Shown here: positions 1-40,997 of the stretch, one piece after another
Position numbering within the stretch: position 1 is the stretch's first letter
How the letters are laid out: each line of letters starts with the position of its first letter
Notes under the pieces: generated by a model
What the model was told of the DNA's origin: nothing
Databases searched by the model: none
What the model saw: the letters and a program-made list of their open reading frames with translations, nothing else
Program-made: the position numbers and the translations under genes
Assembly (NCBI GenBank): GCA_021819225.1
Contig: JAKARU010000001.1
Location: forward strand, 1 to 40,997
Direction of reading: 5' to 3'
DNA length: 40,997 nucleotides
Source of the DNA: Thermoplasmata archaeon
GTDB lineage: Archaea; Thermoplasmatota; Thermoplasmata; Thermoplasmatales; Thermoplasmataceae

Positions 1-1257
1 TTCAAGTTCCCGTTCAGGTATGGTCTTATGCTTATTGCCATTGTTAAGGATCTGCGCTTTCTTGTCCCTGAATATCTGCTTTAACCTTTCCAGAAGTTCG
101 TCCCTCTCAAAGCCCATGAGTTCCTCTCTTTCCTTGTCTGTCAGGTTCATGCCGTATGCAGTCTCAAGGATCATTAATGCTGTCTCCTTCATTGTGTTGT
201 TTGTTATCTTAGCTACGTCCTCTTCCTTAATGCCGTGTTCTTCAGTCTCCAGATACCTTCCCGCTTTGGCGTACTGAACTCTCATGTCATCGATAACAGT
301 TTCAGGAAGAATACCGTGGTTTAGGGTATATTCATGTTCCATATCACCCGTATGGCCCATCCAGAATACTCTATAATCCCTCTTGAGTCCTGTCTTGCTC
401 TCGGCTTGAAGTAGTTGAGTATCAAAATACTTCCTAAGGACATAGGGCCTTTGGATTAATCCCGATCTCCTTATGGTATTTCTTATTAGGTCCCCTATGT
501 TTGTAGTCGCTATGAATGGCACAGACTCCCTTATGGCCTTCTTTGATGGGGTTATAATTGGAGAATCTGCTCTTATTTGCTCGCCATCCTTCATGCGCTC
601 TTCGAGATATAATTTAAGATACCTTGCTCCTTCCTCGCCAATGAATGAGAAATACTCATTATCTTTCTTAGACAGTTCAGATCGTACTACCAATCTGACT
701 GGCACCTTTGTAAATGACACGGTCCCCTCTTTTATCTCCATATCAGGAATATCAGATACCCTTAGGCCATCAGATCCGGTATAATTTCCAAGAACCTGAG
801 GCCTTACACCCGAAAAAGCCATTATGGCGCATGCTAATCTTTCCCTTGAATCGCCTGCGAGGAATATATTCTTAAGCTCATCCTGAGTAGGAACTCTCTC
901 ATTCTTCAGGGATGGCCTTGCGTTGGTCCCTTTTATCTTTACCTTCCTTGTTACAGGAACGCCATGGAAAGCGTACCATGATCTGACTGGCTTAATGAGT
1001 GCTTGAAGGTATGAACCCGATCTTTCTTTCCCGTCATGATTTCTGAATGCACCTATAAAATCCACAAGGAGATCATTCCTTTCCTTGTCGCTGAGATTAA
1101 GAAGCTCCCCCGGCGACTTCTTTATAAATTCGCAGAAAAGGCCGAGCCTCCTGATACTCGTGTCTGCCGTTATTTGTGAGCCTTCCTTTATGTTGTTATA
1201 CCATCGCCTTACATCTGGATCCTTCAAAAGGTCGAAGTGTCTTCGCTTTCCTGTCAT
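1..1257 (-). CDS. Tyrosine recombinase / site-specific integrase (3' end outside window)
   Basis: Translating the minus strand from the ATG at 1257 gives 419 residues with no stop before the window edge, so the C-terminus is missing. The parts of a tyrosine recombinase are in order: SGVRPQVL near residue 150 (first catalytic Arg), VLRKYFDTQ near 274 (box II Arg), then MGHTGDMEHEYT near 300-311, where the His and the final Tyr fit the HxxH/Tyr end of the active site. The first 130 residues fit an N-terminal SAM-like DNA-binding domain. Such enzymes cut and rejoin DNA to integrate or excise plasmids and proviruses. An AT-rich TATA-like stretch (about 1276-1290) lies some 25 bases before the ATG. 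It sits beside a dead transposase and a toxin-antitoxin pair, so it may mark the edge of an integrated element, but no att site can be seen. Confidence 0.85.
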   Translation of the reverse strand, partial: MTGKRRHFDLLKDPDVRRWYNNIKEGSQITADTSIRRLGLFCEFIKKSPGELLNLSDKERNDLLVDFIGAFRNHDGKERSGSYLQALIKPVRSWYAFHGVPVTRKVKIKGTNARPSLKNERVPTQDELKNIFLAGDSRERLACAIMAFSGVRPQVLGNYTGSDGLRVSDIPDMEIKEGTVSFTKVPVRLVVRSELSKKDNEYFSFIGEEGARYLKLYLEERMKDGEQIRADSPIITPSKKAIRESVPFIATTNIGDLIRNTIRRSGLIQRPYVLRKYFDTQLLQAESKTGLKRDYRVFWMGHTGDMEHEYTLNHGILPETVIDDMRVQYAKAGRYLETEEHGIKEEDVAKITNNTMKETALMILETAYGMNLTDKEREELMGFERDELLERLKQIFRDKKAQILNNGNKHKTIPERELE

Positions 1258-1429
1258 ACTTGGACAAACGCAGTTTATTAATAAATTTTTTCAACCTATA
1301 CCCAATAAGAATTAAATCCCACCGAGCCCGTATGAATATTGGTTTTTTTAAGGTTTCACACATATAAAATAAGAACGGAAATAGACCTAATTTTTTGTTA
1401 AAAACGATACTTTTTGTAGCAACATAAGC

Positions 1430-1446
1430 TAATTATCTATCTTTTT
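1430..1446 (+). repeat. Possible left inverted repeat of the decayed transposon
   Basis: TAATTATCTATCTTTTT matches the reverse complement of 2781-2797 at 13 of 17 positions, and the two copies bracket the transposase remnant. The right copy begins at its stop codon. The sequence is so AT-rich that chance is a real alternative. No target-site duplication was found. Confidence 0.22.
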
Positions 1447-1470
1447 AACTGAGATTATACACTACGTTTT

Positions 1471-2782
1471 TGTAAGAAAACTCAAGACAAAACCGGAACC
1501 TATCTTGCCAAGGTACACAATAAGAGGGCGGAGGGAAATGTGAAACAGGAATTCATAAGATATGTAAGCAAAGAGATAAACAACTACGTGGTGCGGAAAG
1601 TGCCGTCTGATGATGTGAGAGCAATATAGGTTCGCAGATCACTGGACGTTGAGATCGTTCACAGGATATCATCCAGTCTGGGAATAAACGCCATGATTTC
1701 CAAAGATGTATCCATCATGGTATATTCACAGCTTCTTGATCGCCCTGCAATAAACCGGATGCCTGAATATCAGCTGGAGACAGAGATACTGAGGTATCTT
1801 GACATTGAGAGTGCTGATACCGTTGATCTTTATAAATCACTGCAGGAAATAAACGATATGGATTTCTAGGCCATGGAGGAAAAGCTAGCATCTATATTCC
1901 TTGGCATAGAGAAGGATAGACGATCCGTAATAATAGACGTGACTAACACATACTTCATAGGGGATTCCATTGATCCGAGAACGAGAAAGGGAAAGGAGGG
2001 CAGAATAAAGAAGCCTATACAGATAGCTCTCGTTGTGACGGGAAAGAGAGTTTTCCCGCTATTCCATCGCAATATACCTGGGCAATGTTTCCAACAGATC
2101 CATCATGGACGATATTGTAAAGGATCTATGGTTCAAGGATTATACTGCAATTATCATAGATTGGGAAGTGTCACATCTAAAGAGAATAAAATCCATGATT
2201 GAACTGGAATTCACCATGATCAGAGGTCTAACGAAAATACCAGACCTGAAAAGGGATCATCGACGGAATCTACAGAACACAAAGGTATACTGCACCGAGG
2301 TCACTTTCCTTTCTGGCAGGCTTGTCGTCGTATATAACCAAGCCATGGAATCCCTGAAGAAGGATCATTATTATGAACATTCTTCAAATGAGGATATAGC
2401 GAAATATCTTGGGTATTCCCTAATATTCCACAATTGGGATCTCGGCATTGACAATGTCCTAAGAAAATACTATGACAAGGATTCCGTGGAGAGGGTATTC
2501 AAGCAGATGAAAGGCGTTCTTGACCTGAGACCTGTGAGGGTGTTGCTGAAGCCCTATATCGAGGGTCATGTGAAGATATGCTATCCAGCATATTCCATAC
2601 TCAGTTCTCTTTCTTACATACTGGAGACGAAGGGAATATAAGGACCGGAGGCCATCGACACAATGAGAACCTGTTACATGGTATATCTGGAGGATCAGAA
2701 GAGTCAGATCAAATGGGAATCAATGGTTGCCCTGTCGGTAGTACAGAAGCAAATCTTAGATGTAGTGATCAAAAATACATAA
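1471..2782 (+). pseudogene. Decayed DDE transposase (IS1634/IS4-like)
   Basis: One transposase reading can be followed through four breaks. Protein-like sequence starts near 1471 (TGTYLAKVHNKRAEG...) with no clear start codon. In-frame TAG codons interrupt it at 1627-1629 and 1867-1869. One extra base near 2083 (after CCTGGG) shifts the frame: removing it restores PGNVSNRSIMDDI. A TAA at 2639-2641 precedes a plausible C-terminus ending at 2780-2782. The catalytic triad is still readable: D in IIDVTNTYF, D in AIIIDWEVS, E in DSVERVFKQMKG. The GKEGR...PIQIALVV stretch is typical of IS1634/IS4-type DDE transposases. The copy cannot make an active protein, although its catalytic residues have not yet drifted, so the decay looks fairly recent. 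Confidence 0.82.
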
Positions 2783-2797
2783 AAAGTTGAGTAATTA
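2781..2797 (+). repeat. Possible right inverted repeat of the decayed transposon
   Basis: AAAAAGTTGAGTAATTA, overlapping the last base pair of the transposase stop, is the imperfect inverted partner of 1430-1446 (13 of 17 matches). Weak because of AT richness. Confidence 0.22.
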
Positions 2798-3108
2798 ACC
2801 GATCTTAGGTCAAAAGATCATTCATGCATATGCGTATGGTACCCACTCCCTCAGATCGTTCGATCGAGGGAAGCCTTGAAAACGTAAGGCTACCTCTTAC
2901 CCCCCTCGGATCTATAGATATAGGATAACTTCAAAGATGTGCTTGACGGATGACCATCATGGGGTGGCTGCCTTAGATTTCTGTACCTTTTCTAACTGTG
3001 AAGCGAAACAGAACTACCTACTCAATCCTATTATCTCTGTGCGACATTTATCTTTTTATTCGGAATCATTAAATATAACCTTTGATTAGCTGAATCGAGG
3101 CTGATTTA
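2783..3108. other. Gene-free stretch with two tandem hairpins
   Basis: No convincing gene lies here. Two adjacent stem-loops occur at 2848-2870 (CCCTC-A-GATC, loop GTTC, GATC-GAGGG) and 2872-2891 (AGCCTT, 8-base loop, AAGGCT). A C-rich single-stranded segment follows. No T-tract follows either hairpin, so a simple terminator is not obvious. The last 40 bases hold the promoter of the next operon (TATA-like ATTAAATATAAC, about 3067-3078). Confidence 0.5.
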
Positions 3109-3672
3109 ATGATAAGCGGAAAAGACCTTGTAGAATATATCATAGGTCATTTCGACCAGGTGAAGGCGAAGCAGCTTCAGAAACTGGCATATTTAACCGA
3201 ACTGGATTATATGAAAAAACATGGTGAAAGATTGAGTGATCTGGAGTTCAAGAGGTATTATTTTGGTCCCTATTCGGAAGGAATAACGGAGATAAAAGAA
3301 GAGGATGAAAATATAGTTACTACATCCAATACTATCTATAACGCAAAATTTTCAAGGTTAATAAGCAAAGATGGCCAAGAGAATAGGATAGAACAATCTA
3401 TTAAGGAAGAGATAGACCATATTCTATCCAAATATGAAGGCCTGAGCGGGGCTGAACTTGAGAAATTGGCAGATGAAACCGAGCCCTTCATCGATACCGA
3501 GGAACTTGAAGAAAAGATCGATCTGGATGGTTATGCAGACCACTATAAAGTTTTGCTGAGCGAAGACTTGTGGACAAAGGCTATAAAAATGGGAGATGAA
3601 AAGAAAAAGGAAGGGGCTGGAAAAAGAAAGATACTAAAAAGTGATTCCGAAATAGATCTTTTATTTTTTTGA
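3109..3672 (+). CDS. Panacea-domain (DUF4065) antitoxin-like protein
   Basis: This 187-residue protein begins with the characteristic Panacea/DUF4065 sequence: KAKQLQKLAYLTELDYMKKHG (about residues 19-39), then LEFKRYYFGPYS and an acidic helix-rich C-terminal half. Proteins of this fold (SocA- and GepA-related) are antitoxins that pair with many unrelated toxins. The stop codon is 6 bases before a RelE/ParE-like toxin gene, the usual antitoxin-first order, so the likely role is to neutralise that protein. A TATA-like box about 33-40 bases upstream should drive both genes. No separate DNA-binding domain is evident, so autoregulation is unproven. The lysine-rich C-terminus (residues 160-187) may be the toxin-contacting tail, which is a guess. 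Confidence 0.8.
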   Translation: MISGKDLVEYIIGHFDQVKAKQLQKLAYLTELDYMKKHGERLSDLEFKRYYFGPYSEGITEIKEEDENIVTTSNTIYNAKFSRLISKDGQENRIEQSIKEEIDHILSKYEGLSGAELEKLADETEPFIDTEELEEKIDLDGYADHYKVLLSEDLWTKAIKMGDEKKKEGAGKRKILKSDSEIDLLFF

Positions 3673-3678
3673 GTTCTT

Positions 3679-3954
3679 ATGACATGCAGCGAGTATTATG
3701 TTGACATAAGCGGTATCGAAACCGAATTAAAGAAGGTCAAGGACAATGGAATTAAGGATCAGATTATTAAAAAGATAAAGAAAGTGAAGGCTAACCCAAC
3801 AATAGGAGAGAAGAAGAAATATAACCTTAAAGATGAATACGTTGTCAAAGTCAACCATCAAAGGATGGTGATATTTTACCACATAGAAGAAGACTGCATC
3901 ATTGTCTTTGATCTTTTTGAGAGACACGACCAGGGCTATAGAAATACCTTTTAA
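3679..3954 (+). CDS. RelE/ParE-superfamily toxin
   Basis: The 91-residue product has the length and layout of a RelE/ParE toxin: two N-terminal helices (KVKDNGIKDQIIKKIKKVK), a YNLKDEYVVKVNHQRMVIFY strand pair, then IIVFDLFERHDQGYR. The Arg in the HQRMVIFYH strand and the terminal R/H-rich segment fit the active surface of ribosome-dependent RNases of the RelE/YoeB type. Which target it hits (mRNA on the ribosome, or gyrase for ParE-like members) cannot be told. It is co-transcribed with the preceding Panacea antitoxin across a 6-base gap. The call is firm as to family and inferential as to activity. Confidence 0.78.
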   Translation: MTCSEYYVDISGIETELKKVKDNGIKDQIIKKIKKVKANPTIGEKKKYNLKDEYVVKVNHQRMVIFYHIEEDCIIVFDLFERHDQGYRNTF

Positions 3955-4780
3955 AATCTAATAGACAAACTGACAGAATGTAATATTACATCTGTATTAC
4001 AAATATGGAATATTGGGGTAATAAACGATGAAAGAATGAAAATGTAAAGCGGCATCGGCTGCCCTCCTATTGTTATATATATGATTCGATAGGGGGTCCC
4101 CTTATCTTACCAAATTGCGATCTTATGGGTAATTATCGAAAGAACACAGAAAGGATTACAGAAAGAAACCACGCAGATTCCGATGTTTCTCCCGAAACCT
4201 TTGGTAGCATGGTATACTATACATGTAAAAAAAGCCATAATTCAGGAGTGGCATGTTTTGATGTTGGCTCTCCTATTATTATATACAGATGATTCAAAAA
4301 GGATTTCATGGCCGGAGTTCGTGCCACTTTAAATACCGGAGTTGAAAAAATACATCGAATCATTCTCTCGACAAAGGATAAATTTCATGAAACATAAAAA
4401 GATGACTCCTAAGAACAATCTAAGGAGGCTGTGAATAATGGAAGAGTTTGAGAAGGGGGATATGTGTGAAATTGAAATGTGGACAATGAATATTTCATAG
4501 AATGTCATGCTAAATAAACATAGATAGTCCCTGAAAACCAGAGCATATCAAGAAATAGATATACCATGAACGTGATCTGGAACAGGATATGAAAACAGTA
4601 AAGATACTAAGGTTTCAACAGAATATGGAAACAGATTAAGATGATTTGCGTTTAAAGCATAAGGGTATGACAATGGGATAGATGATTGAATAACCGCAAT
4701 AAATGGGGGATAGATAGTAAGAATATCTTCCATTTGCTTGGAAATATTTTTAAAGGTACGAAGCATACAGATGCGGTTGC
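3955..4780. other. Gene-poor stretch with decayed sequence
   Basis: About 0.8 kb with no believable full gene on either strand. An imperfect repeat occurs twice: 4064-4087 and 4270-4295 share CTCCTATT, TTATATA and GATTC. A strong Shine-Dalgarno (AAGGAGG, about 4422-4428) precedes an ATG at 4438 that opens a 20-codon frame ending at 4500. Just after its MCEI, another frame reads NVDNEYFIECHAK, so this may be a frameshifted small Cys-containing protein; that is tentative. The stretch looks like accessory debris between the toxin-antitoxin pair and the core gene for S17e. Confidence 0.4.
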
Positions 4781-5014
4781 ATGGGAAGTATAAGATCACA
4801 ATACGTAAAGAAAATCGCAATAGATCTGGTTAATACAAGACCTGATATTTTTTCAGAGAATTTCCATAAGAATAAGGAAATCGTAATAAAAGTTGTAGAA
4901 GGAGCATCCAAGAGGGATATGAATCTCATAACTGGATACTGCACAAGATATGTAATCAAGAAGAGGAACAGAGCAGCGAAAGAAGCTGAATTTACAGGAC
5001 AGACTGTAGAATAA
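4781..5014 (+). CDS. rps17e: 30S ribosomal protein S17e
   Basis: The 77-residue product starts MGSIRSQYVKKIAIDLV and continues with the archaeal/eukaryal S17e pattern: an N-terminal basic segment, the DIFSENFHKNKEIV stretch, and TGYCTRYVIKKRNR near residue 50-64. S17e is a small-subunit ribosomal protein absent from bacteria. Archaeal versions are usually 60-80 residues, so this is full length. An AT-rich TATA-like box (ATATTTTTAAAGG, about 4744-4756) lies some 28-35 bases upstream. The gene stands alone as the first core gene after the mobile region. A long minus-strand frame over it is a shadow. Confidence 0.9.
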   Translation: MGSIRSQYVKKIAIDLVNTRPDIFSENFHKNKEIVIKVVEGASKRDMNLITGYCTRYVIKKRNRAAKEAEFTGQTVE

Positions 5015-5030
5015 GTAAGCATGCGGCTAT

Positions 5031-5068
5031 GACGTTAGCCTTTAAACGCCAGCCTGGCTGATAACGTC
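5031..5068. promoter_or_regulatory. Nested inverted repeat upstream of the Ehr-like operon
   Basis: GACGTTA (5031-5037) pairs with TAACGTC (5062-5068). Between them GCC can pair with GGC, and CAGCC-T-GGCTG (5050-5060) forms a competing inner hairpin. The structure sits between the S17e stop and the first gene of the membrane-complex operon, whose ATG is at 5097 with GGAG about 10 bases before it. It could end the S17e transcript, act in the leader of the operon, or be an operator. The sequence alone does not decide. Confidence 0.4.
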
Positions 5069-5096
5069 TATCTTTAGATTTGGAGTATTGGGATAG

Positions 5097-6047
5097 ATGG
5101 GATATTTAATTTGGGAAACATTCATTCAGGTTGCAGGAGTTTTCTTATTAGCACCACTCGTTGCAGGAATTTATGAAAATTTAAAGGCAAAAACGGAATT
5201 CAGACGTGGTCCAAGCATCTTCCAGCCTTATTATGACCTTGCAAAGTATTTAAGAAAGGAGAATTCCTACACTATTGAATCAGCCCTTGTTTATAGATGG
5301 GCACCGATCGTTTCTTTCTCTGTCCTATTCACAATTTCGTTCGTGATTCCTGTCATTCTTCCGTTTCCTACCATGTTTGCACCGATGGTTGACTTCTTAG
5401 GTGGAGCTATGCTCTTTACTCTCTCCTCAGTAATATTGATCTTGGGAGCGATTGCCTCAAACAACAATCTGGCCATAATGGGTGCGTCAAGATCAGCTTC
5501 GTTTTCTGCACTCGCAGAGCCGACACTGATCCTTGTCTTCTTCTCAGTGGCATTAGAAACAGGGACTGACAATCCTTATATTACTGCATCCTTCGTTAGT
5601 TCTGGTTCCTCTATCTACCTTTCACTTACGCATCTTCTATCCAGCGTTGCATTTTTCATGATATTCATCTTCGAAACCGGAAAGCTTCCTGTTGAGAGTT
5701 CTGGTCTTTCTGAGATGGGAATGATCGATGAGGGCAGGAGTTATGAATATGGGGGAAGAAATTTATTCTTTATTAAATATGGTGGATATGTAAAACAGTT
5801 CCTACTTGGTTCAGTTCTACTGAACGTCTTCATTTTCCCCTGGTTCATGCAAACAGGTCTTGCCGGATCGGTAATGGATGTATTTATAATGATTGGGAAA
5901 TGGATAATTCTGATACTAATTCTCGTGTTCATGGAACAGGTTCTTGCCAAGGTCAGGCTGTTCAAGATCGCTGATTTTCTTGCGATCTCATTCACCATGT
6001 CAATTCTTGCACTGGTAATGTTTATACTTGGAGGTTTTGCGCTGTGA
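5097..6047 (+). CDS. Hydrogenase-4-like membrane subunit HyfC (NuoH family)
   Basis: The 316-residue protein is an eight-helix membrane subunit of the NuoH/HycD/HyfC family, which forms the channel joining the peripheral redox arm to the antiporter-like arm. Family marks are visible: YENLKAKTEFRRGPSIFQPYYDLAKY (about residues 26-51, the loop facing the quinone-type cavity), FETGKLPVESSGLSEMGMIDE (about 197-217, with the conserved Glu/Pro), and EQVLAKVRLFKIADFL near the C-terminus. It is the first gene of six. Its stop codon overlaps the start of the next gene by 4 bases (GTGA). Its role is presumably ion translocation coupled to electron transfer. Confidence 0.88.
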   Translation: MGYLIWETFIQVAGVFLLAPLVAGIYENLKAKTEFRRGPSIFQPYYDLAKYLRKENSYTIESALVYRWAPIVSFSVLFTISFVIPVILPFPTMFAPMVDFLGGAMLFTLSSVILILGAIASNNNLAIMGASRSASFSALAEPTLILVFFSVALETGTDNPYITASFVSSGSSIYLSLTHLLSSVAFFMIFIFETGKLPVESSGLSEMGMIDEGRSYEYGGRNLFFIKYGGYVKQFLLGSVLLNVFIFPWFMQTGLAGSVMDVFIMIGKWIILILILVFMEQVLAKVRLFKIADFLAISFTMSILALVMFILGGFAL

Positions 6048-6700
6048 CGACATTGAATGAGTTTCTCGATTTCCTTGCCGCCCTGATGCTTCTCATAGCA
6101 ATCTGGGCCCAGGTGGGGAGTTATATGATTTCAAAGATACAGGTGATAGTGGTTCAAACATCCGTTCTTTCAGTATACACACTGATAAGCGGAATATATA
6201 CCCTGAGCCTTGACCTCGTAATACTGGCGATCCTGATCATATTCCTGAGGGGGGTCCTTACGGCAGCTATACTCCTGAGAAAGTTTCCCGCACGTAGCCA
6301 GTTGATTAGGGAACGATCTACAACAGTACCATCGGTAATAATACTGAGCATTGTTATGATAATTGTTACACTTGTGGTATATCAATTTGCAATTTTTCCA
6401 ATAATGGAAACGGCATCAAGCGGAATACTGACGAAAGCAAATCCCCCTGTCACAGCAATAGGTTTTGTCATTGTAATACAGGGGATGCTTCTGATCGCAA
6501 CCAGAAAAAGTAAGGTAAGCCAGTTTACCGGATACATAGAGGTTGAGAATGCAATGATCCTTCTGAGTCTCGGGATTTTTCCACTGCCCCTGATAGTTGA
6601 AATAAGTGTCCTGCTGGATGTTCTGGCCCTTGTAATAGTTTCATCCGTACTGTTATCTGGAAACATGACATCAGAAAGGATAGAGGAGCTGGTTGGATGA
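6044..6700 (+). CDS. Hydrogenase-4-like membrane subunit HyfE (NuoK family)
   Basis: The 218-residue protein has about seven hydrophobic segments and the HyfE layout, in which the second half is NuoK-like (the IEVENAMILLSLGIFPLP region near residue 166-183, with the buried Glu expected in NuoK). The start is GTG at 6044, which overlaps the upstream stop by 4 bases. The ILRGVLTAAILLRKFPARS loop (about 67-85) is basic and should face the cytoplasm. In hydrogenase-4 and formate hydrogenlyase-2 this subunit bridges HyfC and the antiporter-like HyfF. Confidence 0.82.
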   Translation: MTTLNEFLDFLAALMLLIAIWAQVGSYMISKIQVIVVQTSVLSVYTLISGIYTLSLDLVILAILIIFLRGVLTAAILLRKFPARSQLIRERSTTVPSVIILSIVMIIVTLVVYQFAIFPIMETASSGILTKANPPVTAIGFVIVIQGMLLIATRKSKVSQFTGYIEVENAMILLSLGIFPLPLIVEISVLLDVLALVIVSSVLLSGNMTSERIEELVG

Positions 6701-8052
6701 ATATCTATCTTATCATGATATACCTGTTGCTTATATTACCGCCGATTCTATCTATATCATATTTCACAAATCACACCCAGATCGTCTCAATGATCGGTTC
6801 CCTTCTGACCGTATTTCTGTCGGTACTTATATTGTTCATACCACTTTCCGTGTATGCGTACTTTGACATTAACCAGGTAAATAGGGTTCTTATAATTTCT
6901 GTATCCGCAGTCTATTCCATGTCAGTATTCTTTGCATCTACATATCATAAGGGAATAAGCAATCCTGAACATCTCCAGATGCATTATTCACTGATGCACC
7001 TGTTCACCTTCACCATGCTTTTTACCCTTCTGATAAACAATTTTGGCCTCATGTGGATTGGAATTGAGGCAACAACGGCATCCAGTGCTCTTCTCCTGAT
7101 TATTGAAAGGGAGCGAAACCAGATGGAAGCTGCATGGCGTTATGTGCTTATAGTATCAACCGGGTTGACAATAGCACTGATTTCAATCATCCTTCTCTAC
7201 CTTAATTATGATTCACTGGATGCCTCACTCATCATTTCTGGTGGTCACGGTGTATCCCTGTTACTTTCAGTAGCAGGTGTAACCGCATTGATCGGGTTTG
7301 GCACAAAAATCGGCATATTCCCGATGCATACATGGTTGCCCGATGCGCATGGGGAGGCACCTTCGGAGATAAGCGCAATGTTTTCCGGTATTCTTCTGCC
7401 AGTTGCTGCCTATGTACTTTACCGTTTTTACCAGGCGACAGTCACGCCAGTTGTGAGCGAACTCTTCCTGTTTTTTATACTTTTCACTGTTATTTTTGTT
7501 GCCATAATGATGCCCTCACAGAGAAACCTGAAGAGGATGTTTGCATATTCAACAATGGAAAACATGGCTCTCATATTACTTGGACTCATTACCGGAGGTC
7601 TTGCACTGATAGGGGCAATATTGATCATTATAACGCACGCATTCGGGAAATCAGGTGCATTCTTTACATCTGGGAATATCATAAAATCATATGGAACAAA
7701 AGATATGGATCACATCAGTGGTTTGAGGGACAGGATGCCCTCTAGTGCTGCTACGCTTCTCGGTTCATCACTGATAGTTACAGGCGCACCACCTTTTACT
7801 GTTTTTGCAGGTGAACTACTGATATTTTACCAGCTCATAAAAAACGGGAATTACCTGGCGGTTGGAATTATAGCAACATGTTTGCTTGTAATATCCCTGT
7901 CCGTTATTTCAAAGGTCTCAAGGATGATTTTCGATGGGAATGAGAAAGTGGCGGAAATTTCCAGAATAGACATGACCCAGGGGTCGGTAGCAATGATATC
8001 ATTCCTTCTGGGTTTCTCTATTACCGTATTCTTTTTGGGAGGATTGATATGA
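6697..8052 (+). CDS. Antiporter-like subunit HyfF (NuoN/MrpD family)
   Basis: The 451-residue product is a Mrp/NuoN-type ion-translocating subunit with about 13-14 membrane segments. Residues of the proton path are present: the Glu in LMWIGIEATTASS (TM5), the HTWLPDAHGEAPSEISAMFSG signature (TM7-8), and the Lys/His in HAFGKSGAFFTSG further on. This family moves H+ or Na+ as electrons flow through the peripheral arm. The ATG overlaps the previous stop by 4 bases (ATGA), which indicates coupled translation. Confidence 0.88.
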   Translation: MNIYLIMIYLLLILPPILSISYFTNHTQIVSMIGSLLTVFLSVLILFIPLSVYAYFDINQVNRVLIISVSAVYSMSVFFASTYHKGISNPEHLQMHYSLMHLFTFTMLFTLLINNFGLMWIGIEATTASSALLLIIERERNQMEAAWRYVLIVSTGLTIALISIILLYLNYDSLDASLIISGGHGVSLLLSVAGVTALIGFGTKIGIFPMHTWLPDAHGEAPSEISAMFSGILLPVAAYVLYRFYQATVTPVVSELFLFFILFTVIFVAIMMPSQRNLKRMFAYSTMENMALILLGLITGGLALIGAILIIITHAFGKSGAFFTSGNIIKSYGTKDMDHISGLRDRMPSSAATLLGSSLIVTGAPPFTVFAGELLIFYQLIKNGNYLAVGIIATCLLVISLSVISKVSRMIFDGNEKVAEISRIDMTQGSVAMISFLLGFSITVFFLGGLI

Positions 8053-9245
8053 TGGCTTTAGACACAGTATCTGGTTATTTCACCAGGGATGGCCGCTCAT
8101 ACTGCATAATTGATTCGGACAGGGAGTTCAAGGAGTGTACTGATGATATCATCGGTACTCTTGATTATTCTGAATCCTTCAGGAGGATTTACAGTCATCC
8201 GGTCAGTGGTGAAAATGTGTTCAAATTCAATTATGGGCCAAGTACTGGCGGGATGATAGAGACTCTGGATCTTAAGATTTATACTTACGGGGAGAGAATT
8301 CTCTCACTCGATGTCCTGCCCGGATATAAGCAGAGACAAATCAGAATCACGGGGGAAAGCAAGGATTTGGCACTTTTGCGGATTGAACGCTTAAATGGTT
8401 TTCACAGTTTTTCATACAGCACCCTCTTTTCATCTGCAGTTGAAAGAATGCTGGAAATACCTGTCAGCCAGGAAGTAAGGTACGCAAGGATAATCCTGCT
8501 TGAAATTGAAAGGATAACATCACATATATTCAAGACTGCAAGACTCTGTGAATCTGCTTCCCAGAACATTGCCTCGTATGCCCTCATGGGACTGAGAGAA
8601 AGGCTTATGAGGGCAATTGCGGAAGGCACAGGCCATCGCTATTTATTTGGTGTTAATAAAATTGGAGGTATAAGGAGGAAGATCGATCTGGATAGGATTG
8701 TAAAAGTGGCAAGGGGAGTGGTAAATGAGTATGTAAATATCAGGAATGGCCTCTTTGTATCCAGAATATTCATAGACAGGATAGAGAATACATGCAGGGC
8801 TGAATATTCATTTGCCCGTGGACCGGTTCTTAGGGCTGCAGGCATAAGGTATGATTTCCGCATGCATGATCCATATTATTCTGGAATCGACTTCATTCCT
8901 GTTACGCAAAATGGCGGTGATTCACTTTCGCGTTTTCTTGTCTTTTCTGAAGAGGTTGAAAGATCAATGGAAATTATAGAAAAATGCATGACTCCAGGTG
9001 AACGGGGCGATTTCTTAATTCCATCTCACGAGAATGAGGCCTACGGAATAGAGACACCCTCAGGTGACGCAAGAATGGTTTTCAGTATAAATAATGACCA
9101 TATAGGACATATTTATCTGCGAACGCCATCTATACTTAATCTTGAAGCCTTTGCAAGGGGTATACGTGGCAATGTGAAAACCGACATTCCATTTGCCCTT
9201 GAGAGTTTCGGGATATGGGTTAGTGAGCTGGGTGATGTGGCATGA
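8049..9245 (+). CDS. HyfG/NuoD-like large subunit lacking nickel-site cysteines
   Basis: This 398-residue protein aligns with the large subunit of group 4 hydrogenases and NuoD: GPSTGGMIETLDLKIYTYGERI (63-84), the AVERMLEIPVSQEVRYARI stretch and ERITSHIF (about 130-161), and RNGLFVSR further on. Its first 60 residues look like a shortened NuoC-like domain. In hydrogenases the nickel is held by CxxC near the N-terminus and CxxC near the C-terminus. Here the first site reads ERLNGFHSF (113-121), with Asn116 and His119 in place of cysteine. The C-terminal site reads ESFGIWVSE (about 385-393), with no cysteine at all. It therefore cannot bind a NiFe centre in the known way. It fits the Ehr (hydrogenase-related) class, whose electron partner is unknown. 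Confidence 0.85.
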   Translation: MMALDTVSGYFTRDGRSYCIIDSDREFKECTDDIIGTLDYSESFRRIYSHPVSGENVFKFNYGPSTGGMIETLDLKIYTYGERILSLDVLPGYKQRQIRITGESKDLALLRIERLNGFHSFSYSTLFSSAVERMLEIPVSQEVRYARIILLEIERITSHIFKTARLCESASQNIASYALMGLRERLMRAIAEGTGHRYLFGVNKIGGIRRKIDLDRIVKVARGVVNEYVNIRNGLFVSRIFIDRIENTCRAEYSFARGPVLRAAGIRYDFRMHDPYYSGIDFIPVTQNGGDSLSRFLVFSEEVERSMEIIEKCMTPGERGDFLIPSHENEAYGIETPSGDARMVFSINNDHIGHIYLRTPSILNLEAFARGIRGNVKTDIPFALESFGIWVSELGDVA

Positions 9246-9868
9246 AATTATGGCCGCTAGAATCCGCGAAGAAAGGCATTCTGACAACAGGATTCCCAAA
9301 GAAGAAAAATGAAACGATCTCGCCATGGAGCACTCTTCCGGTACGAGTGAATGACGAGGAGGCATACTGTCCGGTTGATGCGATCAGTGATGCAGGGGTT
9401 GACATTAACAGGTGCATTTCCTGCGGGCTATGCGACAATGCAATGAAGCCATCTCTGGAGACTGGCAATTATGGTGTGTTGAGGAAGGAGCCTGCCCTGA
9501 AGAAGTCATTCAAGATATTCCTTATTGACTCTGGAACATGTGGAGCATGTAATACAGAGATGATGTCCATTGCCAATCCATACTATGATGTTTCGAGGCT
9601 CGGAATATTCTTCACAAACACGCCAAAGCAGGCGGATGCAGTCGCAATCATGGGCGTATACACGGAGAAGATGGAACCTGTGATCCGAAGGGCAATCGAA
9701 GCCATGTCAAAGCCGTCAGTAGTGATCCTCTTTGGAGCCTGTGCTCTTTCTGGAGGAATTATTGGCGCTGGATTGAAAGGAAAATTCAATCCTGACCTTA
9801 TCATAGGTGGATGCCCCCCTGATCCGTTCATAATAATAGAGGCTCTTGAGAAGGTGAGGGGAAGATGA
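9242..9868 (+). CDS. NuoB/HyfI-like small subunit with fused N-terminal ferredoxin segment
   Basis: The 208-residue protein joins two modules. Residues 41-67 hold C43-P plus CISCGLC (C58, C61, C64), a single-cluster ferredoxin segment with the Cys-Pro before, not after, the CxxCxxC. Residues 95-205 are NuoB/HyfI-like: GTCGACNTEM (C100, C103), FFTNTPKQADAVAIMGVY, FGACALSGG (C167) and GGCPPDPF (C191). These four cysteines fit the N2-type [4Fe-4S] cluster. In most relatives the ferredoxin (HyfH/NuoI) is a separate gene with two clusters, and none is present here. The protein is thus the whole electron wire of this complex, handing electrons to or from the large subunit upstream. Confidence 0.85.
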   Translation: MKLWPLESAKKGILTTGFPKKKNETISPWSTLPVRVNDEEAYCPVDAISDAGVDINRCISCGLCDNAMKPSLETGNYGVLRKEPALKKSFKIFLIDSGTCGACNTEMMSIANPYYDVSRLGIFFTNTPKQADAVAIMGVYTEKMEPVIRRAIEAMSKPSVVILFGACALSGGIIGAGLKGKFNPDLIIGGCPPDPFIIIEALEKVRGR

Positions 9869-11736
9869 ATTCGATCATTTTATTATTTGTTCTACCCTTA
9901 ATTCCTCTTGCCATATCATTCACCTTCCCTAAATTATCCTATTACCTTGGTGTGATTTCCGCTGCAACTCTTGCAGCGATCAGCCTGGTTGACCTTTCCG
10001 GTTATTTAAGTTTCAGTACATTAACATTTCACTATTTTTCTATAGGTTTTCAGGGCCTCAGCGTTATCTTTGAATTTATTGTCGCTGTTACGGAGATTGT
10101 TGTTTATGTATTCTCAATCTATTATATGCCGGAGGACAGGAGGCTGGCCTTTTTCATAAGCATTGCAGTTTTTACAGTAAATTCGGTAATCATTTCAAGA
10201 AATGTGATCCTGTTCCTGATGTTCTGGGAATCTATGTCAATCAGCGGCTATCTTCTCATTGGATACAAGAACAGGATTAAATCATATCCACCATTCGTAT
10301 TTTTCGCATTTGGAGAACTAAGTACAGTTTTCCTGACAGTAGGCTTTGCTGCGTATTTCTTTGCTACCGGTTCGCTTCAAATCGGCGCTTTTGTATCAAA
10401 CCCATACATCACGCTGATAATACTCCTTGGTTTTATTTTCAAGATGGGAATAGTCCCACTGCAGATGGTTGAATGGCTTCCAATCGCACATGGGAATGCT
10501 CCAACCTCCGGGTCAATACTTTTCAGTGCGTCAATGACTACTGTTGCCCTCTATGGAATGCTTGTTTTTGCCACTTCGTCAGCACCAGACATAATTTTAG
10601 GTGTGCTCCTCATAGTTTTTGGCTCGTTTTCACTCCTGTTCGGGTCTATTTTCGCAGTATCATCTGAGAACTCAAAAATGCTCCCAGCATACAGTACTGT
10701 TGAAAATTCCGGAGCCATGATAATGATGGTGGGACTGTTCATTTCCTGGCGTCTTTATGATAATTTGCCGCTCTATTCATTTATTCTCCTGGGCATCCTG
10801 ATCTATGCGACAGCCCACGCCTGGTCCAAATCCACCGCCTTCGTGATTTCTGGAATTTCATTGGATCCTGATATCAATTCAAGGAGGGGGGTAAGAATAG
10901 GGAAATTTTCCAAATTCTCTGCGGCAGTTGCAGCAATTTCACTCATGGGCCTCCTTCCACTCGGAGGTGGAATAGGTGAGTGGTTCCTCCTTGAATCTCT
11001 CTTCATTTCAGCAAGTTCTAACCAGCATGTGCTTCTTGCAGTTGTGGCGATCCTTTCAGGTAGCCTTGCATCGCTTGGCGCGGGCATTTCAATCCCTACA
11101 TTCACCAAGTATTTCAGTTTCATGACTGGAAAGAGTGTGGATGAAGGCGGAAAGAGGAGAATAGGCGTTCCACTCTCCATTGGGGGTACTATTGTTCTTG
11201 GCATATCTCTTTTCATACCGTTCCTGGTTTATGTTTATTCTGTTTCCGTTAGCCAGATAACTTTGAATAAACATTCATTGATATTTCTGTCATCATTGAA
11301 GGGCATTCCTTATCCATTCCTGATTTACTCAGTATCACAGACCACAGCAACTTTTGGGTTCATATCTCCACTATTCATCATGATGTTCATAGCCACCGCA
11401 GCCCTTGCCACCTTCTCTATTGGTGGAAGGCAGAGAAGATCAATTCCTGTGTGGAATGGCGGTATTGACCAGGAAGATGAAATGAGTTCTTTTGCATATG
11501 CAAATGTTCTCAGGATAATCCTCAGCAAGGTATACCTTTCAAGAGAGGAAAAAACGGGTGGTGAATATCATGAGAGGACATTTGACATATTCTGGATAAT
11601 GATAGTGGATTTTGCCCTTATAATCAGGAAGTTTTCCTCAAGATTCGGGAAGGTGGTCATGAACGGGAGCATAAACAGGTATATCGCCTACATAATAGTT
11701 GCATTCCTGTCCGTGCTGATAATTGTCTCCTTCTGA
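9865..11736 (+). CDS. Antiporter-like subunit HyfB (NuoL/MrpA-type)
   Basis: The 623-residue product has about 15 membrane segments and typical HyfB/NuoL features: the Glu in LFLMFWESMSISGYLL (TM5), VEWLPIAHGNAPTSGSILFS (TM7-8), and HAWSKSTAFVISG with a Lys in a broken helix. It is the last gene of the operon, with a 4-base overlap. A hydrophilic loop near residues 525-560 (GGRQRRSIPVWNGGIDQEDE) precedes a final C-terminal segment. With HyfF it gives the complex two antiporter-like modules. Its transcript converges on the UspA-family gene, whose stop is only about 20 bases away. Confidence 0.88.
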   Translation: MNSIILLFVLPLIPLAISFTFPKLSYYLGVISAATLAAISLVDLSGYLSFSTLTFHYFSIGFQGLSVIFEFIVAVTEIVVYVFSIYYMPEDRRLAFFISIAVFTVNSVIISRNVILFLMFWESMSISGYLLIGYKNRIKSYPPFVFFAFGELSTVFLTVGFAAYFFATGSLQIGAFVSNPYITLIILLGFIFKMGIVPLQMVEWLPIAHGNAPTSGSILFSASMTTVALYGMLVFATSSAPDIILGVLLIVFGSFSLLFGSIFAVSSENSKMLPAYSTVENSGAMIMMVGLFISWRLYDNLPLYSFILLGILIYATAHAWSKSTAFVISGISLDPDINSRRGVRIGKFSKFSAAVAAISLMGLLPLGGGIGEWFLLESLFISASSNQHVLLAVVAILSGSLASLGAGISIPTFTKYFSFMTGKSVDEGGKRRIGVPLSIGGTIVLGISLFIPFLVYVYSVSVSQITLNKHSLIFLSSLKGIPYPFLIYSVSQTTATFGFISPLFIMMFIATAALATFSIGGRQRRSIPVWNGGIDQEDEMSSFAYANVLRIILSKVYLSREEKTGGEYHERTFDIFWIMIVDFALIIRKFSSRFGKVVMNGSINRYIAYIIVAFLSVLIIVSF

Positions 11737-11758
11737 GAAACTTTATTGTTCCGGCGCG

Positions 11759-12202
11759 TTAGGTTGAATCATCGGGGGGAACAACCAGGACAGGAACATT
11801 TGATAGCTTGATGATCTCTGAGCTCACAGAGCCGAGTATGAACTTGCTCAATCCTGAAAGTTTCCTGGTTCCAGTAATGATAAGGTCAATCTTCTTTTCA
11901 CCTGCAATTCCAACAATCTTCCTAGCGACCTCGTCCCCCGTTGCATCTATCTTAAGGAACTCATAATTGATACCGGAATCCTGCATCATGGACTTTACCG
12001 ATTCTTCTACCTTTTCCGCAAATTTTTCCTGATCTGTAAATACTGCCTCTGGAACTATGGTATCCGCCCCGGTAGGTGTTCGAATGATTCCGGGATTCAC
12101 GTAAACTATGCTTAGAAGGTCACATACAGGACCCATCTTTCTTGCAAAATTTATCGCCTTGATTGCACTAGGTGAATTATCGAATGCCAATTCTATGTTC
12201 AT
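11759..12202 (-). CDS. Universal stress protein, UspA family
   Basis: The 147-residue single-domain protein starts MNIELAFDNSPSAIKAINFA and ends VSSEIIKLSNVPVLVV, the alpha/beta UspA fold. The ATP-binding signature GxxG-x9-G(S/T) is seen in modified form as TGTRKLSGLSKFILGSVS (about residues 110-127), so nucleotide binding is likely. The cellular role of such proteins is a response to starvation or stress and cannot be made more specific here. It is transcribed alone, convergent with the membrane-complex operon. Confidence 0.85.
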   Translation of the reverse strand: MNIELAFDNSPSAIKAINFARKMGPVCDLLSIVYVNPGIIRTPTGADTIVPEAVFTDQEKFAEKVEESVKSMMQDSGINYEFLKIDATGDEVARKIVGIAGEKKIDLIITGTRKLSGLSKFILGSVSSEIIKLSNVPVLVVPPDDST

Positions 12203-12275
12203 CGATTGATATAGAAGCTTTTAATATTTAAATTCTGCCACCATACAGCTATGGAAGATGTAATGGTGCCCATTG

Positions 12276-13370
12276 TTATTTACCGAACCAGCCCTTTTTC
12301 TGGATGGGGTTTTCCTTAAGTTTCTCTATAAGTTCCCTCTGTTCTGGCGTGAGTTTTTTGGGTATCTGGACATTTATCCTTACCTGGATGTCACCTCTGC
12401 CTGCTCCGTGAATCTTAGGAAACCCTTTCCCCCTGATCCTGATTACCTCATTTGGCTGTGTTCCTGCAGGAATTTTCAGATCAATTTTCTGGTTGAATAT
12501 TTCAATGCTTTCATCAGCCCCAAGGGCTGCTTCAGGGAAGGATATATCCTTAAGAACTACTATGTCGTTCTCCACCCTTCTTATTCCCCTTTCCGGTTTT
12601 ACCCTGATGAAAACATACAGGTCTCCGGTGTTTCCTTTCTCAGAATCTCCAACTCCCCTTAAAACGATTCTTGCCCCATCGTTAACGCCTGCGGGGATGT
12701 CCACAGATCTTGTCTCAACAACTGATTTCTTTCCTGAGCCGTGGCATTCATGGCATTTCCTGTCTCCTATGAAGCCTCTGCCGCCACATGTCCTGCATAC
12801 AATTGTATTCACAAATCTGATGGGACCCTGCATCTGGGCGATCCTTTCATAACCTGTTCCGTTGCAGGTAGGGCATTTCTTGACATTTCCTTCATACCCG
12901 GTACCGTTGCACACGTCACAGTCAACGGTTCTCCTGAATTTTATCTCCTTCTTGGTTCCATTATATGACTCAGCCATTGATATCGATATCTCAACTGAAA
13001 GATCAAGATTGGCTGTTCTTCGACCTCCAAAGATCGAATCCCCTCCGCCGAATCCACCCCCGAAGTTCCTGAAAATCTCGTCAAAAATATCCGAAAAATC
13101 TGAGTTCTGGGCGAAATCCTGCCAGTTGAATCCACCCTGGCCATTCCCAAAATCTGCCTTGCCCGTCTGATCGTATATTTTCCTCTTATTTACATCAGAG
13201 AGAATCTCGTATGCCTCCCCTATTTCCTTGAACTTCTCTTCAGCTTCCTTCTTATTGTCAGGGTTCACGTCGGGGTGCCATTTTTTTACAAGTGTCCTGA
13301 AGGCTTTCTTTATATCGTCCTGGGAAGCATCCCGGGGAACACCCAGGATCTCATAGTAGTCTTTGGCCAA
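12276..13370 (-). CDS. dnaJ: Chaperone DnaJ (Hsp40)
   Basis: The 364-residue protein is a complete type I DnaJ. It has a J domain (1-70) with the HPD motif in KKWHPDVNP, a Gly/Phe-rich linker ([13 protein letters not shown]), four zinc-binding repeats ([32 protein letters not shown]) and a C-terminal peptide-binding region. It stimulates DnaK ATPase and delivers unfolded proteins. It lies 14 bases after dnaK, last in the grpE-dnaK-dnaJ order. Many archaea lack this bacterial-type system; those that have it, including Thermoplasmatales, are thought to have gained it by transfer. Confidence 0.96.
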
Positions 13371-13384
13371 GTCCTATCATTCTC

Positions 13385-15220
13385 CTACTGGGCCGTCTGT
13401 TCTCCGTCGTCCTCTTCTTCGCTGGTCTCCTGAGAAGCTCCCTCCTGCTGTGCAGTGTTCTGGGCTGTGTCTTCCTGGGCTTTGTAAAGTTGTTCACCTA
13501 TCTTCTGTATCTTCTCTCCAAGGTCTTTCGAGAGGGTATCAACCTCATCAGGTTTCTCGTTTTTTATTGCCTCCCGTAGCTTTGCAATTGTTTCCCTGGT
13601 GGATTCTTCATCCTCTTTCTTGATTTTGTCCTTATTCTCGTTGAGAGTCTTTTCAGCGGTATACGCGATATTTTCAGCAAGGTTCATCTTCTCTATATCT
13701 TCTCTCCTCTTCTTGTCTGTTTCGGCAAACTCCTCAGCCTGTTTCTTCATCCGCTCAATCTCTTCCTTGCTGAGTTTATTCTTAGCTTCTATGGATATTG
13801 ACTGTTGCTTGTTGGTTGCCTTATCCTTTGCAGTAACGTGGAGGATACCATTTGCATCTATGTCAAAGGACACCTCAATCTGGGGAACTCCTCTTGGTGC
13901 TGGAGGAATTCCTTCAAGGTTGAACTGTCCAAGTGATACATTGTCGTTTGCCATTGTCCTTTCTCCCTGAACAACGTGAATTGTAACAACTGTCTGCATA
14001 TCTGCAGCCGTGGAGAATATTTGGGATTTTTTCACAGGTATTGCAGTGTTTGCGGGTATAATTGGAGTTGATACCCCGCCCAGAGTCTCAATACCAAGTG
14101 TAAGTGGTGTAACATCCAGAAGTACTATATCCTTGATGTCTCCAGCAAGAACAGCACCCTGAAGCGATGCTCCGATTGCGACGCACTCCATGGGATCGAC
14201 GCCTCCCTCAACTTTCTTCCCGAAGAAATCTTCAACATACTTCCTGACATATGGCATTCTTGTGGGGCCACCAACAAGGATAATCTTGTCAACTCCATTC
14301 TTGTCAATTCCTGCCTCTTTTATTGCAGTTTCAAGTGGTATTCTTGAGCGGGCAACTATAGGCGCTATAAGTTCTTCCAGTTTTGATCTTGTCAGCTTGA
14401 CAAGAACGTGTTTTGGATCACCGTCTACAACAGTTATGTAGGGTATATTCACTTCAGTTTCAAGGGTGGAAGAAAGTTCTATCTTTGCCTTCTCAGCCGC
14501 ATCTTTCAACCTTATATACGCCTTCTGATCCTTCGTGAGATCATAATTTTCCTTCTTCTTGAATTCATCAGCAATGTATTTGATTATGGTTTCGTCCATG
14601 TCAGTACCGCCAAGCTTGGTATCTCCTGATGTTGATTTAACCTCGAATACCCCATCACCAAAATCCATGATTGTCACATCCAGAGTACCTCCTCCAAGAT
14701 CATAAACAAGTATCTTCATTGACTGATTCTGCTTGTCTATGCCATAAGCCAGAGATGCGGCAGTCGGCTCGTTGATTATTCTCTGGACGTTAAGCCCTGC
14801 GATCGTTCCTGCGTCCTTTGTAGCCTGCCTCTGATTATCATCAAAGTAAGCTGGAACCGTTATCACAGCATCTGTAACTGGCTCTCCCAGGAAGGTTTCG
14901 GCATCCCTCTTAATCTTCTGCAGAATGAATGCTGAAATCTGCTGTGGAGTGTACTCTTTCCCGTATATCTTGAACTTGTAGTCAGTTCCCATCTTCCTCT
15001 TTGCAGCATAAACGGTTCCCTCTGGATTAAGAAGTGCCTGTCTTATTGCAGGTTGTCCCCGCAGAAGCTGGCCATCCTTCGTAAATGCAACGTAACTGGG
15101 GAAAGATTTCCCCCCAACTGAAACACCTTCTGCGCTGGGTATTATTGTGGGTTTTCCTGATAATACAACAGCTGCAGCTGAATTGCTCGTTCCCAAATCT
15201 ATTCCTATTATTTTTCCCAT
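13385..15220 (-). CDS. dnaK: Chaperone DnaK (Hsp70)
   Basis: The 611-residue protein is a full-length Hsp70. The N-terminal ATPase domain shows [14 protein letters not shown] (phosphate 1), [13 protein letters not shown] (phosphate 2) and [12 protein letters not shown] (adenosine). The substrate-binding domain includes [20 protein letters not shown], and a helical lid and acidic tail (EEEDDGEQ) follow. It lacks the roughly 25-residue insert found in Gram-negative DnaK, as usual for archaeal and Gram-positive-type proteins. It begins 2 bases after the grpE stop. It cycles on unfolded clients with DnaJ and GrpE. Confidence 0.97.
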
Positions 15221-15222
15221 GT

Positions 15223-15744
15223 TTATTCACCTTTCTGAACTATGACCTTCGATGTCCTGATTACTTCATTATTCAAAAGATATCCTTTTTGAATTTCCTT
15301 TGCGATAATATTGTCCTCTCCATCAACAACACCAACCACCTCATGAAGTCTCAGATCTACCTTCTTCCCCTCAGATTCTATTTCCTGCAACCCGTATTTT
15401 GAGAGAACAGACATTATATTTTTCCTGATGCTTTCAAGAGTGGACACATCCTTGCCGGAAACAATCCCGGCGTCAAGACTGTCAAGAACAGGAAGCATAT
15501 CCCTAACAATGTCCATTCCCAGAGCTTTTTTCTGGTTCTCGAAGTTTCTCTCCATGACCCTGCTGTAATTCTGGAGTTCGGCCAAGGTTCTCAGGAGTTT
15601 CTCATTGTTATTGCGTAGTTCCTCAACACTTTCGCCTTCAATATCTACTTTAACCTGTCTCATCAAATTCCTTCTCCTTGACCTTTCAATGGAATATCCA
15701 AGGGGATCGACCAGGATCTGTGCTTCATCCGGTATATAGGTCAT
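15223..15744 (-). CDS. grpE: Nucleotide exchange factor GrpE
   Basis: The 173-residue protein has a long N-terminal coiled coil (about 40-85, [23 protein letters not shown]) and a C-terminal beta domain with the family pattern [10 protein letters not shown]...[20 protein letters not shown]. It releases ADP from DnaK. The ATG at 15744 is preferred because GGTTTATAATG (minus strand, 15764-15774) lies 20-30 bases upstream, as expected for a leaderless promoter; Met28 would be a weaker choice. It heads the grpE-dnaK-dnaJ operon. No CIRCE-type operator is visible, so heat regulation must be archaeal in style. Confidence 0.93.
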
Positions 15745-15763
15745 TGCAAGTAAATTTGTTCTT

Positions 15764-15774
15764 CATTATAAACC
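15764..15774 (-). promoter_or_regulatory. TATA-like element of the grpE-dnaK-dnaJ operon
   Basis: GGTTTATAATG on the minus strand, with its centre about 25 bases before the grpE ATG. This fits a leaderless archaeal promoter. Confidence 0.5.
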
Positions 15775-15803
15775 TTTCGTTCAACCAACCGTGAATCATC
15801 ACT

Positions 15804-17525
15804 CTATAATTTTTCAAATTCTTTCTCAATCCTGTTCAGTTTTGAATACCAGTAAACCAGGATAGAGGTTTTTGTGATCTTGTGCTTGTTTGACCATTCA
15901 AGATCCTTGTTTATGTATGATAGGTGGGAGTTCAGATTTGAGTTTGGAACATACTCTTCTCCATTTGCGTAATTGGTCACATTTGCTATTATCCTGTTTC
16001 CCTCCTCCCTGCTTATCAATCCTGCCTCAATTCTGGCCTTCATCATCTCAATTTCAGCCTGATAGGTATTCCTTTCAATATCCTGCTTACTCATCCATGC
16101 GGTTTCATAATTAAGAAAGTCAACCCAGCTCTTCCCCTTATCAAGGAGATCAAAATAACCATCGATAGTTCTGGTTGTGATCTTGAAGCCGTATTTTTCC
16201 GGCATCTCATATATGAGAGATCCAGGATCTATAAATGGTGTGAGGGGAGAAATGAAGGCATATACCTTCATTCTCCGTTCTTTCTGCTTCAGCATGAGGT
16301 TTCTTGCATAGTTTATATCATCGTTAAGTTCCTTTAGCCCCTGCCCGCTTATTCCCAGGGTGAAATAAACATCAAACTTCTTGCATCCCATGCTTTCTGC
16401 ATCCTGAATGCTCTTTTCGAGTTCACTGTTGGTGTATGATCTGCCATTCTTTTCCCTCAGTGCCTGATTTGAGGATTCGGGTGAAATTTCAGCCGTAAAA
16501 TCAGGGAAGGTCCTTGAGAGATCAGTGAGATAATCATGTGATGGGGGCTTAAAATATTCCGTCAGGAGTGGGACGTCTATTCCCATGTCCCGGATCTCCT
16601 TGAAGAGTGAATTATAAAATTTCTCTCCGCCCTGATTTATGTCCCCTACAACAAATACTGGAGCCCCAAGTACCTCGTAAGCGGACTGTATCTCCCGTGC
16701 TATCTGTTTCGGATCCCTGAAGAGTGGACTCGTGTTGAAAAAGTTGTTCTTGAAGGCAAAATTAGACCCGCCACAGAATACACAGTTGAACTCACATCCG
16801 TGCTCGATCAGGGTTACAGCTTCCGGGTTGTTAATCCAGTCGTTGTAGGGCATATGTCCTTTTACATCTGCATATTTTATGGCATTTTTCATTAGAAATG
16901 AATAGTCAAGTTTTTCATTATCTAGCAGTTCTCTTTTAAATAGCTGCGGATTTTTCTTGATCATCCCGTTCTCCCTGTATGCGATGCTTGGAATCGAGGA
17001 GAGGTCATTTGAGCCATTAAATGCATCCAGTAATTTCTTCAGGTTCTCTTCCTGAAAGTCCCCGACAAGGATATTGTCCACCTCAGGATGATTCTGCATT
17101 ATATCCTTCCAGAAATAGGAAGCGGAAAAGCCACCCATTATTATTTTTGCATCCGGTCTCAACCTCCTTATGACCCTTGCCAGGCTTATTGCTCCCTGTG
17201 TATGTGGAAGCCAGTGCAGGTCAATTCCAAAAACATCAGTATCGATTGACTTCAGATACTTTTCCGCATCAAATCTTTTAGAATCTACCATCCTTGCTGC
17301 AATATTGCATATCCTTCCGCTGTACCCCTCACTGTGAAGGAAATTGAGCATGCTTATGAAACCAACAGGATACATCTCAAAAACTGGCGTGGAAGGGATA
17401 ACATCACTTATGGGTCCGGATTTTATGTTACGCTCCCTGAAATCATAAATACTCGGAGCGTGTATCAATGCGATATCTGCATGCATATCCAATGTATGCG
17501 AGGGGCAATTATTATTCTTTCGCAT
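15804..17525 (-). CDS. B12-binding domain / radical SAM protein (Ta0216-like)
   Basis: The 573-residue protein has an N-terminal cobalamin-binding-like Rossmann domain (about 15-180: IDLHWLPHTQGAIS, KIIMGGFSASYFW) followed by a radical SAM domain whose cluster motif is CEFNCVFC (near residue 240). It resembles the Ta0216 family known from Thermoplasma, for which no reaction is established. Relatives are methyltransferases or ring-forming enzymes that use both methylcobalamin and S-adenosylmethionine. The true start may be Met14 (17486), since residues before MHADIALIHAPS look unlike the family. It is monocistronic, downstream in orientation from nothing obvious, and its substrate is unknown. 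Confidence 0.85.
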   Translation of the reverse strand: MRKNNNCPSHTLDMHADIALIHAPSIYDFRERNIKSGPISDVIPSTPVFEMYPVGFISMLNFLHSEGYSGRICNIAARMVDSKRFDAEKYLKSIDTDVFGIDLHWLPHTQGAISLARVIRRLRPDAKIIMGGFSASYFWKDIMQNHPEVDNILVGDFQEENLKKLLDAFNGSNDLSSIPSIAYRENGMIKKNPQLFKRELLDNEKLDYSFLMKNAIKYADVKGHMPYNDWINNPEAVTLIEHGCEFNCVFCGGSNFAFKNNFFNTSPLFRDPKQIAREIQSAYEVLGAPVFVVGDINQGGEKFYNSLFKEIRDMGIDVPLLTEYFKPPSHDYLTDLSRTFPDFTAEISPESSNQALREKNGRSYTNSELEKSIQDAESMGCKKFDVYFTLGISGQGLKELNDDINYARNLMLKQKERRMKVYAFISPLTPFIDPGSLIYEMPEKYGFKITTRTIDGYFDLLDKGKSWVDFLNYETAWMSKQDIERNTYQAEIEMMKARIEAGLISREEGNRIIANVTNYANGEEYVPNSNLNSHLSYINKDLEWSNKHKITKTSILVYWYSKLNRIEKEFEKL

Positions 17526-18080
17526 CTGTCGGGCTCACTGTTGATAGCGAGAAACTCAATGTCTTTGGATATATGGCCAATTTCCTTCATCTATTTTCCC
17601 ACAACCCAATGTAAATTTCATGACGGAAAGTATATAATTCCTGGTGATTAATCTGGCAAAACACTTGACTGGCATCATACATGTTTCCTTCTGTTTCTCC
17701 GATTTAATCAGAAAGTTGCCATAATGGCGCCTGCAGATTTCATTTTACCGAACTGCATTTCAGATTGTCTATGCATGAAGGAACACATTATCTTCCTTAT
17801 GGGGATGAACAATAACCATGAGGCACCAGGCGACGTCTTCCCTAAGAATGATATGGGAAAAAATACGCTCGTTATGGCAGTACAATAAATGCATTTCATT
17901 AAGAGACACGCTGATTATAACTGAATCCCGGGTTCGGATGAGAATTTGAATTAACCAGTAAGACAGGGCAGGAATAAGTTTTATTTTCCCCTAACCTTCC
18001 ATTCACTTGCAGGTATTACTGGGTGCAACCTCAAGGGAATTCCCCAAAGGATTTATCTAAATTGTCATAATCTAAGATGA
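17526..18080. other. Intergenic stretch between divergent genes
   Basis: The left part holds the promoter of the radical SAM gene (minus-strand TATA-like CATATATCC near 17570). The right part holds that of the J-domain gene (GGATTTATCTAA near 18049-18060). Between them only one small frame, 17724-17888, looks worth listing. A 10-base palindrome GGGAATTCCC lies at about 18035. Other frames here look spurious. Confidence 0.4.
17724..17888 (+). CDS. Possible small protein (54 residues), unrecognised
   Basis: An ATG frame of 54 codons, beginning MAPADFILPNCISDCLCMKE and ending DMGKNTLVMAVQ. It has three cysteines in the first 17 residues and no similarity I recognise. In favour: a TATA-like CGATTTAATCAG lies about 20-25 bases before the ATG. 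Against: it is short, has no Shine-Dalgarno, and has no known relative. It may be chance. Confidence 0.22.
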   Translation: MAPADFILPNCISDCLCMKEHIIFLMGMNNNHEAPGDVFPKNDMGKNTLVMAVQ

Positions 18081-18875
18081 ATGGATTACTACTCCCTGCT
18101 GGGAATCTCCAGAAATGCCACCCCCGATCAAATAAGGGCGGCTTACCGTACAGCAATCAAAAAGTGGCATCCAGATTTAAACAGGGACAATATACCGCTT
18201 TCTTCGCTGATAACCAGCCAGCTTAACGAAGCGTACCGTGTTTTGATGAATCCATCAGAGAGAAAACAGTATGATCAGAGTCTGGGAATACACGACGGAA
18301 TGTCGAACAGTGAAGAAAAAGGAAGATACACCTATACGAGGAAGGAAACGGTAATAAGAAATTCCAGAGGCAGCAGCTCACGACTTAAGGAGGTGGAACG
18401 TATAGAGTCCTGGAAGAACACATTCTTCTCATATATGGCAAGGCATAAGTGGGCTTCCTCAATTTATGCCAGCATTCCGGAGAAAACAAGGACACGAATT
18501 ATATCTGGAAGTTCAGATCTTTCAGACATCATGCGCCTGTATTTCAAGATTGAAGAGGCAAAAGTAAGGATGGGGCTTTCGTCAGCGTACTTCAATCTCA
18601 TGCAGCTGGAGAAGTACAGGGAAGAGCAGGCGTCAAATTTAGATGTGACATTTACGGTTGTTTCAAGCCTTGAAGCAATTCTGCAATTTTATATACGAAT
18701 AAGGGGCGGGATAATCGAAAATGAGTTGTTGAATAGCTATGAACTGTCTGTTGAGAAGAAATTCATTCAGATTCACAAGTATCTGGTAAAGCACCCAAAT
18801 GACCTGTTCCAGGCAATCGAACGGTTCAAGATCAGCAAGGAAGATTGGGAAACAGCCAGAGGTTTCATAAGGTGA
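18081..18875 (+). CDS. J-domain protein (DnaJ-like, no zinc domain)
   Basis: The 264-residue protein has a J domain at 1-68: MDYYSLLGISRNATPDQ, the HPD in KKWHPDLNRD, and NEAYRVLMNPSERKQYD. It has no Gly/Phe region and no zinc repeats. The rest is a helical domain unlike DnaJ, with a basic serine-rich linker (about 85-115). It should recruit DnaK to a particular client or site. The next gene, 4 bases on, is a membrane protein, so the client may be at the membrane. This makes two J proteins for the one DnaK in the window. The domain after residue 115 is unrecognised. Confidence 0.8.
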   Translation: MDYYSLLGISRNATPDQIRAAYRTAIKKWHPDLNRDNIPLSSLITSQLNEAYRVLMNPSERKQYDQSLGIHDGMSNSEEKGRYTYTRKETVIRNSRGSSSRLKEVERIESWKNTFFSYMARHKWASSIYASIPEKTRTRIISGSSDLSDIMRLYFKIEEAKVRMGLSSAYFNLMQLEKYREEQASNLDVTFTVVSSLEAILQFYIRIRGGIIENELLNSYELSVEKKFIQIHKYLVKHPNDLFQAIERFKISKEDWETARGFIR

Positions 18876-18879
18876 GGCA

Positions 18880-19293
18880 ATGAAATTCTACATACTCTCT
18901 GTTGTAATTTCAACTCTTACTGCAATTTGGGAATTCAAGTATCTCCCGCTATTATATCCTCCATTCTTTCCAATGATATTAATACTCAGCATTTCGATTA
19001 TGCTGATCTGGTGCGTGGGAACTTATATTAGCTCAAGGGGTACAATTGTGTCCATGGCAATAACTCCGTTCATTTTCTTCCAGGAATTCGAGCTTTCTTT
19101 CAATTCTTCAGAGCCATCATTTGTATTTGGGATCTCTGTCCTTATTCTTGAGCTTTTTTGCCTCGTGATCGTAACATGGCTGTTTGCCCTAGTGGATAGC
19201 CTCACGAAGCCCGCACCTGCAATCACTGGAAAGGAGATGAAGGAAAAGATCATGAGTATACTTGAAGATCTGGAGTACCTCGATCCCCCATAG
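18880..19293 (+). CDS. Small membrane protein, partner of the J-domain gene
   Basis: The 137-residue protein has about four hydrophobic segments (roughly 3-20, 24-48, 57-70, 85-108) and a charged cytoplasmic-type tail (about 112-137, with KEMKEKIMSILEDLEYL). I do not recognise a family. It starts 4 bases after the J-domain gene behind a GGTGAGG ribosome-binding site, so the two are surely co-transcribed. Its stop codon lies inside the first copy of a 29-bp direct repeat. Confidence 0.65.
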   Translation: MKFYILSVVISTLTAIWEFKYLPLLYPPFFPMILILSISIMLIWCVGTYISSRGTIVSMAITPFIFFQEFELSFNSSEPSFVFGISVLILELFCLVIVTWLFALVDSLTKPAPAITGKEMKEKIMSILEDLEYLDPP

Positions 19294-19315
19294 AAATTCT
19301 ATATTATTCCTCTCC
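19287..19315. repeat. 29-bp direct repeat, copy 1
   Basis: CCCATAGAAATTCTATATT followed by ATTCCTCTCC is identical in 19287-19315 and 19353-19381 (66-base period). This copy contains the stop codon (TAG 19291-19293) of the membrane protein gene. Confidence 0.9.
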
Positions 19316-19352
19316 GTGTAGTGTTCCATCTTTATTGTGTGGGATTCTATCA

Positions 19353-19381
19353 CCCATAGAAATTCTATATTATTCCTCTCC
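19353..19381. repeat. 29-bp direct repeat, copy 2
   Basis: A perfect copy of 19287-19315. Here the same bases, read on the minus strand, contain the last codons and stop (19365) of the rhodanese gene. The repeat also holds the palindrome-like ATAGAAATTCTAT. Confidence 0.9.
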
Positions 19382-19961
19382 CCCTGAGTTCATTCATTCC
19401 ACCCTCGACATTGGCCACATTGAAGCCCTTATCAGCCAGGAACATTGCAGCATATATACTTCTGTTTCCGTGTTCGCAGATCACTGCATATTTCTTATCC
19501 CTGTCAAGTTTACCATATGAACTGAAAAGTTCCTCCATAGGGATAAGTTCTGCCCCATCGATATACCCGCCAGACCATTCATATGGCTCCCTGACATCAA
19601 TCACCGTATATTCATCGATGTAATTCGAAAAATCATCTGCAGTAATGTTCTGCATTTTTGCCTCTCCGAAACCTCCTTTATTCTTGAACTCCTCATATGT
19701 TATTACATTGGCAGCAACCCCTCTTTCTGACAATAGTTTCACTATCTTCTCCCCGATCTCCTCATTGCTTGAAAGGAATAAAATGTCAGTCTTCTTTCCC
19801 TTCATGTATTCTGCCAGTTCATCCGGCCATCGTCGCTCATAAAACGGAGCAAGCACTGTTCCGGGTACATGCCCTGATGAATATGAATCAAAATCCCTGG
19901 TATCTATAACCTCGAGTTTCTCATTTCTAAATTTTTCAACAAGTTCCGCAACATCGGCCAT
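19365..19961 (-). CDS. Tandem rhodanese-domain protein
   Basis: The 198-residue protein has two rhodanese domains. The first (1-95: VIDTRDFDSYSSGHVPGTV) has FLSSNEEIG where the catalytic loop should be, so it lacks the active cysteine. The second (105-198: VIDVREPYEWSGGYIDGAEL) has the loop CEHGNRS with the cysteine in place. It is therefore a probable thiosulfate or persulfide sulfurtransferase with one regulatory and one active domain, the usual arrangement in two-domain members. The sulfur acceptor is unknown. Its last residues are encoded within a 29-bp repeat shared with the convergent gene. Confidence 0.85.
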   Translation of the reverse strand: MADVAELVEKFRNEKLEVIDTRDFDSYSSGHVPGTVLAPFYERRWPDELAEYMKGKKTDILFLSSNEEIGEKIVKLLSERGVAANVITYEEFKNKGGFGEAKMQNITADDFSNYIDEYTVIDVREPYEWSGGYIDGAELIPMEELFSSYGKLDRDKKYAVICEHGNRSIYAAMFLADKGFNVANVEGGMNELRGRGII

Positions 19962-20052
19962 TGTGGTTCATTGATTACGAAAATAAAAATTGTGTGTAGC
20001 TGGAAAAACGAAACAATAGAGGAAAAAAATTGAAATCTTACCTAAATTGTCA

Positions 20053-20062
20053 TATACTTTTT
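20053..20062 (+). promoter_or_regulatory. TATA-like element before the glycerate kinase start
   Basis: ACTTTTTAAA, about 20-25 bases before the tandem ATG ATG at 20075/20078. This argues for a leaderless start there and against the ATG at 20030. Confidence 0.45.
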
Positions 20063-20074
20063 AAAGATGGCAAC

Positions 20075-21331
20075 ATGATGCTAACCCCACTCCCGGAAAG
20101 AAGAAAGATGATCATGGATACGGTCATGCGCAGTATAGATGAACTTAGCCCAAAGTCAATAATGGAGGGGAAGACGCAGGATGTGTCACGTTTTATTGCG
20201 GCTTCCAGATATTCAATCTTTGCAGTTGGAAAAGCCTCAGTGGAAATGTGTAAGGGGTTGAAGAGACAAATTATTGGGGGGGCTGCAAAGGCAATCTGTT
20301 TATCACCGCTCGGATATGAGGACCCTGAAGGTTTTGCCAGTTTTCATGGGAACCATCCTTACCCGGGAAAGGAGTCGTTTTCCTCCTCGAAAGTCATCTT
20401 AAACGAACTTCTAGCTGATAATTCTCAAACCCTCTTATTTTTGCTTTCGGGAGGGGCTTCCTCCTTATTTGAGGTTCCAGTAGAAGATATAACGGACCAG
20501 CAGTATCTCGAATTGATGAAGAAACTCATAACAGCAGATTATCCTATCGATGTAATCAACGAGGTACGATGTCAGTTATCCCGTGTTAAATGTGGAAAAA
20601 TGTTGCGGCTAACCAGATATGAAAAGGTTAAGATAATGGCCATTTCTGATGTACCTGGGGATGATATATCGATTATAGGCTCCAATCCATTCTATCCTAC
20701 GGCAAGGGATGTGAAAATTCCTGATGAGATTGAGAAAGTTGTTGAAGTAATAAGGCATAGTGAAGATGGGGACGTGAGGAATATGGAAACGCTACCTGAC
20801 TACTCTATAATCCTTTCAGGGCACATCTATTCCAGTAAAATGCTGGAGGAAATCAGTACAGACTCGCCAAAGGTAAATTTTGGCGAGGTAATCTCGGGAA
20901 ACGTGAAAGATCTGGCACCATATCTGATGAGGCTCATCAGAACAAGGTATTCCGAGTTGAAGAGACCTTTCTGGTTTACAGGACATGGTGAAAGTACTGC
21001 AAATGTTACTGGAGATGGAAGAGGCGGAAGGAATACCTACCTATCATCGCTTATGCTAAAGGAAGCTGAAAAGGATGAAGTTTTTTCCTTCCTTTCCTTT
21101 GCAACAGATGGATCTGATGGAAATAGTGGCCTTGCCGGCTTCCTGGTTGATGAGCAGATCAGGGATATCCTGGATGCCTCTACAATCAATGAATTCATCA
21201 GGAATAGCAATACAGGGGAACTTGCAGTCAAATGTGGAACAGGAGTCAGGACAGGGCCAACAGGCAATAACGTTTCAGATGTAATTCTTGGTTATTATGG
21301 AGGTAGGACAGATGAAGATTCTCTTCAATAA
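20075..21331 (+). CDS. Glycerate 2-kinase (MOFRL family)
   Basis: The protein of about 418 residues is an archaeal glycerate kinase of the GckA/MOFRL type. Visible marks are GNHPYPGKESF, LSGGASSLFEVP, INEVRCQLSRVKCGKM, FTGHGESTANVTGDGRGGRN and ATDGSDGNSGLAG. It phosphorylates D-glycerate with ATP. In Thermoplasmatales the product is 2-phosphoglycerate, the exit of the non-phosphorylative Entner-Doudoroff pathway. The open frame extends to an ATG at 20030, but a TATA-like box inside that extension and the family's usual N-terminus favour 20075. The gene overlaps the start of the tRNA methyltransferase gene by 20 bases. Confidence 0.9.
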   Translation: MMLTPLPERRKMIMDTVMRSIDELSPKSIMEGKTQDVSRFIAASRYSIFAVGKASVEMCKGLKRQIIGGAAKAICLSPLGYEDPEGFASFHGNHPYPGKESFSSSKVILNELLADNSQTLLFLLSGGASSLFEVPVEDITDQQYLELMKKLITADYPIDVINEVRCQLSRVKCGKMLRLTRYEKVKIMAISDVPGDDISIIGSNPFYPTARDVKIPDEIEKVVEVIRHSEDGDVRNMETLPDYSIILSGHIYSSKMLEEISTDSPKVNFGEVISGNVKDLAPYLMRLIRTRYSELKRPFWFTGHGESTANVTGDGRGGRNTYLSSLMLKEAEKDEVFSFLSFATDGSDGNSGLAGFLVDEQIRDILDASTINEFIRNSNTGELAVKCGTGVRTGPTGNNVSDVILGYYGGRTDEDSLQ

Positions 21332-22070
21332 ACACGGTGAAAGCTTATTTCTCGATGAAGAAAGGCACCATGTTATCCATGGAAAAAGGAAAATAGATAT
21401 TTCCCCAGGTTTTGTGATTTCAGCTGGTTCAACCGTACGACTGGAAAAAAATAGTTATCTAATCCTGGATCCGGGTCCATCAATATTAAAGAGCGTTGCA
21501 AGGAGAGGTCCACAGATCATAGATCCAAGAGATGCTGCTGTTATGATGATGTATTCTGACATGAAGCAGGATAGCAGGATACTAGAAAGTGGAACCGGCT
21601 CCGGATTCCTGACTTCAATGATATTGCGTTACCTGTCCCCTGATGGTTCGTATCTTGGAATTGACCAGAGCACGGATTCAATCGAGATCACCAGAAAAAA
21701 TGTTGGTCTGACCACGGATCGTAAAATTGAAATCATAAACATGAAATTTGAGGAATTTGATGGAATGGGAAGGGTATTTGATTGCGTCTTCCTGGATTTG
21801 CCCGAACCATGGGCAAGCATATCCAGCCAGAGAAAATATATTGTTCCCGGTGGGAGGGTGGTAACTTATCTCCCAAACTACGACCAGGTCGAGAGGGCAG
21901 TTTTGGAATACGAAAGAAATGGTTTCTACCATCTCGAGACTGATGAAATCCTGAAAAGGGAGATCATAGTAAGGGAGAATGCAACACGGCCATCATCAAC
22001 CGGGGTGATGCACACTGCCTTTATCAGCTGTTTTATCCGAAAGGATGGATCAGAAATCATCCTGAGTTGA
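21312..22070 (+). CDS. trmI: tRNA (adenine-58-N1)-methyltransferase TrmI
   Basis: The protein of about 252 residues has an N-terminal beta domain (GKRKIDISPGFVISAGSTV, LILDPG) and a Rossmann methyltransferase domain with the SAM loop ILESGTGSGFLTSMIL and the catalytic-face motif DCVFLDLPEPW. Archaeal TrmI makes m1A at position 58 (and often 57) of tRNA, which helps stability in heat. The start at 21312 is chosen because GGAGGT (21299-21304) sits 7 bases before it; an in-frame ATG at 21288 lacks such a site. The gene overlaps the 3' end of the glycerate kinase gene and shares its transcript. Confidence 0.92.
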   Translation: MKILFNKHGESLFLDEERHHVIHGKRKIDISPGFVISAGSTVRLEKNSYLILDPGPSILKSVARRGPQIIDPRDAAVMMMYSDMKQDSRILESGTGSGFLTSMILRYLSPDGSYLGIDQSTDSIEITRKNVGLTTDRKIEIINMKFEEFDGMGRVFDCVFLDLPEPWASISSQRKYIVPGGRVVTYLPNYDQVERAVLEYERNGFYHLETDEILKREIIVRENATRPSSTGVMHTAFISCFIRKDGSEIILS

Positions 22071-22118
22071 AAATATGAATTCTGCGAGAGAGTTTTAATT
22101 TTTCCATATGTTTAAATA

Positions 22119-22133
22119 ATGATGTAACATCAT
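22119..22133. promoter_or_regulatory. Operator-like palindrome in the pyrBI promoter
   Basis: ATGATGT-A-ACATCAT is a perfect 7+1+7 palindrome. It lies directly after the TATA-like TTTAAATAAT (22111-22120) and 8 bases before the pyrB ATG, so it covers the region where transcription should start. A bound protein would block initiation. The regulator is unknown. Confidence 0.55.
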
Positions 22134-22141
22134 AATTTTTA

Positions 22142-23062
22142 ATGCTTAAAGGTAAGAGCCTCGTTAATATCGACGACGTTGCAAGTGAAGATTTTTTCAG
22201 GATATTTGATCTCGCTTCGGAATACAAGAAGCGTCTTTCAGTTGGTGAATATGTTAAGGAACTGGAAGGAAAGATCATGTCCACACTTTTCTTTGAACCC
22301 AGCACCAGGACGAGATTGTCATTTGAAAGTGCAATGCACAGATTGGGAGGAAACGTAATTTCAGTCTCTGAGGCAAAATCAAGTTCTGCATCAAAGGGGG
22401 AGACGATCGCAGATACCATAAGAATGGCCTCATCGTACTCTGATATTGTTGTCATGAGGCATCCCATGGAGGGCGCCGCGCGTCTTGCATCGGAGTTTTC
22501 TTCAGTACCAGTGATTAATGGCGGAGACGGTTCGGGGCAGCATCCAACGCAGACCCTGCTCGATCTCTTTACAATCTGGGAAAAGTTTGGAAGGATTGAT
22601 AATCTGGATGTGAGTCTTGTTGGAGATCTCAAGTATGGACGTACCGTCCACTCTCTGATAAGGGCGCTTTCAAGATTCGATAATACTGTCAACCTGATAT
22701 CGCCAGAGATTCTGCAGATGCCAGATCATGTTATTTCTGGAATGAAACAGGCAAGGAGAATCAAACGGATTGAAAACCTTGATGATGTCCTGACAAAGAG
22801 TGACGTATTCTATGTAACAAGGATTCAGAAAGAGAGATTTGTCGATCTCAATGACTATGCAAAGGTTATTGGTTCATACTCATTTGATATGGAAACAGTA
22901 AGTAAAATGAAGAAGAATTCAATAATTATGCACCCGCTTCCAAGGGTAGACGAGATAAATCCGGAAGTTGATATGGACCCAAGAGCATATTATTTCAGGG
23001 AAGCTTCTAATGGTGTATTTGTAAGAATGGCTATAATCAGCATGATTCTGGGGGTTAGATAA
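22142..23062 (+). CDS. pyrB: Aspartate carbamoyltransferase catalytic subunit
   Basis: The 306-residue protein is a full-length PyrB: FFEPSTRTRLSFESAMHRLGG (carbamoyl phosphate binding, about 44-64), SSSASKGETIADT, GDGSGQHPTQTLLDL, and HPLPRVDEINPEVD near the C-terminus (aspartate-binding). It condenses carbamoyl phosphate and aspartate in the first committed step of pyrimidine synthesis. A TATA-like box and a 15-base palindrome lie just upstream. It is followed after 1 base by pyrI, so the holoenzyme is probably the allosteric PyrB-PyrI type. Confidence 0.96.
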   Translation: MLKGKSLVNIDDVASEDFFRIFDLASEYKKRLSVGEYVKELEGKIMSTLFFEPSTRTRLSFESAMHRLGGNVISVSEAKSSSASKGETIADTIRMASSYSDIVVMRHPMEGAARLASEFSSVPVINGGDGSGQHPTQTLLDLFTIWEKFGRIDNLDVSLVGDLKYGRTVHSLIRALSRFDNTVNLISPEILQMPDHVISGMKQARRIKRIENLDDVLTKSDVFYVTRIQKERFVDLNDYAKVIGSYSFDMETVSKMKKNSIIMHPLPRVDEINPEVDMDPRAYYFREASNGVFVRMAIISMILGVR

Positions 23063-23063
23063 G

Positions 23064-23540
23064 ATGTCAGAAGATAAAGTCCTTAAAATAAACAAGATTG
23101 GAGATGGAATTGTCATTGATCACATTTCACCCGGTGTCTCCCTTGATGTTCTTGAGGTTCTCAAGATAACCGGAAAGGAAGGAATGACAGTCAGCCTGCT
23201 GATGAACGTGCAGAGTGGCAAGGTAGGAACGAAGGATATAATTAAAATAGAAAAGAAGAAACTTGCAAAAAAGGATCTGGACAAGATCAGTCTTGTTTCT
23301 CCAAATGCCACAATCAATGTTATCTCCAATTATGAGATAAGGGAAAAATTTACCGTAGAGATCCCCCAGATAGTCACAGGCGTCATAAGATGTTCGAACC
23401 AGAACTGCGTCACAAATTCAAAGGAGCCAGTACAGACCCTCTTCCAGAAAGAAAAGTCAGGGGATGGAGAAGTATTCAGGTGCCACTATTGTGACAGGAC
23501 AATGTCCCTACCCGAAGTAAGAAAATCGATCATTAGGTAA
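23064..23540 (+). CDS. pyrI: Aspartate carbamoyltransferase regulatory subunit
   Basis: The 158-residue protein has the nucleotide-binding allosteric domain (KINKIGDGIVIDHISPG, NVQSGKVGTKDIIKIEKKKL) and the C-terminal zinc domain with four cysteines (CSNQNC and CHYC), which contacts PyrB. CTP/ATP control of the enzyme is expected from the family. T-rich sequence (TATTTTTAATTTTTAT, about 23541-23556) follows and may end transcription against the convergent gene. Confidence 0.95.
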   Translation: MSEDKVLKINKIGDGIVIDHISPGVSLDVLEVLKITGKEGMTVSLLMNVQSGKVGTKDIIKIEKKKLAKKDLDKISLVSPNATINVISNYEIREKFTVEIPQIVTGVIRCSNQNCVTNSKEPVQTLFQKEKSGDGEVFRCHYCDRTMSLPEVRKSIIR

Positions 23541-23553
23541 GTATTTTTAATTT

Positions 23554-24315
23554 TTATCGGATCTCCGGCCTGCTGGAGAGAATTTTTCTCACTTCCTGCA
23601 GCACTTTCCTGTCTATGTCGTTCCTGTCAGGCTTGAGAAGTTTTGTGTCATCCGTCACCAGATCGGTAGCTTTAATGGGCACAAAATTGTTTGACTTCTC
23701 CTGAATATGCCTCATTTCAGAGACTTCCTTGATACCAAAGGTAGTTTCCCTAGAACTCTTGAAAGTTATTGAAGCTGATTTTGCAAAAGCCTCCGGGATC
23801 CTGGACACAAGTGTGGAGTGCATATCCAGTGAAAATTTATCTGAATTATCACTTATTAAAACCACATTCCATGAGGCATCTATGTACGCTGCTGCCAGTT
23901 CTGCCGCTCTCCTTTTGTCCTGATCTGATACAAGCTCCCTGAACTTGAGGAACTTTATGTCCGGATTTGATATCTTCTCGTATGACTCCTCGGACGCAAT
24001 AATCCCATTTTCATCCCTTACCTCAAGAAAGTCACTGCCATAAAGTGCTGACTCGTTCTGATTATACTTGAAGAAGTCCATATTTCTGAGTTCTTCCATG
24101 TTTATCCTTGCATTATTGCTATCCTCACTGATGGCATATATTCCAACCCTTGAATTCATATTTCCATTCTTGATTTCAGATATTACCTTCCTGATCGTTG
24201 TTTCCATGTTATTCCCGATCAGGACAATGGCCATGCTGTTATATATGTCAAAAAAGGAAGCGCTCTTCTCCTTAACCAGTTCCAATATCTCCTGATTCAT
24301 TTTCAAACTATTCAT
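23554..24315 (-). CDS. Unrecognised protein coupled to a ribbon-helix-helix gene
   Basis: A soluble, charged protein of 253 residues that I do not recognise. It has two stretches that look like beta-alpha-beta units (MAIVLIGNNMETTIRKVI near 28-45; SWNVVLISDNSDKFS near 150-165), no membrane segments, and a basic C-terminus. No GTPase or tubulin/FtsZ loop is visible. The ATG at 24315 overlaps the upstream regulator gene by 8 bases; Met6 (24300) is an alternative start just after that stop. The tight coupling says the two act together, perhaps as regulator and effector or cofactor, but the function is open. Confidence 0.6.
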   Translation of the reverse strand: MNSLKMNQEILELVKEKSASFFDIYNSMAIVLIGNNMETTIRKVISEIKNGNMNSRVGIYAISEDSNNARINMEELRNMDFFKYNQNESALYGSDFLEVRDENGIIASEESYEKISNPDIKFLKFRELVSDQDKRRAAELAAAYIDASWNVVLISDNSDKFSLDMHSTLVSRIPEAFAKSASITFKSSRETTFGIKEVSEMRHIQEKSNNFVPIKATDLVTDDTKLLKPDRNDIDRKVLQEVRKILSSRPEIR

Positions 24316-24730
24316 CCAATCTCACACCCCTGCTCCTGTTTATTCTATCTTCTTCATCCTTAATATTTCTGAAAAGTGATTTTTCAATCTGTCCATACTT
24401 GCTTATCCTGTCCTCAAAAATGGTCTTTATCATGCCATTATCGAATACGTACTCTATAATCGATTTAATGGCCTCCTCCTCTCCGGAATAATAACCCAGA
24501 TCAACCATCCTCTCTATAAGTTCCTGCTGCTTCCTGGAAAGAATAACGGAGTTGGAATTGCCGCCCCCCTTCCTCGAGCTCTTATTGCTGATATAGTTAA
24601 GCGCACAGTTTCTTAAAAATTCAGATCTGCTACCCTGCCTTGGGTTGTTCTCCAGGAACGTATCAATTTCATCAAGATCATCCTCAGAGATCCGCAAGGT
24701 AATCTTGATGTCTTTTGAATCTGAAATCAT
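24308..24730 (-). CDS. Tandem ribbon-helix-helix (CopG-like) regulator
   Basis: The 140-residue protein has a ribbon-helix-helix domain at 8-50 (KITLRISEDDLDEIDTFL, GSRSEFLRNCALNYI). A second RHH-like unit lies at about 61-105 (NSVILSRKQQELIERMVDLG, EEEAIKSIIEYVFDNG), and a charged tail follows. RHH proteins bind DNA as dimers through the beta ribbon, and a tandem unit could act as an intramolecular dimer. Its promoter contains direct TTGACAT repeats (24774, 24787) beside the TATA-like TATTTAAATA (24761-24770), good candidates for autoregulation. It overlaps the next gene by 8 bases. Confidence 0.8.
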   Translation of the reverse strand: MISDSKDIKITLRISEDDLDEIDTFLENNPRQGSRSEFLRNCALNYISNKSSRKGGGNSNSVILSRKQQELIERMVDLGYYSGEEEAIKSIIEYVFDNGMIKTIFEDRISKYGQIEKSLFRNIKDEEDRINRSRGVRLDE

Positions 24731-24760
24731 GGATACATCAAGACTCTATATTCAAAGATG

Positions 24761-24793
24761 TATTTAAATATTATTGACATGATGTATTGACAT
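24761..24793 (-). promoter_or_regulatory. Promoter with paired TTGACAT repeats
   Basis: TATTTAAATA at 24761-24770 sits about 30 bases before the RHH start codon. TTGACAT occurs at 24774-24780 and 24787-24793 (13-base spacing). An inverted copy, TGTCAAT, lies at 24831-24837 beside another TATA-like run (TATATAAATA). The repeats cover the BRE/TFB site, where a repressor would act. Confidence 0.5.
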
Positions 24794-24894
24794 ATGCCAT
24801 ACGCCATTTACATAAAAGTATATAAATATGTGTCAATCAACTTTTATTAAATCCCGTAAAGAACACTTTGGAATGACAAGAAGAAATTTGAAAT

Positions 24895-25326
24895 TTATCT
24901 TATTCTGGATAAAATAAAGTTGTGAACCGTTGACCCTTTTTTTCTAATTGGTCTGTCAAAGATCCCTATCTCCAGGTTGTTTCTCGTTTTGATTATCAGC
25001 AATTTATTGCTAACCCTGTCGTCATGTGCAATACTTTCTATGTTTTTATAAAGCACGGTTGTTGTCCCCTTCCTGCTGGCGATTACAATTTTGTTTTCCC
25101 AGACTTCAATTGTTGCCATTTTCCTGTATCTTGTTATATCATATACTAAAACGACAATTATTATTAGAGGATACGGTAAAAAATTAAGGAAATTTTCAAG
25201 GAAATATCCGGGATAGATATAGAATGGAATAAGGACTGCAAAAAGCAGGAAAATTACTGAGAGAGGTATAAAGTACATAGATCCATTCTTGAATCTCAAT
25301 ATCGAACCGGATGAAGTTACAGGCAT
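24895..25326 (-). CDS. Membrane protein with PH-like C-terminal domain
   Basis: The 143-residue protein has two membrane segments (about 17-38 and 48-64) separated by a short aromatic loop. A beta-rich soluble part follows (YRKMATIEVWENKIVIASRKG...VLYKNIESI...ISNKLLIIKTRNN-like pattern), similar in layout to bacterial PH-domain (YdbS/YdbT-like) membrane proteins. No catalytic residues are visible, and the role is unknown. It is a single gene on the minus strand. Confidence 0.6.
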   Translation of the reverse strand: MPVTSSGSILRFKNGSMYFIPLSVIFLLFAVLIPFYIYPGYFLENFLNFLPYPLIIIVVLVYDITRYRKMATIEVWENKIVIASRKGTTTVLYKNIESIAHDDRVSNKLLIIKTRNNLEIGIFDRPIRKKGSTVHNFILSRIR

Positions 25327-25408
25327 TTCAGACTATTATGTAATCATGCATATTGAATTTTGCATGGATGGTGAAAACCCTAAGTTTTTGACCATTTTTG
25401 TGTAGTTA

Positions 25409-25492
25409 ATGAGTTTCAAGAAGCGGGTTATAATATCATGGCTTCTCAATGGGTTCGACCCCGATCTTTACCAACTTCAAGGCCTTATGTGA
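25409..25492 (+). other. Short open frame, possible gene fragment
   Basis: 27 codons, beginning MSFKKRVIISWLLNGFDPDL and ending QGLM. The composition looks protein-like, but there is no clear Shine-Dalgarno and no recognised family. It may be the N-terminal remnant of a lost gene in the 274-base gap before the glycosyltransferase. Confidence 0.2.
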
Positions 25493-25600
25493 GGTTACAG
25501 AATGTACCGGATGAAATGTTGGCATCCCTTCCATAAATGATTTTTGCAAATCAATATTAAAAACGTATACGCTAAATAATTAGAAAGAAATACGCCCTGA

Positions 25601-26563
25601 ATGGAAATCAGTTTGATCTTTGCCAGAAGCAAAATAATGCACGGGATATACCGATATTCTATGAATCTTATTGAGGATTTGCAGAAGGAGGGAGTTGTAA
25701 TTCATCAGCATCCGGTAAAGAAAATAGAGATACACATCCGTGGTAAGCCGGTAGGAGGATGGATAAGCCAGGAATTTATGATGAGGTTTGAAAGGTTTGA
25801 CACGAAAGTTGTTCATTCAACATCTCACTGGTTGCTTAGCCCCAAGACCAACATCGTAACTGTCCATGATATAATGCCACTTGTGTATCCTGAAATTTAT
25901 AATCTGTCTCCTGGTTTGAAGAGGTATTATACAAGCGCTTTAAACAGGATCCGTGACCGGAGAATTATTGTCCAGACAAATGTCGTCAAAGAGACTCTTC
26001 TCCCATATGTAAAGGAGGAACAGATATCTGTCATACCCAGTGCAGCACGCAAGATGAAACCCTCTGGGAAGAATCCATACCCTGACGATGGAAAAATCCA
26101 TTTATTTACACTCGGCGAATTTGGAGTTAGAAAGAGATTTGATGTTTTATATGATTATGTCAGGGGGAGTGAGGACATTTCGCTCTACCACATAGGGAAT
26201 ATCACTTATCAAAAATACTATGAAGATTGCATGAGAAACAAGCCAGATAACGTTTATTACTTAGGATATAAAGATGCAACAACGGTTGCAGACTACATTA
26301 ATAAAGCTGACTATTTCGTGTTTAACACAATTAACGAAGGGCAGGGGCTTCCCCCAATGGAAGCAATGTTATTAAACACACAACCAGTCCTGAACGATAT
26401 CCCTGTATTCAGGGAAACAATGGGGGACAAGCCATATTATTATTCGGACCGTGAAACATTCCTTAAAGGGGTTCATTCACCCAAGAAGGAAGGCCTTGAA
26501 GCCTACATTAAACGATATGATAACTGGGCCAGGGAGGTAATCAAGGTCTATGAATCGATTTAA
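25601..26563 (+). CDS. Glycosyltransferase, GT4-like (GT-B fold)
   Basis: The 320-residue protein is shorter than usual GT4 enzymes (about 360-400) but has the C-terminal nucleotide-sugar-binding pattern: IHLFTLGEFGVRKRFDVL, NVYYLGYKDATTVADYINKADYFVF and NEGQGLPPMEAMLLNTQPV (the E-x7-E region), then ETMGDKPYYYSD. In the N-terminal half, VHDIMPLVYPEIYNLSPGLKRYY is typical. It should move a sugar from a nucleotide donor to a glycan or lipid. An AT-rich TATA-like GCTAAATAATTA lies about 25 bases before the ATG. It is monocistronic, and its acceptor is unknown. Confidence 0.82.
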   Translation: MEISLIFARSKIMHGIYRYSMNLIEDLQKEGVVIHQHPVKKIEIHIRGKPVGGWISQEFMMRFERFDTKVVHSTSHWLLSPKTNIVTVHDIMPLVYPEIYNLSPGLKRYYTSALNRIRDRRIIVQTNVVKETLLPYVKEEQISVIPSAARKMKPSGKNPYPDDGKIHLFTLGEFGVRKRFDVLYDYVRGSEDISLYHIGNITYQKYYEDCMRNKPDNVYYLGYKDATTVADYINKADYFVFNTINEGQGLPPMEAMLLNTQPVLNDIPVFRETMGDKPYYYSDRETFLKGVHSPKKEGLEAYIKRYDNWAREVIKVYESI

Positions 26564-26685
26564 CCACCCTATCTGCATCAGATTCTCTGGATTCTGGAGG
26601 TACGGGGAGTTACATTTTTGAGTAAACCTCGACTGGCTAAAATATAAGGTTAAGGTTATTTATCTTTACTGAATATTCAAATGTC

Positions 26686-27138
26686 ATGAAGGTCAGGAAA
26701 GATTTTGAAGACGACCACATAATTGAACAGATGAAGATGAGAGAGATAATAGAGCAGATTGAGGGGGGTGAACTGAATCTTGATCTTCTGGACGAGCTTG
26801 AGAACCATCTTAAAAATCATATGTTCCAGGAAGAGGAATATATTTTTCCTGCAATGAGCAAGATGCAGAATTTGAGGTTGGAGATAGCAGGTTTCCAGAC
26901 TGAACATGCAGCCCTCTGGAGGCTATTCAATATGATTCATCAAGAACTGGATGCAAAGAAATACGATAAGATTGAGAAATATGCAAACGAAATTTACAAG
27001 ATATTAAGGGAGCATAACGGAAGGGAAGAAGTGTTCATATACAAACTCCTGAACGAAAATTCACTTCCAGAAATGAGCAACGAGAGACCAAACGGATGGG
27101 TCTGCAAAAAAATGAGAGAAAAAACTCCATTTTCATAA
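26686..27138 (+). CDS. Hemerythrin-like HHE-domain protein
   Basis: The 150-residue four-helix protein has HHE-type metal ligands: H11 in DDHIIEQM, HLKNHMFQEEEYIFP (His and Glu, about 42-56), TEHAALW (about 72-78), and REHNGREEVFIY (about 105-116). Such proteins bind a di-iron centre and sense or carry oxygen or NO, or act in iron-sulfur repair. GGTTATTTATC (about 26654-26664) is a TATA-like box about 25 bases before the ATG, so the message is probably leaderless. It is transcribed convergently with the MEMO-family gene. Confidence 0.83.
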   Translation: MKVRKDFEDDHIIEQMKMREIIEQIEGGELNLDLLDELENHLKNHMFQEEEYIFPAMSKMQNLRLEIAGFQTEHAALWRLFNMIHQELDAKKYDKIEKYANEIYKILREHNGREEVFIYKLLNENSLPEMSNERPNGWVCKKMREKTPFS

Positions 27139-27144
27139 TCAGAT

Positions 27145-27957
27145 CTACATTGATGATACAGCTGTAATATACCCTGTACATCTTTCGATTCCATTGCTGT
27201 TGTAGCATAATGTTTTTCTCGCAATGATTTTAATCCTCCCGTTAAGTTTCCGGGTAATTTCCATCATGCCGCCCATTCCTGCCAAATTGCAGGAAGTATG
27301 CCCGATCTCTTTTGCAGTCTTGAAAAATTCTGCAGTGTCAAGTGACAAAAAAGATTTTATGATCTCATCGTCCTTTGTTATTGTGGTATTCCTGTCCTCA
27401 TACTGGTTCAGGTTCGATGATATTACCGGGAGTGCTTCATTCTTTAGCATGCCGAACGTGCTGGCAAGATTTCTTGATTCTTCAACGGTATGTTTGCTGA
27501 CCATTATGGGGATTATTGAAAAATTTTCCCCGGTTAAATGCCTCAGGTATGGCAGGAAAACGTCTATTGAATATTCCTGTTCGTGGATCAAATTATCTTT
27601 AATAAGCCATGGATTTGACTTTATACCTTCCAGAAGATCCTGATTTATTTCCACTATTTCATCATAAAATTTAAAGGAGATTCCTTCACAGTATGAAATT
27701 GGCTGATTCGTTTTTTTATGGTTTGTTCCCACTATCACCAGGTTTTTAAATCTATTAAGGTCCACCTGTTTCAGCCCTTGTAGAATCAGATCCCCGCAGT
27801 TCTTCAGATTCCCATGAGGCAGAAGGATACTTATTAACTCTCCCAGTCTCTCTGCCCCCGGCAGGGATACATCAAGATCTGTGAGCGTCCTTTCCATTTC
27901 GGATCTTTCAGCCGGATAAAGGTATCCTTCGGAAAATGATCTTCTAATATTAGGCAT
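27145..27957 (-). CDS. MEMO-family protein (AmmeMemoRadiSam B-like), divergent active site
   Basis: The 270-residue protein aligns with MEMO1/AMMECR-associated proteins: ISILLPHGNLKNCG, LVIVGTNHKKTNQPIS, VDVFLP-like SIDVFLPYL, VISSNLNQYED, and HTSCNLAGMGG near 220. The fold is that of class III extradiol dioxygenases. Several signature residues differ: the usual EHSIEVQLP reads EYSIDVFLP (His to Tyr, Glu to Asp), and the usual SSDxxHY reads SSNLNQY (His to Gln). His in LLPHG, His in GTNHK and the Cys near 220 are kept. It is probably a metal-binding protein with changed chemistry. The companions AMMECR1 and radical SAM are not next to it. Confidence 0.78.
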   Translation of the reverse strand: MPNIRRSFSEGYLYPAERSEMERTLTDLDVSLPGAERLGELISILLPHGNLKNCGDLILQGLKQVDLNRFKNLVIVGTNHKKTNQPISYCEGISFKFYDEIVEINQDLLEGIKSNPWLIKDNLIHEQEYSIDVFLPYLRHLTGENFSIIPIMVSKHTVEESRNLASTFGMLKNEALPVISSNLNQYEDRNTTITKDDEIIKSFLSLDTAEFFKTAKEIGHTSCNLAGMGGMMEITRKLNGRIKIIARKTLCYNSNGIERCTGYITAVSSM

Positions 27958-28025
27958 TCAAACCACTATGCACCAGAAAGTTATTAAAAGATTCCTAAAA
28001 AATATAAAAAAAATTCGCCGGATAA

Positions 28026-28415
28026 TTACATAGCGATTGCTTCAAGTTGTCTCAATAGATCCTTTTCAACCACTTCAGCAAAAAGAATCTCAGGTATATC
28101 TATAAAGATAAATATTTCTGAAAGAAGAAGTACTTCTATGGCAGTTATTGCAAGATTCTCAGCCTTCTTTCCGACTCCCGTAGTAATGTGGAACCCTCCA
28201 GATTGATTTTTCTCAAAAACAAATGTCAGTGCCCTATCGGCAGCAACCAGATCCCTGAGTATCCCCGGCTTCTGTGCCTGAATTATCGCCTTGTCATCGC
28301 TTACATTACTCTGTACTTTCCATTTCTGCTCTTTCAAATAAGACACAAAATCATTTACCAGCGTTGACAGATCCTTACTGCTGTTAATATCAATTTCTTT
28401 TTTGAAGAATCCCAT
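28026..28415 (-). CDS. Uncharacterised small protein
   Basis: The 129-residue product has an alpha/beta N-terminal part (SKDLSTLVNDFVSYLKEQKWKVQ) and a hydrophobic helix at about 92-112 (ITAIEVLLLSEIFIFIDI) that could bury in a membrane or a dimer interface. I recognise no family. GC content and codon use look like those of its neighbours. It is alone, with its start at the edge of a 510-base gap. Confidence 0.5.
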   Translation of the reverse strand: MGFFKKEIDINSSKDLSTLVNDFVSYLKEQKWKVQSNVSDDKAIIQAQKPGILRDLVAADRALTFVFEKNQSGGFHITTGVGKKAENLAITAIEVLLLSEIFIFIDIPEILFAEVVEKDLLRQLEAIAM

Positions 28416-28926
28416 GTATACCTATTATCTCATACTATTTATTATCTTACACTTTCCTGATAATTGATAATCGTGAACAATCAGAGACATTTCATGTTTA
28501 TGTCATCTATACTTACGATAGAATTAGGTATGGATCATTTTTTTCAGTAGATCCATGACCAGATGGGGAAAAACCATAAGGAGCCTTAAATTAAGTCTAA
28601 ACATATCCAATGAAATGACATGGGAACTTTTGGATGAATAAAGGAAACATTGAAGAATACATTTTAAAAATGTGTAGTGCAAATAATGTGTACGAGGAAA
28701 ATCCAGGAATGAGAATGGGAGACGAAATACGTCTTCAATCCTATTTATGTTATTCTCAAAAATAGAAATGTTATGTGTGGAGGAAACATCAAAGAAATCA
28801 ATGAAAATATGGAAACAGGAAAAATATCTCGGAACCGAAGATCATTGGGATGCTGTACAATCCAACAGCTGAGACTCTGTTTCACAAACGGCAATAGTTA
28901 TTAATAATTTCAAGCAATTTTGATGT
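28416..28926. other. Intergenic stretch with two tiny frames
   Basis: No firm gene. An inverted repeat ATGGATC...GATCCAT spans 28530-28556. An ATG frame of 43 codons at 28634-28765 (MNKGNIEEYILKMCSANNVY...) is followed by another ATG frame of similar length starting near 28771 (MCGGNIKEINEN...). Both are cysteine-containing and may be remnants of small proteins. The right end holds the promoter region of the nucleotide-sugar cassette (AT-rich TTATTAATAATTTC, about 28898-28911). Confidence 0.3.
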
Positions 28927-29856
28927 GTGAGTAACAATATTTTAATATTTGGTGGAAACGGATTTCTGGGCTCCCATCTGGCAGAATTTTGTTTGAAAAA
29001 TGGATTTAAAGTGACAGTTATAGATGATTTATCAACTATGGACAGGATAAACATTCAAAACGGTGTTAAATTTATCAGGGCTAAAGTGGAAACTTACAAT
29101 GATGAGGAAGAATACACCCATGTGGTGCATCTTGCTGCGAGGCCTTCCCCAGAAGATTATATCGATCATCCACTGGATACATTATCATCTAATTCATGGG
29201 GCACCCAGAATGCTATGGAAATCGCGAGGAGGTCCGGTGCAACATTTATGTACACATCATCATCAGAAGTCTACGGAAACGCTAGTGTTATACCCACTCC
29301 TGAAACATACTATGGCTATGTAAATCCTAACGGGATAAGAAGTTGTTATGATGAAGGAAAGAGGTTTTCCGAGGCTTTGATAATGTCATATCATAGATAT
29401 TACAAGATAGACACTAGAATACAGAGGCCCTTCAATGTATACGGACCAAGAATAAGAGAGGATGGGCAATATGGAAGAGTAATTCCTAGATTTGTGAAAG
29501 CTGCCCTGAATGATGAGGACATCATAATATTCGGGGATGGAAAACAGACGCGGTCTTTTCTATATATTGACGATTGGGTATCTGCCACATGGAAGTTTTT
29601 GACAATGCGAGATCTTTCTGGAACAGTACTGAACATTGGAGCCACAAAGGAAATTTCAATCAACGATCTTGCTGCGAGAATTTTAGAACTTACGCGGTCA
29701 AAGTCGAAAATAGTTTATAAGCCATCAAGGGTGGATGATCCAACAAGGAGGTCAGCAGATATAAGTTTAGCCAGGAAACTAATCGGTTTTGAACCAGCAA
29801 TAGATCTCGATAAAGGTCTCTCAAAAACAATAAGCTGGTTTAAAGGTGGTAAATAA
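28927..29856 (+). CDS. NAD-dependent sugar epimerase/decarboxylase, UDP-glucuronate decarboxylase-like
   Basis: The 309-residue extended SDR protein begins at GTG 28927. It has the NAD loop GGNGFLGSHLAE, YTSSSEVYGNA, and the catalytic Tyr and Lys in GIRSCYDEGKRFSEAL. That last stretch, with RPFNVYGPRIREDGQYGRVI and DGKQTRSFLYIDDW, is the pattern of UDP-glucuronate decarboxylase (UDP-xylose synthase) more than of UDP-glucose 4-epimerase. The next gene makes UDP-glucuronate, which supports that reading. A UDP-glucuronate or UDP-glucose 4-epimerase remains possible. It is first in a three-gene operon, with the next ATG following its stop directly. Confidence 0.78.
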   Translation: MSNNILIFGGNGFLGSHLAEFCLKNGFKVTVIDDLSTMDRINIQNGVKFIRAKVETYNDEEEYTHVVHLAARPSPEDYIDHPLDTLSSNSWGTQNAMEIARRSGATFMYTSSSEVYGNASVIPTPETYYGYVNPNGIRSCYDEGKRFSEALIMSYHRYYKIDTRIQRPFNVYGPRIREDGQYGRVIPRFVKAALNDEDIIIFGDGKQTRSFLYIDDWVSATWKFLTMRDLSGTVLNIGATKEISINDLAARILELTRSKSKIVYKPSRVDDPTRRSADISLARKLIGFEPAIDLDKGLSKTISWFKGGK

Positions 29857-31074
29857 ATGAAAATTTCAGTGGTTGGATTGGGATATGTTGGCCTTGTTAC
29901 AATGGCCGTTCTGTCAGATAATGGTTATGAGATAGTGGGAATCGATATCGATGGAGAAAAAATACGCAGTCTTCAAGAAGGAGAGATCCCAATTTTTGAG
30001 CCCGGACTTTCATCTCTGATCGAGAAAAATAGGAAAAGACTTGAATTTTCAAATTCATATGATTCCATAACTGGGAGCAAATATACATTGATATGTGTTC
30101 CAACACCAACTGTCAATGACAGAATTGATGTACACTACGTTATTGAGTCTGGAAAGAAGATCAATGAAATTGACCCGGAATCAAAAATCGTTATAAAAAG
30201 CACGGTAACTCCTGGAACGGCGAGAATGTTAGGTTCCATGATCAACAGGGAAATTCTGTCTAACCCCGAGTTTTTAAGGGAAGGAAATGCTGTGAAAGAC
30301 ACGACAAAACCCGATAGGGTTGTAATTGGAGGTAATGGAGGAGTTGAGGATTTCTCAAAAATCTGGTCATTCACTAATTCTAATATGATAATAACAACAA
30401 ACGAGAATGCTGAACTGATCAAATACGCCAGTAACGCATTTCTGGCGACAAAGATATCGTTTATTAATCAGATGGCTGATCTTTGTGAAAGAGTTCCGGG
30501 CGCCGATATAAGAGTAGTCGCAGACGGGATGGGGATGGATCAAAGGATTGGCAGGGCGTTTCTTAATGCAGGAACAGGTTATGGGGGTTCTTGCTTTCCA
30601 AAGGATACTCGGGCAATCGCCTCATTTGCGAACGATATGGGGGTGGAGTTGTCTATAATTAAAAGTACGATCGAATATAATGAAAATCGTATTGGTAACC
30701 TGGTTAACAGAATAGAAAACATAATCCCTGAAAAGGATTCTAGGATAACTGTGCTGGGACTGTCCTTCAAGGAAAATACTGGAGATCTTAGGGAGAGCAA
30801 ATCTATTGAACTGATAACGGAATTAAAACGCAGGGGGTATAATAATTTGAAAGCCTTTGACCCTGTAACATCGCAGGTTGAGGGAATAGATATCGTTGCG
30901 GATGCAGAAACCGCAATAAACTGGTCAGAGTTTGTGATCGTGGCAACAGAATGGCCGTCCTTTTCAGAGTACCTTGAAGGAGTAAAGGACAGGCACATCA
31001 TAGACCTGAGAAGAATCATAGATAATAAAACCGTGAAACTAGATTATGGAGTTGGGCTGAATGTCACGAATTAA
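29857..31074 (+). CDS. UDP-glucose 6-dehydrogenase
   Basis: The 405-residue protein has the N-terminal NAD domain (ISVVGLGYVGLVTMAVLSD), SNPEFLREGNAVKD, and the catalytic cysteine in GTGYGGSCFPKDTRAI (about residue 245), then a C-terminal UDP-binding domain (VLGLSFKENTGDLRES). It oxidises UDP-glucose twice to UDP-glucuronate. UDP-ManNAc dehydrogenase is related but lacks this exact set; the neighbouring uridylyltransferase for glucose-1-phosphate favours UDP-glucose. It overlaps the next gene by 14 bases. Confidence 0.9.
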   Translation: MKISVVGLGYVGLVTMAVLSDNGYEIVGIDIDGEKIRSLQEGEIPIFEPGLSSLIEKNRKRLEFSNSYDSITGSKYTLICVPTPTVNDRIDVHYVIESGKKINEIDPESKIVIKSTVTPGTARMLGSMINREILSNPEFLREGNAVKDTTKPDRVVIGGNGGVEDFSKIWSFTNSNMIITTNENAELIKYASNAFLATKISFINQMADLCERVPGADIRVVADGMGMDQRIGRAFLNAGTGYGGSCFPKDTRAIASFANDMGVELSIIKSTIEYNENRIGNLVNRIENIIPEKDSRITVLGLSFKENTGDLRESKSIELITELKRRGYNNLKAFDPVTSQVEGIDIVADAETAINWSEFVIVATEWPSFSEYLEGVKDRHIIDLRRIIDNKTVKLDYGVGLNVTN

Positions 31075-31858
31075 GAAATGCGTGATTCCGGCTGCAGGAA
31101 TGGGCAAAAGATTGTACCCCCTTACTAGGGGGCAGCCAAAGGAAATGCTGCCGATATTGAACAAGCCCGTAATCCATTATGTTGTGGATGAAGCTATACG
31201 TTCCGGCGTCGATGAAATATTGATGGTTGTGGGCGCTGGGAAGGAGGCAATAATAAATTACTTTGACCGGCATAAAATGGACGATGAACTTGACGCCAAT
31301 GGAGAATATAATTTTCCAGATATTTATTTTGTGAGGCAAAAGGAACAGAAGGGGCTTGCTGATGCAATAAGTTACGCAAGAAATTTTACCGGGGATGAAG
31401 ATTTCCTGGTTTTACTTGGAGACACAATCTATAGATCAGATGATTCTTTAACAGTTACGAGCCATTTACTAAAGACATACCACCGTATTGCAAAGCCTCT
31501 GATAGCCCTCGAGGAAATTCCATATGATGATGTAATGAACTACGGAATAATAGGTGGCGAAGAAACCGAACCAGGAATTGTAAGGATTAATAAGTTTGTC
31601 GAAAAACCAAATAAGATGGATGCTCCTAGTAATCTTGGAATCACTGGAATTTATATATTACAAAACGAGATTTATGACTTCATTGAGGTGACGAAACCCG
31701 GAAAAAACGGAGAACTTCAATTAACAGATTCCTTGGGCATGATGTTAAAGAGTCAAGAAATCTATGGTGAAAGAATAAACGGAAAGAGATATGATATCGG
31801 GAGTTTGGATCTTTGGATCCGGACCTTTATCACCTTTGCGAAAGAGAAGGGATACTAA
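31061..31858 (+). CDS. galU: UTP-glucose-1-phosphate uridylyltransferase
   Basis: The 265-residue protein is a GalU-type nucleotidyltransferase: VIPAAGMGKRLYPLTRGQPKEMLPILNKP (1-phosphate and UTP loop, about 8-36), RQKEQKGLADAI, LLGDTIYRSD, and FVEKP. It makes UDP-glucose from UTP and glucose-1-phosphate, feeding the dehydrogenase encoded just upstream. The length is slightly below bacterial GalU (about 290). A glucose-1-phosphate thymidylyltransferase is the main alternative but is less likely given the GQPKEMLPI signature. Confidence 0.87.
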   Translation: MSRIKKCVIPAAGMGKRLYPLTRGQPKEMLPILNKPVIHYVVDEAIRSGVDEILMVVGAGKEAIINYFDRHKMDDELDANGEYNFPDIYFVRQKEQKGLADAISYARNFTGDEDFLVLLGDTIYRSDDSLTVTSHLLKTYHRIAKPLIALEEIPYDDVMNYGIIGGEETEPGIVRINKFVEKPNKMDAPSNLGITGIYILQNEIYDFIEVTKPGKNGELQLTDSLGMMLKSQEIYGERINGKRYDIGSLDLWIRTFITFAKEKGY

Positions 31859-31944
31859 ACTGATGCCATTGCTGCATTGGAATTAGCATATTACACTAAA
31901 TAATTAATTAGAAATTTGTAAATATAACAAGTTAATGTGCATCC

Positions 31945-32784
31945 GTGGATACAGTAGGAGCATATGCATTTGCAACTTCAGATTGGAAGGATCTCAATTT
32001 TCCCTTGGATCTATGGATGCAGTGGAATTCTAGGTTCTTTGACCAAATAGCATTGGTGAAATACGGCGATTTTACAATTGAGACCCCATCAAATGTAATA
32101 GTAAAGGTGATGGATGAAGTACCACGAAAGGACTTCAATTTTTATACTATTGGGAAAACAGAAGCGCAGCATCTACTTAGCACAGACTGGAAACTGGCTC
32201 TTGATATAGATGAGTTTCTTAATCAGAAAATAGATACTTCCAGGCTTGATAGGAGGAAAACTTATGCAATAAAGATGAGGAACCTTTATGGAAACCCATT
32301 AACAGAAATAATCAATGATATGTTCCCATCATTCTATTTCCGTCTCTCGTATGGAGATAGGCCATTTAAGGGCGATGGGGGAGATCTTATTCACAGTGAA
32401 TGGAAAAACAGGAAGAAATTTGAATCCTATATAAGATTCGGAAAGAGAAAACTTGGGATTCAAAATAAGCCACATTATCTCACCACTAAGCCTTATGAAT
32501 GCTGTGAAGTTTGGCATACCGGGACACTTAGAGAGCCTGCAGCAATGAGCAAAAAATGGAAAGAGCAAACTGAACGGGAAGTTAATGTGGGAATAACTAC
32601 AAACGAGAAAAGGCTTGAAATTCTCGATCGTCCGTTCGATTATCACTCCTTTAGGGAACTGGGGAACAGGGTTTATTTGAGAAAAGTTTCTCCAGAGGAG
32701 ATTCCAGAGATTATACTCGCAAACTCGGATAGATTCTGGAAAACTGACTTCATGGAAGACGAATATGAATCAATGTATTCGTAG
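31945..32784 (+). CDS. Probable glycosyltransferase of the cassette
   Basis: The 279-residue protein must start at GTG 31945, since an in-frame stop lies 12 bases before it. The centre reads STDWKLALDIDEFLN (about 79-93), where D-x-D before Glu-Phe-Leu is the metal/sugar-binding motif of GT2-type (GT-A) enzymes; the region before it (FYTIGKTEAQHLLS) fits too. The rest, rich in aromatic and basic residues, is unrecognised. It lies 86 bases after the nucleotide-sugar genes, so it may use UDP-xylose, UDP-glucuronate or UDP-glucose. Neither the linkage nor the acceptor is known. Confidence 0.6.
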   Translation: MDTVGAYAFATSDWKDLNFPLDLWMQWNSRFFDQIALVKYGDFTIETPSNVIVKVMDEVPRKDFNFYTIGKTEAQHLLSTDWKLALDIDEFLNQKIDTSRLDRRKTYAIKMRNLYGNPLTEIINDMFPSFYFRLSYGDRPFKGDGGDLIHSEWKNRKKFESYIRFGKRKLGIQNKPHYLTTKPYECCEVWHTGTLREPAAMSKKWKEQTEREVNVGITTNEKRLEILDRPFDYHSFRELGNRVYLRKVSPEEIPEIILANSDRFWKTDFMEDEYESMYS

Positions 32785-32882
32785 ATTGTTACGTAATTTA
32801 CTCAAGTATAAATAAGAACATTCAGCATGATGATGTGATAAGCATACCTAAAAAATATATCCATTAATTGCCTTATGACAGT

Positions 32883-34601
32883 ATGGCCGAGGAGCAGAAT
32901 TATTATCATACAAAGCTGGAAGAAATTAAAGGTCGTTTCAATGAGAGGGAGGATAAAACCCTTAAAAGGTGGAGGGACACAACCCTCGAACAATGGGAGA
33001 AAATATCCAATCCCGTATATGGTGATTATGAGAATTCCTCAGGAATAAAGATAAAGGACCTGTATACTGAGAATGACCTCCCATCCGACATTCAAGAAAT
33101 TAGTGGATTTCCCGGGGAATACCCGTTCACCCGGGGTGTATACCCCAATATGTACAGGGGAAAGTTATGGACAATGAGGATGTTTTCAGGTTTTGGGTCA
33201 CCTGAAGATACAAACGAAAGGCTGAAATATTTAATATCACACGGGGAGACAGGCCTGAGCATAGCCTTCGATATGCCAACGCTATATGCATATGACTGTG
33301 ATAATAAGAAGGCAGTAGGTGAAATTGGAAAATGTGGGGTTAATGTGACAACCCTTAAGGATATGGAGGTGATATTTGATGGGATAGATCTGTCAAAGGT
33401 TACAACATCCATGACCATAAACGCGCCTGCCCATGTCCTTACCGCAATGTATTTTGCGATTGCCCAGAAGCAGGGACTGGATCTAAATTCAGTTGGTGGC
33501 ACCGTCCAGGCAGATATTCTAAAGGAATACATAGCCCAGAAGGAGTGGATTTATCCACCGGAAGCACATTTGAGAATTATTCGGGACATGATGACTTTCT
33601 GCACGGATCACGCCAGAAAATGGAATTACATATCTATCTCGGGCTACCATATTCGGGAGGCCGGTGCCAGCGCGGTACAGGAGCTTGCATTTACGCTTGC
33701 AGACGGTTTCTATTACGTTGAAATGGGCAAGAAGGCTGGCCTTGATGTGGATAAATTCGCGCCCAGATTATCGTTTTTCTTCAATTCCTCAATCAACTTC
33801 TTTGAGGAGATTGCAAAGATGAGGGCGGCAAGGAGAATATGGGCTACAGTCCTTAAAGAGAAGTTTGGTGCCAAAAATCCAAGAACAATGATGCTCAGGT
33901 TTCACACGCAGACCTCAGGATATAGCCTTACATGGCAGCAGCCCCTGAACAACATAATCAGGACAACGGTTGAGGCTATGGCTGCAATCCTTGGAGGTAC
34001 ACAGAGCCTGCATACAAACTCTTATGATGAAGCAATGGCTCTGCCAACGGAGGATGCGGTAAAGATTGCCCTGCGAACGCAGCAGATTCTTGCCGAGGAG
34101 ACCGGTATTGCAGATACCGTAGATCCACTGGGAGGATCATATTACATGGAGTGGCTCACAAATAAGATGGAAGAGGAGGCAATGAAGTATTTTGACAAGA
34201 TAGAATCAATGGGGGGCATCCTTGAAGCCGTAAAGAGCGGATATATACAGAGGGAGATTGCTGCAACGTCCTACCGGAGGCAGAAGAGACTTGAGGACGG
34301 CAAGGAAGTAATGGTAGGCGTAAACAGGCATGTTGAGGAGAACGAGAAGCCGCTCAATATCCTGAGGATAGGAAAGGAAGCTGAAGAAAGGCAGATCAAG
34401 AGACTGAAAGCAGTAAAATCGGGAAGAGATGAAGACAGTGTAAGGAAAGCCCTTAATGATCTCAGGAACGCCTTCCTTGACGAGAATAAAAATATAATGC
34501 CTTATGTAATCGAGGCTGTAAAATCATATGCGACAATAGAAGAAATATCTAACGTAGGTAGGGAGATATATGGTGGATGGAAAGAACCAGTCATTGTTTA
34601 A
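32883..34601 (+). CDS. mcmA1: Methylmalonyl-CoA mutase, large (catalytic) subunit
   Basis: The protein of about 572 residues is the CoA/substrate-binding TIM-barrel subunit: FSGFGSPEDTNERLKYL, GLSIAFDMPTLYAYD, INAPAHVLTAMYFAIA, FHTQTSGYSLTWQQPLNN, and VDPLGGSYYMEWLTN near the end. It interconverts methylmalonyl-CoA and succinyl-CoA with adenosylcobalamin carried by the next gene product. A TTG-started extension to 32868 exists, but the ATG at 32883 lies about 25-30 bases after AAAAAATATATCC, fitting a leaderless start. It overlaps the small-subunit gene by 32 bases. Confidence 0.94.
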   Translation: MAEEQNYYHTKLEEIKGRFNEREDKTLKRWRDTTLEQWEKISNPVYGDYENSSGIKIKDLYTENDLPSDIQEISGFPGEYPFTRGVYPNMYRGKLWTMRMFSGFGSPEDTNERLKYLISHGETGLSIAFDMPTLYAYDCDNKKAVGEIGKCGVNVTTLKDMEVIFDGIDLSKVTTSMTINAPAHVLTAMYFAIAQKQGLDLNSVGGTVQADILKEYIAQKEWIYPPEAHLRIIRDMMTFCTDHARKWNYISISGYHIREAGASAVQELAFTLADGFYYVEMGKKAGLDVDKFAPRLSFFFNSSINFFEEIAKMRAARRIWATVLKEKFGAKNPRTMMLRFHTQTSGYSLTWQQPLNNIIRTTVEAMAAILGGTQSLHTNSYDEAMALPTEDAVKIALRTQQILAEETGIADTVDPLGGSYYMEWLTNKMEEEAMKYFDKIESMGGILEAVKSGYIQREIAATSYRRQKRLEDGKEVMVGVNRHVEENEKPLNILRIGKEAEERQIKRLKAVKSGRDEDSVRKALNDLRNAFLDENKNIMPYVIEAVKSYATIEEISNVGREIYGGWKEPVIV

Positions 34602-35016
34602 GGAAAAACCGATAAAGATACTGCTAGCAAAACCCGGGATTGACGGACATGACAGGGGAGTGTTTGTACTGGCAAAGGCATTCAGGGATGCCGGGATGGA
34701 GGTCCTTTATGCCGGCCTCCTTCCAACACCGGAGGAAGTTGTTGATACAGCCGTAAATGAGGATGTTGACGTTGTGGCCCTCAGTCTTCTTAATGGTGCC
34801 CATATGACCGTATTCAAGAAGGTCGCTGACCTGATGAGGGAACGCAATATAGATGACATTGCTCTGGTCGGCGGCGGCACCATTCCTGATGAGGACAAGC
34901 CTGCCCTGGAATCCATGGGAATTACGGGGAATTACGGGCCCGGCACACCACTGGCGGTCATCATAGATCATGTGACTTCTAGGGCAACTGAATCAAGACT
35001 CCGTAAATTAAGGTGA
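34570..35016 (+). CDS. mcmA2: Methylmalonyl-CoA mutase, small (B12-binding) subunit
   Basis: The 148-residue protein is the cobalamin domain: KPGIDGHDRGVFVLAKAFRDAG contains the DxHxxG signature whose His binds cobalt, followed by LSLLNGAHM and GGGTIPDED, which cradle the nucleotide tail. A separate small subunit is the standard archaeal arrangement. It lies inside a tight operon, overlapping the large-subunit gene at its start and the GTPase gene by 4 bases at its end. Confidence 0.95.
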   Translation: MVDGKNQSLFKEKPIKILLAKPGIDGHDRGVFVLAKAFRDAGMEVLYAGLLPTPEEVVDTAVNEDVDVVALSLLNGAHMTVFKKVADLMRERNIDDIALVGGGTIPDEDKPALESMGITGNYGPGTPLAVIIDHVTSRATESRLRKLR

Positions 35017-35972
35017 TTGAAGCGGATATAAACGCACTAATAGAAGGGATCCTCAGGTCAGATAGAAGGAGCATAGCGAGAGCCATATCCTATGCAGAGG
35101 GGGCAAACAGGGAAATAAAGAAGGAGATGCTCGCCCTCCTGTATAATCACACCGGCAGGTCACAGGTAGTTGGTATCACAGGGCCGCCTGGAATCGGCAA
35201 GAGTACTCTGATAGGCAATGTTGCTTCCCTGATGTCTGATATGGGATATAACGTAGCAATTCTTGCCATCGATGCTTCAAGCCCCTATACCGGTGGATCA
35301 CTTCTCGGGAACAGAATTCGGATGCAGGAGGCTCTGAACGAGAAAAAAATCTTCATGAGAAGCCTTGCAAACAGGGGGGCAAGGGGCGGCCTTTCAGAAT
35401 CATCCATAGGATCCACAGCAATACTTGACGCTGCTGGTTTTGATATTGTGTTTGTCGAGACTGTCGGTGCCGGACAGGCTGATCTGGACGTAATGGATCT
35501 CGCTGATACCACAATTCTCGTACTCGGTCCTGGTTTGGGAGATCAGGTTCAGGCCATAAAGGCTGGCATAATGGAGATTGCTGATCTCTTCGTGATCAAC
35601 AAGATGGACAGGGACGATTCATATTTTGCAATGAAGGATATTGAAGATACGCTTGCTATGGATGATGCCAGGCCCTTTACGAGAAAGGTTGTCGGGACTA
35701 CGGTGAAGGACATGGAATCATACAGGGGATTGATAGACCTGATCAAACTCCATGGGGAGTATCTCAAGGAGTCCGGCAAGATAGGTGAAAAGCGTTTCAG
35801 GATGGGAATACAGTGGATGATCGAAGACGAATTGAGGAACAGGATAATCGAGCCAATAATGAGTAAGATACCGGCTAACAGCAGGAACAAGAACTATTAT
35901 AGCATCATTGAAAGCATCGGAGAATTCTTTTCAGAAACTATGCAGGAGATAAAGGAAGACAAAATAATTTGA
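35013..35972 (+). CDS. meaB: MeaB/ArgK-type GTPase, mutase chaperone
   Basis: The 319-residue G3E-type GTPase starts at GTG 35013. It has VVGITGPPGIGKSTLIGN (P-loop, about 50-67), the DASSPYTGGSLLGNRIRM stretch, VETVGAGQADLDVMDL (switch region) and NKMD (guanine specificity). MeaB loads and protects the cobalamin of methylmalonyl-CoA mutase; older annotations called it an arginine/ornithine transport kinase. Its position directly after both mutase subunits is decisive. No methylmalonyl-CoA epimerase gene is in the window. Confidence 0.94.
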   Translation: MIEADINALIEGILRSDRRSIARAISYAEGANREIKKEMLALLYNHTGRSQVVGITGPPGIGKSTLIGNVASLMSDMGYNVAILAIDASSPYTGGSLLGNRIRMQEALNEKKIFMRSLANRGARGGLSESSIGSTAILDAAGFDIVFVETVGAGQADLDVMDLADTTILVLGPGLGDQVQAIKAGIMEIADLFVINKMDRDDSYFAMKDIEDTLAMDDARPFTRKVVGTTVKDMESYRGLIDLIKLHGEYLKESGKIGEKRFRMGIQWMIEDELRNRIIEPIMSKIPANSRNKNYYSIIESIGEFFSETMQEIKEDKII

Positions 35973-35987
35973 TTTACAAAGCTAAAA

Positions 35988-36000
35988 AATATTTAAATAA
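35988..36000 (+). promoter_or_regulatory. TATA-like element before hsp20
   Basis: AATATTTAAATAA, about 20-30 bases before the Hsp20 ATG at 36020. It fits a leaderless archaeal promoter and sits just after the meaB stop. Confidence 0.5.
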
Positions 36001-36019
36001 TCTATCAGGATAATCAGAT

Positions 36020-36409
36020 ATGACTACTGTTTATGGACCACTGAGATTTATGGCTGATGAGTTTATGAAAAATGTCAATGAAAGAGCAAAGGAAGTTTTA
36101 ACATTCCTGTATCCTCCAGTCAAAATGTATGAATCAGGTGGGGACCTCGTTATAGAGGCAGACATGCCTGGGTTCGAAAAGAAGGACATCAAGGTAACAG
36201 CAAACAAGTATTCAATAGAACTCTCTGCAAGCAGGAAAGAACAGGAGGATGCTAATGTCTATCTTGACCAGAGGCCATCCAGGCTGTTCAAGTCAATAAG
36301 GCTCCCTGTGGATATCGATCTGGAGCAGCCTGTCTCTGCTAAGTATACCAATGGTGTCCTGGTGATAAAAACACCTATAAAGGGAATAAAGACTCTTAAG
36401 ATCGAGTAA
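36020..36409 (+). CDS. Small heat-shock protein Hsp20
   Basis: The 129-residue protein is an alpha-crystallin domain: DLVIEADMPGFEKKDIKVTA (about 43-62), SRLFKSIRLPVDIDLEQPVSAKYTNGVLVIKTP (the family's A-x-x-x-N-G-V-L core), and LKIE at the end in place of a longer I-x-I tail. It should form oligomers that hold unfolded proteins. It has its own promoter and a T-rich terminator after it, so it is a single-gene unit between the mutase and the AAA/ESCRT-like locus. Confidence 0.92.
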   Translation: MTTVYGPLRFMADEFMKNVNERAKEVLTFLYPPVKMYESGGDLVIEADMPGFEKKDIKVTANKYSIELSASRKEQEDANVYLDQRPSRLFKSIRLPVDIDLEQPVSAKYTNGVLVIKTPIKGIKTLKIE

Positions 36410-36425
36410 TTTCCTGAAAACTAAG

Positions 36426-36441
36426 AAAAAATCGATTTTTT
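36426..36441 (+). terminator. Palindromic A/T-rich terminator after hsp20
   Basis: AAAAAATCGATTTTTT is a perfect 16-base palindrome ending in a T-run 17 bases after the hsp20 stop. The T-tract fits an archaeal terminator. Confidence 0.5.
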
Positions 36442-36571
36442 TATAATGGTATTCGATTATATGCAGTAATGAAAGGGTCCGGCATTTGTGGGTCCACACT
36501 TTCTGTCACAAATCCAACTCTGGCATACCATTGTATCACAACATTTTTATTCCAATCACGCATGTTAATTC

Positions 36572-36892
36572 ATGGATTTAGCCTCTATACTTTCAAATCC
36601 TCTGGTTGAACTTGCCCTGATCTTCGTCGATGGGCTTCTCTTCGGTCTGGGCATCAAGAAAGGTGTCTGGTCTGTGTTGCTCATAGTCTTGGCTGTACTT
36701 CTTGGAGAGTACATAAATTATTCCGTAATCCCGAGTGCATCACTCCAGACATTTGAAACTAACGTTAAGAATCATATTGTGTATGTTATAGACAACATAG
36801 AAAAAATAGTTCCATTTTCAAATATAGGCGCTATAGGAACCAGCCTCATCCTTTTCATAGTTGGCTTCGTTATCGGATACCTCAAGGGGTGA
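36572..36892 (+). CDS. Small membrane protein next to the AAA/ESCRT-like genes
   Basis: The 106-residue protein has three likely membrane segments (about 11-28, 32-48, 85-104) and an external or cytoplasmic loop of about 35 residues. I recognise no family. It is in the same orientation as the AAA locus, ending 45 bases before its first gene, so it may be the membrane anchor of that system, or simply a neighbour with its own promoter. Confidence 0.55.
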   Translation: MDLASILSNPLVELALIFVDGLLFGLGIKKGVWSVLLIVLAVLLGEYINYSVIPSASLQTFETNVKNHIVYVIDNIEKIVPFSNIGAIGTSLILFIVGFVIGYLKG

Positions 36893-36937
36893 TCCATAAA
36901 ATTTTATACCTGTTTTAACCTTATTAATCAGATCGAA

Positions 36938-37525
36938 ATGAAAATCCTCAACAGAAATAAAGACACTGACGTTGAGTCAATGTCCCCTGAAGATCTGGAT
37001 AAATTAGTAATCGAGGCTGAATCAAGCCTGACTATTCTGGAAAAGGAGAGAGATAGGAAGAAAGCCAGGTATGATTCCTTATTCAAGGAGGGAGTTGACG
37101 CGCCAGATTCAAGGAGGAGGAATATCGCCCATGAACTGGAGTCAATAGAGAAGGACATTGCAGGAATAGACAAGAGCATGAAATCATACAGGGACACAGT
37201 AAGGATATTGAATGAGGTGAAGAGGGCAAAAACTACTGCCCAGGATCCGACTGAAAAATTCATTAACAGGATGGACCCTGCAAAGGTAAAGGGTTTATTG
37301 ATTGAAAGCAAGTCAAAAGAAAAACTGAACGAGAGAAAGAGGGAAAACCTGCTTTCGAGCATAGATGATGTATCATCTCTGGACGATGACGAAAAGGGTG
37401 AGGAAAGCAAGTACATGGATATCTTCAGGGAGATGGATAAGAGCAGGGAAAATCTATCACCGACGAAAGGAAAGCAGGAATCTTCAAAGAGTGAGGAAAA
37501 AGATTCAAGCGAAGAAAATGAGTGA
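36938..37525 (+). CDS. Helical coiled-coil protein, possible ESCRT-III-like (1)
   Basis: The 195-residue protein is almost wholly helical. A first long charged helix is at about 17-51, a second at about 57-100 (ELESIEKDIAGIDKSMKSYRDT), a shorter pair at about 104-140 (PTEKFINRMDPAKVKGLL), and an acidic, disordered tail at about 145-195. This order (two long helices, short helices, acidic tail) is that of ESCRT-III/Snf7 proteins, but sequence identity is too low for me to be sure. Its stop overlaps the next gene (an AAA ATPase) by 4 bases, so the two are translated together. A generic coiled-coil regulator of the ATPase is the alternative. Confidence 0.55.
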   Translation: MKILNRNKDTDVESMSPEDLDKLVIEAESSLTILEKERDRKKARYDSLFKEGVDAPDSRRRNIAHELESIEKDIAGIDKSMKSYRDTVRILNEVKRAKTTAQDPTEKFINRMDPAKVKGLLIESKSKEKLNERKRENLLSSIDDVSSLDDDEKGEESKYMDIFREMDKSRENLSPTKGKQESSKSEEKDSSEENE

Positions 37526-38718
37526 TCCAGATGGACGCCGACTACCTTACTATCGAGAATATCAAGAAGGTTCTCACAAATGATATAAGTATGGAGGAAG
37601 AGGCTGAGGGCAGGGGGGATCGGGAGAAATCTCTCGCATATGTGAATTCTATCATCGGTAACCTGAATCTTCTTGCAAAGATTGATAAGAGGGATTCCGT
37701 GAGATATGCCGAACTTGCAGGAAAGTGGGCAGAGAAGAAGAAAAGCCTTACCTCAGGCCAGATAAAAAGGTCGACGGAGAATACATCAAAGAAGGGTAGT
37801 TCAGGGCTCATAGGAAAGATGGAGGGCGAATTCAGGTCAAGGATAGAGGCGCTCATCTCCAAATCTGATGTCAGGTGGGATGAGATAGGGGGACTGGAAG
37901 AGGAGAAAGCCATAATCAAGGAAGCTGTATTCTTTGCACTTGCCTCGCCCAGCAAGAATGTTACGGTTCCAAAGTTAAGGAATATCCTCCTGTTTGGGCC
38001 ACCCGGTACTGGAAAGACAACAATTGCCAAGGCCATAAGCACGAACATAGGAGCCACATTCTTCAATGTCACAATATCTGAGCTCCTCTCCAGGTATGTT
38101 GGTGATTCCGAGAGAATTGTGAGCAGCCTTTATGATGTCGCGAGAGATAAGTCTCCCTCTGTAGTTTTCCTGGATGAAGTCGAATCTCTCGTAAGGAAGC
38201 GGGATGACGGCAACAGGAGTTCCGGCTCTGTTCTGCAGCAATTCCTGGGGCAGCTTGATGGGTTTGGAACAGGCGATCAGTTTGTAATGACTGTTGCTGC
38301 GACAAACGTTCCGTGGGAGCTGGACCAGGCAATTCTTTCCAGATTTGAGAAGAAGATATTTATCGGCCTTCCGGACAGGGAAACAAGGGAGAAGATACTG
38401 CGCATTAACACGGAGATGAAAGGCTATAAGGTCAGGGCAGATTTAAGGCAGATATCGGCAGCCACTGAAAATTTTTCCGGAAGAGACCTGTTCTATGTCT
38501 GTTCCGAGGCAATCAGGAATATGCTCCGGAGGTCTAACAGGGATCTGATGGAGAAAGTCGATTCACTCGTATCTGATGGTGGGAATGATGTCAAGTACAG
38601 AATTTCAGATATCCTGCAGGAAGATTTCAGCTTTGCCCTTTCAAAGGTGAAGCCAGTATCCGATAGATCGAGCCTGGATAGATACTTCGAATGGAAGGAA
38701 CGGTTTGCTAATAATTGA
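37522..38718 (+). CDS. Vps4/CdvC-like AAA ATPase with MIT-like N-terminus
   Basis: The 398-residue protein (GTG 37522, or ATG 37531) has an N-terminal helical region (about 5-75: YVNSIIGNLNLLAKIDKRD...) of the size of an MIT domain and a linker rich in Lys/Ser. One AAA domain follows: Walker A GPPGTGKT at 159-166, Walker B VVFLDE at 214-219, sensor Asn262, and the Arg finger in SRFEKKIFIGLPD. The AATNVPWELDQAI...RFEKKIF stretch is the pattern of the Vps4/katanin (meiotic) clade, and a C-terminal helix (DRYFEWKERF) fits the one in Vps4. It should disassemble or remodel ESCRT-III-like filaments; the neighbours fit. Confidence 0.85.
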   Translation: MIQMDADYLTIENIKKVLTNDISMEEEAEGRGDREKSLAYVNSIIGNLNLLAKIDKRDSVRYAELAGKWAEKKKSLTSGQIKRSTENTSKKGSSGLIGKMEGEFRSRIEALISKSDVRWDEIGGLEEEKAIIKEAVFFALASPSKNVTVPKLRNILLFGPPGTGKTTIAKAISTNIGATFFNVTISELLSRYVGDSERIVSSLYDVARDKSPSVVFLDEVESLVRKRDDGNRSSGSVLQQFLGQLDGFGTGDQFVMTVAATNVPWELDQAILSRFEKKIFIGLPDRETREKILRINTEMKGYKVRADLRQISAATENFSGRDLFYVCSEAIRNMLRRSNRDLMEKVDSLVSDGGNDVKYRISDILQEDFSFALSKVKPVSDRSSLDRYFEWKERFANN

Positions 38719-38727
38719 GGGATAATA

Positions 38728-39366
38728 ATGGCTACGGATATTGATGACATTATCAGGAAGATGATGAAAAGTTCCCCATCCAGGGATTTCAAGCAGGAAT
38801 GGGCAATGAACCTTGCAGGACTGTGGGGCAGGTTTGGGTCAAAAAAATTCCTGGGCAAGAAAGGAATGCAGACTGTAAAGAAGTCCATGCAGGACACCTA
38901 CGTCATGATGAGCATGGAATCTGACAGGATCAGGAAGCTGAAGGATGAAATTAAAAAGAGCAATCATGGTGATGATGAAATGGACAAGGTCAAGATCGAG
39001 AGGGCGAGTGATCAGCTTGCAGTCTCTGAGAGTAAATTTTCAGACCTTCATCTCAGGTATAAGTTTCTTTCAACAATATATGCCATCCAGGAACTATCAT
39101 CCGGTAGCAAGTTCATGAAGAAGATTGATGCGATAATGAAGAACAGGAAGAACATGGAGATTTTGCAGAGGGAAACAAAAGCTTCAATAATGGAAACGAA
39201 AGAGATTGAACGTAACCTCGATACGATAGACACCTACCTTGATGCGATGAAGGACGGGCATTCCACTGATAGAAGGGACATCCAGGCTGATCTTGCCGAG
39301 AAAATCCAGGAAAAGGAGGAGAAGGATCAGGAAGAGGATGAAAATGGGGACGTGATGTTATCATGA
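38728..39366 (+). CDS. Helical protein, possible ESCRT-III-like (2)
   Basis: The 212-residue protein has a basic, Trp/Gly-containing N-terminal part (about 20-55: EWAMNLAGLWGRFGSKKFLG) and long helices at about 47-77, 85-125 and 128-180. A strongly acidic tail follows (KEEKDQEEDENGD). A basic amphipathic start followed by helices and an acidic end is the order of membrane-binding ESCRT-III proteins. No family can be named from the sequence alone. It begins 9 bases after the first AAA ATPase and overlaps the next gene by 4 bases. Confidence 0.55.
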   Translation: MATDIDDIIRKMMKSSPSRDFKQEWAMNLAGLWGRFGSKKFLGKKGMQTVKKSMQDTYVMMSMESDRIRKLKDEIKKSNHGDDEMDKVKIERASDQLAVSESKFSDLHLRYKFLSTIYAIQELSSGSKFMKKIDAIMKNRKNMEILQRETKASIMETKEIERNLDTIDTYLDAMKDGHSTDRRDIQADLAEKIQEKEEKDQEEDENGDVMLS

Positions 39367-39938
39367 GCTTATTGAACAGGAAGTCCAGGGAAGAACTTGA
39401 AATTGAGACGCAGATGAATATCCAGATGCTAAAGAAGAAATCGGAGAATCACGCCAGGCAGTGTGACACAATGGCGGAAAAGTATGAGAAGAAGTCAAAG
39501 GAGGCCGCAGGGATAGGAAATGGAAACCTGAGCAAGGTATTCTCGGAAAAAGCAAGGGCATTGCGTGACCAGGCCTCAAAGATAAGGTCCTTCATTCTTG
39601 TAGTTGAGGACATGGAGATGATGAAGGATCAGTCTTCCGTGATGGGCAGTTTTTCAGATGCCATGAAGAGTTTTGTCAAGACAATGTCAAAGGGCCAGGT
39701 CAGTCCTGCATGGATGAGCCAGATGGAAGGAGAGCTGGACAAGGCCATTGCCGAGAGTGAAAGGGTCGGGGACCTGTTCGGCGGTTTACTGGATGATGTG
39801 GGACAGAATGTGCCACCATCCATGAAGAATGACAGCCCAGGGGAACCCGCAGAGGTGTCAAGAGATATAGAAAACATGGAGAAGAGGCTCCGGGAAAGGA
39901 TGAAATCAATAGAAGACGACAGGGAAAAGACGGAATAG
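39363..39938 (+). CDS. ESCRT-III (Snf7/CHMP)-like protein (3)
   Basis: The 191-residue protein is the best ESCRT-III candidate here. A long helix (about 10-50) leads into NLSKVFSEKARALRDQASK and FILVVEDMEMM, then SSVMGSFSDAMKSFVKTMSK, MEGELDKAIAES and VGDLFGGLLDD. This spacing resembles the helix 2-4 region of CHMP1/CHMP2-type proteins, where the Arg-rich helix is followed by a sampling of Met-rich helices. The C-terminus (168-187: DIENMEKRLRERMKSIEDD) is helical with an RL pair and resembles, one residue out of register, the MIT-binding MIM1 motif. It starts 4 bases inside the previous gene, and the second AAA gene follows. Confidence 0.62.
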   Translation: MSLLNRKSREELEIETQMNIQMLKKKSENHARQCDTMAEKYEKKSKEAAGIGNGNLSKVFSEKARALRDQASKIRSFILVVEDMEMMKDQSSVMGSFSDAMKSFVKTMSKGQVSPAWMSQMEGELDKAIAESERVGDLFGGLLDDVGQNVPPSMKNDSPGEPAEVSRDIENMEKRLRERMKSIEDDREKTE

Positions 39939-39984
39939 GAACTGGAAATGCATAATCTTAAACTGTTTAGGTGCATTCAAAATC

Positions 39985-40997
39985 ATGAATCCTGACGAAG
40001 AGAGGAGGTTTGTATCCGAGATTCAGGCTCTGGTAGAAGAGGCGATGTCCATGGAGTCTTCTGATCCCCATGGTGCGGCCACAAAGTATCTTGAAATATC
40101 AAGAAAAATCCTTGATGGATCATCATCAATGAATCCGGACCAGAAGAAGAAGTTCATGAAGATTGCAGACACATCCCTGAACAGGCGGGATGAGATCACG
40201 AGAAAGATGCCGGTGCCTAACCGGGCAGGAGATGATAGGCAACCCGCAGCAAAGGTACCAGCAGGTCAATCCCAAAAAATTGAGAAGTATGGTCCTGGAA
40301 CAGAATTCATTGTCGATCTGCATCCAGAGATCTATGAAACCACCTTTGATGATATAGCAGGCCTTGACGAAGTCAAGGATACCATAATCCGCCAGGTGAT
40401 CAAGGCCAGGGAAAGGCCTGATCTTGCAAGGAAATATGGAATTACTGGCAGGAACATATTTCTATTCGGACCACCTGGAACTGGAAAAACCAGCATCGCT
40501 CAGGCGATATCTCACGAGATTTCCTATCCCATGGTCACGGTTACACCATCATATATCCTGGATAACAGGTTTGGAGCCTTCGAGAAGAATATCAGGAGCC
40601 TTTTTGAGGAATCCCTTACCCACGCACCCATAATAATCTTCTTTGATGAGTTCGAGTCACTTGCTCCCAGGAGATCTTCAATCAATTCATCATATATGAA
40701 GAGGGGGGTGCCAGAGATGCTCCGGCAGATGACTGATCTCAGGAAGAGGAACGATGGCCAGGTAATACTGATAGCTGCGACAAACAATCCATGGGATGTT
40801 GATGAAGCCATGCTGAATCCTGAGAGATTCGATACAAGGATATTCATTCCGCCACCTGACCAGAAGTCAAGATCCGAGATTTTCAGGATTTTTCTGAAGG
40901 ATCTTGAATTGAGCGATGGTATAGACTATGAAGAACTTGGAGTCATTTCAGAGGGATTCTCTGCTGCTGACATCAAGTATGTCTGCAGGACGGCAGC
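39985..40997 (+). CDS. Second Vps4/CdvC-like AAA ATPase with MIT-like domain (3' end outside window)
   Basis: The visible 337 residues have a three-helix MIT-like domain at 8-72 (EIQALVEEAMSMESSDPHGAATKYLEISRKIL), a Pro/Gln linker, and the AAA domain: GLDEVKDTI, Walker A GPPGTGKT at 162-169, Walker B IIIFFDE at 216-222, and AATNNPWDVDEAM with Arg in NPERFD. The last feature is closer to Cdc48/SAMP-type AAA domains than to the Vps4 copy upstream, so the two paralogs differ. An AT-rich element (AATCTTAAAC, about 39955) before the ATG could be its own promoter. It runs off the window's right edge. Confidence 0.82.
   Translation, partial: MNPDEERRFVSEIQALVEEAMSMESSDPHGAATKYLEISRKILDGSSSMNPDQKKKFMKIADTSLNRRDEITRKMPVPNRAGDDRQPAAKVPAGQSQKIEKYGPGTEFIVDLHPEIYETTFDDIAGLDEVKDTIIRQVIKARERPDLARKYGITGRNIFLFGPPGTGKTSIAQAISHEISYPMVTVTPSYILDNRFGAFEKNIRSLFEESLTHAPIIIFFDEFESLAPRRSSINSSYMKRGVPEMLRQMTDLRKRNDGQVILIAATNNPWDVDEAMLNPERFDTRIFIPPPDQKSRSEIFRIFLKDLELSDGIDYEELGVISEGFSAADIKYVCRTA

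Follow-up and report, generated by a model that had tools for sequence, protein, structure and literature searches.

An ESCRT-type gene cluster in a Cuniculiplasma relative that joins two archaeal ESCRT lineages

ESCRT-III proteins and the Vps4 ATPase form the division core of TACK archaea. At the end of a 40,997-nucleotide stretch of DNA from a Cuniculiplasma relative (Thermoplasmatales), referred to here as the window, two AAA ATPases alternate with three small proteins in a run of six genes. This arrangement raises the question of whether the locus is a Cdv-like division machine, a single system with a duplicated motor, or something else. The locus is ESCRT-like but neither Cdv nor a recent duplication; instead, it merges two ESCRT lineages that separated long ago.

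Gene layout and the two ATPases

The w1–w6 region is an ESCRT-type locus, which confirms the gene cluster noticed in the first-pass annotation. Its genes, w1 to w6, lie head to tail on one strand (Table 1), and loci of relatives show that the cluster extends past the end of the window, which cuts w6. The overlapping or nearly touching open reading frames are as first described: w2 and w3 overlap by 4 bases, w3 and w4 are 9 bases apart, w4 and w5 again overlap by 4 bases and a gap of 46 bases precedes w6. These are real genes, with dN between 0.14 and 0.33 over w1–w6 and dS returned as -1, which was taken as saturation. The expected recurrence of the gene order in relatives is also found: in all 11 genomes with w2, w3, w4 and w5 on one contig (G001, G049, G050, G052, G053, G054, G056, G058, G059, G072 and G086), these genes adjoin one another and share a direction. 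The w1 protein has three hydrophobic segments by eye and no match in Pfam or NCBIfam; its family lies near Vps4/ESCRT-III genes in Thermoplasma-type loci as well, and its profile has matches in the loci of g1, g2, g5, g8, g9, g12, g14 and g15.

Table 1. Features of the gene cluster at positions 36572–40997 of the window
Gene	Coordinates	Strand	Length	Description
w1	36572..36892	+	106 aa	Small membrane protein; open reading frame
w2	36938..37525	+	195 aa	Helical; M1 homologue by profile comparison
w3	37522..38718	+	398 aa	Vps4-type AAA ATPase, placed in main euryarchaeal clade; own N-terminal helical domain
w4	38728..39366	+	212 aa	Fast-evolving helical protein; probable M2 link only via intermediate family X
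w5	39363..39938	+	191 aa	Classified as Snf7/ESCRT-III-type; C-terminal MIM1-like motif EKRLRERMKSI
w6	39985..40997	+	337 aa to window end (389 aa in nearest compared genome, G001)	Vps4-type AAA ATPase, placed in Thermoplasmata clade

Both ATPases match Pfam AAA (w3 at 1.2e-35, w6 at 7.6e-32), contain the motif GPPGTGKT and show the DE of Walker B when the translations are inspected by eye. In the tree, ten w3 rows form one group, joined at 100/98 to ten Vps4 rows of the main euryarchaeal clade (Methanococcales and others), and w6 forms a separate clade (100/100) with Thermoplasma-type Vps4 and with V3, a third Vps4 found in relatives. The Cdc48/PAN rows make up a group of their own (99/98), apart from w3 and w6; Vps4 overall is not recovered as one clade in this tree, which does not fix how its two Vps4 clades relate to Cdc48 and to the TACK sequences. 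The tree places w3 and w6 with Vps4, not Cdc48, and together with the Pfam matches it bears out the earlier assignment of both ATPases to the Vps4-like type. The reading of the doubled ATPases as near-duplicates, or as one duplicated system, is overturned: a recent duplication of one Vps4 is ruled out by their position in two different clades. Among the best 80 of 427 relatives in a scan of genome contigs, there was at least one clear w3 orthologue (76%). The w6 label is less clean, as only six strict w6 form the clade, all six with R/K-F-G at pore loop 1, and the ATPase at the w6 position of L062 and the supposed w6 of L071 fall with V-type rows of g8.

The N-terminal domains pair by lineage: w6 aligns with V3 at 96.1%, V3 with the MIT rows at 45.2% and w3 with the main-clade domain at 73.2%. 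Against the MIT rows, w6 itself reaches 5.9% and w3 2.9%. The Pfam MIT model matches none of w3, w6 and V3, and missed the tested main-clade Vps4 as well.

The ESCRT-III-type and ESCRT-III-like proteins

All three of the small proteins had been proposed to be of ESCRT-III type. This holds best for w5, which its alignments identify as a Snf7/ESCRT-III relative. Its Pfam Snf7 match (E 0.0011, 19.1 bits) lies below the curated cut-off of 27.3, but it aligns with family D, another ESCRT-III of the relatives, at 96.8% (hhalign, E 2.4e-10). The family D profile matches human CHMP3 (9.1e-5), and D relatives in L216 (5.9e-11) and L208 exceed the Snf7 cut-off. The D protein of G001 itself has no Pfam Snf7 match, the w5 profile retrieved no ESCRT-III chain from the PDB, and a single phmmer search with the L216 ESCRT-III as query gave no match.

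A MIM1-like motif is present in the tail of 10 of 15 w5-type proteins, where shuffled sequences lead one to expect 0.16; the pattern is loosened at several positions from the MIM1 consensus. The strict MIM1 motif is found in 0 of 12 D proteins, so docking of V3 to D is an assumption. In the Cuniculiplasma genomes G053, G057 and G058, w6 is absent after w5 and the tail motif of w5 is missing too, w5 and the genes upstream of it being retained. A rule that the motif occurs only where w6 follows fits Cuniculiplasma and is broken by G048, whose w5-type protein has the motif but is followed by 18 kb of sequence without a w6, which counts against strict pairing of w5 and w6; g8 has a V-type Vps4 instead.

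Profile comparisons identify w2 as homologous to M1, the ESCRT-III-like gene that lies upstream of the main-clade Vps4 of Methanococcales. BLASTP finds the M1 at L127:6353-6994 with an E of 4e-6, and hhalign aligns w2 with M1 colinearly over 156 columns at 95.5% (E 1.6e-8; reversed control 0.6%). The w2 profile matches M1 in every one of nine main-clade loci (1.5e-10 to 3.8e-6), of which L125 and L126 are near-copies. When four main-clade genomes (G118-G121) were searched in six frames with the same profile, no match appeared at E up to 10, even in G120, which bears M1. Neither w2 nor w4 matches Pfam Snf7, their profiles retrieved no ESCRT-III chain from the PDB, and profile alignment showed no relationship of either to w5 or D. 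They are tied to ESCRT-III only through M1 and M2, the second ESCRT-III-like gene of main-clade loci: the profile of M1 plus M2 has CdvB (E 0.011) and CdvB2 (0.016) as its top two PDB matches, at marginal values.

The w4 protein is probably an M2-type partner, and it is linked to ESCRT-III-like proteins only by a bridging family, X. Family X aligns with w4 at 93.1% (88.5% in the other direction; reversed control 2.2%) and with M2 at 91.7% (reversed control 0.1%), and in G082 (L076) its gene is flanked by w3 and the w5-type gene, the place taken here by w4. Among main-clade open reading frames the w4 profile picks M1 genes best (E down to 1.7e-6, compositional bias being high) and it picks none in the reversed set. 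Direct comparisons of w4 with M1 and M2 gave nothing: hhalign of w4 with M2 is null (0.3%) and BLASTP finds no match to M1. We give some weight to the opposing possibility, that w4 is an unrelated coiled-coil adaptor peculiar to this locus, although we lean against it; it would fit the null result when the profile of w4 is compared directly with those of w5, M1 and M2, as well as the acidic C-terminus of w4 and its N-terminal block, which is conserved and unusual. The two matches of X, its position in G082 and the M1 matches of the w4 profile speak against it. The w4 frame is kept down to 21-30% identity.

Accessory genes in relatives

Relatives add several genes to this set, located beside w1–w6 or elsewhere in the genome: V3, D, the winged-helix protein p622, a HEAT-repeat protein and a membrane DO-GTPase with GAP1. 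G001 has as many as three Vps4 and four proteins of ESCRT-III or ESCRT-III-like type, besides at least four accessory genes. The DO-GTPase2 matches of G001 and G079 (2.5e-9 and 9.1e-9; 35.7 and 37.6 bits) are above the cut-off of 27. Those of GAP1-N2 (1.1e-4, 4.9e-4, 0.0058, and 0.044 in G001) are all under the cut-off, in genes that adjoin the GTPase. The co-occurrence counts of w3 and the GTPase among 117 genomes, which are not independent, are 13/1/5/98 (p 1.9e-12).

In all nine main-clade loci, the p622 profile matches the gene that immediately precedes M1 (1.6e-26 to 8.2e-19). In G001, p622 lies about 8 kb downstream of w6. A sample of 400 genomes of the class yielded it in 13 members of the family and two other genomes; because this sample may not include all of the 117, p-values for p622 are left out of account. 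An arCOG08177-like gene stands beside p622 in the g8 loci L074 and L075. In two g8 genomes, ESCRT genes of both lineages, the GTPase and GAP1 share one run: G082 (L076) has seven co-directional genes in the order p622, w2, w3, X, w5-type, GTPase and GAP1, most of them overlapping or at most 4 bases apart, and G079 (L074) has X, w5-type, arCOG08177-like, p622, w2, GTPase and GAP1. The HEAT-repeat protein also bears a beta-rich domain, as judged by eye. Its matches to adaptins are weak (AP-1 beta 0.036, AP-2 beta 0.074) and rank behind designed repeat proteins, and any adaptin likeness is speculative. Among 20 proteins scanned with Pfam, either neighbours or homologues, no kinase, phosphatase or effector domain was found.

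Proposed function and relation to known systems

The comparisons show w2 and w3 to be of the main euryarchaeal ESCRT lineage, as an M1-like protein and its Vps4, and w5 and w6 to be of the Thermoplasmata lineage, as a Snf7-type protein and its Vps4. The best explanation, and in our view a probable one, is a membrane-remodelling operon of ESCRT type that joins these two lineages and works through two polymers, likely in budding and scission. The w1 protein and the membrane GTPase would mark a site, to which the winged-helix and HEAT-repeat proteins would recruit ESCRT-III. Two kinds of polymer, one of w2/w4 type and one of w5/D type, would form on the inner face of the membrane, and each Vps4 would pull out subunits of its own kind, with w3 acting on w2 and w4, and w6 or V3, via their MIT-like domain, acting on the tails of w5 or D. 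Hydrolysis of GTP would control assembly. The likely output, in cells that have no wall and use FtsZ to divide, would be outward budding and scission: the release of vesicles or the repair of the membrane.

A bolder form, which we put forward tentatively, is a GTP-gated ESCRT machine, in which the membrane-anchored DO-GTPase, GAP1 and HEAT-repeat protein would select cargo or sites and two independently evolved kinds of ESCRT-III polymer with two to three dedicated Vps4 motors would then bud and cut the membrane. Its support is the presence of GTPase, GAP1 and both kinds of ESCRT genes in one stretch in G082 and G079. These same runs argue against the rather unlikely alternative that the units are independent and adjacent by history, with w2–w4 as one complex, w5–w6 as another and the GTPase genes serving something else. 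The different ancestry of the two halves in the tree would agree with such independence, as would the absence of w6 after w5 in G053, G057 and G058 and the distance of the GTPase set from w1–w6, which is 228 kb in G049 (in G050, G052, G053, G054 and G058 the set is on other contigs). Against it, w2–w5 interleave both lineages with 4-base overlaps and stay together in every genome that has the four on one contig, and in g3, g5 and g9 the genes are present or absent as a block.

Division had been suggested as a role, with Cdv as the point of comparison, and a machine in which the doubled ATPases and ESCRT-III-like proteins split the cell as in Sulfolobus now appears improbable. Besides the part that ESCRT-III and Vps4 play in TACK archaea, it has in its favour that Thermoplasmata ESCRT was proposed to serve in division when FtsZ is absent (PMC10936438), and that Cuniculiplasma FtsZ, which scores lower than that of other genera, may have diverged. 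Yet every one of the 14 w3 genomes gives an FtsZ-family match, and SepF was found in all eight genomes tested, six of which carry the cluster. Expression of FtsZ has been reported in C. divulgatum (PMC7285479); the main text of that proteome paper does not contain the tags CSP5_0929 and CSP5_093x, which were guessed from neighbours. The genes w2, w3, w4, GTPase and D were not found in FtsZ-bearing near relatives (3 of 4 in g3, 2 of 4 in g5 and 2 of 3 in g9, some of these genomes being incomplete), and the CdvC equivalog cut-off of 650 bits is not reached by w3 (161.9) or w6 (143.3). The FtsZ-family match in all w3 genomes and the retention of FtsZ in relatives that lack the cluster make a primary role in division unlikely; budding, vesicle release or repair would be likelier. 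A conflict (anti-virus) system of a DO-GTPase/GAP1 module with IetA-like defence ATPases is quite improbable, for although the domains are those of the NTP-dependent conflict systems described in PMC7159879, the ATPases match PADLOC IetA (1e-31 and 1.6e-36) and presence across genomes is patchy, the IetA likeness is a general AAA likeness (CDC48 and CdvC models score higher and the tree puts both with Vps4), the Pfam scans gave no effector and one query each against viral contigs and plasmids, covering close relatives only, gave no match.

The two-lineage operon can be set beside four known systems. With main-clade euryarchaeal ESCRT it shares the Vps4 of w3, the M1 of w2, p622, which resembles arCOG09748, and in g8 the arCOG08177-like gene; both arCOG names are inferred from the description in PMC10936438 and from gene position. 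That survey describes a membrane kinase and phosphatase in many main-clade loci, whereas here there is a membrane DO-GTPase with GAP1, neither kinase nor phosphatase being among the scanned proteins, and a second Vps4 lineage with Snf7-type genes lies in the same operon. The Thermoplasmata ESCRT is called minimal in PMC10936438 (Vps4, ESCRT-III and arCOG07400); its Vps4 clade contains w6 and V3, w5 and D are of its ESCRT-III type and the w1 family is present, but the components here, as counted in G001, are many more. With the CdvA, CdvB and CdvC of TACK archaea the locus shares the logic of ESCRT-III plus Vps4, but w3 and w6 are from other Vps4 clades and an FtsZ-family match is present. The DO-GTPase/GAP1 systems of PMC7159879 likewise combine hydrophobic segments at the N-terminus with a DO-GTPase domain and have a partner resembling GAP1-N2; here these are coupled to ESCRT genes, and the word ESCRT is absent from the main text of that paper. 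A distant precedent is the DO-GTPase mentioned beside the bacterial pspFABC operon (PMC11237479).

One acid-loving family of Thermoplasmatales has a complex ESCRT system, against the reduced one concluded for Thermoplasmata in the main archaeal ESCRT survey that we found (PMC10936438). The interleaving of two Vps4 clades in one operon is relevant to the evolution of ESCRT and to the way in which separate motor–polymer pairings are maintained. The locus also points to cultivable, wall-less, FtsZ-bearing archaeal cells as a setting for testing an ESCRT function other than division, and it provides a candidate for control of an ESCRT machine by a GTPase. If the GTP-gated machine were true, the GTPase would stand in for the kinase and phosphatase that main-clade loci encode, and the machine, a product of the merger of two ESCRT lineages, would parallel in archaea the small-GTPase-plus-adaptor logic of eukaryotic coats.

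The six-gene run and its conservation

The end of the window holds six open reading frames in series (w1 to w6, positions 36572-40997), listed in the table with other features of the locus and its relatives. The tight junctions noted in the first-pass annotation are present: there are 4-base overlaps at w2/w3 and w4/w5, and the w3/w4 gap is 9 bases. Of the 31-letter words sampled from the window, 81% are shared by the nearest genome compared, G001, which also supplies the downstream genes and the complete w6. Among named organisms, w2 and w4 have relatives in Cuniculiplasma sp. SKW3 and SKW4, and the closest named contig among the matches listed (80 of 427 relatives) belongs to Cuniculiplasma sp. 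KMA_Bin18, with a w3 that is 76% identical. In genome G049, probably C. divulgatum S5, the gene order is mutase B subunit, ArgK-like GTPase, Hsp20 and w1, which fits tags CSP5_0925 and CSP5_0928 of C. divulgatum in the available part of PMC7285479.

Features of the locus and of related loci (G, genomes; L, loci; positions without a locus are those of the window)
Feature	Location	Strand	Length	Remarks
w1		+	106 aa	membrane
w2		+	195 aa
w3		+	398 aa	AAA
w4		+	212 aa
w5		+	191 aa
w6		+	389 aa (complete form, G001)	AAA; cut by window end
Recombinase-like gene	1-1257	-		opposite end; open-ended, tyrosine-recombinase-like, XerC/D type by eye
Insert between w6 and D (G001)	L009:1430-4035			ABC transporter ATPase, two membrane proteins, MarR/HxlR-like regulator
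w6 of G059	L068:4784-5982			split over two reading frames in MAG; decay or assembly error
G082 run	L076:5754-14173	one strand		p622, w2, w3, X, w5-type, GTPase, GAP1
G079 run	L074:3465-11137	one strand		X, w5-type, arCOG08177-like, p622, w2, GTPase, GAP1
M2-like proteins of g8	L074:10526-11137; L075:10489-11361; L076:9535-10161			N-terminal hydrophobic segment by eye
Snf7-type gene, Archaeoglobus MAG	L125:18901-19467			~8 kb downstream of main-clade Vps4
DO-GTPase-like protein	L204:10959-13355	-	798 aa	also in L205, L206

In a sample of 117 genomes of the order, w2, w3 (at E <= 1e-60) and w4 each have matches in 14 and w5 in 21, D-type genes (D being the second Snf7-type ESCRT-III of the relatives) among them. 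The D family is found in 33 and the DO-GTPase of the wider cluster in 18 (at E <= 1e-10). The gene order holds in relatives, with w2-w3-w4-w5 adjoining in the same direction in 11/11 genomes with all four on one contig. Eight of these genomes (G001, G049, G050, G052, G054, G056, G059 and G072) have the full set, with w1 before and a Vps4 in the w6 position after; w6 is divergent in G052. The cluster of G086 has its w1 and w6-like gene at other places. The cluster is mostly all-or-none, present in 1/4, 1/4 and 1/3 genomes of genus groups g3, g5 and g9, several of these genomes being incomplete. A second g5 genome, G073, has w1-w4, the third Vps4 (V3) and p276 on a contig ending there.

Two clades of Vps4-type ATPases

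The ATPases w3 and w6 come from two distinct clades. A maximum-likelihood tree was built from 63 AAA domains. In it, the ten w3 rows form one group (98/92), joined at 100/98 with ten Vps4 of the main clade (the 'main' euryarchaeal ESCRT of Methanococcales and others), while w6, V3 and the Thermoplasma-type Vps4 form a separate clade (100/100). We take the Thermoplasma-type rows to be T. acidophilum and T. volcanium. Cdc48 and PAN rows group together (99/98); in this tree Vps4 as a whole is not separated from Cdc48, and the single TACK row is unplaced.

Profile comparison suggests the same split in the N-terminal domains, w6 pairing with V3 (96.1%) and w3 with main-clade N-domains (73.2%). MIT-sized domains were attributed earlier to both ATPases. 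V3, the kin of w6, reaches 45.2% against Pfam-positive MIT rows; the direct values are low (w6 5.9%, w3 2.9%). In pore loop 1, R or K precedes F-G in 6/6 strict w6 proteins, a position at which V3-type proteins have W or Y.

Helical proteins and the tail motif

An ESCRT-III-type nature had been proposed for w2, w4 and w5. The match of w5 to Pfam Snf7 is under the cut-off (E 0.0011). In hhalign w5 pairs with D (96.8%, E 2.4e-10), and the D profile matches human CHMP3 (9.1e-5). The Snf7 cut-off is passed by D relatives in L208 and L216; G001's own D has no Snf7 match. M1 and M2 are the ESCRT-III-like genes of main-clade loci, and w2 is a homologue of M1 by BLASTP (4e-6) and by hhalign (95.5% over 156 columns with E 1.6e-8, against 0.6% for the reversed control). 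The w2 profile matches M1 in 9/9 main-clade loci, two of them near-copies of each other, and missed it in a six-frame genome search. The two best of 177,635 PDB sequences with an M1+M2 profile are CdvB (0.011) and CdvB2 (0.016), both marginal values. Between w4 and M2 there is no direct match (0.3%). Family X, from three genomes of group g8, matches w4 (93.1%, or 88.5% with roles exchanged; reversed control 2.2%) and M2 (91.7%; reversed control 0.1%). In L074, L075 and L076 the w5-type gene follows directly on X; L076 has w3 on the other side, so that X there takes exactly the position of w4. The hydrophobic segment of the g8 M2-like proteins is absent from w4. The link to ESCRT-III would run through D and CHMP3 for w5, through M1 for w2, and through X and M2 for w4. 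The Archaeoglobus gene is matched by the w5 (1.5e-21) and D (2.6e-22) profiles; given its place near a main-clade Vps4, the two types of ESCRT-III can occur in one locus outside the Thermoplasmatales as well.

A MIM1-like pattern was sought in the last 45 residues. It is present in 10/15 w5-type proteins, against 0.16 expected, and in 0/12 D, 1/15 w2, 0/25 w4, 0/12 M1 and 0/12 M2 proteins. Among the w5-type proteins it is missing from those of L063, L067, L069 (where it is one residue off), L075 and L125. In three Cuniculiplasma genomes (G053, G057 and G058), no w6 follows w5, which has 179 residues and is without the motif (two by scan, G057 by eye). Because these are close relatives, this is probably one event. 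G048 has the motif, yet no w6 in 18 kb downstream, which weakens the argument and counts against a strict rule linking tail motif to following w6; the g8 genomes carry a V-type Vps4. The MIM1-like tail may be a clue to docking.

The wider cluster and its role

In G001, G056 and G072, a stretch of ~17 kb takes in w1-w6, D, GAP1 and a HEAT protein, a DO-GTPase whose N-terminal part has hydrophobic segments, the winged-helix protein p622, p276 and V3; in G072, V3 and p276 are upstream. G059 matches the start of the cluster as far as the HEAT gene, where its contig ends. The transporter insert is present in G001, G056 and G059 and absent in G072. The cluster genes are merged further in g8; in G083, GTPase and GAP1 are in opposite orientation. 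The D-HEAT-GAP1-GTPase-p622 set is 228 kb distant in G049 and on other contigs in G050, G052, G053, G054 and G058. The extra DO-GTPase-like protein of G049, G050 and G054, located between D and the HEAT gene, matches Pfam DO-GTPase1 below the cut-off (5.5e-4). The GTPase itself exceeds the DO-GTPase2 cut-off (9.1e-9 in G001, 2.5e-9 in G079), and the GAP1-N2 matches are all under theirs (1.1e-4, 4.9e-4, 0.0058; G001 0.044).

The p622 profile matches the gene directly upstream of M1 in 9/9 main-clade loci (1.6e-26 to 8.2e-19). By eye, p622 has helical, coiled-coil, central and winged-helix parts, which fits arCOG09748, a name assigned by description from the available part of PMC10936438. In 7/7 Methanococcales loci, the gene that precedes the p622 counterpart is matched by a 165-aa gene from L074 (3.4e-18 to 1.3e-14), which would fit arCOG08177 of main-clade loci.

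The GTPase is linked to the ESCRT genes by neighbourhood and by co-occurrence with w3 (13/1/5/98, p 1.9e-12, for 117 genomes that are not independent). That ESCRT action is GTP-gated is a tentative reading, short of an even chance; that independent units merely stand side by side is unlikely. The nearest statement in the available part of the literature is of a DO-GTPase adjoining bacterial pspFABC (PMC11237479). Thermoplasmata ESCRT is described as minimal, a product of reduction, in the part of PMC10936438 seen, whereas here there is a multi-gene cluster with two Vps4 clades. Among the titles and abstracts searched on Thermoplasmatales/Cuniculiplasma ESCRT or DO-GTPase, none describes the locus; its genes may be tabulated elsewhere in print.

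An FtsZ-family match is present in 14/14 genomes with w3, the curated FtsZ cut-off is passed in 92/117 genomes of the order, and SepF is present in 8/8 genomes tested, six with the cluster. FtsZ expression is reported for C. divulgatum in the available part of PMC7285479. Genomes of g3, g5 and g9 without the cluster, several of them incomplete, retain FtsZ. In Cuniculiplasma (g1) the best FtsZ E values are 4.4e-85 to 5.0e-93, against ~1e-102 to 1e-119 in most other family genera; this FtsZ may have diverged. The role first suggested was division or vesicle release. Since the cluster is dispensable in FtsZ cells, primary division is argued against; the most likely role would be regulated budding, vesicle release or repair.
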